Part shown: positions 1 to 64,000 of the stretch, piece after piece | Layout: each line of letters begins with the position of its first letter | Position numbering within the stretch: the stretch's first letter is position 1 | DNA from: Terriglobia bacterium | GTDB taxonomy: Bacteria > Acidobacteriota > Terriglobia > Bryobacterales > Bryobacteraceae | Length of the DNA stretch: 64,000 bases | Direction: 5' to 3' | Assembly (NCBI GenBank): GCA_020073365.1 | Contig: JAIQFL010000009.1 | Coordinates: 1-64,000 of the forward strand | Translations under genes and position numbers: made by a program | The notes under the pieces: generated by a model | The model's database searches: none | Told to the model about the DNA's origin: nothing | The model's input: only the letters and a program-made list of their open reading frames with translations

Positions 1-1739
1 GGGGCCAATGTCCGCCGTTCTATAATTGCATTGCCGGAGGGAGAAAACGAGCTTTGTCCACCATTCGAGATAAGAGCCACTCCGCCTTCGGTCGAGGCCA
101 TCCACAAGCGGCCAAGGTGATCGGAGCAAATCCAGCCTATTTCCCCTTTCGGAAGGCCCTCCGCGTCGCTGTAGAACTCGAATCTTCCTCCGCGAAAACG
201 GGCCAGGCCGTACGGGTCAAAGCCGACCCAAAGATCGCCTCGCCGGTCTTCGGCGAAGAATCGGGGCGTCCCGAGAGCGGGGGGCCTCTCGCTCATGAGC
301 GGCAGGCCATCCGCAACCCCGTACTGCTGAATCTCTCCGGTCTTTCGATTCCATCGCGCCAGGCCGCGCGCCACGCCGATCCAGACGTCTTGCCGCGAGT
401 CTTCGAACAGAAGTAGAACACGATCGTCCGGCAGGCCGTCCCGCTTCGTGTAGATGTTCTGCGGCGGAGTGCGCGCGAGATCGGTCACGTGCACCGGCGC
501 CCGAAACCGCAGCAGCCCGTTGAAGGTCGGTACCCACCATTCGCCGGTATGATCCTGAAACGTGATTTGCGAATCGCCCCAGGCGTAATTGATCCCTGGC
601 GGTCTGTAAGGGTCCACGGGGACGAACTTGCCGCCCTGGAAAACATGGAGGGTGAGCCGGCCCTCGCTTGAGGAAATGGCGCATACCCGTCCCTCACGAT
701 CTTGCGTGAGCGCATGCATTCGAAGGGAGAACAGCCCGTCGTCCTTCGAGAACCTGGTGAAATTATGGCGCGTGACTTTGATGGCGCCAGGTCCTGCCGC
801 CCAGAGATTACCGTCCGCATCCTCCGCGATGGAATAGATGAAAGTATCGGGCCACGTGGCGACCGGATGGAACACAGACCCGCTGGCGGATTCGTCCGGC
901 TGGAATTCAAACAGGCCCCAGCCTCCCACCCACAGCTTGCCATCCGCTGTTTGAAGGATTGTGATCATTGTTTGATTGAGGACACTGCGATTGAGATAAA
1001 CACCGGCGACCGCGAATCTTCCGCCCTGCTCCGCAATGCGGCAGATGCCGTAGCTAGTGGCCGCCCAGATGCGCCCTTGAAAGTCCTCGGTGACGTTGCC
1101 GAAGAAATCCTTGGCACGGTCAGAGCGCCCGATACGCGTGGTTCTTCCACCGCTCTCGATCACAAACAATCCATCATGCGATCCGGCCCACAGTCTCCCA
1201 TCCCGGTCTTCGAAGAGAGAGAAGATGCGTAGGTTATCCACTTCCGGGCTGGGCAGGGGCACGCGCTCGGCTGAAAATCCGTCGCCATTCCTTGTCAGAC
1301 GCCAGAGGCCGCCTTCGGTGCCTGCCCAGATCGACCCGTCTCGGCGTTCGATTAAACGGTTCACCTGGCCCGCCAGCACGCCTTGGCTGAACTGGTACGG
1401 AATGCAGTGTTTTCCGGTGGTGGCCTTAGGATCGAAACGGCAGATCCCGCGATAGGTGGCGATCCAATACTCGCCTGCCCGTGTTTCGAGCACATCCGTT
1501 ACTGCGCGATTCGGCAGGCCATCGGCTGTTGTGTAATTGGTGAACTGATACCCGTCGAAGATCGACAGGCCTTCCGCGGTTCCGAACCAGAGATACCCGC
1601 GCGAATCGCGCCGGATCGAGGAGACACTGTCACGCGCCAATCCGTCCGCGGTGGTATAGGCGCGGACCGGCAGGTCCTCCGCGGCGGCCAACCAGGAACC
1701 CAGGACTACCCAAACGGCGCGCATGAGAACGCTCCGCAT
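1..1739 (-). CDS. Two-component regulator propeller-domain protein (probably N-terminal sensor part of a larger kinase/regulator), 3' end truncated by window edge
   Basis: My translation of the minus strand from ATG at 1739 is open to the window edge: MRSVLMRAVWVVLGSWLVAAAEDLPVRAYTTADGLARDSVSSIRRDSRGYLWFGTAEGLSIFDGYQFTNYTTADGLPNRAVTDVLE... Repeated 'DG(L/K)...(L/I)W(F/V/A)G' propeller motifs. Not in the ORF track because no stop lies inside the window. Confidence 0.9.
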   Translation of the reverse strand, partial: MRSVLMRAVWVVLGSWLAAAEDLPVRAYTTADGLARDSVSSIRRDSRGYLWFGTAEGLSIFDGYQFTNYTTADGLPNRAVTDVLETRAGEYWIATYRGICRFDPKATTGKHCIPYQFSQGVLAGQVNRLIERRDGSIWAGTEGGLWRLTRNGDGFSAERVPLPSPEVDNLRIFSLFEDRDGRLWAGSHDGLFVIESGGRTTRIGRSDRAKDFFGNVTEDFQGRIWAATSYGICRIAEQGGRFAVAGVYLNRSVLNQTMITILQTADGKLWVGGWGLFEFQPDESASGSVFHPVATWPDTFIYSIAEDADGNLWAAGPGAIKVTRHNFTRFSKDDGLFSLRMHALTQDREGRVCAISSSEGRLTLHVFQGGKFVPVDPYRPPGINYAWGDSQITFQDHTGEWWVPTFNGLLRFRAPVHVTDLARTPPQNIYTKRDGLPDDRVLLLFEDSRQDVWIGVARGLARWNRKTGEIQQYGVADGLPLMSERPPALGTPRFFAEDRRGDLWVGFDPYGLARFRGGRFEFYSDAEGLPKGEIGWICSDHLGRLWMASTEGGVALISNGGQSSFSPSGNAIIERRTLA

Positions 1740-2101
1740 ATGGTTGACTATTGTACTCCCGCACGAAGGCTGCCGGCCGCCGCCATTCGCAGAACGGTAC
1801 TGCCCGCCCGGAGAGCGTCCTTGCCGCCGGCATTACCAGCTTCCGCTCGAAACTCAGCATGTCGATATGAGAGGGGAACGTTATGAAAACACAAATTACG
1901 AGGCAGCCGCTGGTACTACCGATCCGCCACCCGCATGAATATGCGGGTTGTTGCCGTAGCAGAGCGGCCAGATACTTCGCATAAGGAGGGAATTTGAGAT
2001 CTGGAAGGGAATCTCAGGCATCAGGCTTAGATTGGCAGTATCTTTGTGCGCCGTACCGGGGCGAAGCGCCGTCATTTCACTTTCGCTCACCGGAACTCTG
2101 C

Positions 2102-2293
2102 CACGTCGGCAGAAGTTTTTCAGCCGAGCTTCATGCTCACCGGCAAAACCAGCATCGGCATCTCCACCTGGAGTTTTGGTGGAGGGACCAACGCCCAGGC
2201 ACCGTGATCCCGCCGGGCGGGTTCGTTCCGCTGGTGGCGCTTTTCGGGGCTGCTGTTACCGCCGAACGATATCCGGCAAGGAGGAAAAAATGA
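2102..2293 (+). pseudogene. Frameshifted fragment resembling DVUA0089-type secreted proteins
   Basis: One frame reads FQPSFMLTGKTSIGISTWSFGGGTNAQAP*, and the adjacent frame continues GTVIPPGGFVPLVALFGAAVTAE. Together they resemble the 'W(S/T)FGGGTNAAG.VIPAGGFVP.LALF' motif. Confidence 0.55.
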
Positions 2294-2331
2294 AATATAG
2301 TGCCTTAGGTAAGACAAGGGAGGGGGAAAAC

Positions 2332-3357
2332 ATGAGAAATATATGGAACAGCCTGTCGAAAGCAGCGGCGCCGATCGCCGCGGCGGCCATCCTGGCGCTT
2401 GCAGCGGCAAAACCGGGTCACGCCGATACCTGGAATGCGGCAGTGGGCGCGCAGAGTGCCGACAAAGGCAAACAGGCTCTGGCCTTTCTTTCGAACGAGC
2501 TTTGGATCCACGTTGGCGACGGCATCCGTTGGACCGCTGCCACTGATGAGCTCCATACCGTAACCTTCCTGAAGACCGGCCAGATACGCCCGCCGCTTTT
2601 CGCGGCCGGCAACTCGGGCCCCTTTGTGGGATGCCCGAACGCTACACCCGACGGATCGAGCTTCGATGGGTCCACCTGCGTCACCTCGGCGCCATTGACG
2701 ATCGGGCAGACCTATACTGTGCACTTCCCGACGGCCGGCAACTACAAGCTGGTGTGCCTGGTGCATCTGAGGATGACCGGTGCGGTGCATGTGCTTCCCA
2801 CATTGCAGCAGCTTCCTCACGATCAGGACTTCTACGACCGGCAGGCAGTTCAGGACAAAGCCGAGCTGCTTTGGGGCGCCTTCGTCCTGGAAGGTCTCGG
2901 CAATGCCGTGGCGGAGCCGAGCTCCGCGCATGGGGTGACCGCGGGGATCGCGGACATCACCGCGACAGGAGGGGGATCGAGCACCGCGTCCGTGATGCGC
3001 TTCCTGGGCGCGACGATGGTCGTGCGTGTGGGGGACACGGTCGAGTGGACGAATCGCGCGCCGGCGATCTTTCACACGATTACGTTCGGAACGGAGCCCA
3101 CGAACGCCTTTCCTCCTTTCCCCCAGGGGCTTCCCACAGATCCCGACGGGGTCAGGCACACAGTCATCAGTTCTCCCAACCAGAGCGTGAATTCTGGCGT
3201 TATCGGCTCGCCGAACCAGGAAACGGTTGGAGCCCCGCAGTTGTCTCTGGACTTCACACGCTTTCGGGTGACATTCACGTCTCCAGGCACTTTCAATTAC
3301 ATCTGTGCCCTTCATGACCAAATAGGCATGAAGGGGACGGTGATCGTTCACCCGTAG
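2332..3357 (+). CDS. Secreted two-domain cupredoxin (plastocyanin/azurin-like) protein
   Basis: Signal peptide after purine-rich RBS (gggaggggg). Two domains with H...C-x2-H...M: HTVTF...CLVHLRMTGAVHV and HTITF...CALHDQIGMKGTVIV. Longer upstream ORF start (2032) is unlikely. Confidence 0.85.
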   Translation: MRNIWNSLSKAAAPIAAAAILALAAAKPGHADTWNAAVGAQSADKGKQALAFLSNELWIHVGDGIRWTAATDELHTVTFLKTGQIRPPLFAAGNSGPFVGCPNATPDGSSFDGSTCVTSAPLTIGQTYTVHFPTAGNYKLVCLVHLRMTGAVHVLPTLQQLPHDQDFYDRQAVQDKAELLWGAFVLEGLGNAVAEPSSAHGVTAGIADITATGGGSSTASVMRFLGATMVVRVGDTVEWTNRAPAIFHTITFGTEPTNAFPPFPQGLPTDPDGVRHTVISSPNQSVNSGVIGSPNQETVGAPQLSLDFTRFRVTFTSPGTFNYICALHDQIGMKGTVIVHP

Positions 3358-3366
3358 GAGCGCCAA

Positions 3367-3987
3367 ATGAAGCGGCGACTGTTGTACTTGTGCTGGATGG
3401 CGGTTTTGTGCGCCGGGCAAGCGCCGGTGCTCCCCGCGCAAGAGGCGAACTACCGGGGCGGCTTAGTGACGCCGCCCCTGCCAAAACCCAGGTTCGTTCT
3501 TACCGACACCTCGGGCGCTCCTTTTGATTTCTGGCATAGAACGCGTGGATACGTCACGCTCCTGTTCTTCGGCTATACCTATTGCCCCGACCAGTGTCCG
3601 ATGCACATGGCGAACCTCAGCGCCGCGCTGAAGAAGATGCCGGTTCGTATTGCGGATCAGGTCAAGCTTGTCTTCGTAACCACGGATCCCGCGCGTGATT
3701 CTGCGGCCGTTCTGCGCCGGTGGCTGGATCTGTTCGACCGCCGTTTCGTCGGCCTGACTGGAACCGAACGGGCCATCCAGGCAGTCGAACGAGCGGCTGG
3801 CGTCCCTTTGGCGGAAAAAACGGGACTGCCAAATGGCAACTACGGCGTGTCGCACGCAAATTTCGTAATCGCCTACACGAGAGATAATCTGGCGCATGTT
3901 ATCTATCCCGGCGGGGTAAGCAAGGATGATTGGGTGCACGACCTGTCTCTGTTGATCAGGGAAACCTGGAACCGCCCGGCGGAGTAG
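3367..3987 (+). CDS. SCO1/SenC family copper chaperone / thioredoxin-like protein
   Basis: FVLTDTSGAPFDF...VTLLFFGYTYCPDQCPMHMANL: CxxxC copper site of SCO proteins; follows the cupredoxin by 9 nt. Confidence 0.92.
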   Translation: MKRRLLYLCWMAVLCAGQAPVLPAQEANYRGGLVTPPLPKPRFVLTDTSGAPFDFWHRTRGYVTLLFFGYTYCPDQCPMHMANLSAALKKMPVRIADQVKLVFVTTDPARDSAAVLRRWLDLFDRRFVGLTGTERAIQAVERAAGVPLAEKTGLPNGNYGVSHANFVIAYTRDNLAHVIYPGGVSKDDWVHDLSLLIRETWNRPAE

Positions 3988-4151
3988 GGCCGTTCGTATT
4001 TCATCTCAGGGAGCACTTCCTTGAGCGCGATTCAGCGCCGCCTGCGCCGGTCGAATAACACGGCACTATCAGGATTTGATGTGGCTGTTCCTGCCGTTTC
4101 TGAGCGGAAACCCGACATTCTCGGGAACGCCCCCGCTCATTCCCGGGGTCA

Positions 4152-4240
4152 TCCCGATTGTGCAAGTAGGGGCTTCATGAAGTCCTCAAGAATCGTCTCG
4201 CCTGGATGGATGGGTGAAACCTTGCTGATTTCTTGGCCAT
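4152..4240 (-). pseudogene. N-terminal stub of a HigA-family antitoxin
   Basis: Reading VSPIHPGETILEDFMKPL matches the HigA N-terminus (PIHPGEILxEEFMKPLG), then terminates. A likely start MAKKSA lies in a neighbouring frame. Confidence 0.55.
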
Positions 4241-4264
4241 AAATTTCCGTTGAAGAAACGATTG

Positions 4265-4341
4265 GGCCACAGATGTACACGGATGAACACTGATAATTCC
4301 TATCCTTTCTTATCCGTGTTGATCCGTGTTTATCTGTGGCC
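4265..4341. repeat. Imperfect inverted repeat, 32-nt arms ('ggccacagat..acacggat..' interspersed repeat)
   Basis: Left arm ggccacagatgtacacggatgaacactgataa (4265-4296); reverse complement of right arm (4310-4341) is ggccacagataaacacggatcaacacggataa; 28/32 identical, 13-nt loop. Confidence 0.85.
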
Positions 4342-4398
4342 ATAACTCTTTCGCCCGGGCGCAGGGGGCGCTTGGGCGGACTGTTTCATGTCGACTCT

Positions 4399-5814
4399 CT
4401 ACCGGCGTTTCTGGCGGGCGGAGATCAGCTCTTCGATGTTCACCAGATCGGTGGGATAGTCGCCCGTATAGCAAGCGTAGCAATACTCGTGGCGGTCGTC
4501 CGCAACGGCTTTGCGGAGCGACGCCAACGAAAGATAGCCCAGAGAGTCGGCTTCCACAAACCGGCGAATTTCTTCCACGCTGTGATTGGAGGCGATCAAC
4601 TCGCTGCGGGTAGGGGTGTCGACTCCGTAGAAACAGGGCGAGACAGTCGGCGGGCAGGAGATGCGCAAGTGGACCTCGCGGGCGCCGGCCTGGCGCACCA
4701 TGCGGACGATCTTCCGGCTGGTGGTACCGCGCACGATGGAATCGTCCACCAGAACCACGCGCTGTCCCTGCAAAAGATGGCGGACGGGGTTGAGCTTCAG
4801 CTTCACGCCGAAATCGCGGATGGCCTGCGAAGGCTCGATAAAGGTGCGGCCCACGTAATGGTTGCGGATCAGCGCCTGTCGAAACGGGAGGCCGGATTCG
4901 GCGGAATAGCCAATGGCGGCGGCGACTCCCGAATCAGGAACGGGAACCACGAGGTCGGCATCGGCGGGGCACTCCCGCGCCAGCAGCCGGCCGAGGTTCT
5001 CGCGTGATTCCTCCACGGCGCGCCCGAAAACAATGGAGTCGGGGCGCGAGAAGTAGACGTGCTCGAAGACACACTGCGAGAGGGCCTGCTTGGGAGCCCA
5101 ACGCTCGCGGTTCACGCCCTCCGGGCCGACGATCACCATTTCGCCGGGCTCCACGTCGTTCAGGTAGACCGCGCCGATGAGGTCGAAGGCGCAGGTCTCG
5201 GAGGCAAAGACGTGGCACTTGCGGCCGCCCGAGAATTCCATTTCTCCCACGGCCAGCGGGCGGAAGCCGTGCGGGTCGCGGGCCACGATGATGCGGTCCT
5301 GGGCCAGGAAGACCAGCGAGAATGCGCCTTCCAGTTGCAGCAGGGCCTCGCGCAGGGCGCCGGCCAGCGTACGCTCGGAAGAGTGGGCGATCAGGTGGAG
5401 GATGACTTCGGTATCGCTGGACGCCTGGAAGATGGAACCGAGCCGGCCGAGATGGGCGCGCAGTTCGGCGACGTTGGTGATGTTGCCGTTGTGCGCCACC
5501 GCTACCCGTCCTTTGTTGCAGGAGACGGAAAAGGGCTGGGCGTTGAGCAGGACGGTGTCGCCCGCCGTGGAATAGCGGGTGTGTCCGATTGCCAGTTCGC
5601 CGGGCAACGTACCCAGCACCGGGCTGGTGAAGATGTCGGCGACGTGACCCATGGACTTGTGGCAGAAGATTTCATCGCCATCGGTAGTACAGATGCCGGC
5701 GCTCTCCTGCCCGCGATGTTGCAGGGAGTACAGCCCCAGGTACGCCAGCTTGGCAGCTTCGGGGTGGCCTGAGATGGCCACAACACCACACTCTTCGTGG
5801 AACTTATCGTACAT
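4399..5814 (-). CDS. purF: Amidophosphoribosyltransferase
   Basis: CGVVAISGHPEAAKLAYLGLYSLQHRGQESAGI N-terminus; VVLVDDSIVRGTTSRKIV PRPP motif. Confidence 0.98.
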   Translation of the reverse strand: MYDKFHEECGVVAISGHPEAAKLAYLGLYSLQHRGQESAGICTTDGDEIFCHKSMGHVADIFTSPVLGTLPGELAIGHTRYSTAGDTVLLNAQPFSVSCNKGRVAVAHNGNITNVAELRAHLGRLGSIFQASSDTEVILHLIAHSSERTLAGALREALLQLEGAFSLVFLAQDRIIVARDPHGFRPLAVGEMEFSGGRKCHVFASETCAFDLIGAVYLNDVEPGEMVIVGPEGVNRERWAPKQALSQCVFEHVYFSRPDSIVFGRAVEESRENLGRLLARECPADADLVVPVPDSGVAAAIGYSAESGLPFRQALIRNHYVGRTFIEPSQAIRDFGVKLKLNPVRHLLQGQRVVLVDDSIVRGTTSRKIVRMVRQAGAREVHLRISCPPTVSPCFYGVDTPTRSELIASNHSVEEIRRFVEADSLGYLSLASLRKAVADDRHEYCYACYTGDYPTDLVNIEELISARQKRR

Positions 5815-5830
5815 AGGCGCCTCTCAGTGG

Positions 5831-5858
5831 GGCAGACCATCGGTTTTCGTGGTCTGCC
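5831..5858. repeat. REP-like palindrome copy 1
   Basis: ggcagacc-atcggttttcgt-ggtctgcc, perfect 8-bp arms. Confidence 0.8.
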
Positions 5859-5891
5859 GCGCTTAGCTGGCAACCGCAGAGGGGAGCGCCA

Positions 5892-5919
5892 GACAGACGA
5901 CAAAAACCGATCGTCTGTC
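5892..5919. repeat. REP-like palindrome copy 2, inverted relative to copy 1
   Basis: gacagacga-caaaaaccga-tcgtctgtc, perfect 9-bp arms; reverse complement of the loop (tcggtttttg) resembles the copy 1 loop. Confidence 0.8.
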
Positions 5920-5927
5920 CCACGTGC

Positions 5928-8132
5928 TCATCGAACATAGGATTCCAGGGCCCCATCGTATGCGGATTTCAGAACAGCGATTTCCCACGAGCCCAGCGTG
6001 ATGGTGCGCTGCCGGATCTCGATTCCCTTCTCAATTGTAACGCCGACTATGGGGGCTTCGACCTCGTACTTTTCGGCGATGGCCACCACGCGCTTGGCGT
6101 TCGCGGTCGAGATGAGAATGCGCGAGGGAGCCTCGTGGAATGCCACCACTTCGGGCCGAAGGTTGGAAACCAGCTCGATCTGCGCTCCGATTTCGGCCGG
6201 CCCGAAAGAGCATTCGGCCAGCGCCACGGCCAGCCCGCCATCGCTCAGATCGTGCGCCGACTCGGCCAGGCCCTCCGCGAGGATTCTGCGAATGGCGTAC
6301 TGCACGCGCTGTTCGTACTCCAGGTCGAGCAAGGGTGGCAGGCCCCAGAGCTGCTTCACAATCTCCTTGGCGTATTGGGTGCCGCCGAGACGCGCGTCGT
6401 CGCAGGCGCCGATGCCGCCCAGCAACACCACGGCGCGGCCGGCGTTCTTGAAGGGGATGGTGACAGGCGGGGCGGTCTTCAGCAGGCCCACGATTCCCAG
6501 CACCGGCGTGGGAAAGATGCCTTCCCCCAGCGTCTCGTTGTAGAGGCTCACGTTGCCGCCGGTGATAGGAGTGTCGAAGAAGCGGCAGGCATCGGACATG
6601 CCTTCGATGGCTTCCACTAACTGCGCCATGATCTCGGGGCGTTCCGGGTTGCCGAAGTTGAGGCAGTTGGTGGCCGCCACGGGGCGCGCGCCCACCGTGG
6701 CGAGATTGCGGCAGGCCTCGGCCACCGCCAGCATCGCGCCTTCGCGGGGGGAGAGGTAGCTGTAGCGGCCGTTGCCATCGAGCGACATCGCGATCGACGT
6801 GCCGGTCTCCTTGATGCGGACGATGGCCGCCTCCGCGCCCGGGCCCGCGATCGTATTGGTGCGAACCTGATGATCGTACTGCTGCCAGATCCAGCGCTTG
6901 GAACAGATATCGGGAGCGGCGAGCAGCGCCGGGAGGGCGTTTTGCACGTCGGGTTTCGGCAGGACGGGAGTAGCCAGCACAGGGGCCGGCGCCGCGTTGT
7001 GGGGGCGGTCGTAGAGGGGAGCCTCGTCGGCCAGTTCCCGATTGGGGATCTCCGCCACGACTTCGCCGTGATGTTTGACGCGCAGCTTTCCATCGAGCGT
7101 CACCATGCCGATTTCCACGGCTTCCAGGCCCCACTTGCGGAAGACCTCGAAGACCTCCCCTTCCCTGCCCTTCTGGGCTACCAGCAGCATTCGCTCCTGA
7201 CTCTCGGAGAGCATGATCTCGTAGGGAGTCATGCCGGTAGCGCGCTGGGGGACGCGGTCGAGCTCGATCTCGATGCCCACTCCGCCACGGCTGCCCATTT
7301 CGCAGGTGGAACAGGTCAGCCCCGCGGCGCCCATATCCTGGATGCCCACGATGGCGCCGGTCTGCATGGCTTCCAGGCAGGCTTCCAGCAGAAGCTTCTC
7401 CATGAACGGGTCGCCCACCTGCACGTTGGGGCGCTTCTGCTTGGACTCTTCGGTGAATTCGGCGCTGGCCATGGACGCGCCGTGAATGCCGTCGCGGCCG
7501 GTGCGCGCGCCTACATAGATGACGGGGTTGCCCACGCCCGCGGCCTTCGCATAGAAGACGTCTTCCTTCCGGCAAACCCCCAGGGCGAAGACGTTGACCA
7601 GCGGGTTGCCGTCATAGCAGGGCTCGAAGATGCACTCGCCACCCACCGTGGGAACGCCAAAGCAGTTGCCGTAGTGCGCGATTCCCGAAACCACGCCTGC
7701 GACGATGCGCCGGTTGCGCGCCCCGGTCACCGCGTCGTCCGTCCGGCCGAAGCGCAGCGAATCCAGCACCGCGATGGGCCGCGCGCCCATCGTGAAGATG
7801 TCGCGCAGAATGCCGCCGACCCCCGTAGCCGCGCCCTGAAAGGGTTCGATGAAGCTCGGATGATTGTGCGACTCGATCTTGAAAGCGATGACGTAGCCAC
7901 CGCCGATATCGATGATGCCGGCGTTCTCGCCGGGACCCTGCACCACCAGCTTGCCGCGCGTGGGCAGCTTCTTGAGGTGCAGGCGCGAGCTCTTGTAGGA
8001 GCAATGCTCGCTCCACATCACGCTGAAGATGCCCAGTTCGGTGTAATTGGGCTCGCGGCCCAGAATGTGGATGATCTTCTGGTATTCGGCAGGGGTCAAC
8101 TGGTGCTGTGTGATGAGCTCGGCGGTGGTCAT
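5928..8132 (-). CDS. purL: Phosphoribosylformylglycinamidine synthase subunit PurL (short form)
   Basis: [20 protein letters not shown]; 734 aa short-type PurL; overlaps purQ. Confidence 0.98.
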
Positions 8133-8827
8133 CTTTTTGCCGCCGGCGCCAACGATGGCCAGGCGCCCTGAACCACCCGCAGCATCGATTCGAAGACCAC
8201 CAGGCCGTCGCTCGAGCCCATCAGCGGCTCAGTAGCGCGTTCGGGGTGCGGCATCATCCCCATGACGTTTCGCTCGCGGCTGAGAACCCCGGCGATATCG
8301 CGTAGCGATCCGTTGGGGTTGTCGAGGTAGCGGAAGGCGACGCGGTCCTGGGCTTCGAGCTCGTCGAGCGTACGGTCATCGGCGAAATAACAGCCTTCGC
8401 CATGCGCGATGGGCATGCGCAGAATCTCGCCCCGGTGCGCAGCGGAAGTGAAGGGCGAGTGGGCGGTCTCGGTGCGCAGGTGCACGTCGCGGCAGATGAA
8501 CTTGAGGCTCCGGTTGCGGATGAGTGCGCCGGGGAGCAGCCCGGCTTCCACCAGGATCTGGAACCCGTTGCAGACGCCCAGCACGAGGCCGCCAAGGGCC
8601 GCAAACTGGCGCACGGCCTGCATCACCGGCGAGAACTTGGCGATGGCCCCGCAGCGGAGGTAGTCGCCATAGGCGAAGCCGCCGGGAAGGATGACGGCAT
8701 CCACGTCGCCCAGGGTGGCGGAGTCGTGCCAGATGAATTCGGCCTTTTGCCCGAGGTTGCCCGAGACCGCGTAGAAAGCGTCGTGGTCGCAATTGCTGCC
8801 CGGAAAGACGATGACACCAAATTTCAT
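8129..8827 (-). CDS. purQ: Phosphoribosylformylglycinamidine synthase subunit PurQ
   Basis: [40 protein letters not shown] class-I amidotransferase nucleophile. Confidence 0.98.
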
Positions 8828-8904
8828 GGTTTATGTTTTGGGGAGGCTAATCTTTATTTTATCAGAGCCCCATGCGTCTGGCTTCCAGCCGAGGATTGGG
8901 GGTG

Positions 8905-9580
8905 CGTGGTATGCGCATCGGAGAATGTGTCGACCTTTCCTGGGATTGCCTTCGCAACGTTGCGCCGGATCGTTGGGCAATTCCCGTGCCTCTTGGCAAG
9001 TTAAAGACGGAACGAATGGTCCCGGTAGACTCGTTCGTCTGTGAGCTAGTTCACCGCCTGCGCTTCTTCCGCTCTTTCGACCCGCTTCCCCTTGATGGCC
9101 ACCTGCTATCCCGTCCCCACGGCAAGACCGCCTTGATCCGCCAGTTGCGCTACTACCTGCACGAAGTCTGTGCAGCAGCCGGTATTCCCACCCGCATCGT
9201 TCCGCACCAGCTTCGACACACCTACGCAAGTGAGATGATTCGCGCCGGCGTAACGATACCCGCGCTCATGAAACTACTCGGCCACAAGGATCCAGGGATG
9301 ACGATGCGGTACGTCGAGATTTACCGCGAATGATCTCCTGCGCGAGTTCCGTCTCGCTCGCTCCCAACCTCGCCATCTCATCCCACAGCCGAAGGCACCG
9401 ATGATTACGTCACGCGCCGGTGTCGGTGGTCTTGTTGACTCGTTGCTCTTTGCTCAACACGCGATCGAAATGTTCCGTCGATCCCTCCCCGATGGCCCTC
9501 CCAGACACTGCCTCGACCGGCTTTCTAATCGGTTGACCAAGATCCTCTCGGAAATACGCAAACTCAACCCGCCCGGATAA
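8905..9580 (+). pseudogene. Tyrosine recombinase (phage-type integrase), N-terminally truncated and frameshifted
   Basis: GMRIGECVDLSWD...VPHQLRHTYASEMIRAGVTIPALMKLLGHKDPGMTMRYVEI, then a frame change near 9325-9335 to NDLLREFRLARSQPRHLIPQPKAP...CLDRLSNRLTKILSEIRKLNPPG* (stop 9578-9580). HxLRHTYAS and LGH motifs are present; N-terminal domain is absent. Confidence 0.88.
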
Positions 9581-9684
9581 CGGGCAGAGATTGGCCGGAT
9601 AAGTCGGCTAGTCGTACATCTGACCGCCACTCAACTCCCGGTTGACGCGCTACTATATCGTTTCACTAAAATATATCCGATTAA

Positions 9685-10647
9685 TTAGACCTCTCTCATG
9701 GAGGGCAATTGATTAACGGCTTCCGTCTGGTTACGCCGGTGGCGGGTGGGCCTCGGAAGGGGCTTTGTGCCTTTTGGACTGGAACAGATTCTGTAAGGTG
9801 TCGATGATGGAGCAGCTTTGTTTTTGGCGGCTGTTTGAATGACACTGGTGAACCCGGCAAAGGCCTCCGCACCACGCTCATTCTTAGAACCATGAGAAAG
9901 CTGGCGCAGAATCACCGCCGATCGCAACCTACGCTCCCCACGGTTGTTGGTTGGGTCGATCGTTGGATCGTGCAGGAACAGCAGTACCCTCTCTCGATCA
10001 TGCTGCAGACCGATTCCGTCCAAAAGCCGTTGGTTGTCCTCGTCCTTCAGCATGCGAGGGCGCAGGTGCGTCGTAAGTTCTTCCTCAATCCGTTCCACCT
10101 CGGCCTCGAACTGCTTGGCCTTTCCGGCCCGTTGGTCGCGCCAGAGTTGGCGGGCTTCTCGCAGGATGCTCTTCAGTTTCAGCCCAAAGCTACGGGCGCG
10201 GCCAGCCTTGCGCTCCAGCACCTCATTGATATTCTCCTTGAGGTGATCCAAGCATTTCTGCTGCTTGACCCCCAACAACTCCTTGGCATCGTAACTCTTG
10301 CCCCGGTCGGTGACCATCACTCCCGCGTAGTCGGCGGGAATCAGTTCCCGTACCTCTTCGTTGCGATGCCTGCGGCGAATCTGAAACACCGCGGCCTGGT
10401 CGGTATCGAAGGCCATCAAATGGGCCTTCTGCCCGTGAATCCGCCATCCGGTGTCATCCGTGTAGACCGCTGGCGCAGTGGCCACGCCCGCACGTAGCTC
10501 CTGGTAGGCATTCCCGACCACCCCCTCCGACTTCTTCAACGCGTCCTGGGTCAGGGCGCTCTGCGTCACTTCGATTCCCGTGAACTCCCGCAGAATCGCG
10601 GGCAACTTGCGCACCGGCACGCCCATGCCGTAGTGCACCGTATGCAT
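9685..10647 (-). pseudogene. IS66-family transposase, N-terminally truncated with C-terminal frameshift
   Basis: GMGVPVRKLPAILREFTGIEVTQSALTQDAL...VYTDDTGWRIHGQKAHLMAF...DPTNNRGERRLRSAVILRQLSHGSKNERGAEAFAGFTSVIQT. The C-terminal DTLQNLFQSKRHKAPSEAHPPPA* is in another frame. Confidence 0.88.
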
Positions 10648-10739
10648 TACTAATCGTTAAAATCTTTGCGTGCCGCGACGATTTCAAGCGGCTTTCTCCT
10701 GGAGCGCATTGATCTGCTTAAGGCTGGTTCGCGCCGAAG

Positions 10740-10880
10740 TTACCGTCGTGCCATTTCCACCGCCTCCCCCCAGAACGTCTCCGGCAGTCGTGACCGCGAC
10801 GGTTGCCCGCTACGCCATTGTTCCAATCGCTGCTTCAGTTGCAATAAATCGTCGGGTATCGCTTCTTTCTCGCAGGACAT
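10740..10880 (-). pseudogene. Fragment of an IS-associated accessory HTH protein (TnpA-like)
   Basis: Minus-strand ORF MSCEKEAIPDDLLQLKQRLEQWRSGQPSRSRLPETFWGEAVEMARR*, then apparent frameshift; resembles short HTH proteins encoded next to IS66-type transposases. Confidence 0.45.
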
Positions 10881-10960
10881 GCCCCACGGTACTACTCACT
10901 ACCATCCCCCGTCACGCACGCTTGCCGAAGGCTCACGATGCAATCCGTTGCGAAGCCGCT

Positions 10961-11360
10961 GACGGCACCGTATTCTTCCTCGACAGGTCCCTCGGCGTAG
11001 AGCCAATCCGAAAGGATCTCATCAAATCCGGTCTGGAAGTTGAGATTCACGACGACCACTTCGCTCGCGATGAGAAGGATCGTGTCTTGGCCCCGGACGG
11101 TCGGCGAGCGGGGCTGGGTTGTGCCCACCAAGGATCAGAGACTGAGATATCGTCCACTGAAGATCAGGGCGCTGCGAGCCAGCAACGCCAGAGTGTTCGT
11201 CCTTACCGCCGGCAATCTCCGTGGAATCGAGATCGCTGCGGTCCTCCCGGTGGCACTACCACGGATTCACAAAGTCCTCCACTCCCGGGCGGGACGGTTC
11301 CGTGGCGCGCGTCTCAGCATCCGGACACGTCTCTATCACATGATTGTCACACGATCTTAA
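10961..11360 (+). pseudogene. Frameshifted PIN-like domain protein (toxin-like)
   Basis: Frame 1: GTVFFLDRSLGVEPIRKDLIKSGLEVEIHDDHFARDEKDRVLAPDG; next frame: VGERGWVVPTKDQRLRYRPLKIRALRASNARVFVLTAGNLRGIEIA. Together they match the PIN-like pattern 'FFLDRSLG...HDDHF...GWVVLTKDQRIRYR...AFVLTAGNLTG'; frame switch near 11095-11105. Confidence 0.7.
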
Positions 11361-11466
11361 TCCCTGGGGTCGTCCCGTAGCTCCCCTTGCCGCCATTTGG
11401 GCCGGTGCCGAAATACGGGCGGTACGTGCGGAAACAACTTGCCCTGAATCAGCAACTTGGAAGCGG

Positions 11467-12807
11467 ATGTTTGGCCCGTCAGGTGCACTATTTCGGGGCG
11501 TGAATCCGAGAGTTTTGATCGTCCTGGCATTGGCCGCGTCCGCCGGCGCACAAGAGACCGCTCCCCTGAAACTCACGTTGCGCGAGGCCGTTTCGCTGGC
11601 GTTGAAGCAAAACCCGCAGGTGATCCTGGCCAACCTGGGTGTGTCGCAAAGCCAGCAGGATCGCCAGATTGCCCGCTCGGCGCTGCTGCCGCAGGTGAAC
11701 GGGAACGTCTCAGAGACCGTGCACCGCGTCAACCTGCAGACGGCCATTGGGTTCAGCTTCCCCGGCTTTCCGCAGCACATAGGGCCGTATTACGTGTTCC
11801 AGGGAGGCGTGGGCTTTAACGCGCCGGTATTCGACCTCACCCTGTGGCGCCGCTATCGTTCGGCTGAGCTGGGCATCGATAGCAGCCGCGCGCAGGAAAT
11901 GTCGGTGCGGGAAGAGAGCGTTCTGCTGGTGGTGTCGCAATACCTGGGAAGCCAGCGGGCGGCCGCGGACGTCCAGGCAGCGCAATCCCGTGTGGAACTG
12001 GCGCAGGCGCTCTACGATCAATCGGCCGACCTCCAGAAGAACGGCGTCGGCACGGGGATCGACACGCTGCGTTCCAACGTGCAACTGCAGAACGAGAAGC
12101 AACGGCTGATCGTGGCGCGCACCCAACTGCAAACTACGCTGTACGGCCTCTCCCGCCTGCTGAACGTCGATCCGCACCGCACCATCGAGCTGGCCGATCA
12201 GGTCAGCTTCTTCGACACGCCCGAGGTCTCGCCCGACCAGACGCTCGAACGCGCTTATAGCGCGCGGCCGGAACTGCGCCAGATCCTCTCCCAGGAGCGG
12301 CGCGCCGAGCTGGAGCTCAAAACCGCCGTGGACCAACGGCTTCCCAGGCTCTCGCTGACAGGGGGTTGGCTGGAGCAGGGGCTCACGCCCTCCAGCATCA
12401 TCCCGGTGTATCAATACCAGGCCAATCTGGATTTTCCGTTGTTCACCGGCGGGCGCATCCAAGCCCAGCGCGCACAGGCGGAACTGGCCATCCGGCAACT
12501 CAAGCAACAGGAGCAGGAACTGCGCAACCGCGTGGCCCTGGAAGTGAGAACCGCTATCGCCCAGTCGGAAGCGGCGCGCAGTGAAGTGACCGTCGCGAAC
12601 CTGGGGGTGGACCTTGCCAGGCAGGAGGTGGTGCAGGCGCGCGACCGCTTTCAGGCCGGCGTGGCCAACAACATTGAAGTGATCACCGCGCAGGACGAGC
12701 TGGCGCGGGCCAACGACAATCAGATCGCGGCGTTGTACCGGTACAACCAGTCGCGGGCGGACCTGGCGCACGCGGTCGGGCAAATGGAGGCGGTTTACGC
12801 AAAGTAG
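11467..12807 (+). CDS. TolC-family outer membrane efflux protein
   Basis: LTLREAVSLALKQNPQVILANLGVSQSQQDRQIARSALLPQVN; C-terminal IEVITAQDELARANDNQIAALYRYNQSRADLAHAVGQ. Start uncertain (ORF opens at 11344). Confidence 0.93.
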   Translation: MFGPSGALFRGVNPRVLIVLALAASAGAQETAPLKLTLREAVSLALKQNPQVILANLGVSQSQQDRQIARSALLPQVNGNVSETVHRVNLQTAIGFSFPGFPQHIGPYYVFQGGVGFNAPVFDLTLWRRYRSAELGIDSSRAQEMSVREESVLLVVSQYLGSQRAAADVQAAQSRVELAQALYDQSADLQKNGVGTGIDTLRSNVQLQNEKQRLIVARTQLQTTLYGLSRLLNVDPHRTIELADQVSFFDTPEVSPDQTLERAYSARPELRQILSQERRAELELKTAVDQRLPRLSLTGGWLEQGLTPSSIIPVYQYQANLDFPLFTGGRIQAQRAQAELAIRQLKQQEQELRNRVALEVRTAIAQSEAARSEVTVANLGVDLARQEVVQARDRFQAGVANNIEVITAQDELARANDNQIAALYRYNQSRADLAHAVGQMEAVYAK

Positions 12808-12840
12808 AGAAAGGCCGGAGAGTCTTCGGGCAGACAGCAG

Positions 12841-13080
12841 GTGCTGACCGCCCATCTGACGCCCTACGATGGGGCGTATCGAGCGGCGCTGGAGCGCACC
12901 ACGCAGATGCTGCACACGCGAGGTTCTTCGCTTCCGGACGCGGCCCGGCAGGCCCACGGAATGATCTATGGAAGCGTGATGCGGCAATCCGGTATGCTGG
13001 CTTTTGCGGATGCGTTTTGGGTAATGGCGGTTTTGTTTGTGGTGATCGTTCCGCTCATGTTCCTGATGAATAAATCGTGA
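12841..13080 (+). pseudogene. C-terminal remnant of an EmrB/DHA2-family MFS efflux permease
   Basis: LTAHLTPYDGAYRAALERTTQMLHTRGSSLPDAARQAHGMIYGSVMRQSGMLAFADAFWVMAVLFVVIVPLMFLMNKS resembles the last ~80 aa of EmrB-type transporters. Sits between tolC-like and emrA-like genes; the remaining ~400 aa are absent. Confidence 0.8.
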
Positions 13081-13257
13081 CCGGGGAGGGGTCCGCTCAT
13101 GGTGGAGTGAGCCCCGGCCCTGCCGAAATATGGGCAAATAGCGGCGGCAGCGCTCCCATCGGGGAAGCGCAAGCGATTTCGGATAAAGGACTTCTGCGCG
13201 AGGTCCGCATTTGGTGCTTCCCATGCTGGGTGTCACGGAAGGAAGGTTCAGAGACCG

Positions 13258-14526
13258 ATGCCAAATCTGGTGGAAGATCTGTCGAAGCCGAAAACCGCTC
13301 CGGCGCCGGCACTCACTCCGCGGAAGAGCTTGTCCATGAAATACGTCGCTTTCGCGGTCGTCCTGTTAATCGCCGCAGGTGCAGCCGTCGCGGTCTACCT
13401 GCATTTCCAGGATCGCGTGTCCTCGGATGACGCCAACGTGGATGGGCACATCAGCGCCATCGCGCCCAAGGTTGCGGGCAACGTGGCGGAAGTGCTCGTC
13501 GAGGACAATCAGCCGGTGAAGGCCGGGCAGGTGCTGGTGCGGATCGATCCTCGCGATTTGCAGGCCAAAGTGGACATGGCCAAGGCGGCCGTGATGCAGG
13601 CGGAGAGCCAGTTGCGTTCGGCCCAGGTGGTGGTGCCGTGGACCAATGAAACCACCCAATCGGGAGCCGTGGCGGCCACTGCGGGATTGGCCGACACGCA
13701 GGCTGAAGTGGACCGGGCCCGCATCGGCTACGAGCAGGCTTCCGGGTCGGATCTGCTCTACGCTCAGGCGAACGTGCGCGCCAAGCAGGCCAGCAGCGAG
13801 CGCGCCCAGGCCGACTTGGCACGCATGAAGCCCCTGGTGGACAAGGCCGAGATTTCGGGGCAGCAATACGACGCCTATGTGGCCGCCGCGCGCGTCGCGG
13901 AAAGCGAGCTGCAGGCAGCCCAGGAAAAGCTGGGTTCGGCGGAGAAGGAAGCCGCCATCCGTAAGGCTTCGCTGGATGTCGCACTGTCGCGCGTGAACCA
14001 GGCGAAGGCCCAGGTGGAGACCTCGGTGGCCAACCGCAAACAGGTCGCCATCCGGACCGCGGACGTCGGGGGCTTCTCGGCTGCGGTGGCCGCGGCGCGC
14101 GCCAGGCTGGAAGCCGCCGAACTGGAGCTCAGCTACACGTCGATTGCAGCGCCGGTGGATGGCGTAGTCACACGCAAGAGCGTAGAGGCCGGCCAGATCG
14201 TTTCGCCCGGCCAGGGCCTGATGACCATCATTCCGCTCAACGACGTCTGGGTGACAGCCAATTTCAAAGAGACCCAGCTTGCTAACGTGCATCCCGGCCA
14301 GAGGGTGGAAATCAGGGTGGACATGTACGGTAAGATCGTGACCGGGCATGTGGATTCGATTGCCGGCGCGACCGGGTCGAGGTTGAGTCTGCTGCCGCCG
14401 GAGAATGCCACCGGCAACTTCGTCAAGGTGGTGCAGCGCCTTCCGGTCAAGATTCTGGTGGATCGGCAGGACGGCCTGGTCCTGCGACCCGGCATGAACG
14501 TGGACGTAACCATCTTCACCCGCTAG
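13258..14526 (+). CDS. HlyD/EmrA-family membrane fusion protein
   Basis: Single TM, then VSSDDANVDGHISAIAPKVAGNVAEVLVEDNQPVKAGQVLVRIDPRD; C-terminal barrel VVQRLPVKILVDRQDGLVLRPGMNVDVTI. Confidence 0.95.
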   Translation: MPNLVEDLSKPKTAPAPALTPRKSLSMKYVAFAVVLLIAAGAAVAVYLHFQDRVSSDDANVDGHISAIAPKVAGNVAEVLVEDNQPVKAGQVLVRIDPRDLQAKVDMAKAAVMQAESQLRSAQVVVPWTNETTQSGAVAATAGLADTQAEVDRARIGYEQASGSDLLYAQANVRAKQASSERAQADLARMKPLVDKAEISGQQYDAYVAAARVAESELQAAQEKLGSAEKEAAIRKASLDVALSRVNQAKAQVETSVANRKQVAIRTADVGGFSAAVAAARARLEAAELELSYTSIAAPVDGVVTRKSVEAGQIVSPGQGLMTIIPLNDVWVTANFKETQLANVHPGQRVEIRVDMYGKIVTGHVDSIAGATGSRLSLLPPENATGNFVKVVQRLPVKILVDRQDGLVLRPGMNVDVTIFTR

Positions 14527-15271
14527 CTGGATTCTGATCGGAGCCACGACCGTAACGGAGTTGTACCCCGGCACGCTCGTCGACCCACTTCCGCATCCGC
14601 TGGTTCAACGGCGGAAAGGGTACGGCCGGAGTCTCGAAAGCACCGGTGACTGCATCCGTCCATCCCGCCAATCAATTACACTTTGTTGGCAGCGAAACAG
14701 GGACGCCGAATGCCGGCCCGCCACTACATCTTTGACCGAGACGTCTTGACGCCATTTGTTTTTGGGCCTCTTCAGCGCCCGCGGCCGACTCTGACGACGT
14801 TGTTGGGCGAGGCCGCGAGCACTGCGTTCCGGGCGGCCACTGACTGAGTAGGCGAGTACTGACTGAGTAGTACGGCGACTAGACCGTATGTTCTGATGTC
14901 GGTCCCCGGAGGGTGATCGAATGTGTTTTTGTTGGCACCACAATTCAGGAGGAGTTGAGACCACTGGAGACGGCCCGATGCTGGCGCAGGTTGTAAGCCG
15001 ATCCGTGATCGGGCGGGCGTACCTTCGCCACCCGTCGTCCCTACCGAATGGCACTTTAAATCGTCCGCATAGAAGGGAGCGGTCCCGCGCCGCCCCCAAA
15101 ACGGGTATTTTTTCACACCTGCGTGCCGACCTGTAGTTTTTTCATCCCGGTCGGCTAGGTCTCCTGCATCCTGATGTCCCAAACGCCCCGCCCATTGCTC
15201 CCGGCTCCTCAGAAACGGCGTCGATTGTACTCTTCCGCACAAAGGCCGGAGGGGTGCTCCCTGGTTAGCTG

Positions 15272-16543
15272 ATGCATCGCTGGATACTTGCGTTCGCTGG
15301 AGCATCCGCCCTGCTGGCTGCCGACGACGCGCGGCTCGCCCTGTCCCTCAAAGCGCAATCGGAGTTCGACCGCGTGGCACTGGCCGCAACACCAGATCTG
15401 CGCAGCACCATCGCCTGCATTCAAACGCAGGCCTCGTTGCTCGCGGTGGCCTTGCCGGAGGAACTCCCCCTGGTTCACTATCACAAGGGCTTCTGTACGT
15501 TGGCAAGCGCCATCGTTACGCGCAACGCCGGCGAGTTCACGGAGGCCGCCGCCGAGTTCGACAAAGCCATCGCGGGATGGGCGGCGCGGGCTCAGATCCT
15601 CGGCAAGAACAGGCCACCCGAACAACTCCCGTCGGGCTTGCGCGTGCTGGCGTCCATCGCGCGGCTCGAAGCAGGCCTGGACGACCCCGGTATGGACCGC
15701 GCGCAGGCCCAGATTGCCTCCTCTGTCGAGAACCCGGTCTGTGCCTCCAGCATCATGCCCTCGGCCTTCTGCGGAGAGCTTTTACAGACCGGCCGGCAGT
15801 GGCTCGGATGGATGGCATTGCGCCACGACTACCTCGATGACGCCGCGCGATACTTCGCCGGATCGGCTGGGACCGGTTGGCCCGAATGGGTGACGGGGCG
15901 CCAGGCGTTTCTGGCGCGTAGGTATCAGGACGCCGCCCGGCAGTACCGCCAGGCGATCAACCTGGCGAAGCCGGACGCCGCCGCCTCGCTGGCCGACCGT
16001 CTGGGTGCACGGCCCGATCTCCCGGCGGAGTTGGCCGAGTTGGGCGGCGCTCTGCTTCTGGCGGGAGACTCCACGGCGGCCATTGCCACCCTGGATGCGG
16101 CTGTGAAAGCCGACCCGTCCAGCGCTCGGGCGCTCTACTTGCGAGCCCGCGCCAAGGAGGTGGCGGGACAGACGGAGGCGGCATTGACCGATTACAATCT
16201 CGCCGCCCGAACAGCCTTCGCCAACGCCCGGGACCTGGCTTCCGGAGAAGCCCACCTCTACCGCGGGATTCTGCTCTACAGCCGCAAGGACTACGGCCAC
16301 GCCGAAGACGAATTCTCCAGCGCCCTGAATTTCGATATTTCCGCCGGATTGCGCGCCGACGCGGCTGCCTGGCGGCACCTGGCCGCGGTCGCGAACGGGT
16401 CGTGTGCCGCATCCCGCCAGCACCTGGAGCAGGCGCTCCCCGCGGTCTCGCCGTACTTTCCGAAGGACGAAGCGCGCGCGCGGATGGCGGCGTGTCCGTC
16501 TACGGCGCTGGTGGGAGACCCTCGGGGCGCCCCCGCGAAATGA
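15272..16543 (+). CDS. Tetratricopeptide-repeat protein
   Basis: TPR-like helices: LAGDSTAAIATLDAAVKADPSSARALYLRARAKEVAGQTEAALTDYNLAARTA; secreted N-terminus. Confidence 0.75.
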   Translation: MHRWILAFAGASALLAADDARLALSLKAQSEFDRVALAATPDLRSTIACIQTQASLLAVALPEELPLVHYHKGFCTLASAIVTRNAGEFTEAAAEFDKAIAGWAARAQILGKNRPPEQLPSGLRVLASIARLEAGLDDPGMDRAQAQIASSVENPVCASSIMPSAFCGELLQTGRQWLGWMALRHDYLDDAARYFAGSAGTGWPEWVTGRQAFLARRYQDAARQYRQAINLAKPDAAASLADRLGARPDLPAELAELGGALLLAGDSTAAIATLDAAVKADPSSARALYLRARAKEVAGQTEAALTDYNLAARTAFANARDLASGEAHLYRGILLYSRKDYGHAEDEFSSALNFDISAGLRADAAAWRHLAAVANGSCAASRQHLEQALPAVSPYFPKDEARARMAACPSTALVGDPRGAPAK

Positions 16544-16603
16544 TGGGCAGATGACCCAAGGGACCGGCGAATTCCGGCGCGGTGTGATACAGTTCAGAAT
16601 AAG

Positions 16604-17089
16604 ATGGCATCCCGAAGCGTCAACAAAGTCATACTGCTTGGGCATCTCGGCAAGGATGCCGAGACCAAATTCACGACGAGTGGCGTGGCGAAGTCCACGT
16701 TCACCGTCGCCACGAACCGCCGCTGGAAGGACCAGCAATCGGGTGAATGGAAGGAAGAAACCGACTGGCACAATGTAGTGCTGTGGCGCGCCGAGAACCT
16801 CGCCAACTACCTGCTGAAGGGCAAGCAGGTTTATGTCGAGGGCCGGCTGCAAACTCGCAGCTACGACGACAAGGACGGCCAGAAGCGTTACTTTACGGAA
16901 GTTGTGGCGGACGATGTGGTGCTGTTGGGTGGCCGCGGCGACAGCCCCGCCGGCTCCAGCGGCGGCGATTTCGAACGCCCCGTGTCCATGCCGCGCTCCG
17001 CGCAGCCACCGCGCCCGCAACCTGCTGCCGCCCCCGCGCCTCCGGAGGAGTTCAACCAGGGCATCACGGACGACGACGTTCCATTCTGA
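16604..17089 (+). CDS. ssb: Single-stranded DNA-binding protein
   Basis: MASRSVNKVILLGHLGKDAETKFTTSG OB-fold; acidic tail tip DDDVPF. Confidence 0.97.
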   Translation: MASRSVNKVILLGHLGKDAETKFTTSGVAKSTFTVATNRRWKDQQSGEWKEETDWHNVVLWRAENLANYLLKGKQVYVEGRLQTRSYDDKDGQKRYFTEVVADDVVLLGGRGDSPAGSSGGDFERPVSMPRSAQPPRPQPAAAPAPPEEFNQGITDDDVPF

Positions 17090-17114
17090 TTTGCGCCGAA
17101 CCGCACCGCGAGCC

Positions 17115-17423
17115 ATGAGTTTCGTGCCCATCAAACTGCGCGATTATGTTCGCGTGCACCTGAAAGCCAATCCGGGTTCGGACAAGCGCGAGGTCACCGC
17201 GCGGTTCCGCGCGGCGCTCACCCGATACCAAGCCGGGGAACGGTGCTATTGTGGCGAGCCAATCTGGGTTATCGGCTCGGCGGAACTAGGGAATACCTGC
17301 TTCACGTGCGCCACCGGCGAAACGGATCCATCCGAGGATTACGAGATAGCCGAGGCGTGTGATAAATATAGCGCCGCTACCCTGTCAGATCCTGCGTGTG
17401 ACGCTCGCCGGCTACGAGGGTAA
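17115..17423 (+). CDS. Hypothetical protein; C-terminus possibly replaced by inserted transposase DNA
   Basis: MSFVPIKLRDYVRVHLKANPGSDKREVTARFRAALTRYQAGERCYCGEPIWVIGSAELGNTCFTCATGETDPSEDYEIAEACDK; the last ~20 aa run into the IS fragment. Confidence 0.6.
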   Translation: MSFVPIKLRDYVRVHLKANPGSDKREVTARFRAALTRYQAGERCYCGEPIWVIGSAELGNTCFTCATGETDPSEDYEIAEACDKYSAATLSDPACDARRLRG

Positions 17424-17883
17424 ACTCCGGCGGTTGACCGTGATGGGAGCTGGGGCACGAGGAGCTTACTGTACTGTTGACCAACCATCGCAAACTCGGC
17501 CCCGTCGAGCTGGTGGCGCGCTATGCACCGCGCATGCTCATTGAGAACGGAATCTCCGAAGCCGTCCAGTTCTTCCATGTCGGCGCACTGTCCTCCAGGG
17601 TCGGGATGAAAGTGGATTTCGACATGCAATTGACGCTCATGGCCAGTTCGCTAATATCGCATGATGGCCCATCGCATCGGTAGAGTGCGGCCACTCCCAG
17701 CCCAAGACCGTCTTTCGTAATTTGCTGGACCTGTCGGGCAATGTAGAAATAACGACGACCTCCGTCGTGGTGACCTTGGACAACGTGCCCACAACCCTTA
17801 TCTGGTCGCCTCTGGTCTGACTGATCGGTCCACACCCATGCCTTGGTTCGGCCCAAAAGAGCTGATCCTTCAATTCGCCTGAA
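17385..17883 (+). mobile_element. Degenerate DDE-transposase C-terminal fragment (family uncertain)
   Basis: Pieces in several frames: VTLAGYEGKLRRLTV / LGHEELTVLLTNHRKLGPVELVARYAPRMLIENGISEAVQFFHVGALSSRVGMKVDFDMQLTLMASSL / MAHRIGRVRPLPAQD / RAHNPYLVASGLTDRSTPMPWFGPKELILQF. Typical transposase C-terminus (ARYxxRMxIENxIxxxxxFFHxDALSSxVxxKVDxDLQLTLxASxLY). Confidence 0.75.
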
Positions 17884-17922
17884 TCGTGACCGATCGTCGA
17901 ATACGCCACTCGTGTTAATTGA

Positions 17923-18126
17923 ATTATTACGCGTGGAAATCGAGGCTACGACGTAGTATCGCTTCTCATCTTTCGAATGGCGAACGTCGCCCCGTACCAC
18001 GAGTGGCTCGTGAAAAAAGACATCTTCGGCTTCCTCCGGAGTCACCTGGTGCCGTTCCCAGTTTTTGTGGGTATTGGCGTCGTCCCAGTCAAACCCCGTA
18101 CAATTCTCCAGCGGACCTGCCCCCAC
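17923..18126 (-). pseudogene. BrnT-family toxin, C-terminally truncated by the adjacent transposase fragment
   Basis: FDWDDANTHKNWERHQVTPEEAEDVFFHEPLVVRGDVRHSKDEKRYYVVAS matches the BrnT N-terminal half. Downstream the ORF is antisense to the transposase fragment. Confidence 0.75.
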
Positions 18127-18248
18127 GAATCCAGTATATGACTATCGTATACGCGGATGTGGGGGCCGGCCAGAGCTGTCAAGTCAGGCCTCGCGCAATT
18201 GGCCGTCTAACCCTGAGCGTAGAAGTGCGTCGGCGGATCCTTACCCTG

Positions 18249-20132
18249 CTACGGCGTCCCGCCGCGCAGTAACGAGGCGGCCGTGGGGGGCGCTACGCCG
18301 GCCATCCTGGGTTTGTCCTCCGGCTCCGGAATCTTGTCTCCTTCGCCGGGAGCCAGGAACAGATTCGAGTCGATTCCATGCTGGCGGGTGTAGAGGTCGT
18401 AGTAACGTCCCCGATCTTCGTAGAGCGATTCGTGAGTGCCACGCTCCACGATGCGGCCATCCTCGACCACCAGGATCTGTTCCGCCCGGCGAATGGTCGA
18501 CAGGCGGTGCGCGATCACGAAGGTGGTGCGGCCCTTCATGAGGTATGCCAGGCCCTCCTGGATGGCGGCCTCCGATTCAGAATCCAGGCTGGAGGTGGCC
18601 TCGTCCAGGATCAGAACCCGCGGGTTGGCTAGGATCGCCCGCGCGATAGACACACGCTGCCGCTGGCCTCCCGAGAGCTTCACCCCGCGCTCGCCCACGA
18701 TGGTTTCGTACTGCTTCTCGAAGCGCTCGGCGAACTCGTCTACGCGCGCAATGCGGCAGGCTTCCAGCACCTGTTCTTCAGTAGCGGAAGGCCGCGCGAA
18801 CCCCACGTTTTCGCGAATCGTTCCGTCGAAAAGAAAGGTGTCCTGCAAAACCACACCAAGCTGGGTGCGGTAGGAGTCCAGCCGCACCGAGGACAAATCC
18901 GCCCCGTCCACCCGAATGGCGCCCGACCCGGGCTCGTGAAATGCGGCGATCAGGCTGATGATGGTGGATTTTCCCGAGCCGGAGGGACCCACCAGGGCCG
19001 TTACGGTGCCGGGTGACGATTCGAAGCTCACATCGCGCAGAACCGGCTTCCCCGCGTCGTAGGCGAAGTTCACGTTTTCGAAGGTCACGTAGCCATCGAT
19101 TGTATCCGCCTTTTGGGTGCGCCGCGGATCCTCGTCTTCGGGCTTCTCGCTGAGTACTTCCTGGGTGCGGTCGAGACCGGCGAGCGCCTCAGTCAACTGC
19201 GTGCCGATCCCCACCACCTGAAACATGGGAGCCACCAACATGGCCAGGAACATGGTGAACATCATGAACTCGCCAATGGTCAGCGTGCCGGCGATGATCT
19301 GGCGCGCCCCGATGAACATGACGGTCCCGCCCACCAATCCCATCAGGGTAGTGGCGGAAAGACTCATCAACGAGACGGCGGTGAGGGAGCGCAGCACGTT
19401 GTCGAGCAGCCTCTGGACGCCCTTCCCAAACACGCGGGCCTCTTCGGCCTCGGCGTGATACCCCTTGACCACGCGCACACCAGCCAACGACTCGGTGAGG
19501 CGTCCCTGCACCTCGGCGTTGATCTTTCCGCGTTCCCGAAAGATGGGGCGAATGTTCTTGAAGGCTTTGCTCAGACCGAAAGCGAAGATGGCGATAAAAA
19601 GCAGGGCGAGACTGGTCATCAGCGCGCTGGTGCGGAGCAGGATGATGAGTGAAAGCACGGCCTTCAGAATGCCGCCCACGAAATCGATGAGCCCGGTCCC
19701 GATGAGGTTGCGGACGCCCTCCACATCGCTCATGATGCGGGATACCAGAGCGCCGCTCTTGTTGGCGTCATAGTAGGCCACCGGCAGGCGGCCGACATGC
19801 TCCTGGACCTTGCGCCGCAATTCGGCAATCAGCCGCTGAGCCTCTTTGGACAGCAACTGGGTGAGTGAAAACGAAGCGGCGCCTTGCAGAATTGTGGCCG
19901 CGAAAACGGTCAGGACCAGCCACTTGAGCATGTCGTAGTGCCTGGCGCCGATGACGTAGTCGATCAGGAACTTGGTGGAGCCCGGAAGAACCATGCTGGC
20001 CGCGAGGTTGATCAACATCAGGAAAAAGCCGAGGGTCAGCTTGCCGCGCCGCGGGAGCACCAGCTCTTTGAGCAGGGGCCGCACGTTCCGAAAGGTCTCG
20101 GAGGTTTTCTTTTTAGGTTGGGCTGGTGACAC
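18249..20132 (-). CDS. ABC exporter, fused permease-ATPase (MsbA-like)
   Basis: TM domain, then VTALVGPSGSGKSTIISLIAAF (Walker A), LSGGQRQRVSIARAIL, RVLILDEATSSLDSESE. Confidence 0.96.
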   Translation of the reverse strand: MSPAQPKKKTSETFRNVRPLLKELVLPRRGKLTLGFFLMLINLAASMVLPGSTKFLIDYVIGARHYDMLKWLVLTVFAATILQGAASFSLTQLLSKEAQRLIAELRRKVQEHVGRLPVAYYDANKSGALVSRIMSDVEGVRNLIGTGLIDFVGGILKAVLSLIILLRTSALMTSLALLFIAIFAFGLSKAFKNIRPIFRERGKINAEVQGRLTESLAGVRVVKGYHAEAEEARVFGKGVQRLLDNVLRSLTAVSLMSLSATTLMGLVGGTVMFIGARQIIAGTLTIGEFMMFTMFLAMLVAPMFQVVGIGTQLTEALAGLDRTQEVLSEKPEDEDPRRTQKADTIDGYVTFENVNFAYDAGKPVLRDVSFESSPGTVTALVGPSGSGKSTIISLIAAFHEPGSGAIRVDGADLSSVRLDSYRTQLGVVLQDTFLFDGTIRENVGFARPSATEEQVLEACRIARVDEFAERFEKQYETIVGERGVKLSGGQRQRVSIARAILANPRVLILDEATSSLDSESEAAIQEGLAYLMKGRTTFVIAHRLSTIRRAEQILVVEDGRIVERGTHESLYEDRGRYYDLYTRQHGIDSNLFLAPGEGDKIPEPEDKPRMAGVAPPTAASLLRGGTP

Positions 20133-20232
20133 TTCTTACAGGTTACAACGCACGCCGGTGAATCTGTGGAGCGGCCGATTCGGTACGTTGGCTACGTTCG
20201 TGCCGTGTGAATGAACGTCATGGAAGAGAAAG

Positions 20233-20859
20233 TCAACTCGCCGGAAGGCCGCGTGAAAGCCGCCTGAGCAAGAGATCCGGGACATCCGCGGGTCGCGGCA
20301 CGGCCAGCACCTCGAAACCCGCGGCGCGCCCGCTGGCGATGCCCGCCTCGGAGTCTTCCACCACCAGCGCGGTACGAGCCTGGAGGCGCTGGGCGGCCAG
20401 CAGGTAAGGGTCGGGAGCCGGCTTGTGGCGATGGGTGTCCCCGGCGCAGACCAGCGTTCCGAAATACCGGAGAAGGCCACCGGCCTCGAGCAGCGGCGAG
20501 ATCTCGCTCCGCGCGCTGGAGCTGACGATGGCCATCTTGTACCGGCCGTCCAGGCCCTCGAGCAATTCCACCAGGCCAGGCAGAAACGGTGGGGCGCCGA
20601 TCATACGGTCGCGGAAGAGATCCCGCTTGACGGGATACTGCGCCCAGAGGCCCTCCCAATCGCGCGGCGGATCGGACCGGGCTGCCATCATGCGCAGCAT
20701 CTCACGGTCGTCGATTCCGATACAGCGATCGCGGTAGAACTCCCAGTCGAGGGTGACGCCAAGCGGCGCGAGCACCTCGGCCCAACAGGCACAATGCACC
20801 GGTTCGCTGTCGATAATTACTCCGTCAAAATCGAAGAGAATGGCTTCGAACTCGGGCAT
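20233..20859 (-). CDS. HAD-superfamily hydrolase (beta-phosphoglucomutase-like)
   Basis: MPEFEAILFDFDGVIIDSEPVH; MAIVSSSARSEI; HKPAPDPYLLAAQRL. Confidence 0.92.
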   Translation of the reverse strand: MPEFEAILFDFDGVIIDSEPVHCACWAEVLAPLGVTLDWEFYRDRCIGIDDREMLRMMAARSDPPRDWEGLWAQYPVKRDLFRDRMIGAPPFLPGLVELLEGLDGRYKMAIVSSSARSEISPLLEAGGLLRYFGTLVCAGDTHRHKPAPDPYLLAAQRLQARTALVVEDSEAGIASGRAAGFEVLAVPRPADVPDLLLRRLSRGLPAS

Positions 20860-20917
20860 GGCGGGCGAATGCTTCAGCGTAGCATGCCAAGGTGTGGTAT
20901 CACTGAATCTGAATACC

Positions 20918-21163
20918 ATGCCTACGGAAGAAGAGCTGAGATTAGAAATCGAGCGCCTGAAAGCCGAGAACGAGTCATTGAAGAAACCTGCCCGCGGGCA
21001 GATGTTCCTCAAGGTCAGCGAGAAGGGCGCGCTGTCCGTTTACGGGTTGGGGCGGTTTCCCGTCACGCTGTATCGCGAGCAGTGGGAGAAGCTTCTGGGA
21101 ATGGGCGAGTCCATACGCCAGTTCATCCAGGAAAACGACCACCTGCTCAAAAAGAAGGAATAA
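20918..21163 (+). CDS. Small conserved coiled-coil hypothetical protein
   Basis: MPTEEELRLEIERLKAENESLKKPARGQMFLKVSEKGALSVYGLGRFPVTLYREQWEKLLGM...; compact ORF just upstream of an SDR gene. Confidence 0.75.
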   Translation: MPTEEELRLEIERLKAENESLKKPARGQMFLKVSEKGALSVYGLGRFPVTLYREQWEKLLGMGESIRQFIQENDHLLKKKE

Positions 21164-21166
21164 CCA

Positions 21167-21940
21167 ATGTCGAAGGGCGCCGCTCTGATCACGGGGGCTT
21201 CCGGCGGGATCGGGGCGGAGCTGGCGAAGCTCTGCGCGGCCGGCGGCTACGACGTGATCCTGGTGGCGCGCAGTGCCGACCGGCTCGAGGAGTTGGCGGC
21301 CAGCCTTTCGCAAGCCCATGGCATTGAGGCCCGGGCGCTGGCGGAGGACCTTGCCGATCCTGCCGCGCCCGAGACGATCTTCGAGCGGACGCGCGGTGAC
21401 ACCATCGAGATCCTCATCAACAACGCCGGCTTCGGGGTACTGGGGCCCTACGTGGAAACGGACTGGGCAGCGGAGGCGCGCCTGCTCCAGGTCAACGTGG
21501 TGGCGCTGGCACACCTCACCAAGCTATACCTGCCGGAGATGCTGCGGCGGCGCTCGGGGCGCATCCTGAACGTAGGTTCTACCGCCGCCTTCGTTCCCGG
21601 GCCGTTCATGGCGATGTACTATGCCAGCAAGTCTTTTGTGCTTTCGTTCTCGCACGCCATCGCCAACGAAGTGAAGGGTACAGGCGTCACGATGACGGTG
21701 TTGTGTCCAGGGCCCACCCGCACCGGTTTCGTGGAGGCTGCGGGGATCGCCGGCACGAAGCTATTCAGTGGCGGGGCAATGAGCGCGGAAGAGGTAGCGC
21801 GCGCGGGATACCATGCCATGATGGCCGGGAAGGCCGAAGTGATTGCAGGCGCGCGCAACCGCTGGATGATGTTGGGGACGCGTCTGGCGTCGCGCACCAT
21901 GCTGGCGGGAATCGCCCGGCGGCTGAATTCGAGGGCCTGA
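21167..21940 (+). CDS. Short-chain dehydrogenase/reductase
   Basis: ALITGASGGIGAELAKLCAAGG (TGxxxGIG), NNAGFG, YYASKSF. Confidence 0.95.
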   Translation: MSKGAALITGASGGIGAELAKLCAAGGYDVILVARSADRLEELAASLSQAHGIEARALAEDLADPAAPETIFERTRGDTIEILINNAGFGVLGPYVETDWAAEARLLQVNVVALAHLTKLYLPEMLRRRSGRILNVGSTAAFVPGPFMAMYYASKSFVLSFSHAIANEVKGTGVTMTVLCPGPTRTGFVEAAGIAGTKLFSGGAMSAEEVARAGYHAMMAGKAEVIAGARNRWMMLGTRLASRTMLAGIARRLNSRA

Positions 21941-21997
21941 GATCTGCTTCGAATGACCTTGCAGCGCGAGTTCCATCTCGTCCATTCGCAACCCCCA

Positions 21998-22658
21998 TTA
22001 CGCCGTCTTATCCTTGGCGTAGCAGACTGAATTCAGATCGCACTCCGCGCATTTCGGGCTGCGCGCCTGGCACAGCGCGCGACCGTGCAGAATCATCTGG
22101 TGCGAAAAGAGAATCCACTTCTCCTGGGGGACGATCTTCATCAGGTCCTGCTCGATCTTGACGGGGTCGGTGTGCTTCGTCAGGTCGAGCCGCGCGCCGA
22201 TGCGCTGGACATGCGTATCCACCACCACCCCCGACGCGATCCCGTATGCGGTTCCCAGCACCACGTTGGCGGTCTTGCGGGCCGCCCCGGGAATGCTCAG
22301 CATCTCCTCCATGGTCCGGGGAACCTTTCCGCCGAACTCGCCCACCACTTTCCGGGCGGCGCCCACAATCGACCTGGCCTTGTTGTTGAAGAACCCGGTG
22401 CTGCGGATATCGCCGGCCAGCACTTCCGGGCGCACGGCCGCAAAGTCCGCGGGGGTGGGGTACTTGGCAAAGAGGCCCGGAGTCACTTCATTGACGCGCT
22501 TATCGGTGCATTGCGCGGAAAGAATGGTGGCCACCAGCAGCTCCCACGGGCTACCGTGCAACAGGGCGCAAGTGGCCGCGGGATATATGCGGTCGAGGCG
22601 GCGGAGAATCTCGGCCACGCGCTCTTTCCGCTCGGCTGCGGTCTTCGGCCGTTTCACG
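21998..22658 (-). CDS. nth: Endonuclease III
   Basis: LLHGSPWELLVATILSAQCTDKRVN; HhH LSIPGAARKTANVVLGTAYG; C-terminal C-x6-C-x2-C-x5-C Fe-S cluster. Probable GTG start near 22658. Confidence 0.95.
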
Positions 22659-22675
22659 TAAGCTCGTAAGAGATC

Positions 22676-24181
22676 ATGCGGGCGCGCTTTCTTCTGCTCG
22701 CCGCTGCGTTGCTTGCCTTTGGCGCTTCGCTCGGTTCGGGCTTTCACTTTGACGATTATGCCATTTTCTCCGATCCGGCCCTGACGTCGCCCGGTGGCTG
22801 GCTGGATCTCTGGACCCTGCGGCAGACCAGGCCGCTGACCTATCTCACTTTCTGGTTGAACTACCAGGTGGGTGGCCGCGACCCTCTCGGGTACCACGTA
22901 TTGAACCTGGCGCTCCACCTGGGCGTCGTGATCCTGGCCTACGAGTGTTTACGAAGATTGCTGCCGGCGCGAGCGGCCCTGATCGCCGCGGCGATTTTCG
23001 CCGTCCACCCGATTCAGGCGGAGGCCGTCAACTACATTTGGGCGCGCAGCATTGTCCTGGCCACGCTGCTCGCGCTGGCGTCGCTGTTGGCCTGGATCGA
23101 GGGCCGCAGTTGGGTGGCTGTGGCGTGGTTCGCGGCCGCACTATTGGCGAAAGAGGAAGTGGCCGCCTTCCCGTTGGTCCTGCTGTTGCTTCGGTGGAGC
23201 GAGGGGGATAACGCTCCCTCAGACTCAGCAACTGTGAACGAATCGGTTGGCAGGCGAAAGCGCCTGCCCCACCCAAACACCCGGCTATCCCGACTCCCGA
23301 TCGCATCCATGCTCCTGCTCTCGCTGGCAGCGGGGGGGCGCGCGATCTACGCCACCGCCGTCACGCCGGGCGCTCCCGCGGGCCTGCAAGCGGGAATCAG
23401 CCCGTGGCATTACCTGCTGGCCCAGGGCCCCGTGATTCTGCGGTACCTCCGGCTCCTGATGCTCCCCTGGGGATTCACTATTGATCCCGACATCCGGATC
23501 CCCGCAACCTGGATAGGCATAGCTGCCTGGATAGCGATTCTCGGCGCGATCTTCCTGGCCGTGCGCAGGCGAAGCGCCTGGTCCATCTGGCTGGCCGCCG
23601 GGTTCCTCTTGCTGATCCCCAGTTCCTCCCTCTTCCCCGCCGCCGATCTGGCGGCCGACCGGCGCATGTATCTCCCCTTGCTCGGATTCGCGGCGGCAGC
23701 GGGATTACTCCTGGAGCGCTTGAACGTACCAGCAATCGCATTAGTGCCGGTGGCCGGGTTCGCCCTGGTGAGCTTTGGCCAAACAGCGATGTGGATGGAC
23801 GACGCGTCGCTTTGGCGTAACGCCGCAGCCCACGCGCCAGACAAGGTGCGCCCGAAAATTCAACTGGCTCGGGCTTTGCCCGCCGCGGCAGCCCTGGAAG
23901 TGCTGGCGGAGGCTCGCAACCTGGCGCCGCATGATCCCTCGGTGGCGGCCGAAACGGGAAAGACGCTGCTGTCAGAAGGACAGACGGAAGCCGCTCTTCA
24001 GGAGTTTGGACGGGCCCTGGCGCTCGATCCCCGGGACGCTCGCAACCTCAATAATCGCGGCGTAGCGCTGGAAGCGCTTGGCCAGACAGAAGCGGCCCGG
24101 GCGGATTTCGTACACGCCCTGCAGATCGATCCCGGTCTTATCGAAGCGCGGCAGAATCTCCAGAAGCTGCCGGGGCGGTAA
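22676..24181 (+). CDS. Multi-pass membrane protein with C-terminal TPRs
   Basis: FGASLGSGFHFDDYAIFSDPALTSP...; C-terminal TEAALQEFGRALALDPRDARNLNNRGVALEALGQTEAARADFVHALQIDP. Confidence 0.8.
   Translation: MRARFLLLAAALLAFGASLGSGFHFDDYAIFSDPALTSPGGWLDLWTLRQTRPLTYLTFWLNYQVGGRDPLGYHVLNLALHLGVVILAYECLRRLLPARAALIAAAIFAVHPIQAEAVNYIWARSIVLATLLALASLLAWIEGRSWVAVAWFAAALLAKEEVAAFPLVLLLLRWSEGDNAPSDSATVNESVGRRKRLPHPNTRLSRLPIASMLLLSLAAGGRAIYATAVTPGAPAGLQAGISPWHYLLAQGPVILRYLRLLMLPWGFTIDPDIRIPATWIGIAAWIAILGAIFLAVRRRSAWSIWLAAGFLLLIPSSSLFPAADLAADRRMYLPLLGFAAAAGLLLERLNVPAIALVPVAGFALVSFGQTAMWMDDASLWRNAAAHAPDKVRPKIQLARALPAAAALEVLAEARNLAPHDPSVAAETGKTLLSEGQTEAALQEFGRALALDPRDARNLNNRGVALEALGQTEAARADFVHALQIDPGLIEARQNLQKLPGR
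23249..23273. repeat. REP-like palindrome inside the TPR membrane protein CDS
   Basis: ggcaggcgaaagcgcctgccccacc, 8-bp arms, translated in frame as GRRKRLPHP. Confidence 0.75.
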
Positions 24182-24191
24182 ACCGGATAGC

Positions 24192-24632
24192 CTACGACCA
24201 GCGATGGATGAAGACCAGGGCAATGACGGCCAGCGCCAGAAAGACGACCACGGCCAGGATGGCTCGTCGCCGGGGGAGCGTGAGCCAGTTCAGTGCGCCG
24301 GCGGTGGCTTGGGCGCCCAGGATGGAATGCATGAGGCGCCGCTGCGCGGGTCCCGGCAGGTTCCGCATGGCCTTGGCGATTTCCTTGCGCCCGCGCTGAT
24401 CGGCAATCAGAATGGTGGCGGAATTTTGCCCGTTGGTGAATTTCAGCAGCTTGGTTCGCAGGCCGGCGGGCACCTCGTCCACCGACCGGTAGACCAAATC
24501 GGCGCCTCCCGACGAGATCAGCACGGTGGAGGTCTGGAACAGGCCCGATAGCTCCGGGTTCGGCTCGCCGCAGTGGGGACAGCGGGCCTCTTCCGGTCCA
24601 AAGTCTTTCTTGCAACGGCTGCAATTCATCAC
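24192..24632 (-). CDS. Zinc-ribbon membrane-anchored hypothetical protein
   Basis: MMNCSRCKKDFGPEEARCPHCGEPNP (CxxC...CxxC) and a C-terminal TM helix; stop/start overlap with the LysR gene. Confidence 0.7.
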   Translation of the reverse strand: MMNCSRCKKDFGPEEARCPHCGEPNPELSGLFQTSTVLISSGGADLVYRSVDEVPAGLRTKLLKFTNGQNSATILIADQRGRKEIAKAMRNLPGPAQRRLMHSILGAQATAGALNWLTLPRRRAILAVVVFLALAVIALVFIHRWS

Positions 24633-25531
24633 GCGACCACCCGGGGCGCCTCTCCCACATTATCCAGCACAACCTGGATAAATCCCAGCGCTGCTTTGGA
24701 TAACGCCTTGTCCTTACGGTAGATTAGACCCAACCTGCGGACCATGGGTTCCGGGGAAAGCGAAATAGCAAGTAATTTTCCGGCGGCGATTTCCTCGCGG
24801 CAGTTGGAGACCGCCAGAAAGGTCACGCCCAGCCCGGCCATGACAAAGCGCTTCATCATTTCGGTGGAATCCAGCTCCATGGAGATGCGGATTTCGTCTT
24901 CCACCGGCTCCAGCCACTCATTCAGGCGGGAGCGGGTCTTACCCTCCTGAGGGAGAATCAGGAAATATTCCACCAAAGCGCTGGGAGAAACCGTTTTCAG
25001 GCCGGACAGCGCATGGCGCGCCGGCACGATGAGGCGGATCTCATCGTGGTAGATGCTCACCACCTGGAGGCGCTTCTCGTCCACCGGCAATTGGTTAAGG
25101 CCGAAATCCGCCGAGTTATCCATCACGGCCTCGACGACGCGCGCGCCGTAGGACCGGTGGACCTGGAGCTGGACCGCGGGGAAGAGCTCTCGAAACTCGG
25201 AGAATACGCGGGGAAGGACGTAAATGCAGGTGGCTTCGTTGGCGGCGATCACCAGCTCGCCCCGGGGATTGGTTTCCAGTTCCGCGATGGCATCCTGGGC
25301 GCGGCGGCGCAGATCGAGCATCTGCGCGGCGTACTCGGTAAAAATCCGCCCGGCGGTGGTGAGCGAAATGCGGCTGCCGAAACGTTCGAACAGCTCGGTG
25401 CGAAGCTCCTGCTCGAGTTGCCGCACCTGCGCGCTGATCGCCGGTTGCGTGCGGTAGCACGTCTGGGCGGCCTTGGAGAAGCTTTTCAGCCGTACGATCT
25501 CCAGAAAGGTGTGGAGCTGATCGAAGTCCAT
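24629..25531 (-). CDS. LysR-family transcriptional regulator
   Basis: MDFDQLHTFLEIVRLKSFSKAAQTCYRTQPAISAQVRQLEQELRTELFERFGSRISLTTAG. Confidence 0.95.
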   Translation of the reverse strand: MDFDQLHTFLEIVRLKSFSKAAQTCYRTQPAISAQVRQLEQELRTELFERFGSRISLTTAGRIFTEYAAQMLDLRRRAQDAIAELETNPRGELVIAANEATCIYVLPRVFSEFRELFPAVQLQVHRSYGARVVEAVMDNSADFGLNQLPVDEKRLQVVSIYHDEIRLIVPARHALSGLKTVSPSALVEYFLILPQEGKTRSRLNEWLEPVEDEIRISMELDSTEMMKRFVMAGLGVTFLAVSNCREEIAAGKLLAISLSPEPMVRRLGLIYRKDKALSKAALGFIQVVLDNVGEAPRVVA

Positions 25532-25768
25532 AAGTTGCCCGCGACCCCCGGTGAGGAGCCCGCGAGACGGCGATCCAATCAAATTCTGAATCGGTGGGAT
25601 AGAAATATTCAATTTCACTCGCACCGTTGGTGTTTGGTAAGTATTGTAACAGAGGCTCCGGGTGGTGCGGTCGGAATAGTTGTGTGTGTGGCAGGTCGCA
25701 GCCGCCCTGTACGGGGCGGTCGTACCGCACCTCCAACCCGGCAGCCATGTGTTGCTACCATCAAGCCT

Positions 25769-26857
25769 GTGGGCTGGCTGCTTCTTCTGCTCGCCGCGAT
25801 TCCCCGCCTGCACGCTCAAACCGGTGAGAGTGTTCTGCTGGTGGTGAACCGCAATGACGCCGCTTCCCGCCAGGCTGCCGACTATTACCGCACGCGGCGC
25901 TCCATCCCTGTTCAAAATCTCTGCTACCTCGAAACCACCTCGGAAGAGGAGATCCGGTGGGAGATCTACGAACACCAGATCGAGCGGCCCGTGGGGGACT
26001 GCTTGAAGAAGGCGGGGTTGCAGGAGAAGGCGCTGTACATCGTAACCACCATGGGGGTGCCGCTCAAGGTGGTGGGTGGTGGAAAGGGCATCAACACGGA
26101 GTACGCCTCGGTGGATTCCGAACTGTCGCTGTTGTATGCCAAGCTCAAGGGCGCCAGGTTCGCGCGTAGCGGCGGCATCCCGAATCCGTTTTACATGCAG
26201 CGCGACGCCCCGTTCCGGCATCCGCAGTTTCCGATGTACCTGGTGACGCGTCTGGCGGCGTACGATTTCGCCGACGTCAAGGGCATGATTGACCGGGCGC
26301 TGGCAGCCCGGAACCGCGGCAAGTTTGTGTTGGATCTGAGTGGCGAGGGCGATGCCGAGGGCAACAACTGGCTGCGTAACGCCGCCCTTCTCTTGCCGGC
26401 GAACCGCGTGATTGTGGACGAGGGCGAGAAGGTGCTCTACGATTTGAAGGACGTGATCGGCTATGCCTCCTACGGATCGAACGATGGCAACCGGAAGCGG
26501 CGCCGCCTGGGCTTCGAATGGCTGCCGGGCGCGATTGCGACCGAATTCGTGTCAACCAACGCGCGCACGCTGAAACGGCCGCCGGACGATTGGAAGTACC
26601 CCGTGGGGCCGGACCGTCTGCACTATTTCGGCGGCTCGCCGCAGGGGCTGAGCGGGGACCTGCTGCATGAAGGCGCCACCGGCACTTCGGGGAACGTGTA
26701 CGAGCCATTCCTGTCCGGATGCGCACGGCCGGATTATCTGCTGCCCGCCTATTTTCAGGGGAGGAACCTGGCCGAGAGCTACTATCTTTCGCTTCCGCTA
26801 CTGAGTTGGCAAAGCGTGGTGTTCGGCGATCCGCTGTGCTCCCTGGGGAAGCCGTAG
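25769..26857 (+). CDS. TIGR03790-like secreted protein
   Basis: SVLLVVNRNDAASRQAADYYRTRRSIPVQNLCYLETTSEEEI...YIVTTMGVPLKV...GNVYEPFL..PDYLLPAYFQGRNLAESYYLSLPLLSWQSVVFGDPLC. GTG start inferred. Confidence 0.82.
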   Translation: MGWLLLLLAAIPRLHAQTGESVLLVVNRNDAASRQAADYYRTRRSIPVQNLCYLETTSEEEIRWEIYEHQIERPVGDCLKKAGLQEKALYIVTTMGVPLKVVGGGKGINTEYASVDSELSLLYAKLKGARFARSGGIPNPFYMQRDAPFRHPQFPMYLVTRLAAYDFADVKGMIDRALAARNRGKFVLDLSGEGDAEGNNWLRNAALLLPANRVIVDEGEKVLYDLKDVIGYASYGSNDGNRKRRRLGFEWLPGAIATEFVSTNARTLKRPPDDWKYPVGPDRLHYFGGSPQGLSGDLLHEGATGTSGNVYEPFLSGCARPDYLLPAYFQGRNLAESYYLSLPLLSWQSVVFGDPLCSLGKP

Positions 26858-26887
26858 CAGGGCTACACGGGACTCCGCCAAGCGGAT

Positions 26888-27490
26888 TCACACCGCGTGA
26901 GACTGCTCGTCCAGGGCGCGGACCTGAGCTCGCACACGTTTCAGCATGGGCAGAAGCTTGCGAATCACGATCGTTGTTACGATGAAGGCAATCGCGCCGG
27001 AAAGGGTCGCGACCGGAATAAACCAGGCCCCAAGAACCTCCCGCCCATAGGGAACGTTTCCCGGGTGGAACCCAAAGTTGAGGTCCCCGCCGCCAATCCA
27101 CATGCCGGTCTCTTCCGGAAACAGCGGTTTTAGCGCCGCGCAGAGCATGAAGCCCGCACCCAGGCTATATCCCACAACTGCGGCAAAGAACACGCCGAAA
27201 CCCTGCACTCCGGCGAGCGACCAGCGAAATGCGGCGCGAAGAATGAGCCAGGGCGAAAAGCTCCGGCTGGCGCGCTGCAAGAGGGCACCGCTGTTATAAC
27301 CGCGAGACAGTTCGCGCGGGGGACCGAGCCGGTCGAGGACCTCCGCGGTGCCCAGGCCTGATCCGGCAGCGCGATCCCGTATATGGGCGCGGATCTCCTC
27401 GACGATTTCCTCGCGTTCAGCCAGAGTCATGCCGGTCAACGCCGAGCGGAACTCCGCCAGATAAACCGATACCACGTTGTCCGTCATCAT
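26888..27490 (-). CDS. HAAS-domain membrane protein
   Basis: MMTDNVVSVYLAEFRSALTGMTLAEREEIVEEIRAHIRDRAAGSGLGTAEVLDRLGPPRELSRGY then TM helices; overlaps the stop of the PadR gene. Confidence 0.8.
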   Translation of the reverse strand: MMTDNVVSVYLAEFRSALTGMTLAEREEIVEEIRAHIRDRAAGSGLGTAEVLDRLGPPRELSRGYNSGALLQRASRSFSPWLILRAAFRWSLAGVQGFGVFFAAVVGYSLGAGFMLCAALKPLFPEETGMWIGGGDLNFGFHPGNVPYGREVLGAWFIPVATLSGAIAFIVTTIVIRKLLPMLKRVRAQVRALDEQSHAV

Positions 27491-27888
27491 GCTGATTCCT
27501 CCTTTTCTTGAACCAAAGGTTGCGCCAAACGGTTGAGCCCCGCGGCAAAATCCAGCCAGATCCGCGCCATGCGGACCGCGCGCTCGCGACCCTTCCGGGT
27601 CAACGAATAGTAGCGCCGCGAATGTCCCGCCTCCGCCTCGACCCATTCCGAGGTCACCATCCCCTCCTGGCGGAGCCGGTTCAGGATGGGGTAGATGGTG
27701 CCTTCCGAGAGCACCAGGTTGGAGTCGCTCTCCAACACGCGGAGGACGCCGAGTCCATAGCTTCTGCCCGCGCAGAGGGCCATCAGGACGGCCATCTCCA
27801 GGCATCCCTTGCGCAGTTGGGCTTCCCACTTGTTGGCGTCGTCGTCACGTTCGACTGCTGTGCTATGAACGATATCTTGCATTGCCAT
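27487..27888 (-). CDS. PadR-family transcriptional regulator
   Basis: LRKGCLEMAVLMALCAGRSYGLGVLRVLESDSNLVLSEGTIYPILNRLRQEGMVTSEWVEAEAGHSRRYYSLTRKGRE. Confidence 0.93.
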   Translation of the reverse strand: MAMQDIVHSTAVERDDDANKWEAQLRKGCLEMAVLMALCAGRSYGLGVLRVLESDSNLVLSEGTIYPILNRLRQEGMVTSEWVEAEAGHSRRYYSLTRKGRERAVRMARIWLDFAAGLNRLAQPLVQEKEESA

Positions 27889-27893
27889 GTATG

Positions 27894-27922
27894 ATGCTAA
27901 ACCAGTCCTTCGGGCCTGTCAA
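27894..27922 (-). promoter_or_regulatory. Putative sigma70 promoter of the leftward PadR-HAAS operon
   Basis: Minus strand TTGACA (27922-27917), 17-bp spacer, TAGCAT (27899-27894). The -10 lies only ~5 nt from the annotated ATG, suggesting a leaderless mRNA or downstream start. Confidence 0.5.
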
Positions 27923-27967
27923 GGGCAATGACCCCGCAAGAAACAATATTTTTTTGAAAGAAACCTC

Positions 27968-27996
27968 TTGACAGCAACTACCGTGTGTCATACAGT
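27968..27996 (+). promoter_or_regulatory. Putative sigma70 promoter of the rightward PadR-HAAS operon
   Basis: TTGACA (27968-27973), 17-bp spacer, TACAGT (27991-27996). Confidence 0.6.
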
Positions 27997-28024
27997 GTGT
28001 GTAGCACAATGTCTGATACACGGT
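27980..28024. promoter_or_regulatory. Inverted-repeat operator candidate for PadR
   Basis: ACCGTGTGTCATACA (27980-27994) versus TGTCTGATACACGGT (28010-28024): 13/15 complementary, overlapping the -10. Confidence 0.6.
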
Positions 28025-28031
28025 ATCGACC

Positions 28032-28379
28032 ATGAATGCCGAATTGTTCGAAAACCTCCGTTTGGAGTTGCGGCGTGGCAGCCTGATTGTCGCCGTTCTG
28101 GCGCAACTTCGCGCCGAGCACTATGGCTATGCATTGCGCAAAGCGCTGGCTGACCGCGGCATGGCCATCGACGAGAACACGCTGTATCCGCTGCTGCGCC
28201 GGCTGGAAAGCCAAGGCCTGCTGGTGAGCCAGTGGCGGGAGGAAGAGAAGCGCAACAAACGCTTCTATCGGCTATCGGGTGACGGCGAGTTGATCCTGGC
28301 ACAGTTGCTGGACGAGTGGCATGACATCAATTCCTCGCTGAACCGCATTCTCGACGCAGAAATGCGAGTGGGGAACTGA
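28032..28379 (+). CDS. PadR-family transcriptional regulator
   Basis: LRRGSLIVAVLAQLRAEHYGYALRKALADRGMAIDENTLYPLLRRLESQGLLVSQWREEEKRNKRFYRLSGDGE. Confidence 0.93.
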   Translation: MNAELFENLRLELRRGSLIVAVLAQLRAEHYGYALRKALADRGMAIDENTLYPLLRRLESQGLLVSQWREEEKRNKRFYRLSGDGELILAQLLDEWHDINSSLNRILDAEMRVGN

Positions 28380-28390
28380 AGGGGGCGCAT

Positions 28391-29344
28391 ATGGAACTTC
28401 TCGATCAATACTTGAAATCGGTTAAGCCCTATCTGCCCAGGGCGCAGAAAAACGACATCCTCAAAGAACTGGCGGAGAACATCCTGTCCCAGATGGAAGA
28501 CCAGGCGGCCCAACTCGGCCGGCCGTTGAACCAAGCCGAGCAGGAGACCCTTCTCCAACAGTACGGTCAGCCCATGGTGGTGGCTGGCCGGTACCAGCAA
28601 GACGGCGGCAGGCTGGTCTTCGGCCGGCAACTGATCGGTCCCGAACTGTTCTCGAAATATGTGGCCGTATTGTGCTTGAATCTGGCGATCACCGTGGCGA
28701 TCTTTGTGGGCTACGCCATCGCCGCCGGCAGACTGTTCTCGGTCCCTCAGTTCCTTTTCCCCGCGTCGGTTCAGTTTGGATGTGTGACGCTGGTGTTCAT
28801 CCTGGTGGACCGCTGGGAGCGCAGATCCCACCACTGGAATGCCGTGCCTCCGCATGAGCGGCCGATTCCCCGCTGGCAATCGGTCTCCGGGATCGCGGGC
28901 TGGTCCATCTTCACGCTTTGGTTGCTGGCGGTGCCCCTGTTTCCGCGACTGCTCTTCGGAACGGCCGCCGGCCACCTGACGCTGGCCGAAGGGTGGCCAA
29001 TGTTCTACGTGCCGATTCTGCTGCTCCTGCTGGCAGGCCTGGCACAGCGATTCGTCAACCTGGTTCATCCCGACTGGACCTGGCTCTTACCGGCGACGCG
29101 CCTGGCCGTCAATGGGCTGGGTTTCGCCGTCCTGTTTTTCTTCCGCAACAGTCATCTGGTTGCGGTTGCGGATCCAACCTACCACTTGGCGCATTACGAA
29201 CGCCTGGCGGAGATCTTCAACGCGGCTATTTTGCGGGGGCTGTTGGGTTACCTCCTGATCAACGCGATAATCCATGCCTGCATCTGCGCGTCCTATTCCC
29301 GACGGCGCATGAGCGAGCGTGCGCCTTCACGGAGCGCCGCGTAA
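28391..29344 (+). CDS. HAAS-domain membrane protein
   Basis: MELLDQYLKSVKPYLPRAQKNDILKELAENILSQMEDQAAQLGRPLNQAEQETLLQQYGQPMVVAGRY followed by TM helices. Confidence 0.82.
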   Translation: MELLDQYLKSVKPYLPRAQKNDILKELAENILSQMEDQAAQLGRPLNQAEQETLLQQYGQPMVVAGRYQQDGGRLVFGRQLIGPELFSKYVAVLCLNLAITVAIFVGYAIAAGRLFSVPQFLFPASVQFGCVTLVFILVDRWERRSHHWNAVPPHERPIPRWQSVSGIAGWSIFTLWLLAVPLFPRLLFGTAAGHLTLAEGWPMFYVPILLLLLAGLAQRFVNLVHPDWTWLLPATRLAVNGLGFAVLFFFRNSHLVAVADPTYHLAHYERLAEIFNAAILRGLLGYLLINAIIHACICASYSRRRMSERAPSRSAA

Positions 29345-29355
29345 GGAGCCATGCT

Positions 29356-30900
29356 ATGGAACTTCTCGACCGTTATTTGCAGGCCGTCCGATTCTGGCTG
29401 CCCGAAGCGCAGCGGAACGACATCATCCAGGAGCTCTCGGAGGACATCCGGTCGCAAATCGAGGACCGGGAAGCCACACTCGGCCGGCCACTAGCCGAAG
29501 CCGAACTGGAAGCCCTGCTCAAGCAACGCGGCCGGCCGATGTTGGTGGCAAGCCACTACCTGCCGGAGCAGTATCTGATCGGTCCGTTGTTTTTTCCGCT
29601 CTACCAGATTGCGCTGAAATACGTTCTGCTGCCGATCTTTGCCCTGGTCGCCGGTCCGCTCGCGATGCTCACTCCCGCCGCTCCCCCATCGGGGCTGACC
29701 GCATTCGTGTGGGGCCTGTGGCGAGCCGCCATGTACGGAGTCGGCATCTTCACCGTAGTGCTGGCCGTCCAGGAACGGTACTGGCGCAAACCAAAGCTGC
29801 CGCACCGGTGGACGCCGCGCTACCTGCGGTCCCTCGATCGCTACCTGAAGGCAGTCGGGGAAAGCCTGCCGTGGCTCCCGAAGCAGCAGGACATTGTTGC
29901 GGAGCTGTCGGAAGACATCCGCTCGCAGATTGAGGAAAGGGAGGCCGAACTCGGCCGCGAACTGGAGAAGGCCGAACTGGCGGCCATCCTCAGACAACGC
30001 GGCCACCCGCTCGCGGTGGCGGAGCGTTTCATGCCGCAGCAGTACCTGATTGGGCCGGCGTATTTCCCGATTTACCTTTTCCTGCTGAAGGCGGTGCTGT
30101 TGCGAGTCTTACTGCCGGTTTATGTCGTGATCATTGGGCCGATCCGCGTGCTCACATCGACCCAACACAGTCTGGCGTTGATCCGGACCGGTTGGGACCT
30201 TTGGTCCGCCTCGCTTTACACCGTCGGCATCTTGACTTTGCTGTTCGCAGCCCTGCAGCACTTCCAGGTGAAGTTCGAGTTTCTGGACCGGTGGATGCTC
30301 GGCTCCCTGCCTTCCGTAGTCGAGCACGCGCGACCGATCCCGCGCTCCCAATCGGTTGCCGGGCTGGTTCTTTCCGCGGTCCTGATTGTGTGGTGGATTG
30401 CCATGCGGCCTTTCCCCTACCTGATCTTCGGGCCAAACGCCGCTCAGTTGCGGCTCGGGCCGGCGTGGGAGACGTTTTACGTGCCGGTCCTGCTATTCTT
30501 TGTGGCGGGGCTGGCGCAGCACGTCGTGGCGCTGCTTCGTCCGCACCTCACTTCGATCAAACTGGCGGCGCGCTTAGTGGTGAACATTGCGGGCGCGGCG
30601 ATTGGGTTCCTCTTCCTGAAGGCCTATCCGTACGTGGCTGCGGCGGATGCCCCGAAGAACGTGGCTGGTTATGACAGCCTGGTGCAAACGCTAAACGGAG
30701 CCTTCTCCACGATCCAGACGATTCCGCAACTCGCGCATGTGGAACGCCTGGCTCAGACCTTCAACGTCGTCATTTTCTCGAATGTGGCGGTTTGGGTGCT
30801 CGTGGTGGCGATCGCGGCACTTGGAAATGCCGCCGCTCTTCTGTGGCGTATCTGGCGGCCCCACCTGGGACAGGCGATCGTTTTTTGTCGTCTGCCTTGA
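29356..30900 (+). CDS. Membrane protein with two tandem HAAS-like modules
   Basis: Module 1 LDRYLQAVRFWLPEAQRNDIIQELSEDIRSQIEDREATLGRPLAEAELEALLKQRGRPMLVASHYLPEQYLIGPLFFPLYQI; module 2 LDRYLKAVGESLPWLPKQQDIVAELSEDIRSQIEEREAELGRELEKAELAAILRQRGHPLAVAERFMPQQYLIGPAYFPIYLF. Confidence 0.82.
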   Translation: MELLDRYLQAVRFWLPEAQRNDIIQELSEDIRSQIEDREATLGRPLAEAELEALLKQRGRPMLVASHYLPEQYLIGPLFFPLYQIALKYVLLPIFALVAGPLAMLTPAAPPSGLTAFVWGLWRAAMYGVGIFTVVLAVQERYWRKPKLPHRWTPRYLRSLDRYLKAVGESLPWLPKQQDIVAELSEDIRSQIEEREAELGRELEKAELAAILRQRGHPLAVAERFMPQQYLIGPAYFPIYLFLLKAVLLRVLLPVYVVIIGPIRVLTSTQHSLALIRTGWDLWSASLYTVGILTLLFAALQHFQVKFEFLDRWMLGSLPSVVEHARPIPRSQSVAGLVLSAVLIVWWIAMRPFPYLIFGPNAAQLRLGPAWETFYVPVLLFFVAGLAQHVVALLRPHLTSIKLAARLVVNIAGAAIGFLFLKAYPYVAAADAPKNVAGYDSLVQTLNGAFSTIQTIPQLAHVERLAQTFNVVIFSNVAVWVLVVAIAALGNAAALLWRIWRPHLGQAIVFCRLP

Positions 30901-30969
30901 GGCTTAAAGAAACCGAAAAATGTAGATAAATTCAACACCCAAATCGCGGAGAATGTCCCAAGAACCGCC

Positions 30970-32778
30970 GTGTTCTTACTGTTGGGACGCTGTCTCCCAT
31001 TTCTGATTGCGCTCAGCTTTGCTGTCGATGCGCAGGTACGCCACGCCGTGGAGATCCACGTCACGGTGAACATCGACGCGATTGCGCGGTCCAAAGTCCG
31101 GCCGGCCGTCTCAAAACCAACTCCCCGTCCGCTCCATGTACCGAACCCGCGGTCCGTCAGAAGGGCTGCCTCCCGCGACGCCTTACCTGCCGCAGTCCCG
31201 GATGGCGGACAGGCGGCATACGGCGGGTTTCAAGGGCTGTTGGACGTATACGGGGCCACTCCGCCCGATACGGGAGGCGCCGTCGGCCCGCACGACGTGG
31301 TCACCATGCTCAATTCGCAAGTGTCGATTCAATCCCGCACCGGAGCAGCCCGGCCGGATTACCCTATCGACCTTCCACGGTTCTGGTCCGGCCTGGGCGC
31401 GTTCACCAAGGTGTTCGATCCGCGCATGCTTTACGACCGGGTGAACGATCGCTGGATGGCTTCCGCCGGCGCAAATCCGTTCGCGAAAGACGCCGTTCTT
31501 CTGATCGGTGTCTCGGAGACCGGCGATCCGGGCGGGAATTGGGATCAGTTCGAGATCCAAACCGGAGCGGCAGGCTATTGGGCGGATTACCCGGTGCTGG
31601 GTTTCAGTCAAAACTGGATCGTGCTATCGGCGAACCTGTTCCGTTTGCCGCCGGAGGGCGCCTACTCCCACACGGAACTCTACGTGTTTGACAAGGCCGG
31701 TCTTTACCAGGGCGCGGACGCGACTTATGTCACCTTTACTGACTCCCAGGGTCAGTTCACTCCGGCCATCGACCAGGATCAGCAGTCCGATACGCTTTAT
31801 TTCGCGCAGGCGTTTGCGGACCCCGATGCCGGACGCATTCGCATCAGCGTTCTCCGCGGACCGGCAGGCGCGGAAAGCTTTATCGCCGGCGTTGCGGAGA
31901 TCGCGGCCGGCGGTCCGTGGGCGGAAAGCGGGTCCGTCAATGGCGATCTCGCGCCCCAACGGGGCATCTGGTACAAGGTCGATACCGGAGACAGCCGGCT
32001 GCAGAATTGCGTTCTGCGTGGCGGAACCATCTGGTGCGCCCACACGATCTTTCTGCCGCCCCAATCGCCGACCCGGGCTTCGGTGGAGTGGTTTCAGGTG
32101 GATCCTTCGGCCTCGCGTGTGGTGCAGCGGGGGCGGATCGACGACGCCAGCGGGATCAGCTTCTACGCCTTCCCCTCAATTGCCGTAAACAAAGACAGCG
32201 ACATGCTGGTGGGTTACACGCGCTTCACGCCGAACGATTACCCGAGCGCGGCTTTCTCCTTCCGGAAGGCTGACGATCCTCCCGGCGCGCTGCGGCCCGG
32301 CGTGATTTTCAAGCAGGGGGAGGCCTTTTATGCGGCCCCGGGAGCGGATGAGGGCAGCAATCGCTGGGGGGATACCAGTGGGACAGTAGTCGACCCGGCG
32401 GATGACCTGGCATTCTGGACGATCCAGGAATACGCGGCCACTCCCACCGACCACTATCTGGGCCGGTGGGGAACCTGGTGGGCCAATGTCCCGGTCTCCG
32501 CAGAGGCGCTCCACTGCTCGTATTCCGTCGCGCGTTCCACCGGGCAGTTCGACGCTGCAGGCGGGAAGGGATCCATCACGGTCACGACCGCTCCAGGCTG
32601 CCCCTGGATGGCCGCCAGCAACAACGGTTGGATCGCTATCGCCTCGGGCAGCCCTGGCACGGGGAGCGGGACGGTAGCGTATTCGGTGTCACCCAATTCC
32701 TACATCACGCCGCTCAGCGGGACTGTAAGCATCGCGGGCCAGACGCTGACGGTAATGCAAGCAGGATCGAGCCAGTAG
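30970..32778 (+). CDS. Secreted hypothetical protein with C-terminal BACON-like domain
   Basis: N-terminal signal; C-terminal CSYSVARSTGQFDAAGGKGSITVTTAPGCPWMAASNNGWIAIASGSPGTGSGTVAYSVSPN...LSGTVSIAGQTLTVMQAG. Confidence 0.75.
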   Translation: MFLLLGRCLPFLIALSFAVDAQVRHAVEIHVTVNIDAIARSKVRPAVSKPTPRPLHVPNPRSVRRAASRDALPAAVPDGGQAAYGGFQGLLDVYGATPPDTGGAVGPHDVVTMLNSQVSIQSRTGAARPDYPIDLPRFWSGLGAFTKVFDPRMLYDRVNDRWMASAGANPFAKDAVLLIGVSETGDPGGNWDQFEIQTGAAGYWADYPVLGFSQNWIVLSANLFRLPPEGAYSHTELYVFDKAGLYQGADATYVTFTDSQGQFTPAIDQDQQSDTLYFAQAFADPDAGRIRISVLRGPAGAESFIAGVAEIAAGGPWAESGSVNGDLAPQRGIWYKVDTGDSRLQNCVLRGGTIWCAHTIFLPPQSPTRASVEWFQVDPSASRVVQRGRIDDASGISFYAFPSIAVNKDSDMLVGYTRFTPNDYPSAAFSFRKADDPPGALRPGVIFKQGEAFYAAPGADEGSNRWGDTSGTVVDPADDLAFWTIQEYAATPTDHYLGRWGTWWANVPVSAEALHCSYSVARSTGQFDAAGGKGSITVTTAPGCPWMAASNNGWIAIASGSPGTGSGTVAYSVSPNSYITPLSGTVSIAGQTLTVMQAGSSQ

Positions 32779-33140
32779 CGGGTCCAGGGGCGGCCGGGGG
32801 CCAGCGGGACCCGCGCGGACCAGGGGGTCCGCCACATAGGCGTTAACCTAACGCATCCTCAGCGGCGTTTTCGGTCCCCAGCCCCGGCATTCCAGGTGGG
32901 GGCTGTTATCGCCAGCCATTAAACCGCCGCGTCAACGAACACAATTCTCGGCTCTAGCCGAAGTTGTGTCTAGAATCTAGAGGAAGCACTATAAACGGTG
33001 GCAAGCGCGTTTATGGGGAGTAATCGCCCCGGACCGTTCCCCACCGGCGCCAGCCGACGCGGCTCAACTTCCGGTTGGCGCGTCATCCAGCCGGAAATAA
33101 AGAAGTAAGGACGCTAAACTTGATAAAGGAGGAGCTGGCG

Positions 33141-33695
33141 ATGAAGGGCAAAAGGATGCTGACGATTCCGATTATTACGGGAGTGCTCGCCTTCGTGGGC
33201 ATCTGGGCCATTTCCGCGCAGGACAAGTACACCGTGAAAGTGCCGAATGGGCTCTTGTTCTCTGAGTTCAGAGGATACGAGGCCTGGCAGGTTGTCTCCA
33301 TCAGTCAGGACGGAAACCTTATTGCTGCGATCCTCGCTAATCCTGTGATGATCAAGGCCTACTTGGCCGGCGTTCCCGGCAACGGCAAGCCTTTCCCCGA
33401 CGGCGCCAAGATGGCGAAGATCCATTGGAACCCGAAAAAGCTGGAGACGTTCCCCGCAGCGACGGTGCCAGGTGCCCAGCATGACGTCGACTTCATGGTT
33501 AAGGACAGCAAGAGGTTCGCGGACAGCGGAGGGTGGAGATGGGCCGTGTTCGACTATGACGCTGCATCCGATACGTTCCGGCCCGGCACCTTGGCTGACA
33601 AGCCGCCGCAGGGGAACGACGCCAAGTGCGGGTTCGCGTGCCACACGAGCGTGAAGACAAGAGATTACGTTTTCACGGATTACGGGCACAGGTGA
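33141..33695 (+). CDS. Cytochrome P460-like protein with a CxxxCH motif
   Basis: YTVKVPNGLLFSEFRGYEAWQVVSISQDG...MAKIHWNPKKLETFPAATVPGAQHDVDFMVKDSKRFADSGGWRWAVFDYD...NDAKCGFACHTSVKTRDYVFTDYGHR; RBS aaaggaggag upstream. Confidence 0.85.
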   Translation: MKGKRMLTIPIITGVLAFVGIWAISAQDKYTVKVPNGLLFSEFRGYEAWQVVSISQDGNLIAAILANPVMIKAYLAGVPGNGKPFPDGAKMAKIHWNPKKLETFPAATVPGAQHDVDFMVKDSKRFADSGGWRWAVFDYDAASDTFRPGTLADKPPQGNDAKCGFACHTSVKTRDYVFTDYGHR

Positions 33696-34390
33696 AGCGG
33701 TATGAGCAGCACACAGATGAGCAATGAACACGCAACTCGAATCCCGAGCGCTGGGATGGTCGATATGAAACTCGTGAGGGGCGAGCAAGGCGACTCCGTA
33801 GCTGCATTAGCAATGCAGAGGTAGAGTCTGTATTTGACTCCCGAGTGGTCGGCCGTTCGGAGATTGGGGCCGTGTACGCGAAGTCGAACCTCGGTCGCGG
33901 TGTCCGTTGTGTCAATTCGTACCACCGTTGAGGCAACCCAGATCCCGTGCGCAACCGATCTGCACGCTGACTGAGGCTTGAATCGTACCTGCAACGGCAG
34001 TTGGGGGATTTCGGCTGGGCGGAACGCTCGTTCCGGACGGAAGCCGAGGGGCATTGCGGAAGGATTCCCGAATACCATCGGCGCATCGCGACGGGGGCAT
34101 CGCGGAAAAAGGGGCAGCAACGCTCTCCCGCTTCTAGGATAACAGGTCCTCCAACGGGAAGTCTAACGCACAGAAAACAAGCAAGATAGAGCTGTAGTGA
34201 AGCCAGACCTAAAACTGGCCTGCGGCCCGAAACTCGATTAATATCGCTAAGGGACCAATCTTGAGCGATTCGCACGTTCCTTCCTGGGCTGCAGTCGGCA
34301 ACTCTGCGCCTAGAAGCCCTGCGGCACCATCGGTCTGGCGTTGTCATCAGTTCCGATTGTTGTCGCGCAATCCAATACCAGAGGAGGCTC

Positions 34391-35437
34391 ATGATCCCGC
34401 AAGAAAAGAGCGCGGCCGTGACTCTCGGCCTGAACGAGACTTTCGGTGTCACCGAATTCGAAGACATCCGCGACCTGACCGAGCGGCCCGGCTCGAACCG
34501 TGCCTTTCGCATTATCGTGCGAGGATCTGCTTACCTGCTGCGGATCAACACGCGCCCAGGCGATATGACACGTCACTTCACCTGCATGCAGGCGGCGGCC
34601 GATGCAGGCTTGGCGCCGCGTGTCAGGTATGTCAGCACCGAGGATCGGATCTCCATCACCGATTTTGTGGAGGCTGTACCTTTACCAGCGACGGACGCGC
34701 TGGTTCGGATTCCCGCCGCGCTGCGGACCCTGCACGCGCTGCCGCCGTTTCCCGGAGCACCCTTCAATACCACATGCACGTTCCTGTTGAACAAAGGACC
34801 GGCCCTGGACGGATTCCTCCAGAAGTTCCGGGCGTCGAGCATTCTGCCTGAAAACGAGACCGAGGAACTTCTCGCTCGCTACCAGCAAGTGGCCGCGGTT
34901 TACTCGCGTCTCGATTCGGATCTGGCGCCGGGTCATAACGACCTGTTCAAGCCGGACAATATGCTCTTCGACGGCAACCGTCTGTGGCTGGTGGACTGGG
35001 AGGCTGCTTTCCAGAACGATCGGTATGCCGACCTGGCGGTGGTTGCGAACATGATCGTCACCAATGAATTAGAGGAAAGGATCTATCTTCAGCAGTATTT
35101 CGGCGAACCGCCGGATGAGTACCAGAGAGCCCGATTCTATTTGATAAAACAGCTCGCACACATGTTCTACGCCATGGCTTTCTTGACGCTGGGATCGTCG
35201 GGTAAGCCGATCGATCGGAGTGAGCAAGTGCCCGCATACAGTGACTTTCAGCGGCGCTTCTGGGCGCACGAGGTCAGTCTGGCGGACAACCAAGCGAAAA
35301 CCGTCTACGGCAGGATTCATTGGGAACAACTCTCGCAAAACATGCGGCAGGCACGTTTCGACGAGGCCTTGAGAATCGTCTCGGACCGAAACACAATCCA
35401 GGAAGGTACTCGTATACTTTTGCCGAGTGCTCCATAA
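34391..35437 (+). CDS. Phosphotransferase (choline kinase/APH-like fold)
   Basis: LTERPGSNRAFRIIVRGSAYLLRIN...DLAPGHNDLFKPDNMLFDGNRLWLVDWEAAFQNDRYADLAVVA (HxDxxxxN and DWE motifs). Confidence 0.88.
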   Translation: MIPQEKSAAVTLGLNETFGVTEFEDIRDLTERPGSNRAFRIIVRGSAYLLRINTRPGDMTRHFTCMQAAADAGLAPRVRYVSTEDRISITDFVEAVPLPATDALVRIPAALRTLHALPPFPGAPFNTTCTFLLNKGPALDGFLQKFRASSILPENETEELLARYQQVAAVYSRLDSDLAPGHNDLFKPDNMLFDGNRLWLVDWEAAFQNDRYADLAVVANMIVTNELEERIYLQQYFGEPPDEYQRARFYLIKQLAHMFYAMAFLTLGSSGKPIDRSEQVPAYSDFQRRFWAHEVSLADNQAKTVYGRIHWEQLSQNMRQARFDEALRIVSDRNTIQEGTRILLPSAP

Positions 35438-35794
35438 AAGGAGAGCTCTCGCAAGGTAGCGAATTGTTGATCAACCGCTCCGCCGATTGTTGAAATCGCG
35501 TTCACTCTGTCCCGGATTCCCCAAACGCTTCGTCGAGAAGTAAGGGCCGTGCGCAATCGTGTCCAGTTGGTCGGCCAACAGGAACTTGAGGACTCCGGTA
35601 AACGGGCGCCCGTCCAAGTTCCTGCTTGTGCGTGATCCACGGGCAATCGCCGATCGACTGGGGAAACCCGGTGGGAGAATCCAATCGGTGCCGGTCACCC
35701 GATGTGGAAGCCAGTCGCGGCCGGACCCTCATCGGAATCCGGGGGAAACGGCCTACTTCAAACCCTCGACGAAGGGCAGCGATCGCTTCGGCGG

Positions 35795-35933
35795 GACCAG
35801 CGTGTTCCGCCAGCATTTCGGTCTGGGAACGCACGCGAAGGTGGACTCGGTGGAGATGCCCTGGCCGAGCGGTAAGCGGCGTTCGTTTAAGGACGTCGCG
35901 GCGGACCGGGCCCTTTTTATCGAAGGAAGCTGA
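35795..35933 (+). pseudogene. C-terminal stub of an ASPIC/UnbV-domain protein
   Basis: FRQHFGLGTHAKVDSVEMPWPSGKRRSFKDVAADRALFIEGS* matches the UnbV C-terminus (HFGLGxATxVDxxEVRWPSG...V.ADR...E); no complete gene upstream. Confidence 0.65.
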
Positions 35934-36001
35934 CGAAGTGTTCGCAGTTGTAAAGCACCAGCCGCGCGGTACGGCGCGCCTCCGGCTCCGTCTATTTTGA
36001 A

Positions 36002-38431
36002 GTGCGCTTCCTTCTTCGTGACTCCCTCTACGCCATTCGCCTTCTTCGACGCAGTCCGGCCTTCACTTCCCTGGCGGCAGCCATAATTGCGCTTGGGATT
36101 GGGGCTGCCACCGCGATCTTCAGCCTTATCTACGGAGTTGTGCTGAACGCGCTGCCGTTTCGCGACGCGGACCGCCTGATGGCGATCTGGTCCGACTTCT
36201 CCAAATCCGGCGGCAACCGGCGCGCCTATACCGCCCCGGCCGACTATTTCGACTGGATAGAGCGCAGCCGCAGCTTCGCCGCCATGACGGCGTACCGGAA
36301 TACCAATCGCACTCTCACCGCGCTCGATCACCCGTTGACCCCGCTGGCGAACGAAGTGCCCGCCAACTACTTCGACGTGCTTGGAGTCCAGGCGTTGCGC
36401 GGCCGCACCTTCGTCGCGGGTGAGGACCAGGCCGGCACGGACAACGTCGTTGTGATCAGCTACTCGCTGTGGAAGTCGGTCTTCAACGGCTCCGACGACG
36501 TCATTGGAAAGACCGTGGAACTCGACGGGCGCGCGGTGCAACTGATCGGCGTGCTCCCGCCGGGATTCCGCACGCCCAACAACGCGATCGTAACGCCGCC
36601 CGATCTTTGGATCGCCGCATCTTTCGATGCACAGCGGCTGGAGCGGGTGCAGCGCTCGCTGGTGGCCTTCGGGAGGTTGAAGCCGGGCGTTTCACCCGCG
36701 CAGGCGGAAGCCGAGATGGCGTCGATCTCTGCACAGATCGCGCGCGAACACCCTCAGCGTGCGGCCGCCCCCATAGCTTGGGCACGGACGATTCGGGAAG
36801 ACATGATCGGCGAATTTCGTGGCGCATTCCTTCTGCTGTTGGGGGCGGTCGGGATCATGCTGTTGATCGCATGCGCGAACGTGGCCAACCTGCTGCTGGC
36901 TCGTGCCGCGGGCCGCGCCCGCGAGGTGGCGCTGCGAACGGCGCTGGGCGCCTCGCGCGCGGCCATCGTAAGACAGATGCTGACGGAAAGCGTGCTGCTG
37001 GCGCTGATCGGCGGCGCGGCTGGGATAATGGTGGCGCAATTCAGCATCGGACCGCTGCTGGCGCTGATTCCCGCTGCGGCCGACCTGCCGTTCGCTGAAA
37101 ACGTGCAGATCAATCTGCCAGTGCTCGCCTTTGCGATGGGGCTGAGCCTGCTCACCGCGATTCTCTTCGGCCTCGCGCCGGCGCGCCAGGCGTTGCATGC
37201 CAGTCTCATCGAATCACTCAAGGAAGGCGGCCGCTCGCGTACCGGCGGACGGGAAGGCGCGCGCTGGCGCAATGCGTTGATCGTGGTCGAAGTCGGGCTC
37301 TCGATCGTGCTGTTGACCGGCGCAGGGCTGATGGTCCAGACCTTCTGGCGCCTCTCGCACCTCAACCTCGGATTCGATGCCAGCCGGGTCCTCAACGTGC
37401 GCAACTCGCTGCGCGGCGCAACCTACGCCACGGGCGAGGCGCGCCGCAATCATTTCGTCACGGCCGCGGCCAAACTGGCAGCGATCCCCGGAGTGGAATC
37501 GGTGAGCGCGGTGAGCTTCCCGCCCCCCCTCGATCCGATCGCCCCCACGCACTTCACGCTGGCGGGCGAGGCATCCGATCCCGGCCGCGACTACACGGCC
37601 TATACGCTGGTGGTACTCCCCCGATATTTCGAGACCCTCCGCAACCCGATTCTGAGCGGCCGGGGAATCACCGAAGCGGACACCGCGGATTCGTTGCGCG
37701 TCGCGGTCGTGACAAAGGAACTCGCGCACCGGTACTTTGCGGATCGCGACCCGGTGGGCCGGTCGATCCGGCTTAGCGGTCCCCAGGCAGGCGAGTGGCG
37801 CATCGTGGGGATTGCGGCGGACATTGCCGACAGCGGGAACCATCCGGAGGCGCAGCCGGTGGTGTATCTGCCGCACACGCAGGCGCCAGTCGGCACCATG
37901 AGTTTCCTGCTGCGCACCCGAGTAGCGCCGGCCAGCCTGGGCTCGATCGCCGAGCGTACTCTGTGGAGCACGGGCCGCCTGATGAACGTCTATCGCATCA
38001 TGACTCTGGAGCAGGTCGTCGAGGAGGGCCGCTGGCAGAGCCGCTTCACCATGATTCTGCTGACGCTGTTTGCGGCGCTGGCCCTGATTCTGGCGACCGC
38101 GGGAATCTACGCCGTGATTTCATACCTGGCCTTGCAGCGAACCCGCGAGATCGGCATCCGCATGGCCTTAGGAGCGCGCCCCGTCGACGTGTTGCGCATG
38201 GTGACCGGACAAGGAGTGGCGCTGGCTGCGGTGGGAGTGGCGTTCGGAATGGTCGCGTCGCTCGCGGCCGGCCGCGTGCTCGCCTCGCGCCTGTACGGAG
38301 TCGCCGCCACCGACCCCCTCACCCTGGCCGCGGGCTCGGTCTTGCTCCTGCTCGTCGCGGCCGCAGCCTCCGCCGGGCCCGCGATGCGCGCCGCGTCCGT
38401 CGCCCCCGCGGACGCATTGCGCAGGGATTAG
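36002..38431 (+). CDS. MacB-like ABC transporter permease (ADOP type, no adjacent ATPase)
   Basis: LLRDSLYAIRLLRRSPAFTSLAAAIIALGIGAATAIFSLIYGVVLNALPFRDADRLMAIW...; FtsX-like segments LACANVANLLLARAAGRAREVALRTALGAS and RTREIGIRMALGARPVDVLRMV. Confidence 0.93.
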   Translation: MRFLLRDSLYAIRLLRRSPAFTSLAAAIIALGIGAATAIFSLIYGVVLNALPFRDADRLMAIWSDFSKSGGNRRAYTAPADYFDWIERSRSFAAMTAYRNTNRTLTALDHPLTPLANEVPANYFDVLGVQALRGRTFVAGEDQAGTDNVVVISYSLWKSVFNGSDDVIGKTVELDGRAVQLIGVLPPGFRTPNNAIVTPPDLWIAASFDAQRLERVQRSLVAFGRLKPGVSPAQAEAEMASISAQIAREHPQRAAAPIAWARTIREDMIGEFRGAFLLLLGAVGIMLLIACANVANLLLARAAGRAREVALRTALGASRAAIVRQMLTESVLLALIGGAAGIMVAQFSIGPLLALIPAAADLPFAENVQINLPVLAFAMGLSLLTAILFGLAPARQALHASLIESLKEGGRSRTGGREGARWRNALIVVEVGLSIVLLTGAGLMVQTFWRLSHLNLGFDASRVLNVRNSLRGATYATGEARRNHFVTAAAKLAAIPGVESVSAVSFPPPLDPIAPTHFTLAGEASDPGRDYTAYTLVVLPRYFETLRNPILSGRGITEADTADSLRVAVVTKELAHRYFADRDPVGRSIRLSGPQAGEWRIVGIAADIADSGNHPEAQPVVYLPHTQAPVGTMSFLLRTRVAPASLGSIAERTLWSTGRLMNVYRIMTLEQVVEEGRWQSRFTMILLTLFAALALILATAGIYAVISYLALQRTREIGIRMALGARPVDVLRMVTGQGVALAAVGVAFGMVASLAAGRVLASRLYGVAATDPLTLAAGSVLLLLVAAAASAGPAMRAASVAPADALRRD

Positions 38432-38743
38432 CGGCCTCACTCTGCCCCAGTGCCGATTCCAGCCTCTCGCAATATCGTTGCGCTTGTGAACGTACCTGGG
38501 TTCCAGCGGCTTGACCGAAAAACGGACTGTCCTCGGATGCGGCGCGACTGGGTTCCGAGCGGATCGGCTACACGGAAGTTGGCCCGGATTAGGAATGGGA
38601 AGTCGGCATCGCGTCGACCAACCTCCGGATCGCCCGTTGCTCGGTCCCTATCCCTCCAGAGTGGCGTCTTCATTTTGCCCAAGGAGCATCTTCGAGCCGC
38701 GCGGGCCGGACGCCGGCGCCCCCTGGTTTTGTTGGACGCCGGA

Positions 38744-39139
38744 CTATACAGCCCGGCTTCCAGCCGCCAACCGTCGGGCGGCAGCATCGGCGCTATCCTC
38801 GGGTCGTGTATTGAAGGCAATCGCCGCGCCTGGGGCAGCCCTATGAATAGCGTTGATGACGGCTTCGAATAATGCAAGGCCCCGGGGTGGCAGGCGCACG
38901 CCGGCCCCGATTACCACACAATCGTAGCTCTTCGAAGCTAACTGACGCTCCACTGTCGGGCCAGCGGTTTCATCAGGCCGGATCAAACCGACGTCGCCCT
39001 CCCAACCGCGTTCAGCGAACTGCTTCAGCGCAACCGCGATGCCGGCGCGAACCTTCTCAGCGGTCATACCCGGTGGCAAAGCAGGGTCAGAAAAATTCAC
39101 GGTCTCTGGATCGAAGCCTAACAGCAGAACCCGCGTCAT
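38744..39139 (-). CDS. Conserved hypothetical protein
   Basis: MTRVLLLGFDPETVNFSDPALPPGMTAEKVRAGIAVALKQFAERGWEGDVGLIRPDETAGPTVERQLASKSYDCVVIGAGVRLPPRGLALFEAVINAIHRAAPGAAIAFNTRPEDSADAAARR. Confidence 0.78.
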   Translation of the reverse strand: MTRVLLLGFDPETVNFSDPALPPGMTAEKVRAGIAVALKQFAERGWEGDVGLIRPDETAGPTVERQLASKSYDCVVIGAGVRLPPRGLALFEAVINAIHRAAPGAAIAFNTRPEDSADAAARRLAAGSRAV

Positions 39140-39588
39140 GAGCTCTCCCTTATTCCTGGGAGCGCTTGGCGGCATCTTCAGCTACCATACCAGCTTCACC
39201 AGAAGTTGACAGGCTATCACAAGACTAAAGAGTTTTCCACCGCAAGTAATTCATTGGCAATGTGTTATACGGATAGGGAATGGATGGCCAGCTATTCAGA
39301 CATTGGGCCAGTTTGGCCGCCAATCAGATTAGGAACGATAAGTCGGCGTCTGTCCGGTAGTCTAGGTTGGCGTCACCTGAAAGCATGACGCCCCAAGCGG
39401 AGACTTAACGGCTGCGCTGATAGCACCGGATTCCTGTCGCGAAATCCCGTCTTACGAGCAAGCGCCCGGGGGAGCCGCTCCGGGAAGGCCCGATTCCAGT
39501 GCACCGGGACCTGCGGGAATCTCCTAACCGCTGAGCAGTGCTGAGGTCTGCGCTTATGCGGGTCCGCCCCACCATTCGCGACAGAGTG

Positions 39589-40944
39589 CTATTTGGACTT
39601 CAGGATGTCGATGCCGCCATTCTGATCGATGAGGCGGAGCTCGCAGCCGCCGCCCGCGATTTTGCCGTTCAACACGTCGCCTCCGATCTCGCCGCTGACC
39701 GTCATGTCGGCCTCGGAGTGGATGCGGCCGAATGAGGTCCTCGCGTTCACGTTGTATCCGATCCCGCTCGGGACGGTCACGCGGATCGAGCCGAAACTGG
39801 TATTCAGGGAAATCGGTTGGCACCGCTGGCCAGGCTTGGCGTCGACGGTCACCGAGGTATTGGCGGCTTCCACGGTGACCGGCCCGGCCACGTCACTGAT
39901 GTTGATGGGTGCGAACGAAGTCTTCGCATACACATCGCCGCCAATGCCGGAGAGGCGGATGGAGCTGTTTCCGGAAGTCACCCGCACGCCCGCCTTTACG
40001 CCGCGCAGGTCCACGCTGCCGAAGGTGGTCTCGACGGTGGCGGATCCGCCGACCGTATCCCCGGTGATGTTGGCGTTCTGCGCGCCCACCTTCAGCACCT
40101 TGCCGATGCGGGAGAAGCTCACGCGATTGAAGCTGGTGTGCAGGTCGGCGGCGCCGGCAACGCCCGTCACGCGAACTTCGCCATTCTGATTCTGCACGGT
40201 GACATCCGACCTGGCGTCCGAAACGGTCACCGAGCCGAAGGAATTGGTGACGAATGCGGCGCCCGTCACATTCTCCACTTCGATGTTTCCGTTGTTGCTG
40301 TGGATAGTCACTCCCCGGCCGGCATTGGTCACACGTACCGGGCTGAAGCGGTTGGTGACGTCGACCGTTCCGGTGATATCGCTGGCGGTCACGGGGCCGT
40401 TGGCGTTCCTCACGATCAGGTCGCCGTCGTTGCCGCGGACCTCGACTTCTCCGAAGGAGTTCTCGATCTCCTGACGGCCGCGGCTGCCCGAGAGGCGGAC
40501 CTGGCCGTTGTTGTTGCGGATGATACCGGGTGCGCGCAGGTTCTGCACGCTGACTGCGCCGAAGCGGTTGCGGAGGTCGAGCGGCGCGGTCTCCGGAATG
40601 ACGATGTCGTAGTCCACGCTGTAGGACAGGTTGCCGCTGTTCCAGTGTGAGGGATATTGGGTGCGGATGGATGCGCCCGAGCCTTGATCCACCACGATCT
40701 GGATCTGTTCGCAAAAGCCGCGCGCCTCGGACGCGGTGTTTGCCGAGCAGCGGATGGTCGCCTGAATCTCCACTTCGCCTTTGTTCTGGGTACGGATGGT
40801 GACGCTGCCGTTGGCATTCTCGATGCGGACGTTCCGGCCGGGGGGAAGGGCCACGGTCTTCCGGAAGTCGCGCTTGTATTCCTCACGCGCGAACGCCGTC
40901 CACGCACAGCAGCATATCAGTAGTAGATTAATTCCTTTTCGCAT
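39589..40944 (-). CDS. DUF4097-like beta-strand-repeat protein
   Basis: Repeated 'NxNGxVxxxxxxGxVxVxNxFGxVxV' pattern (VTIHSNNGNIEVENVTGAAFVTNSFGSVTVSDARSDVTVQNQNGEVRVTGV). Confidence 0.9.
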   Translation of the reverse strand: MRKGINLLLICCCAWTAFAREEYKRDFRKTVALPPGRNVRIENANGSVTIRTQNKGEVEIQATIRCSANTASEARGFCEQIQIVVDQGSGASIRTQYPSHWNSGNLSYSVDYDIVIPETAPLDLRNRFGAVSVQNLRAPGIIRNNNGQVRLSGSRGRQEIENSFGEVEVRGNDGDLIVRNANGPVTASDITGTVDVTNRFSPVRVTNAGRGVTIHSNNGNIEVENVTGAAFVTNSFGSVTVSDARSDVTVQNQNGEVRVTGVAGAADLHTSFNRVSFSRIGKVLKVGAQNANITGDTVGGSATVETTFGSVDLRGVKAGVRVTSGNSSIRLSGIGGDVYAKTSFAPINISDVAGPVTVEAANTSVTVDAKPGQRCQPISLNTSFGSIRVTVPSGIGYNVNARTSFGRIHSEADMTVSGEIGGDVLNGKIAGGGCELRLIDQNGGIDILKSK

Positions 40945-41533
40945 TTTCCAGCCACTCCTCGAGGGTCTTCTGCTTCTCTCGATATAGCGACGCCAACTGC
41001 GTCTGCAGGTAAACGTTGTAGCGATTGTTCGCGACGTTGGCCTTCAGGTCCGCGATGGCCGAATCCAGCAGCGCCAATTTCTCCCGATAGGCCGCCGCCA
41101 GGGCCGATGGCGACTGCTGCAAGCCGGTTCCCGCGACCTTCGACAGCTTCTCGATCGACCGCGCGTAGGCCGATTCGGCCTGCTGCACCTCCTGGAGCGC
41201 ATCCTCGGTGAGGAAGGCGCGGTCCTGCGGTTTGCTCCGCCACGGCTGGGACAGCATCACCGCGAGCGTCACCACCGCTGCCGCCGCCAACGCCCAACGC
41301 CAAATCGGCACGGGCCTGCGGGGCGGCGCTTCGGCAGCCAGACCGTCGCGAATCGCGGGCCAGAGCGCAGGGCTCTCCCACTCCTCGTGAAGGCTGGGAG
41401 CGAGCCGCGAAATCTCCGACCACAGATACAGTTGCTCGCGGCATTGCTGGCAACGTTCCGCGTGCGCCCGGGCATCCGGCATCAGCTCCGGGGATCGAAG
41501 CGCGCGATCCAAATCGTTACATTGAAAAATCAT
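40928..41533 (-). CDS. Anti-sigma factor with zinc-finger-like motif
   Basis: MIFQCNDLDRALRSPELMPDARAHAERCQQCREQLYLW (H-x3-C-x2-C), one TM helix; overlaps the sigma gene stop. Confidence 0.85.
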   Translation of the reverse strand: MIFQCNDLDRALRSPELMPDARAHAERCQQCREQLYLWSEISRLAPSLHEEWESPALWPAIRDGLAAEAPPRRPVPIWRWALAAAAVVTLAVMLSQPWRSKPQDRAFLTEDALQEVQQAESAYARSIEKLSKVAGTGLQQSPSALAAAYREKLALLDSAIADLKANVANNRYNVYLQTQLASLYREKQKTLEEWLENAKRN

Positions 41534-42093
41534 CGCCTGGCCTCCGTGAGCAGCCGTTTCAGCTCCTTCTTGGCCTCGAAGAGCCACGCCTTGGAGGTCC
41601 CCTCGGGTACTTCTAAAATCTGTGCGATCTCCGCGTGCCGCAGGCCTTCCACCTCGAACAGAAGGAACACCATGCGGTGGCGCGGATTGATGCGCTGGAG
41701 CGCGTCCTGGAGCGTCACGCGCAGGGTCACCTGGCTGTTCGGCGCGGGATGCTCCTGCGGGGGCGGCTCGGTCTCGCGCTGGCGCTTCCGCGCCAGGTCG
41801 TAGCAGACGTTGATCACGATGCGGCAGAGCCAGGTGCCGATGCTGGACTGGCCCTGAAAACCGCGGATCGCGCGGTAGAGCTTCAGGAAGGTCTCCTGAA
41901 CGGCGTCCTCGGCGTCCTGCCGGTTTCCTACGATGTGATATGCGACGCTCTTGAGGCGGGCCCCGTGCGCCTGGTAAAGCTGTTCGAACGCACGTATATC
42001 CTGCCGGCGGCACGCCGCCAGCAAGTCGGCCTCGGAGGCATAGTCGGTGGAGTACATCGGGTCGATCAGCGCCAGTTGACTTGCCCCCACCAT
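41530..42093 (-). CDS. ECF-type RNA polymerase sigma factor
   Basis: LLAACRRQDIRAFEQLYQAHGARLKSVAYHIVGNRQDAEDAVQETFLKLYRAI...MVFLLFEVEGLRHAEIAQILEVPEGTSKAWLFEAKKEL. Confidence 0.95.
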   Translation of the reverse strand: MVGASQLALIDPMYSTDYASEADLLAACRRQDIRAFEQLYQAHGARLKSVAYHIVGNRQDAEDAVQETFLKLYRAIRGFQGQSSIGTWLCRIVINVCYDLARKRQRETEPPPQEHPAPNSQVTLRVTLQDALQRINPRHRMVFLLFEVEGLRHAEIAQILEVPEGTSKAWLFEAKKELKRLLTEARR

Positions 42094-42242
42094 TCTCTCC
42101 CGCTTTCATTCGACCTTTGGACGGAGTGGGAGGGGCGATGGTTGGAAAAATGTGGGGGTGGTTGCCCGGGGAGCTTAGTTCAGTACCGGATCGGAGGCCA
42201 AAGCCGTCAGGAGTCGCGAAGGAACTGCCCGCAAGCTGATGA

Positions 42243-42267
42243 GGCAGGCGAAAACGCCTAGCCCACC
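42243..42267. repeat. REP-like palindrome copy
   Basis: ggcaggcgaaaacgcctagcccacc, near-identical to the 23249 copy. Confidence 0.65.
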
Positions 42268-42407
42268 TCTGTAAACAGTGGATTTGTGTATTTATTAGAC
42301 ACCATCAGGACTGAATATCGAATATATATTGTTTCACGAGGCCACTGGCTGCATAATGTATTCGGTCGGGAGCTCAAAAGGGAGACCGAAGTTGAGAGGA
42401 GTCTCCG

Positions 42408-43556
42408 TTGAGATCCAAACTGTGCTCCATTCCAGGAGCCCGGAGCCTGGCACTTACCATGACAAACCGTAAGGCTGTCGCGATCTTCTTCGCGGCTGCG
42501 GCGGTCACCAGTATCTTAGTAGGTGCCGCCCAGGCGCAGCCGGCTAGCATCTATCTCGATCCAGCGGGAAGGTATACGTTATCCATTCCGTCGAGTTGGA
42601 CGATGAAGAAGGGCTTCTATGGGTACACGTTCCGGATGGGGTCGGCTGAGCTGAGACTGGCGACCTCGAAGCCGACGGATCCCCAAGAGGCCTTGCTCGA
42701 CTACGCGAGCCGGACTGGCCGCGAGTGGAAGGAGGTCTTCAGCGGCGAAGGCAAGATCGCCGGACAACGTTCCGTCTTTTCGATCTGGAGCGGGCCGAAC
42801 CCGGCCGGCGTCAAGGGCATCAAGAAGATGACGGTGGTGCGGGCCGAAGGACAGACCTACGCCTTCCTCACCACCGCGGAAGACAGGGACTGGCCAGTGG
42901 TGCAGCCCTCCGTGGAGGCGATCGAGCAGAGCTTCCAGTTGCGCGGGGGCGCTGAGGCTGGCGAGACACCCCGCGATCTGTGGGACACGCTGGTCGGCGA
43001 GCGGCGAGCGGCGGCGTCCGCGTCCGCCCCTGATCTTCGGGATGACCTGGTGACCGCGCCGCCGGCGGGCCCGGTCCAGTCGCCCGGCGCCTCCGCGGGA
43101 GCAGAGAGCTATTATTCGGATCCGAAAGGGCGCTTCCGGATCGGCATTCCTCGTGGCTGGACCGCCAGTGAGGGTGGCGGTGGCGTCAGCATCTGGCGCG
43201 GGGAGACCTACGTCACGGTGGTCCTGCTGGACGGACCTCCGGGGCCGCGACTGCTGGCAACTTTTTCCCAGCAGTTCGCCAAGCAGTGGCAGAACTTCCG
43301 GCAAGTCCGGACTGGATCGTCGACCTTGGGCGGAATGCCGGGCGAGTTCGGCATATTCGCCGGCACGAACCCCAGAGGGGTTCCGGCTGTGCTGAGAATT
43401 GTCACGGCGGGAGGGTCCAGAGGCGGCTTCATTCTGACGATGTCGGTTCCCCAGAACGAATGGGAGTCCCTCAAGACCGACCTCCAGCAGATGGAACAGA
43501 GCTTTTCGGCTGGTGGTGGATCAGGCGCCGGCCCAGGGGGCGCGGACGTGTGGTAG
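42408..43556 (+). CDS. Secreted hypothetical protein with two tandem PsbP/DUF1795-like modules
   Basis: Module 1 SIYLDPAGRYTLSIPSSWTMKKGF...GIKKMTVVRAEGQTYAFLTTAEDRDW..EAIEQSFQL; module 2 SYYSDPKGRFRIGIPRGWTASEGG...AVLRIVTAGGSRGGFILTMSVPQNEWE..LQQMEQSFSA. Confidence 0.72.
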   Translation: MRSKLCSIPGARSLALTMTNRKAVAIFFAAAAVTSILVGAAQAQPASIYLDPAGRYTLSIPSSWTMKKGFYGYTFRMGSAELRLATSKPTDPQEALLDYASRTGREWKEVFSGEGKIAGQRSVFSIWSGPNPAGVKGIKKMTVVRAEGQTYAFLTTAEDRDWPVVQPSVEAIEQSFQLRGGAEAGETPRDLWDTLVGERRAAASASAPDLRDDLVTAPPAGPVQSPGASAGAESYYSDPKGRFRIGIPRGWTASEGGGGVSIWRGETYVTVVLLDGPPGPRLLATFSQQFAKQWQNFRQVRTGSSTLGGMPGEFGIFAGTNPRGVPAVLRIVTAGGSRGGFILTMSVPQNEWESLKTDLQQMEQSFSAGGGSGAGPGGADVW

Positions 43557-43795
43557 GTACCGGCGCCTGCTCGCGGTCGCCCTGCACTTTGGATCGGCTC
43601 GCCACCGAGCCGGCCTTGGTTCTATTGGGGCAGTTCCCCGGCGTCTCTGGCCTGACCACCAAATGGCCAATCTCCAGGGCTGGCCAAACCACCGATCTCC
43701 GGGAGGCCGCCCCAGCCTGAGCCGCTCCACGCACACTTCAGGCCTGGGCAGGCCGGGGGTCTGCTCCATTGGTGCTGTGGTAGGCTAAACATCTT

Positions 43796-46700
43796 ATGAA
43801 GCTTGCTGGCGCACTGCTGTGGATTCCTCTCTCGGTATCCCTGGCCCAAATCCCCACGCCCGAGTCTGTGCTCGGCCATAAGCCCGGCGACGATTTCTAC
43901 CTTGCCAGCTACGACGAGTCGCTGGCGTACTTCCAGAAGCTGGCCCAAGCCACCAACAAGCTGAAACTCGTGCGCGTCGGCAAGACCACCCAGGGGCGCG
44001 ATTGGTACATCGCCGTCATCTCGGCCGCGGGCAATCTCTCGCAACTGGACAAATACAAGGACACCGCACGCAAGCTGGCCCTGGTCAAAGGGCTGACCGA
44101 AGCCCAGGCGCACGAACTGGCGCGCAGTGGCAAGGTGATCGTTCACATCGATGGCGGCCTGCATGCCACCGAGGTCGCTCCCGCACAGCACGCCATTCAG
44201 CTCGCCTACAACCTGGTAACCGCCACCGACCCCGCGACCGCCGCCATTCTCGACAACGTCATCCTCCTGCTGTGGTTCTCCATCAACCCCGACGGCCAGA
44301 ACATGGTGGTCAACTGGTACCGCGGCAATCTCGGCTCGCAGTACGAGGTCAGCAACATGCCGGGTCTCTATCAGGAGTACATCGGCCACGACAACAACCG
44401 CGACGGGTACATGAACAACATGCTCGAGTCTCAGGTCATCACACGCGCGGAGCTGGAGTACTTTCCACAGGTCTTCTACAACCAGCACCAGACGGCGCCC
44501 TTCCCGGCGCGCATCTGGATTCCACCGTTCGGCGATCCCGTCTCGTTGAATCCGCATCCCTTGATGTATCGCTGGGTGAACGTTTTCGGCGCGTCCATGG
44601 CCGCCTGGCTGGACGAGCACGACATGCCCGGCGCCATGCATCGCGGACGGTTTGACGACTGGTACCCCGGCTTCGTGGACCACGTGAACAACTTCCGCAA
44701 CACCGTCTCTTTCCTGACCGAGACGGCGCTCTACCGCTACGCCACGCCGCACTTCTACACCACCGACGACTTCCCGCGCGAAAGGCAGGATCTGCGCACC
44801 GAGGTCTTCTATTCGAGTCCGTGGACTGGCGGGTGGTGGCGGCTGGGAGACGCCGTGCGCTACAACATCGGCGCATCCATGGCGGTGTTGGATACCGCCG
44901 CCAAGAACCGCGAAGAGTTACTGTACGACCGCTACCGCGCGGGGCGCGACGTAATCGCGCGCTTCACCAAGGATCCTCCTTACGCCTACATCATTCCGCG
45001 CGAGCAGCGGGACCGGCCCACGGCCGCGATCCTGGTGGAGAAGCTGTTGATCGACGGGATCGAGGTGCACCAGGCGACCAAAGAATTCGCCGCCAACCGG
45101 TCCACCTATAAGGAGGGCGACTGGGTGGTGCTGATGGATCAGCCCTTCGCGGCGCTGGTGAAAGAGCTATTCGATGTTCAGAAGTACCCGGAATTGCCGC
45201 ATCCGCCCCCAATTACGGCCGCTGGCGGCAGGGGTGGTGGCACACCGGGCGGAGGCGGTGGCGCTCCGGGCGGAGGCGGAGGCGCTCCGGGTGGCGCCGG
45301 AGTTGCTCCCGCAGGCGGTGCTGGCGCCGGTGAGGGCGCTGCTCCCGGCGAAGGTGCTGCTCCGGGCGGCGGGGCTGGTGTCGCTCCTGCTGCTCCGGCG
45401 GGTGGTGCTGGCGCGGCCCAGGGCGCCGGCGGTGCTGGATCCGGCGGCCGTGGTCCAGGTGCAGGTGGCCGAGGCGGTGGTGGCGCGGGCGCCGCTCCTG
45501 CAGCCGGAGCTGGAGGCCGGGGCGGTGCAGCGGGTGGCGCGGCACCGGGCGCGGCAGCCGGCGCCCAGGCTCCACCGGCACAATTCCCCTACGACGTGAC
45601 CGGCTGGACTCTGCCGCTCCAGATGGGAGTGGAGGTGGTGGCCGTCGCGGAGCCGGTCGACGAGGCAACGCGGCGCACGCTGCGCAAGGTCGAACACGTC
45701 GATCCGATCCAGGGCAAAGTGGAAGGCTCGGGTCCGGTGTTCGCGTTCTCGCACAACTCCAATGCGGCCCTGCGCGTGGTGAACGACGTCCTGGCGTCCG
45801 GTGGAACCGTGAGCTTCGCGAAATCCGAGAGCACCATCTACGCCAAGGGGAATGTCGAATCGTTGCTTCAAAAGAGTGGCGTCAACGCCACTTCCCTCAA
45901 GGAAGCGCCGGAAGCGGCATGGCCCGTAAAGAAGCCGCGGGTGGGTCTCTACGAGCCCTGGGCAGGCAATATCGATGAAGGCTGGACGCGCTGGGTCTTC
46001 GAGCAGTTCCGTTTTCCCTTCACGCGGCTCCGCAATGCGGACGTCCAGTCCGGCCACCTGCGCGACCAGTTTGACGCCATCGTGTTTGCGGAATCCGGGA
46101 CGCGCCAGATCGTCGACGGCATGCGTTCGGGCACCGTGCCCGGCCAATACGCCGGCGGGATCGGCGAAGAGGGCACGCAGGCGCTCCGCGATTTCGTCAC
46201 CCAGGGCGGGACGCTGGTCACACTGGGCAACGCCAGCCTGTTTGCCATCGAGGAGTTCAACCTCCCGGTGACCAACGTGGTGGCCGGCCTGAGGCAGGAC
46301 CAGTTCTTCTGCTCCGGCTCGCTGCTGCGGGTGGAGATCAAGGAAGCCAATCACCCCGTGGTGGCGGGTCTCCCACTGAGCCTGCCGGTGATGTTCGAGC
46401 GCAATCCGGTATTCGATACCAAGACTGGCTTTCGCGGCAAGATCTTAGCCAGCTACATCAAGGACCGCACCCCTCTACTGAGCGGTTTCCTGCTGGGCGC
46501 GGATGTGATTCAAGGCAAGGCCGCGGCCATGGATGTCAACCTCGGGACCGGCCACATCATCCTGCTGGGCTTCCGGCCGCAGTGGCGCGGCCAGTCGCAC
46601 GGCACCTACAAGTTCCTCTTCAACGCGTTGTTTTACAACCCGTCCATGGCGCCCGAAGCGCCGGAGCGCGGGGGCCGCGGCGGTGGCGCTGGTAATGCAC

Positions 46701-47029
46701 AGCAGTCGGCATGGAGAAGAGAGGCGGAATCGGTGAAGGGCGAGCTGAGCAAGTTGCTGGATGCGAACCGCGCGTATTTCACGGCCCGCGGACCGAGTGC
46801 CGCGGAACGGGGCAAGCTGCTGGAGACGGCGCTCGATGCGTTCCAGCGCGACCGTCTCCCGCTGCTCGACGATCTGCGCGCGCAGGTGGAGGATGCCGCC
46901 GTGGCGCGGGGCGAGGCCGCCTACTCGGCGCAGTTGAAGAAGTTCGCGGTGGACCTTCGCACCAAGGACTTCAGCGCCTCCAAGCTGGAGGATTTGCTGG
47001 ATCAATATAAGTTGGCGGTGGTGCCATGA
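43796..47029 (+). CDS. M14-family zinc carboxypeptidase-like protein with large Gly/Ala-rich insert
   Basis: TTQGRDWYIAVISAAGN...IVHIDGGLHATEVAPAQHAIQLAYNL (HxxE), WFSINPDGQNM, YNQHQTAPFP; low-complexity segment at ~45219-45575. Confidence 0.93.
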   Translation: MKLAGALLWIPLSVSLAQIPTPESVLGHKPGDDFYLASYDESLAYFQKLAQATNKLKLVRVGKTTQGRDWYIAVISAAGNLSQLDKYKDTARKLALVKGLTEAQAHELARSGKVIVHIDGGLHATEVAPAQHAIQLAYNLVTATDPATAAILDNVILLLWFSINPDGQNMVVNWYRGNLGSQYEVSNMPGLYQEYIGHDNNRDGYMNNMLESQVITRAELEYFPQVFYNQHQTAPFPARIWIPPFGDPVSLNPHPLMYRWVNVFGASMAAWLDEHDMPGAMHRGRFDDWYPGFVDHVNNFRNTVSFLTETALYRYATPHFYTTDDFPRERQDLRTEVFYSSPWTGGWWRLGDAVRYNIGASMAVLDTAAKNREELLYDRYRAGRDVIARFTKDPPYAYIIPREQRDRPTAAILVEKLLIDGIEVHQATKEFAANRSTYKEGDWVVLMDQPFAALVKELFDVQKYPELPHPPPITAAGGRGGGTPGGGGGAPGGGGGAPGGAGVAPAGGAGAGEGAAPGEGAAPGGGAGVAPAAPAGGAGAAQGAGGAGSGGRGPGAGGRGGGGAGAAPAAGAGGRGGAAGGAAPGAAAGAQAPPAQFPYDVTGWTLPLQMGVEVVAVAEPVDEATRRTLRKVEHVDPIQGKVEGSGPVFAFSHNSNAALRVVNDVLASGGTVSFAKSESTIYAKGNVESLLQKSGVNATSLKEAPEAAWPVKKPRVGLYEPWAGNIDEGWTRWVFEQFRFPFTRLRNADVQSGHLRDQFDAIVFAESGTRQIVDGMRSGTVPGQYAGGIGEEGTQALRDFVTQGGTLVTLGNASLFAIEEFNLPVTNVVAGLRQDQFFCSGSLLRVEIKEANHPVVAGLPLSLPVMFERNPVFDTKTGFRGKILASYIKDRTPLLSGFLLGADVIQGKAAAMDVNLGTGHIILLGFRPQWRGQSHGTYKFLFNALFYNPSMAPEAPERGGRGGGAGNAQQSAWRREAESVKGELSKLLDANRAYFTARGPSAAERGKLLETALDAFQRDRLPLLDDLRAQVEDAAVARGEAAYSAQLKKFAVDLRTKDFSASKLEDLLDQYKLAVVP

Positions 47030-49545
47030 CCGTGGAGCGGCCTTTCAGGCTGAAAGCCTCCTCCACATTACTCCTTCTCCTGCTCGCCTCAACCGCCTCG
47101 GCCCAGATCCCCACGCCCGAGTCCGTTCTCGGCCACAAGCCGGGTGACGATTTCTACCTGGCCACCTATGAGGACGCGCTCGGCTATTTCCACAAACTCG
47201 CCGCGGCCTCCAAGCGGATCAAGCTGGTGGAGGTCGGCAAGACCACCCAGGGGCGAGACTGGTTCATCGCGTTCATCTCCGACCCCGAGAACCTGGCGCA
47301 ACTCGACCATTACAAAGACGTCTCGCGGCGGCTCGGCGTGGCGCGCGGGATCTCCGAGGAGCAGGCCCGCACGCTGGCGCGCGAGACCAAGCCGATCATC
47401 CATATCGATGGCGGCCTGCATGCGAGCGAGGTGGCCAACCATCAGCACACGATTCAGCTCGGCCACGACCTGGTGGCCAGCGAAGAGCCCGCGTTCAAAG
47501 CCATTCGCCAGAACCTGATCGTCGAACTGTGGTTCTCCATCAACCCCGACGGCCAGAGCATCGTGGCCAACTGGTATCGCGAAAACGTCGGCTCGCCCTA
47601 CGAGGTTAGCCCCCTGCCTGTGCTCTATCAGGAGTACGTGGGCCACGACAACAACCGCGACGGCTACATGTTGAACATGCTCGAATCGCGGGTCATCACC
47701 AAGGCCACGCTGGACACCCAGCCGCTGGTGTTTTACACCCAGCATCAGACCGCGCCCTTCCCCGGACGCATCTACCTTCCCCCATTCGCCGATCCGATTT
47801 CGGGAAACATGCACCCGTTGATGTTGCGATGGCTCAACCTCATTGGCATGGCCATCGCGCAGCATCTCGACGATCATGGGCTCACCGGCTCGATGCACCA
47901 GGAGACCTTCGACGTCTGGTACCCCGGTTACATCGACAATATCGGCAACTTCCGCCATACCATCTCCTTCTTTACGGAGACCGCGCTCTACCGCTATGCG
48001 ACCCCGCACTTTTACACGGTGGACGAGTTCCCGGCAGTGCGGCAGGGCTTGGGCACGGAGATGCTGTATTCGAGCCCCTGGAAGGGCGGATGGTGGCGCC
48101 TGGCGGATGCCTGCCGCTATATGTACGAGGCGGACATGGCGGTGCTCAATCTGTCGTCGAAGTACCGCGAGCAGATGACCTACAACAAGTACCGGGCGGC
48201 GCGCGACACCATCGAGAAGTTCGAAAAAGAGCCTCCCTTCGCGTATGAGATTCCGCGCGAACAGCACGACGCACCCACCGCCGCCGCGCTGTTGGAGAAG
48301 CTGATGCTGCAAGGCATCGAGGTCCGGCAGTCGGCCAAGCCGGATGCCTGGGTGATCCCCATGGACCAGCCGTTTGCCGGCCTGGTGAAGGAGTTGTTCG
48401 AGCCGCAGGTCTATCCGGTCTTGTCGCAGCGTCCCTACGATGTCACCGGCTGGACCCTGCCGTACCAGATGGGCGTGGAAGTCCACGCGGTGACCACGCC
48501 ATTGACTAAGCAGTTCCGCGACTCCCTGCAGCCCATCAAGGAAATCCATGGGCTGGCCGCGCCCTTCAACCACAGCGCCAACGCCAGCTTCCGCGCCATC
48601 AACGAGATTCTGGCCGCCAAGGGCACGGTCTCGTTCACGGGCAATGAAATCAGCGCGTCGAATATCGATAAGGGCAAGTTGGATGCCATACTGGGGGAGA
48701 ACCGCCTGCGCGCCGCGGTTGTCAAGCAAGCCGTCAAAGAGGCCGCCGGCAAAGAGGCCCCCAAAGAGGCTGCCAAGGACTCCGGTAAAGAGGCCCCCAA
48801 AGAGGCCGCCAAAGACGCCGCCAAGCCGATTAAGGCCCTGCGGGTGGGACTGTACAGGCCCTGGGTGGCGAGCATCGATGAGGGCTGGACCCGCTGGATT
48901 CTGGAGCAGTACAAGTTTCCGTTCGCCAGCCTCTACAATGCCGACATTCGCGGCGGCCACTTGCGCGAGCGCTACGACGTGATCGTGATCCCAGATATTT
49001 CGGAGCGTCAGATCATTGACGGCCACCGGCCCGGGACGATTCCCGAGCGCTATGCCGGCGGTCTGGGCGAAGAGGGCGTCCAGGAGTTGCGCGATTTCGC
49101 GACCGATGGCGGTACCCTCATCACTTTCAACAACGCCTCCATGTTCGCGGTCAACCAGTTCAAGCTTCCGCTGGAGAACTCGCTGGCCGGGCTGCGCGCG
49201 GACCAGTTCTTCTGCTCCGGTTGCCTGGTGACCGTGCATGTGGAGGATGCCAAGAATGCGCTCACCGCCGGCCTGGCCGCGGACACCACCGTGATGTTCG
49301 AACGGGGCCCGGCGTTCGATACCAAGACCGGTTTCAAAGGCACCGTTCTGGCGCGTTATCCGCGCGAGCGTTCACCGCTCAGAAGCGGTTACCTGGCGGG
49401 TCCCGAGAGACTGGAGGGCAAGATTGCCGCTGTGTCTGTGGATTATGGCAAGGGCCACGTGATTCTGCTGGGCTTTAAACCGCAGTGGCGGGGTCAATCG
49501 CACGCCGCGTACAAGTTCTTCTTCAACGCGTTTTACGGAGAGTAG
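47026..49545 (+). CDS. M14-family zinc carboxypeptidase-like paralog
   Basis: Collinear with the preceding protein (IPTPESVLGHKPGDDFYLA shared); IIHIDGGLHASEVANHQH; 4-nt overlap with the upstream gene; carries a KEAPKEAAKD-type repeat instead of the Gly-rich insert. Confidence 0.93.
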   Translation: MTVERPFRLKASSTLLLLLLASTASAQIPTPESVLGHKPGDDFYLATYEDALGYFHKLAAASKRIKLVEVGKTTQGRDWFIAFISDPENLAQLDHYKDVSRRLGVARGISEEQARTLARETKPIIHIDGGLHASEVANHQHTIQLGHDLVASEEPAFKAIRQNLIVELWFSINPDGQSIVANWYRENVGSPYEVSPLPVLYQEYVGHDNNRDGYMLNMLESRVITKATLDTQPLVFYTQHQTAPFPGRIYLPPFADPISGNMHPLMLRWLNLIGMAIAQHLDDHGLTGSMHQETFDVWYPGYIDNIGNFRHTISFFTETALYRYATPHFYTVDEFPAVRQGLGTEMLYSSPWKGGWWRLADACRYMYEADMAVLNLSSKYREQMTYNKYRAARDTIEKFEKEPPFAYEIPREQHDAPTAAALLEKLMLQGIEVRQSAKPDAWVIPMDQPFAGLVKELFEPQVYPVLSQRPYDVTGWTLPYQMGVEVHAVTTPLTKQFRDSLQPIKEIHGLAAPFNHSANASFRAINEILAAKGTVSFTGNEISASNIDKGKLDAILGENRLRAAVVKQAVKEAAGKEAPKEAAKDSGKEAPKEAAKDAAKPIKALRVGLYRPWVASIDEGWTRWILEQYKFPFASLYNADIRGGHLRERYDVIVIPDISERQIIDGHRPGTIPERYAGGLGEEGVQELRDFATDGGTLITFNNASMFAVNQFKLPLENSLAGLRADQFFCSGCLVTVHVEDAKNALTAGLAADTTVMFERGPAFDTKTGFKGTVLARYPRERSPLRSGYLAGPERLEGKIAAVSVDYGKGHVILLGFKPQWRGQSHAAYKFFFNAFYGE

Positions 49546-49669
49546 GGCACGTCTTCGACAGTCCTCTGCACGTTGCGGGTCGGACCATGGGACCCCAATA
49601 GTTCGTTTTCATACATCCCGATATCCCAGCGACTCATCGCCGTCAGGCCCGGTCCTTATCATTGATTCA

Positions 49670-51991
49670 GTGCCTGACACGGTCAAGTCCCGCAATCCGC
49701 CGGATCGGCGCATCAGTGCGGAGCCGCTCGGCGCCAGCGAAGAACGCTATCGAGCGCTGTTTGAGGCCACTCACGACGGTATTCTGATCGTCGACGGCGA
49801 CGGTAGATTCGTGGACGTCAATGAGAGCTTTTGCCGAATTCTGGGGGCGTCGCGCGAGCACCTGATCGGTACCCCGTTCATGGATTTCATCCCACCCGGC
49901 CGGTTGGCGGACACGGTGGACGCACTGGCCCGCCTGAAAGCGCCCCCCTCGATGCCCGTCGAATTCCCTCTCCGCGCGCTCGACGGCAGGCTCGTCGAGC
50001 TGGAGTGGAGCTCGTCGTCGCGGTATCTCCCCGGGCTGCATTTCTTTTCCTGCCGCGATATTACGGAGCGCAAGAGAGCCGAATGGGAATTGCTTAAGAG
50101 CGAGGCGCGTTACCGCGCGCTGGTCGAGGCGACCGCGCAGGTCGTCTGGACCGCGGACGGCTCAGGTCGAAGCGACGAGGCGAATCAGGCGTGGTGGAGT
50201 GAGCTCACCGGGCAATCCAGCGAGCAAAGCGAAGGATGGGGCTGGCTGGAAGCGGTGCACCCCGACGACCGCGAGCGCGTGAAGCAGACGTGGACCGCCG
50301 CCCTGGACACCAAGAGCATCCTGAGAACCGAGTACCGCGTCCGGTTGTGCCAGAGCGGTTATCGGCACTTTACGGTTCGCGGCGTTCCGGTCATGAACGC
50401 CGATGGATCGTTCCGCGAGTGGGTCGGCACGTTCACCGACGTTACCGAGCAAAAGTCGGCTGAGAACGCCATCGCCTTGAGCGCCGCGAAACTCAGGGCG
50501 TATTTCGAAACGGCCTCGCAGGGAATCGTCAGGGTCGACGAGCAGGGGCGCATCGAGGAACTCAACGCCAGGTTGCTCGAGCTCTGTGGCTATAGCCGGG
50601 AGGAGCTGATCGGAAAGGAAGTGACGATCCTGGTTCCGGAGGAGCTGCGCAAGACGTATGCCAGGTATATCGCCGGATTCTTCCGCACCCCCAAATCACG
50701 GCCCATGGGCGCCGGGCTGGAATTGACGGCCCGGCACAAGGACGGCCACGAGTTCCCGGTAGAGATGGGCCTGAGCTTTGTGCACACTCCCGAAGGAGTC
50801 CGCGCCCTCGCGTTCGTTTCGGACATCACCGAACGCAAACGTTCGGAGGCCGCGCTGCGCGAAAGCCAGAAACTGGAAAGTCTCGGCGTTCTGGCGGGGG
50901 GCATCGCGCACGACTTCAATAACCTGCTGGTGGGAATCATGGGGAATGCGAGCCTCCTGCAAACTTCGCCGCTGGCTCCCGCGCACCTGGAGACAGTCTC
51001 CGAGATCCTGAAGGCCAGCCAACGTGCCGCCGATCTGACGCGCCAGTTGCTGGCATATGCCGGCAAGGCCCGCTTCGATATGCGTCCCATGAATCTTTCC
51101 GCGCTGGTCAAAGAGATCAGTGCGCTGGTCCACGCATCCATACCGAAGACTGTGTACGTGCGGCTCGATCTGGATGAGAATGCGCAGTCGATTCAGGCCG
51201 ACGCCGGACAGATTCAGCAGGTAGTCATGAACCTGGTGATTAATGGCGCCGAAGCCATCCCGCCGGAAACGCCCGGCGTCGTGGTGGTGAGCACGCGTGA
51301 GCGGGAGATCGATGAGCCATACGCCCGCGCGCATTTCGGGGAGAACCAACTGGAGCCTGGCAGATACGTCAGCCTGGAAATCCAGGACACCGGAGTGGGC
51401 ATGGACGAGGCTACGCGGTTGCGCATCTTCGACCCTTTCTTCACCACCAAGTTCATGGGTCGAGGGCTGGGCCTCTCCGCGGTGTTGGGAATTGTCCGCG
51501 CGCATCGGGGCGCGCTGCGGGTGGAGAGCCGTCCGGGGGAGGGGAGCAGGTTCCAGATCGTGTTTCCGGCAATCCGCGCTGCCGCCCCGGAGCCGGAGCA
51601 GGCGGACTGGGACGAGGACCTGCGCGGCAGCGGTCTGATTCTGGTAGTGGACGATGAACCTACCATCCGCCGCACCGCCAAAATGGTCCTGGAGCGATAC
51701 GGGTACGAGGTGATGGTGGCCACGGACGGGCTGGCGGCAGTGGAGCTGTTCCAGCAAAAAGCGGACGAAATATCGCTGGTCCTGATGGACCTCACCATGC
51801 CCGAGATGGGTGGAGAAGAGACACTCCGCCGGTTGCAAAGCATCCGGCCCGACGTTCGGGTGATTCTGTCGAGCGGTTACAACGAAGCTGATGTCATTCA
51901 GAATTTCGTCGGCCAGAGATTGGCCGGTTTCATTCAGAAGCCTTACAATGTTCGCACCTTGGCCGGAAAGATCAAGGCGGCGATGAACTAA
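49670..51991 (+). CDS. PAS-domain hybrid sensor histidine kinase with C-terminal receiver
   Basis: Three PAS-like segments, HisKA GGIAHDFNNLLVGIMGNASLL, HATPase DTGVGMDEATRLRIFDPFFTTKFMGRGLGLSAV, receiver LILVVDDEPTIRRTAKMVLERYGYEV...LVLMDLTMPEMGGEETL. Confidence 0.95.
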   Translation: MPDTVKSRNPPDRRISAEPLGASEERYRALFEATHDGILIVDGDGRFVDVNESFCRILGASREHLIGTPFMDFIPPGRLADTVDALARLKAPPSMPVEFPLRALDGRLVELEWSSSSRYLPGLHFFSCRDITERKRAEWELLKSEARYRALVEATAQVVWTADGSGRSDEANQAWWSELTGQSSEQSEGWGWLEAVHPDDRERVKQTWTAALDTKSILRTEYRVRLCQSGYRHFTVRGVPVMNADGSFREWVGTFTDVTEQKSAENAIALSAAKLRAYFETASQGIVRVDEQGRIEELNARLLELCGYSREELIGKEVTILVPEELRKTYARYIAGFFRTPKSRPMGAGLELTARHKDGHEFPVEMGLSFVHTPEGVRALAFVSDITERKRSEAALRESQKLESLGVLAGGIAHDFNNLLVGIMGNASLLQTSPLAPAHLETVSEILKASQRAADLTRQLLAYAGKARFDMRPMNLSALVKEISALVHASIPKTVYVRLDLDENAQSIQADAGQIQQVVMNLVINGAEAIPPETPGVVVVSTREREIDEPYARAHFGENQLEPGRYVSLEIQDTGVGMDEATRLRIFDPFFTTKFMGRGLGLSAVLGIVRAHRGALRVESRPGEGSRFQIVFPAIRAAAPEPEQADWDEDLRGSGLILVVDDEPTIRRTAKMVLERYGYEVMVATDGLAAVELFQQKADEISLVLMDLTMPEMGGEETLRRLQSIRPDVRVILSSGYNEADVIQNFVGQRLAGFIQKPYNVRTLAGKIKAAMN

Positions 51992-52032
51992 GTGGCGAGA
52001 TCTGGCTATAATTATGGCTAGGGGAAGCATGC

Positions 52033-52260
52033 ATGCGTTTCGCCAGCGTCGTCGAAGTGAAGAACGGTCTCTCAGCGTACTTGGCGCGCGCGCGCAAGCG
52101 CCATGAGCCTCTCATCGTCACCCGTCACGGCAAGCCGTACGCCTTGATCCAGGCGATCACGGAACAGGACCTTGAGCGCCTGGAGTGGACCGGCCTGGCC
52201 ACGAGGCGTCTCAGCCAAGCGTGGGAAGGCGAGGACGATGGGCTCTACGACTATTTATGA
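52033..52260 (+). CDS. Phd/YefM-family type II antitoxin
   Basis: MRFASVVEVKNGLSAYLARARKRHEPLIVTRHGKPYALIQAI. Confidence 0.88.
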   Translation: MRFASVVEVKNGLSAYLARARKRHEPLIVTRHGKPYALIQAITEQDLERLEWTGLATRRLSQAWEGEDDGLYDYL

Positions 52261-52597
52261 GCGGGGCCATGTCGTCGTGGTGAATGTCCCATTCACCGGC
52301 CAAGGTGGCGCCAAGCGTCGGCCGGCCCTCGTACTCAGCGCGGACGCATTCCACTGCGCACTCCCCGATCTGATTGTCTGCCCGATCAGTAGCCAGCCGC
52401 GCTTCTACAACCGGCCTGGCGGCGGCGATCATCCGTTGCGACACTGGAAGAGCTTGGGCCTGCGCTATCCCAGCACGGCTCGGCTGTCGAATCTGATGGC
52501 GGTTGAGAAACGCCTCATCCAGCGTGCGTTGGCGCCGCTCCACGCGGATGATCTCGCCCTTATCGAGCAGGGCCTACGTGAGGTCTTCGGTCTTTGA
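52238..52597 (+). CDS. PemK/MazF-like type II toxin
   Basis: ERGHVVVVNVPFTGQGGAKRRPALVLSADAFHCALPDLIVCPISSQPRF...; ATG at 52238 overlaps the antitoxin stop by 23 nt. Confidence 0.85.
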   Translation: MGSTTIYERGHVVVVNVPFTGQGGAKRRPALVLSADAFHCALPDLIVCPISSQPRFYNRPGGGDHPLRHWKSLGLRYPSTARLSNLMAVEKRLIQRALAPLHADDLALIEQGLREVFGL

Positions 52598-52783
52598 ACC
52601 GCCTTTGCGGCCGGTTCGCCCAGTCGGCGCCAAAGGTCCCCCCGGGTGTAGGCCATCACACTTAAAAACAGCCCCACCTCGCCGGAGCAGAATCGGTGGC
52701 AGCTCAGCCGCAGCATCACCGCTTGCAGGTGGAAACCCAGTCAAATCATGCTGTGCGATCCTGTAGGGCGAAGGAGGCTTTTC

Positions 52784-55700
52784 ATGCGCCACGCGTTCCG
52801 GCTTGTTGCCGTGGTCCTCTGGGTGGCTGCCTGCGGCGTGCCGGCTCTGGCCCAAAACACGGCGGCTGGTTCGGTAGCAGTGGCCCCGGCCATGCTGAAC
52901 GGTCTCCCGTGGCGCGGCATCGGCCCCGCGGCCACCGGCGGGCGCATCGCGGACATCGCCGTGGCCAAGGTGCCGGGGGCGCCGGCGGAGATCTACGTCG
53001 CGACCACCTCCGGGGGGATCTTCAAGAGCGTCAATGAGGGCGTCTCTTTTGCACCGGTCTTCGATAACGCCGGCGGCATGATGTCGATGGGTGCAATCGC
53101 AGTGGCGCCGTCCAACCCTTCGGTCGTTTGGGCCGGTACCGGCGAGGCCGATAACCGGCAGAGTTCTTCGTGGGGAGACGGGGTCTACAAATCCACCGAC
53201 GGAGGGCGCACCTGGCAGAAGATGGGCCTCGAGGAGACCCGCCACATTGGGAAGATCGTCATCCATCCCACCGACCCCAACACCGTCTATGTCGCTGCGG
53301 TGGGACACCTGTGGGGCTCCAACCCCGACCGCGGCGTCTACAAAACCACCGACGGCGGCAAGAGCTGGAGGAAGGTTCTGTATCGTGACGACCACACCGG
53401 GGCCATCGATCTGGACATGGACCCCAAGGATCCCGAAGTGGTTTTCGCGGCGATGTATCAGCGTCAGCGCAAGGGTTGGGGATTCAACGGCGGTGGTCCG
53501 GGCAGCGGCATTTACCGCACTAACGACGGCGGAGCAAACTGGACCGAACTGAAGAACGGCTTGCCGCGAGGCGACAAGGGACGCATCGGACTGGCGATTT
53601 TTCCAGGTGACAACCGCATCGTCTACGCCATCGTGGAGGCCGATCCTCCAGGCTTTGGAGGAGGCCGTGGCGGCGGTGGCGCTACGCCGATTCCAGGATT
53701 TGCCGCGGCCGAGGGCGAGTCCGCCGCGGCTCCGGCCGGCGCGACCGCTGTCCCGGCGGGCCGGGTAGGTGGTGGACGCGGTGACTCAGCTTCACCAGCG
53801 CCGCCCGAGGCCGGACGTGGCGGTGGCGGGCGTGGCGGTGGTGGACGTGGCGCAGTGGCCGGCGGAGCTGCCGGAACTACCCAACAGGGCGGCGTCTTTC
53901 GCAGCCTGGACCAGGGCGAAAGCTGGGAGCATATGACCGGCCTCAATCCGCGGCCGAGCTACTACAGCCGGATCTATGTAGACCCCAAGGATGCGGACCG
54001 CGTTTACATCATGGGATCGAACCGCGGCTTTTATATCTCCGATGACGCGGCTCGAAGCTTTCGCGAAGTTTTCAGCGGGGTTCACGGCGAAGACCACACC
54101 CTTTGGGTGGACCCGGATAACACCAACCGACTGATCATCGGCGGCGATGGCGGCGTGTCCATCTCCTACGATCGCGGCCTCACCTGGCTCTTCCGCCTCA
54201 ATCTTCCCATCGGCCAGTTCTACAACATCTCGGTCAACAACCAGGATCCGTTTCTGGTTTGCGGCGGTCTTCAGGACAACGGCAGTTGGTGCACCCCCTC
54301 GGCGTCCCGTATGAGCCACGGCGTTTCTTTCAAGGACGCCTTCAATATCGGCAGCGGAGACGGCATGCAGGCGCTGTTCGACGGCGACGACCACACCGTG
54401 CTGGTCAGTTCCCAGAACGGATCCACCAACCGTCTGGATCTCAATACCATGCAGCGGCAAACCATCGGTCCGGTGCAGCCGTTCGAGAGGCCCCGGCCCG
54501 GGCAGGCGCCCTACCGCTGGTACTGGACGACGCCGCTGATTGTCTCCAGTTTCGATCCGAACAGCATCTACACCGGGGCGAACATTCTGTTCCGGTCCGA
54601 CGACCGTGGTGTGAGCTGGAAACCGATCAGCCCCGACCTCACCGCCAACATCGATCGGGAAGGGCTCCAGATGATGGGCGGGCCGATTCCCCGGAACGCT
54701 TTTTCCCGGCATGACGGTCAGTCCAGTTTCAGCGCGTTGACCACCATTGCGGAATCGCCCCTCGACAAGAACCTCCTGTACACCGGGGCCGACGACGGAA
54801 CCATCCAGATGACCCGCGATGGCGGCCAACATTGGACCGATCTGACCCGCAATGTGCGCGGTCTTCCCTCCACTCTCAACATCAGCGGACTGATAGCGTC
54901 GAAGCATGCTGCGGGCCGGGTTTACGTGACCGTCGACGGCCATTTCAACGACGACTATCACCCCTACGTTTTCGTGAGCGAGAACTTCGGCAAGACCTGG
55001 CGCGCGATCACGAGCGGTCTGCCCGAGACCTCGGTGCATCGCATCCGCGAGCACCCGGTGAACCCCAACTTTCTGGTCGCCGGGCTGGAGGCGGGTGTGT
55101 ACGCCTCCTTTGATCGCGGCGCGCATTGGACCTCCCTCAACACCAACCTGCCGCCGGTTCCTGTCTACGACCTGGTGTTCCAGGAGAGCGAGCATGCGCT
55201 GGTCGTCGGCACGCATGGGCGCAGCATCTGGGTTTTGGATCATGTCGAGCCGCTGGCCCAGTTGACGCCCGAGGTCGTGACCGGCAACGGGCATCTCTTC
55301 CCGGTTCCTGCGGTGCATCCTCAAACCATCCAGGTGGGCCAGTTCTGGTTCGGCGCGGGCGAGTTCTTCGCGCCCAACCCGCCTCACGGCGCGGTGGTGA
55401 CTTACTACCTTCCCACAGGTTCCATCGGTGGAGTCCGGATTGTCATTTCCGACACTGCGGGTAAGACCGTCCGGACGTTGCTCGGCCCGGCCCAGGCGGG
55501 GCTGAATCGCGCCTGTTGGGATCTGCGAATGGCGCCTCCCTTGCCCGAACACGGTCCGCCGGCGATGGCGAGTTGCAGCGGACTCGGCGGTGGCGGTGGT
55601 GGCGGTCGTGGCAGCGCGAGTCCAGGAGTTCTTCCCGGCAGGTACACGGTTTCCGTCACACCGGCGGGCGGCCCGCCACTCGAGACCGCGATCACCGTCG

Positions 55701-56170
55701 GCCCCGATCCGCATTTCACCATCTCAGATGCGGACCGCCTCACCCGCTATGCCGCGATCCTGAGCGCCTACACGCTGTCGCAACAGTTGGCGCCGGCCCG
55801 CGACGCGGCAGAAATGCTGGTGGGCCAAGCGGCCGCGGTGCGCCAGTATCTGACTGCGGCCGGTGAAGGCGGAACCAGCGCACTTGTGGTGGTGGAGCGG
55901 GTGACGCTCGAAGTCACCCGGGTGCTGGGCCAGGTGAACCGGACGCTGGCTTCCGCGGCCAATGTGCAGAGCGGCATGGATGGGTACGACGGCTTGCCCA
56001 CGGCCGCCCAACTGCGGCAGTTGGAGTGGGCCTGGGAAGACGCGACGTCCAGCGTGACGGCTCTAAACCGGCTCATCCAACAGGACATGCCGGCGGTCTA
56101 TGCCGCCGCCGGCGGTTCCATCAAATGGCCACAGGTTAAGCCCGCGCCGGTTCCGGTGCGGCAGCCGTGA
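52784..56170 (+). CDS. VPS10/sortilin-like BNR-repeat glycosyl-hydrolase-like protein
   Basis: Signal peptide; about nine BNR-type motifs (STDGGRTW, TTDGGKSW, TNDGGANW, LDQGESW, YDRGLTW, DDRGVSW, RDGGQHW, ENFGKTW, FDRGAHW); Gly/Arg-rich insert at ~53660-53890. Confidence 0.92.
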   Translation: MRHAFRLVAVVLWVAACGVPALAQNTAAGSVAVAPAMLNGLPWRGIGPAATGGRIADIAVAKVPGAPAEIYVATTSGGIFKSVNEGVSFAPVFDNAGGMMSMGAIAVAPSNPSVVWAGTGEADNRQSSSWGDGVYKSTDGGRTWQKMGLEETRHIGKIVIHPTDPNTVYVAAVGHLWGSNPDRGVYKTTDGGKSWRKVLYRDDHTGAIDLDMDPKDPEVVFAAMYQRQRKGWGFNGGGPGSGIYRTNDGGANWTELKNGLPRGDKGRIGLAIFPGDNRIVYAIVEADPPGFGGGRGGGGATPIPGFAAAEGESAAAPAGATAVPAGRVGGGRGDSASPAPPEAGRGGGGRGGGGRGAVAGGAAGTTQQGGVFRSLDQGESWEHMTGLNPRPSYYSRIYVDPKDADRVYIMGSNRGFYISDDAARSFREVFSGVHGEDHTLWVDPDNTNRLIIGGDGGVSISYDRGLTWLFRLNLPIGQFYNISVNNQDPFLVCGGLQDNGSWCTPSASRMSHGVSFKDAFNIGSGDGMQALFDGDDHTVLVSSQNGSTNRLDLNTMQRQTIGPVQPFERPRPGQAPYRWYWTTPLIVSSFDPNSIYTGANILFRSDDRGVSWKPISPDLTANIDREGLQMMGGPIPRNAFSRHDGQSSFSALTTIAESPLDKNLLYTGADDGTIQMTRDGGQHWTDLTRNVRGLPSTLNISGLIASKHAAGRVYVTVDGHFNDDYHPYVFVSENFGKTWRAITSGLPETSVHRIREHPVNPNFLVAGLEAGVYASFDRGAHWTSLNTNLPPVPVYDLVFQESEHALVVGTHGRSIWVLDHVEPLAQLTPEVVTGNGHLFPVPAVHPQTIQVGQFWFGAGEFFAPNPPHGAVVTYYLPTGSIGGVRIVISDTAGKTVRTLLGPAQAGLNRACWDLRMAPPLPEHGPPAMASCSGLGGGGGGGRGSASPGVLPGRYTVSVTPAGGPPLETAITVGPDPHFTISDADRLTRYAAILSAYTLSQQLAPARDAAEMLVGQAAAVRQYLTAAGEGGTSALVVVERVTLEVTRVLGQVNRTLASAANVQSGMDGYDGLPTAAQLRQLEWAWEDATSSVTALNRLIQQDMPAVYAAAGGSIKWPQVKPAPVPVRQP

Positions 56171-56219
56171 CGTCGTGTCGAAAAGCCAAGGCCGGCTGAA
56201 GCCTGCGCAGGATGTAATA

Positions 56220-58079
56220 CTACTGCCGGAACAAGAACACTCGGCCCGAGTTGGGCGCGATGATGCGGAGCGCGACTTGCCCATCCTCCAGTTGGAGCCA
56301 CTTCCACTCGAAGTGTTCGTCGAACTTCCGGATGGCCGCTCCTATGCTTTCCATAGACTCGGGTGATAGCGTGTCACCCAGGTGTACCGTAAGACGCGAG
56401 AACAGCGCCTCGCGTACCTGGTCGGACAGACCTACAGCGTCGATGCGCACCAGTCTGCGGTTGCCCGAAGGAGAATTCGATTCTGCCAGGGCGGCCCGTT
56501 GCTGTTCCAGTTCCTGCGTCATGGTTCTCAGCTCGTTGAGGCGGCCTTTCAGTTCATTGAGTACGGCCGGATCCTGCTGCCGCGCCAAAGCGCCCTGCAG
56601 CCTATCGAGTTCTTCCCTACGCTCGACCAGCCGTCTTTCGAGCTGTTCTTTTTCCTCCCGGGATTGGGCGAGGTCGTTCATGAAGACTTTGACCTGTTCG
56701 AGCTGCTCTTTGTGGAGGTCGTCAACCGTTCCCGCGGCTTCCTCAGCCTGACGGCGTCGCGCCGCGGCCAACTGGAAATTGACGCTGACCTGTCGCGTGC
56801 TTCCGGCCACGTCGGGCAGGAAGTGCCACTCGAAGACCGATTGCAGAGCCGCTCTGCGCAACTCCAGCGGGCCGCTCAAGACGCGCGCATCGCCGACAGC
56901 ACCTGCGGCATCGAGCGTGGCTTCCACGGTCACGGTCCCCTCGATCCCTTTTTCGATCGCCGGCCAGGGATATTCCACGGAGGTTCGGTGCAGTACGGCA
57001 GCGGTGCCCAAATCGACGCTCACTCCCGCGCCATCGCGCCCCTGACCCGGGCCACGGACTGTGAACGAGAAGGCGGTCTTTGGTTCCTCCTGCGCCTGGC
57101 CTCGGGCCCAGTGCACGTTGATCGCAAAGCAGGCCAGTCCCAGGCAGAGCGCCAGAATTCCCGGCAGCTTGGATGGGCCACACTCCTGCGTCTTGACGCC
57201 GATCAGCCTCTGAATACGGTACAGCAACGGCCCGCCGGTACTGGCCATAGCCATGCCTGGCGCCATCATCCGCAGCCTCTCGATTTTGGTCAAGGCGCGC
57301 GCGTAGCAGAGCGCGTCGCCGCAGGAACTCACGGCCAGATCGTCGCAGCACAACTCCCTTTCCCGCCGGATGCGCGCCGAGATCCACCAGACCGCGGGGT
57401 GGTAGAACAACAGAGTCTCCGCCAGGATTTGCAGCACGTTGACCAGATAATCGTGCCGCCGGATGTGCGCCAGTTCGTGTGCGAGGACGGCCTCCAGTTG
57501 CTCCGGCGTAAGCCCCAGGAAGGTGGCGGACGGCAGCAGGATGGCCGGACGGATCCACCCGACCACGCTCGGCCCGTCGGCCACCGCGGTCATCAGGACG
57601 CGCACCGGGCGGGCGAGTCCCAGGCGGGCTCCCAGAGTCGCGACGATGGCGACGACCGGCGCCTCGGCCGGCGAGCCACGGCGGCGCAGCGACGATACCT
57701 GTCGGCAACCCCACGCCAGCCGTATGGAGAACAGGAGCACGCCCAAAGACCACGCCGGGACCGCCCACGACTGCCAGGCGGCCAGCCAGTCTCTCGCCGG
57801 GACTGCGCCCCTCGCTGCGGCAGCCACGCCTTGTGGGACGATGGCGTTAAGCACGAGGCCGGCGCGCGCTGGCGCAGGTCCGGTATAAAGAACGTACGCC
57901 GTGATCGCCGGCAGCACCGCCAGGACCGCAAGGGCCATGCAGCTTGCCAGATAACGGGAATTGGCGGAACGCTTCCGCAACCCGAAAAGTGCTACCCAAA
58001 GAAGGAAGGCTACCAGCAGGCCCTGCCACACGAAATGGAGCAGAGCCGCGCTGAGGGCCTGTGCCATCGCTGTTGTCAT
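56220..58079 (-). CDS. M56-family (BlaR1-like) membrane peptidase fused to a TonB C-terminal-like domain
   Basis: LEAVLAHELAHIRRHDYLVNVLQ (HELAH), TM helices; downstream VEYPWPAIEKGIEGTVTVEATLDAAGAVGDARVLSGPLELRRAALQSVFEWHFLP (TonB_C-like) plus a coiled coil. Confidence 0.9.
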   Translation of the reverse strand: MTTAMAQALSAALLHFVWQGLLVAFLLWVALFGLRKRSANSRYLASCMALAVLAVLPAITAYVLYTGPAPARAGLVLNAIVPQGVAAAARGAVPARDWLAAWQSWAVPAWSLGVLLFSIRLAWGCRQVSSLRRRGSPAEAPVVAIVATLGARLGLARPVRVLMTAVADGPSVVGWIRPAILLPSATFLGLTPEQLEAVLAHELAHIRRHDYLVNVLQILAETLLFYHPAVWWISARIRRERELCCDDLAVSSCGDALCYARALTKIERLRMMAPGMAMASTGGPLLYRIQRLIGVKTQECGPSKLPGILALCLGLACFAINVHWARGQAQEEPKTAFSFTVRGPGQGRDGAGVSVDLGTAAVLHRTSVEYPWPAIEKGIEGTVTVEATLDAAGAVGDARVLSGPLELRRAALQSVFEWHFLPDVAGSTRQVSVNFQLAAARRRQAEEAAGTVDDLHKEQLEQVKVFMNDLAQSREEKEQLERRLVERREELDRLQGALARQQDPAVLNELKGRLNELRTMTQELEQQRAALAESNSPSGNRRLVRIDAVGLSDQVREALFSRLTVHLGDTLSPESMESIGAAIRKFDEHFEWKWLQLEDGQVALRIIAPNSGRVFLFRQ

Positions 58080-58462
58080 TTTTCCTCTCCTTCAAATCGA
58101 TCCAAAAGCTTCTCAATGGCTTCCAATTCCTCTTTGGACGACCGTTTAGTCGCCATCGCCTGCAACACCAGGGCCTTCACGGAACCGCCGAAGGCGCGGT
58201 GGAGCAGATCGCGCAGCAACTGCCTCTGGGTCTGTTGCTGTGAGTACCGGGCGCGGTAGATCTGCGGGCGCTCGGACTCGTCCCGCTCCACAAGCCCCTT
58301 TTCGGTCATGATCTGCAGCAGCTTCAGGACGGTGGTATACCCGGTCGGTCTGGTTTGATTGAGTACACGCTGAATGTCGCGGACCGAGCGGGGACCGCCC
58401 TCCCACAAGACCTGCAGGATGTTGAGCTCGCCTTCCGTGGGACGACGCTGTTTGGAAGCCAT
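58076..58462 (-). CDS. BlaI/MecI/CopY-family transcriptional repressor
   Basis: RRPTEGELNILQVLWEGGPRSVRDIQRVLNQTRPTGYTTVLKLLQIMTEKGLVERDESERPQIYRARYSQQQT; overlaps the M56 gene. Confidence 0.95.
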   Translation of the reverse strand: MASKQRRPTEGELNILQVLWEGGPRSVRDIQRVLNQTRPTGYTTVLKLLQIMTEKGLVERDESERPQIYRARYSQQQTQRQLLRDLLHRAFGGSVKALVLQAMATKRSSKEELEAIEKLLDRFEGEEK

Positions 58463-58471
58463 GCAGCTATT

Positions 58472-58493
58472 ATTGACGAAGAGCTTCGTCAAT
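58472..58493. promoter_or_regulatory. Putative BlaI operator (perfect palindrome)
   Basis: ATTGACGAAG-AG-CTTCGTCAAT: 10-bp perfect arms 9 nt upstream of the blaI-like ATG. A second, imperfect copy (TGTCAACGAAAATCTTCGTCATT) follows at ~58493-58515. Confidence 0.75.
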
Positions 58494-58494
58494 G

Positions 58495-60132
58495 TCAACG
58501 AAAATCTTCGTCATTGGGAAGTGGGGCGGCGGCGTTGCCGCGGTTGACAGGCCAAAGGGCCTGTCCCACCATCAGCCAGAGTGTGGCCACCAGGTACGCC
58601 ATCCAAAGACCGAGGAAGACGGGCTCGGAAATCCAGCCGCCCTTGTAGACCGCCAGGCGCTCCAGCGCGCCGTGCAGGCCGACCGCTCGCTCATCGGCCA
58701 GGTGCAAGGCCGCGATGGCCCCGCTGGCCTTGTGCCGGATCATGCCCGTGTAGTAAGGGATGGCAACACCATGGACGGTATACAGGTCGAGTAAGGCGAA
58801 CAGAACCACGCCGGCGGCCGGAGCCCAACGCCGGACTCGCGCCAGACCGCCGGCGCACAGGGCCACTTCGGCGGCGACCACGGCGTACAGATACCAGCCC
58901 ATCGAGCCCGGCAGTCCCTTGCTCACGTAGAGCATCAGCACATTGTAGATCTGACCGGCCCAAAAGGCCGCGTAGACGGCGATGAGCCACCAGATCGCGG
59001 GGGAGCGAACCATACGGAGCAGGCCAAAGGCTGCCACCAGGATGACCGCATAGAACGCGTGATACATCCAACTGCGCACCATCAGGGAACTCCAGCCACC
59101 GAAATAGATATGGGAGAAGAGAATCGCGTCGACCGCCGTTCCCCAGGGAACGGCAGACGCCCGCCGGAGCAGAGTCCAGGCGCCCACTCCGCGCAGCATA
59201 GCGGCCTCGCTCAGGCCCGAAAGTGTCCCGGTAGTCAGAATGTTGCGCCAGTACCACCACCCGGCGATGGCCGCCGCTACAATCACCGGCGTGGAAGCGC
59301 GGACGTATTCGAGAACCCCTGCGCGCCTCCTCCAGCATACAAACGCGAGCAGCAGAACAACTGCCGGCACAGCCGTGAGAAAGTAAGCCTTCGTCAATAA
59401 CCCGAGACCCAGCACCACTCCCAAACCGGCGGCCGTCCGCCAACTGGCCCCTTCCTGCAACAATCGCAGTCCGATCCAGATCAGGAGCGTGAACCAGACC
59501 ATCGCTAAACAATCGTTGCCCACCCGCGCAACATCAACCGCCAGTCCAGGCATGACGGCAACCACGGCCGCACAGCAAAGAGCGACTCGCTCATCCCCCA
59601 ACGCCACGTGGCCAATCCGAAAGACCAGCGGGATGATGCAGGAGGCGATGGCGATGCCGAGCCATCGGATCACCAGGACTTGCGCAGCCAGGCCACCATG
59701 GCTCATAAGACGCACGACGGACGCCATCATCCAGTAATAGAGAGGGGGTTGCAGCGCTTCATAGGCCGTCAATCCGCCGGCGTAATCCTCGCGGCCCCAT
59801 TCGGCCGGCATCGCCCGGAACGTAGCCTCGCGTTGGGCCCTCATTTCGGGGGGCAGGCTCCAGTAGACATCCTCGGTGACGGAAGGCGCCGGCAGATTGC
59901 GCAGTTCCCAGGGCACGGGAGCAAGCTGCAGCGACGCCGCGACATCCCGCGGGACCGGCTGGTCTCTGGCAACCAGCGGCTGTCCGCGCAGGGCCATGGT
60001 GCGGATGACGGAGAAGTGGGCCCACTCATCGCAGCCCTCCCACAGCGGGAGCATCGTGGCATAAAAGGCGAGACGCGCCAGGAAGCAGGCCCAGATCAGC
60101 GCGATCCGCCACTCTATGCGCATGGGAGCCAC
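58495..60132 (-). CDS. Integral-membrane glycosyltransferase-like protein (GT39/DUF2142-like)
   Basis: Many TM helices; PLWEGCDEWAHFSVIRTMALRGQPLV...LTAYEALQPPLYYWMMASVV. Confidence 0.8.
   Translation of the reverse strand: MAPMRIEWRIALIWACFLARLAFYATMLPLWEGCDEWAHFSVIRTMALRGQPLVARDQPVPRDVAASLQLAPVPWELRNLPAPSVTEDVYWSLPPEMRAQREATFRAMPAEWGREDYAGGLTAYEALQPPLYYWMMASVVRLMSHGGLAAQVLVIRWLGIAIASCIIPLVFRIGHVALGDERVALCCAAVVAVMPGLAVDVARVGNDCLAMVWFTLLIWIGLRLLQEGASWRTAAGLGVVLGLGLLTKAYFLTAVPAVVLLLAFVCWRRRAGVLEYVRASTPVIVAAAIAGWWYWRNILTTGTLSGLSEAAMLRGVGAWTLLRRASAVPWGTAVDAILFSHIYFGGWSSLMVRSWMYHAFYAVILVAAFGLLRMVRSPAIWWLIAVYAAFWAGQIYNVLMLYVSKGLPGSMGWYLYAVVAAEVALCAGGLARVRRWAPAAGVVLFALLDLYTVHGVAIPYYTGMIRHKASGAIAALHLADERAVGLHGALERLAVYKGGWISEPVFLGLWMAYLVATLWLMVGQALWPVNRGNAAAPLPNDEDFR
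58546..58570. repeat. REP-like palindrome copy
   Basis: gacaggccaaagggcctgtcccacc; lies inside the 3' end of the membrane glycosyltransferase CDS. Confidence 0.65.
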
Positions 60133-60338
60133 GATTATCGCATGAGATCGGACGGAGAGTTGTGGAGTGCGATTGGGCGAACGAGATACAGGCCGATTGT
60201 TTCGAGCGGATTTTCGAGCAGAAAAGAGTAAATTGCTATTGATTTTTTCCTAATTCCTCCGTAAACTCACTTAAAGTCTAAATTATCTGCGCCGGACTGG
60301 CGCTTATTCAGCGGATTACCCGCCGAGGGGAATGTGCT

Positions 60339-62123
60339 ATGTCGACCTATGGGAGTTGTGTTCGAGGAGTTGCCCGGCCCATCGTATTGGCGTTCGTGTC
60401 CACGCTTGTGGCGTTAGCGGCGACCCCGCCACCGAAGCCTGGTTGCGAGTACAAAGTAATCGACGCGACCAAGTGGGGCAACAAGGAGCTCAAGAACCCA
60501 CCGGCCATATCTTCGGCGAACGGGACACTGAGAACTAACTTGCGGGTCACTTACACCGAGACTACGATCGGAGGGTGCGGCGTGAAGCTGAGGAGCTACG
60601 TCGCGAGCGGGGCGGAGGCCGGAGGGAGCACGGCACTGGTCGGGCCGACACTCCGAATCAAACCGGGCGATGCGCTGGAGCCGGATCTGATCAACGAATT
60701 GCCCAAAGAGAGCGCCAAGGAGATACAGGCCCAGTTTGAACAGGAGAACAACGCCGCGTATATCACTACCCGGCCGCATTCGTTCAACACGACGAACCTG
60801 CACACGCATGGCCTGCACGTCTCGCCGAACGGCAACAGCGACAACGTCCTGCTGGCTATTCTCCCCGGAACGCATCAGCAGTACAACATCAAGCTTCCGC
60901 CGAATCACCCTCGTGGCACATTCTGGTATCACGCGCATAGTCACGGTTCGACGGCCATCCAGGTGGGCAGCGGAATGGCCGGCGCCCTCATCGTGGAGGA
61001 TGACGAAACCAGGATTCCGGCCGCGCTCAGAGCGGCCAATCAGCACGAAAAGATCATGGTGCTGCAGAGCATCCTGTACGACACGCAAGGACAGATCGAA
61101 CAGATAGCGGCGTTGTTCCCCGATCCTAACAACCCCGACCCTAACAACCCCAATGGCAGGGTTCCCAAACAGGCGTGCGCGGCGGAACCACCACCTCAGA
61201 CCACATGGTTCTGTTCCAAACGCCGGATCACCATCAACGGACAGATCGTTCCCATCATCAGGATGCGTCCGGGGGAGGTGCAGCGCTGGCGGATGATCGA
61301 TACTTCGTTCCGCGAATCCATCAGCCTTACGCTCAACAACGCAGTGCCGAGTCTCCCGGGCCTGGACCTGAACGAGATTGCGCTCGATGGGATCTACCTG
61401 GGCCGAGTCGATATATGGCCCGCGGGCGGCACGCCTATCGACCTGGAGCCCGGATACCGCAGTGATATTCTGGTGAAGGCCAGCGCGACGCCGGGCAAAT
61501 ACAATTTGATCGACAACGCGGTACCGCAAGGCAAGGGACTGCTGGGCGGCGCCGAGCCGGAAAACGTGCTCGCGCAAGTGATCGTCGAGGGAGAGCCGAT
61601 GGACATGCGGCTTCCGACGAATGAAGAGATGCTCCCACTGGCGCCCTTCCCGGGAGTGAACCTGAATGTGACCGCCGTGGGTGTTCAGGAGGTGCTGTTC
61701 AAGCTCGGGACCGGGCTGGAGAATCCCAACCGCAACTATTTCCAGGTGAACTACCACTCGTTCAACCCCGACAACGTGCGCATCTTGAAACTGGGCGCAA
61801 CCGAAGCCTGGCACGTCACGACGATTGGCGATCCCCCCGGGGTTCCCAACGCCATCCCTCCCGCGCCACACGTCTTCCACATCCACATCAATCCCTTCCA
61901 GACGCTCCGTTCGGGGCCCAACGGACAACCGGAAATGGTCTGGAAAGACACCTTGCTGATCCCGCCGGCGGCGGATGTGATGCTGTACACGCGGTACCTG
62001 GATTTCACCGGGACCTTCGTGATGCACTGCCACATTCTGGATCATGAGGATCTGGGAATGATGGAGCTCGACGAGGTGACGGACACCGGGTTAGTCGACA
62101 TGAACATGAACCACGCGCACTGA
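60339..62123 (+). CDS. Multicopper oxidase
   Basis: NLHTHGLHVSPNG, GTFWYHAHSHGSTAIQVGSGMAGALIVED, PHVFHIHINPFQ, FVMHCHILDHEDLGMMELDEV (all four MCO copper motifs). Confidence 0.96.
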   Translation: MSTYGSCVRGVARPIVLAFVSTLVALAATPPPKPGCEYKVIDATKWGNKELKNPPAISSANGTLRTNLRVTYTETTIGGCGVKLRSYVASGAEAGGSTALVGPTLRIKPGDALEPDLINELPKESAKEIQAQFEQENNAAYITTRPHSFNTTNLHTHGLHVSPNGNSDNVLLAILPGTHQQYNIKLPPNHPRGTFWYHAHSHGSTAIQVGSGMAGALIVEDDETRIPAALRAANQHEKIMVLQSILYDTQGQIEQIAALFPDPNNPDPNNPNGRVPKQACAAEPPPQTTWFCSKRRITINGQIVPIIRMRPGEVQRWRMIDTSFRESISLTLNNAVPSLPGLDLNEIALDGIYLGRVDIWPAGGTPIDLEPGYRSDILVKASATPGKYNLIDNAVPQGKGLLGGAEPENVLAQVIVEGEPMDMRLPTNEEMLPLAPFPGVNLNVTAVGVQEVLFKLGTGLENPNRNYFQVNYHSFNPDNVRILKLGATEAWHVTTIGDPPGVPNAIPPAPHVFHIHINPFQTLRSGPNGQPEMVWKDTLLIPPAADVMLYTRYLDFTGTFVMHCHILDHEDLGMMELDEVTDTGLVDMNMNHAH

Positions 62124-62160
62124 GGAGTGGTTCCAGCACGGAGACAGTCCGGAGGGGCGC

Positions 62161-62568
62161 ATGGGGAATGGCCGTCTGAGCAGTTACCTGAAGTCCGTGG
62201 TTCCCGCGTCGGCGTCGACCGTCGGCGCCGCGGCACTGCCGAAGTGTCCGCTGTGCGTGGGCGCCCTTCTGGGTTCCATCGGAATCTCGATTCCACTTTC
62301 GGGGGCTTCCCTCGGCTGGCTGTGCGCGCTTCTGGTGTGCGTTCCGGTCGCGTTGTCGTTTATACCGGTTTGCGGAGCCCGGCGTATCGGGCCGATCCTG
62401 CTGAGCGTCTCCAGCGGATCGCTGCTGCTGTTGGGCAGAGCCTTCGGTGTGGCTTACCCGGTTCTGGCAGTTGGGATCATGGGCCTGATCGCGGCCTCTC
62501 TGTGGAGGGTCCGCGAGACTACCAAGGGCCGCCTGGCCGGCCGGGCGTGCCCTACCAAATCTTCTTGA
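62161..62568 (+). CDS. Small MerC-like membrane protein
   Basis: LPKCPLCVGALLGSIGISIPLSG...: CPxC in a TM context and multiple TM helices. Confidence 0.6.
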   Translation: MGNGRLSSYLKSVVPASASTVGAAALPKCPLCVGALLGSIGISIPLSGASLGWLCALLVCVPVALSFIPVCGARRIGPILLSVSSGSLLLLGRAFGVAYPVLAVGIMGLIAASLWRVRETTKGRLAGRACPTKSS

Positions 62569-62593
62569 CCGTTTCAGAATCGAGGTCCGGACT

Positions 62594-64000
62594 ATGGCAG
62601 AAGAAGGAAAGACAGCAAAATGGACGCGCTACCAGCGCGTGAAGGAGATCCTGAACCAGGCCTCCGGGTCCGCCAACCCCAGCTACCAGGGATACGGAAG
62701 ATTCTGGGAGTTGCCGCTGGAGGAATTCCTCGAGGCGACCATCTATGGCATTCGGATGATCGCTCCGGCGACACCCACACTGGCGCCGGTGATCTCACAT
62801 GGCTCCTGTTGTCACTCGACCGGCGCGAGTAGCGCGCCGGCGCCGCGGGCAGGCTCTCCCGGCCGCGGCGCGGCCTCGGGGTTGATCATTGGACTCAGGG
62901 GCGAGTGCCCCTTCGATGGGACTCAGTTTCCGCGCCTGCCCTGGGACGGGCAACCCGTGTCCGATCCCGATATCCAATTCATTCAGGATTGGATCGACGC
63001 CGGATGCCCGGTGAACGACGACCAGCGTTCACCCGCGCAGGTCCAGGAATCCGTGGTTATGGCGCGTGCCCGGGGAGACGAGGAACATCCTGTTTCCACG
63101 AACAGCACGAACACGGACAGCGAACAATCCGGCGGCCTGAAGGTACGCAAGAATATCAGTTCGCTGAGTTGGGAGGAGTTGCAGCGATTTCGCAACGCGA
63201 TCGCGCGCATGAAGTCGCTCGACAGCTACTACCAGGACGAGCGAAGCTTCGGTTACTGGGCGCGGCTGCACGCCAACGATTGCCAGCACGGATGGGAAGA
63301 GTTTCTTACCTGGCACCGCCTGTATGTGTATTACTTCGAGCAGCAGTTACAGGATATCGACCCGGCAGTGACGCTGCCCTACTGGGACTGGACCGATCAA
63401 TACAAGCCCGACGTGCCGGCGACCCTGTTTGACGCCGCGCAGTTAGACCCTTCCCTGAAAACCGATAACGGGATCGTTCCGCAAGCATACCAGTGCTGGT
63501 TGGACCAGGCAGCCTGGGACCGGCTGAAGGCCAACGGGCTTCCCGAGCCGCTCCTGAGCGAACTGAGAAAAGTGATTACCGTGCCACCCGGAGAGGGAGG
63601 CGACCCAAAGGACTTCAAGACGTTCAACTCCGGACTGCGGCTCTTTACCGCCGCGGGAATCAGGTACGGACAGGACAAGGTGAGCGATCAGAAGATCCTC
63701 GCGGAACTAGGTGTGGTCAACCCGCTGTGGCACGCGCTTCGCTGGCCGGGGGGAGACCAGAACCTGATCTTCGAAGCCTATCCGACGCCGGACGACATCA
63801 ACCGCATTCTGCAACTGTCCAACTTCTTCTCGTTCGGCAGCGGCCCCATGAACAATCATTTCTTTGGCGCCCTGGAGAACATTCACAACCTGATCCACAA
63901 TTTCTCAGGCGGCTCGAACCCGTACTATAAGCCCGGAACCAATCCGCTGGACCGCCAAAACGAGCCACAGTCGGGAGACATGGTTAGTCCCGGAGTGACA
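62594..64000 (+). CDS. Tyrosinase-family (type 3 copper) protein with an extra N-terminal domain, 3' end truncated by window edge
   Basis: My translation from ATG 62594 is open to 64000: MAEEGKTAKWTRYQRVKEILNQASGS...; CuA-like LHANDCQHGWEEFLTWHRLYVYYFEQQLQDIDPAVTLPYWDWT; CuB-like GPMNNHFFGALENIHNLIHNFSGG. Absent from the ORF track because there is no stop in the window. Confidence 0.92.
   Translation, partial: MAEEGKTAKWTRYQRVKEILNQASGSANPSYQGYGRFWELPLEEFLEATIYGIRMIAPATPTLAPVISHGSCCHSTGASSAPAPRAGSPGRGAASGLIIGLRGECPFDGTQFPRLPWDGQPVSDPDIQFIQDWIDAGCPVNDDQRSPAQVQESVVMARARGDEEHPVSTNSTNTDSEQSGGLKVRKNISSLSWEELQRFRNAIARMKSLDSYYQDERSFGYWARLHANDCQHGWEEFLTWHRLYVYYFEQQLQDIDPAVTLPYWDWTDQYKPDVPATLFDAAQLDPSLKTDNGIVPQAYQCWLDQAAWDRLKANGLPEPLLSELRKVITVPPGEGGDPKDFKTFNSGLRLFTAAGIRYGQDKVSDQKILAELGVVNPLWHALRWPGGDQNLIFEAYPTPDDINRILQLSNFFSFGSGPMNNHFFGALENIHNLIHNFSGGSNPYYKPGTNPLDRQNEPQSGDMVSPGVT

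Follow-up and report, generated by a model that had tools for sequence, protein, structure and literature searches.

The three genes at the end of the window (the whole 64,000-nt stretch of soil-acidobacterium DNA analyzed here) are the first half of an operon type that has already been described, and their grouping is real and conserved. Read together with the sequence that follows them, they encode a multicopper oxidase (MCO), a MerC-like membrane protein, a tyrosinase, a LodA-like protein, a small protein and LodB, and we consider it probable that this is a lod-type (group ID) operon working in the way proposed below. The original prediction knew of no named system with such a layout. However, consecutive tyrosinase, MCO and lodA homologues in Saccharophagus degradans were noted in a 2010 review (PMC2855505), and in 2015 'group ID' lodA operons were reported to contain lodA, a small gene of 138-142 aa, lodB, a pfam00264 tyrosinase and an MCO (Campillo-Brocal et al. 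2015, PMC4417212). Because the gene set equals that of the group ID operons, the layout is known and the locus is not a new kind of system. Present at the locus are LodA_N and LodA_C (on two contigs), the CTQ residues, a lodB-like gene, a small gene, a tyrosinase and an MCO; the assignment to group ID is by gene set, and Bradyrhizobium loci with an equal gene set are homologous. The features at the window end are the following:

60339..62123, plus strand: multicopper oxidase (MCO), 594 aa; Pfam PF07731, PF07732 and PF00394, four copper motifs, operon subfamily
62161..62568, plus strand: small MerC-like membrane protein with a PKCPLC motif, 135 aa; ORF with homologues at other loci
62594..64000 in the window, stop at contig position 64660, plus strand: tyrosinase, 688 aa; PF00264 at E 7e-33 with the full-length protein
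62594..63043, plus strand: N-terminal domain of the tyrosinase; hhalign probability 97.3 to CxxCH domains
62807..62812, plus strand: Cys72-Cys73 in the variable loop of the N-terminal domain; Cys in 70/71 and 70/70 aligned rows
63269..63316, plus strand: CuA site (His226, Cys230-x-His232, His241), invariant in aligned rows
63884..63898, plus strand: CuB site (His431-Asn432, His435), by conservation; third ligand His479 at contig position 64028

The ORFs bear out the predicted arrangement of the MCO, the small CPxC membrane protein and the tyrosinase, which lie head to tail on the plus strand with intergenic gaps of 37 nt (MCO to membrane protein) and 25 nt (membrane protein to tyrosinase). The source contig (C654; 65,586 bases) extends past the window end, and the ORF positions on C654 and a second contig, C637, give the gene set from MCO to LodB a common strand and short gaps. 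The MCO is complete, as had been claimed; its Cu-oxidase_2, Cu-oxidase_3 and Cu-oxidase domains are all above the Pfam cut-offs and the four copper motifs were located at 155 (HTHG), 196 (WYHAHSH), 511 (HVFHIHINPFQ) and 563 (HCHILDHEDLGMM). Judged by eye only, its N-terminus is Sec-like. Elsewhere in the window, a BlaR1-type M56 peptidase with a TonB_C domain lies beside a penicillinase-repressor-like (MecI/BlaI) regulator (56220-58498, minus strand), and two adjacent M14 zinc carboxypeptidase-family genes (43796-49545, plus strand), the first bearing a long Gly/Ala-rich insert, look like a tandem duplication.

Beyond the window, the tyrosinase stop is followed after 25 nt by a LodA gene (start at contig position 64686; LodA_N, E 1.2e-57) that runs off the end of C654. 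With the LodA of the closest relative (Solibacteraceae bacterium SbA4, L038) as query, exactly two pieces were found in the genome: query residues 1-292 on C654 and, where C637 ends, residues 354-704, the latter matching LodA_C at E 6.8e-42. The C637 piece carries the Cys and Trp of CTQ (in NECS and YWWPAHRP, aligned to C516 and W581 of LodA via PDB 2ymw), as do all 63 complete LodA homologues. Next to it is the gene for a LodB-like flavoprotein (C637:10053-11162, minus strand), 63% identical to that of L038. A query-by-query search of the genome found no further LodA. Based on this and on the gene order in relatives, we infer that C654 and C637 adjoin with ~60 residues missing between the two LodA pieces, a join to be read in the light of the assembly, which has 705 contigs and an estimated contamination of 6%. 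An ORF of 147 aa, overlapping the stop of LodA, is the small gene that precedes LodB (HMM E 1e-60); a GTG ~10 nt after it is a possible LodB start, and L038 has no such small gene. Judging from size and position, the published 138-142 aa gene probably belongs to the same family. A model of the small protein (mean pLDDT 87) shows an eight-stranded barrel whose best structural matches are avidins; at a TM-score of ~0.65 by target length and E 0.017, the avidin-like fold, a new detail, is suggestive only.

All six type 3 copper ligands of the tyrosinase (H226, H232, H241, H431, H435 and H479) are present and invariant across aligned rows. The original prediction had allowed that copper ligands might be lost past position 64000; since the C-terminal part retains the last CuB histidine, H479, this objection fails. 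Cys230, two residues ahead of His232, and Asn432 are likewise conserved, and Cys230 stands where type 3 proteins of fungi and mollusks have their Cys-His thioether. Structures were compared through the model of a homologue at 73% identity (mean pLDDT 83). Its type 3 copper core and C-terminal domain align over ~570-630 columns with those of latent polyphenol oxidases (plant aurone synthase, PDB 4z13) and of bacterial tyrosinases (PDB 7xio, 5zrd), at 16-18% identity and a low whole-chain TM-score of 0.25-0.29, but the window tyrosinase, unlike these proteins, has an additional N-terminal cytochrome-like domain.

This domain (residues 1-150) is related to cytochrome-type domains having CxxCH, yet is without the heme motif, and gave no Pfam match at E up to 10. 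In the tyrosinases it contains an inserted loop with the Cys-Cys, disordered in the model, while other versions of the domain are without the loop. A working cytochrome was rejected, as there is no CxxCH and the Cys-Cys motif sits in the disordered insertion. Such a heme-less cytochrome-like domain with a Cys-Cys loop on a tyrosinase is a new detail. Versions of the domain are found in other loci with redox genes, namely without the loop in a ferritin-like protein directly preceding a LodA-like gene (L034), in a locus (L115) that contains a ferritin-like protein and shows weak similarity to LodA_N, and stand-alone after a cytochrome-like gene (L116), suggesting that it may be a module for docking in redox clusters of this kind. 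The stand-alone copy of Ensifer aridi is at L116:483-2401, and another, in a Mycobacterium (L117:9956-10312), precedes genes named by eye as P450, reductase and Rieske-like.

Scanning genome contigs with an alignment of four tyrosinases yielded 80 loci, 75 with this tyrosinase, and the ~75 loci are spread across Acidobacteriota, Pseudomonadota, Planctomycetota, Cyanobacteria, Bacteroidota, Gemmatimonadota and Nitrospirota. In all 69 of the loci that have 1 kb or more of downstream sequence, LodA is directly downstream of the tyrosinase on the same strand. Where enough sequence was available, LodB was present in 56 out of 57 loci and the small gene in 48 out of 57. The patristic distances of tyrosinase and LodA are correlated at r = 0.98, and of 40 supported splits of the tyrosinase tree, 33 are found again in that of LodA. 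Correlations for LodA-LodB (0.75), tyrosinase-LodB (0.69) and tyrosinase-MCO (0.35) come, like the first, from non-independent loci (many are Bradyrhizobium, Mesorhizobium and Nitrosomonas) in which deep clades inflate the values, a bias shared by all pairs, and shorter proteins yield noisier trees. The invariant core is the tyrosinase, a predicted LodA-like CTQ amine oxidase and a predicted LodB flavoprotein. The parts can now be ranked, with tyrosinase and LodA inherited as a pair, LodB and the small protein next, and the MCO apparently exchangeable. Downstream in ~19 loci there is also a DJ-1/PfpI-family gene (PF01965; for example L075:18176-18820, L104:16203-16850 and L110:10997-11683), which is absent from the stretch of this genome visible beside LodB.

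An MCO is present in 37 out of the 47 loci having both flanks, upstream on the same strand in 23, downstream in 10 and on the opposite strand in 4. Consistent with the synteny that the original prediction proposed to look for, the grouping is conserved in relatives and an MCO adjoining the tyrosinase recurs in other phyla, indicating that the adjacency exceeds chance. The window MCO is 53-58% identical to 16 MCOs of the relatives' clusters, all from Pseudomonadota (another phylum), whereas the best other match among 150 genomes of its own family is 37% identical; it therefore seems to have travelled together with the cluster. The weak agreement of its tree with that of the tyrosinase (0.35) argues that the MCO is the least co-inherited component and probably exchangeable. 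In six of the ten loci lacking an MCO, as well as in two whose flanks are short, there is a gene for a secreted protein (520-660 aa) bearing a C-terminal heme-c motif, mostly CMGCH:

L050:7925-9622
L063:7836-9407
L088:8195-9895
L089:1316-3112
L091:7966-9762
L096:7094-9064
L045:149-1714
L092:5982-7568

None of the 37 MCO loci has such a protein (Fisher p 2e-5, relatedness not corrected for). In L092 it comes after LodB, and in the other seven loci it is upstream of the tyrosinase, on one strand or the other; none of the eight proteins matches a Pfam family above the cut-off. Its presence in loci without an MCO suggests that the cluster seems to need some exported redox protein, whichever that may be.

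For the small membrane protein, 'MerC-like' can be kept only as a loose label. The window protein matches no Pfam family at E up to 10, and one homologue comes near MerC (PF03203) below the cut-off (E 0.011, 16.7 bits versus 27.6). A single-sequence tblastn search (E 1e-3) gave no homologue in any locus, as if the gene were an unrelated insertion, a reading overturned by phmmer and HMM searches. By HMM, PKCPLC membrane proteins are located directly upstream of the tyrosinase in L041, L055, L063, L099 and L109 and elsewhere in the locus in L068 and L110; most loci are without one, and by single-sequence search the family turned up in just 4 genomes (this one among them) out of 150 related ones. 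The prediction that the three genes form one unit is thus right insofar as an MCO accompanies 37 of the 47 loci and a PKCPLC protein directly precedes the tyrosinase in five loci besides that of the window, but the unit is not a three-gene copper set. Given this position and the motif, our best guess for the protein is a role in providing the tyrosinase with metal, most likely copper. In the tyrosinase operon of Marinomonas mediterranea, the membrane protein PpoB2 passes copper to the tyrosinase and not to the laccase (PMC2855505).

From the observed genes, their order, domains, catalytic residues, conservation and co-inheritance, together with what is known of the families, we propose the following working for the operon, whose genes are probably co-transcribed. 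The flavoprotein LodB would hydroxylate the LodA tryptophan, allowing the Cys-Trp quinone cofactor CTQ to form, and LodA would then oxidize an amine to an aldehyde, releasing ammonia and H2O2. As the obligate partner of LodA, the tyrosinase would turn a phenol into an o-quinone, acting on the substrate of LodA or on a consecutive one, and its heme-less cytochrome-like N-terminal domain may serve to dock it to its partner. Metal, most likely copper, would be fed to the tyrosinase by the MerC-like protein, as by PpoB2 in Marinomonas, and an exchangeable redox partner outside the cytoplasm would be provided by the exported MCO, whose place a c-type cytochrome takes in some other bacteria.

A plain phenol-oxidizing or melanin unit, in which MCO, tyrosinase and a copper-handling membrane protein act together and LodA is a mere neighbor, would explain why MCO and tyrosinase are adjacent in many loci, and phenols are substrates of both families. 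We regard it as very unlikely, because in the loci surveyed the tyrosinase never occurs without LodA (69/69) while the MCO is missing from 10 of the 47 loci and only weakly follows the tyrosinase in its tree; an MCO-tyrosinase unit lacking LodA altogether is rejected by the same 69 adjacencies. The near-perfect co-inheritance of tyrosinase and LodA would also fit a tyrosinase that has no small substrate and instead makes or finishes the LodA quinone cofactor, or activates LodA, and tyrosinases do hydroxylate aromatic rings. Such a maturation role strikes us as highly doubtful, since other LodA groups have LodB and no tyrosinase in the operon, and LodB is the factor shown to be required for LodA maturation and activity in Marinomonas (PMC4417212).

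The oxidases could instead be merely co-regulated, as part of a stationary-phase or biofilm oxidative response that directs H2O2 and quinones against competitors, with no shared chemistry. In M. mediterranea, regulation through PpoS is common to the tyrosinase, the laccase and the lysine oxidase despite their separate gene positions (PMC2855505), and LodA-like proteins act in biofilms (PMC4417212). Co-regulation alone, however, would not predict constant tyrosinase-LodA adjacency and matching trees while the MCO is swapped, and we consider this explanation possible but rather unlikely. We favor the lod-type operon with the working proposed above. In a bolder form of it, which we think unlikely, the tyrosinase and the LodA-like quinoprotein would be one obligate two-cofactor enzyme (dicopper and CTQ), joined by the repurposed heme-less cytochrome domain and served by an interchangeable exported MCO or c-type cytochrome. 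If the pair does act as one enzyme, type 3 copper would be joined with a protein-derived quinone, an unusual combination.

The 2015 paper described the group ID gene set from 10-11 genomes, one of them an acidobacterium, and gave it no function (PMC4417212); about 11 genomes have now become ~75 loci. Counting against the proposed working, lysine oxidase activity was sought in S. degradans and none was found (PMC4417212). Group ID operons such as that of Bradyrhizobium japonicum USDA6 likewise hold the lodA-like gene, small gene, lodB, tyrosinase and MCO together. The window locus differs in the MerC-like gene between MCO and tyrosinase, which is not mentioned for group ID, and in having its MCO upstream, whereas in the Bradyrhizobium loci seen here the MCO is downstream. 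M. mediterranea has three oxidase types in common with the window locus (the PpoB1/PpoB2 tyrosinase operon, the PpoA laccase and LodA/LodB) and likewise encodes a membrane protein beside the tyrosinase (PMC2855505). That protein, PpoB2, belongs to COG5486, whereas the window's small protein is without a Pfam family at E up to 10. The M. mediterranea oxidase genes lie apart, unlike those of the window locus (PMC2855505).
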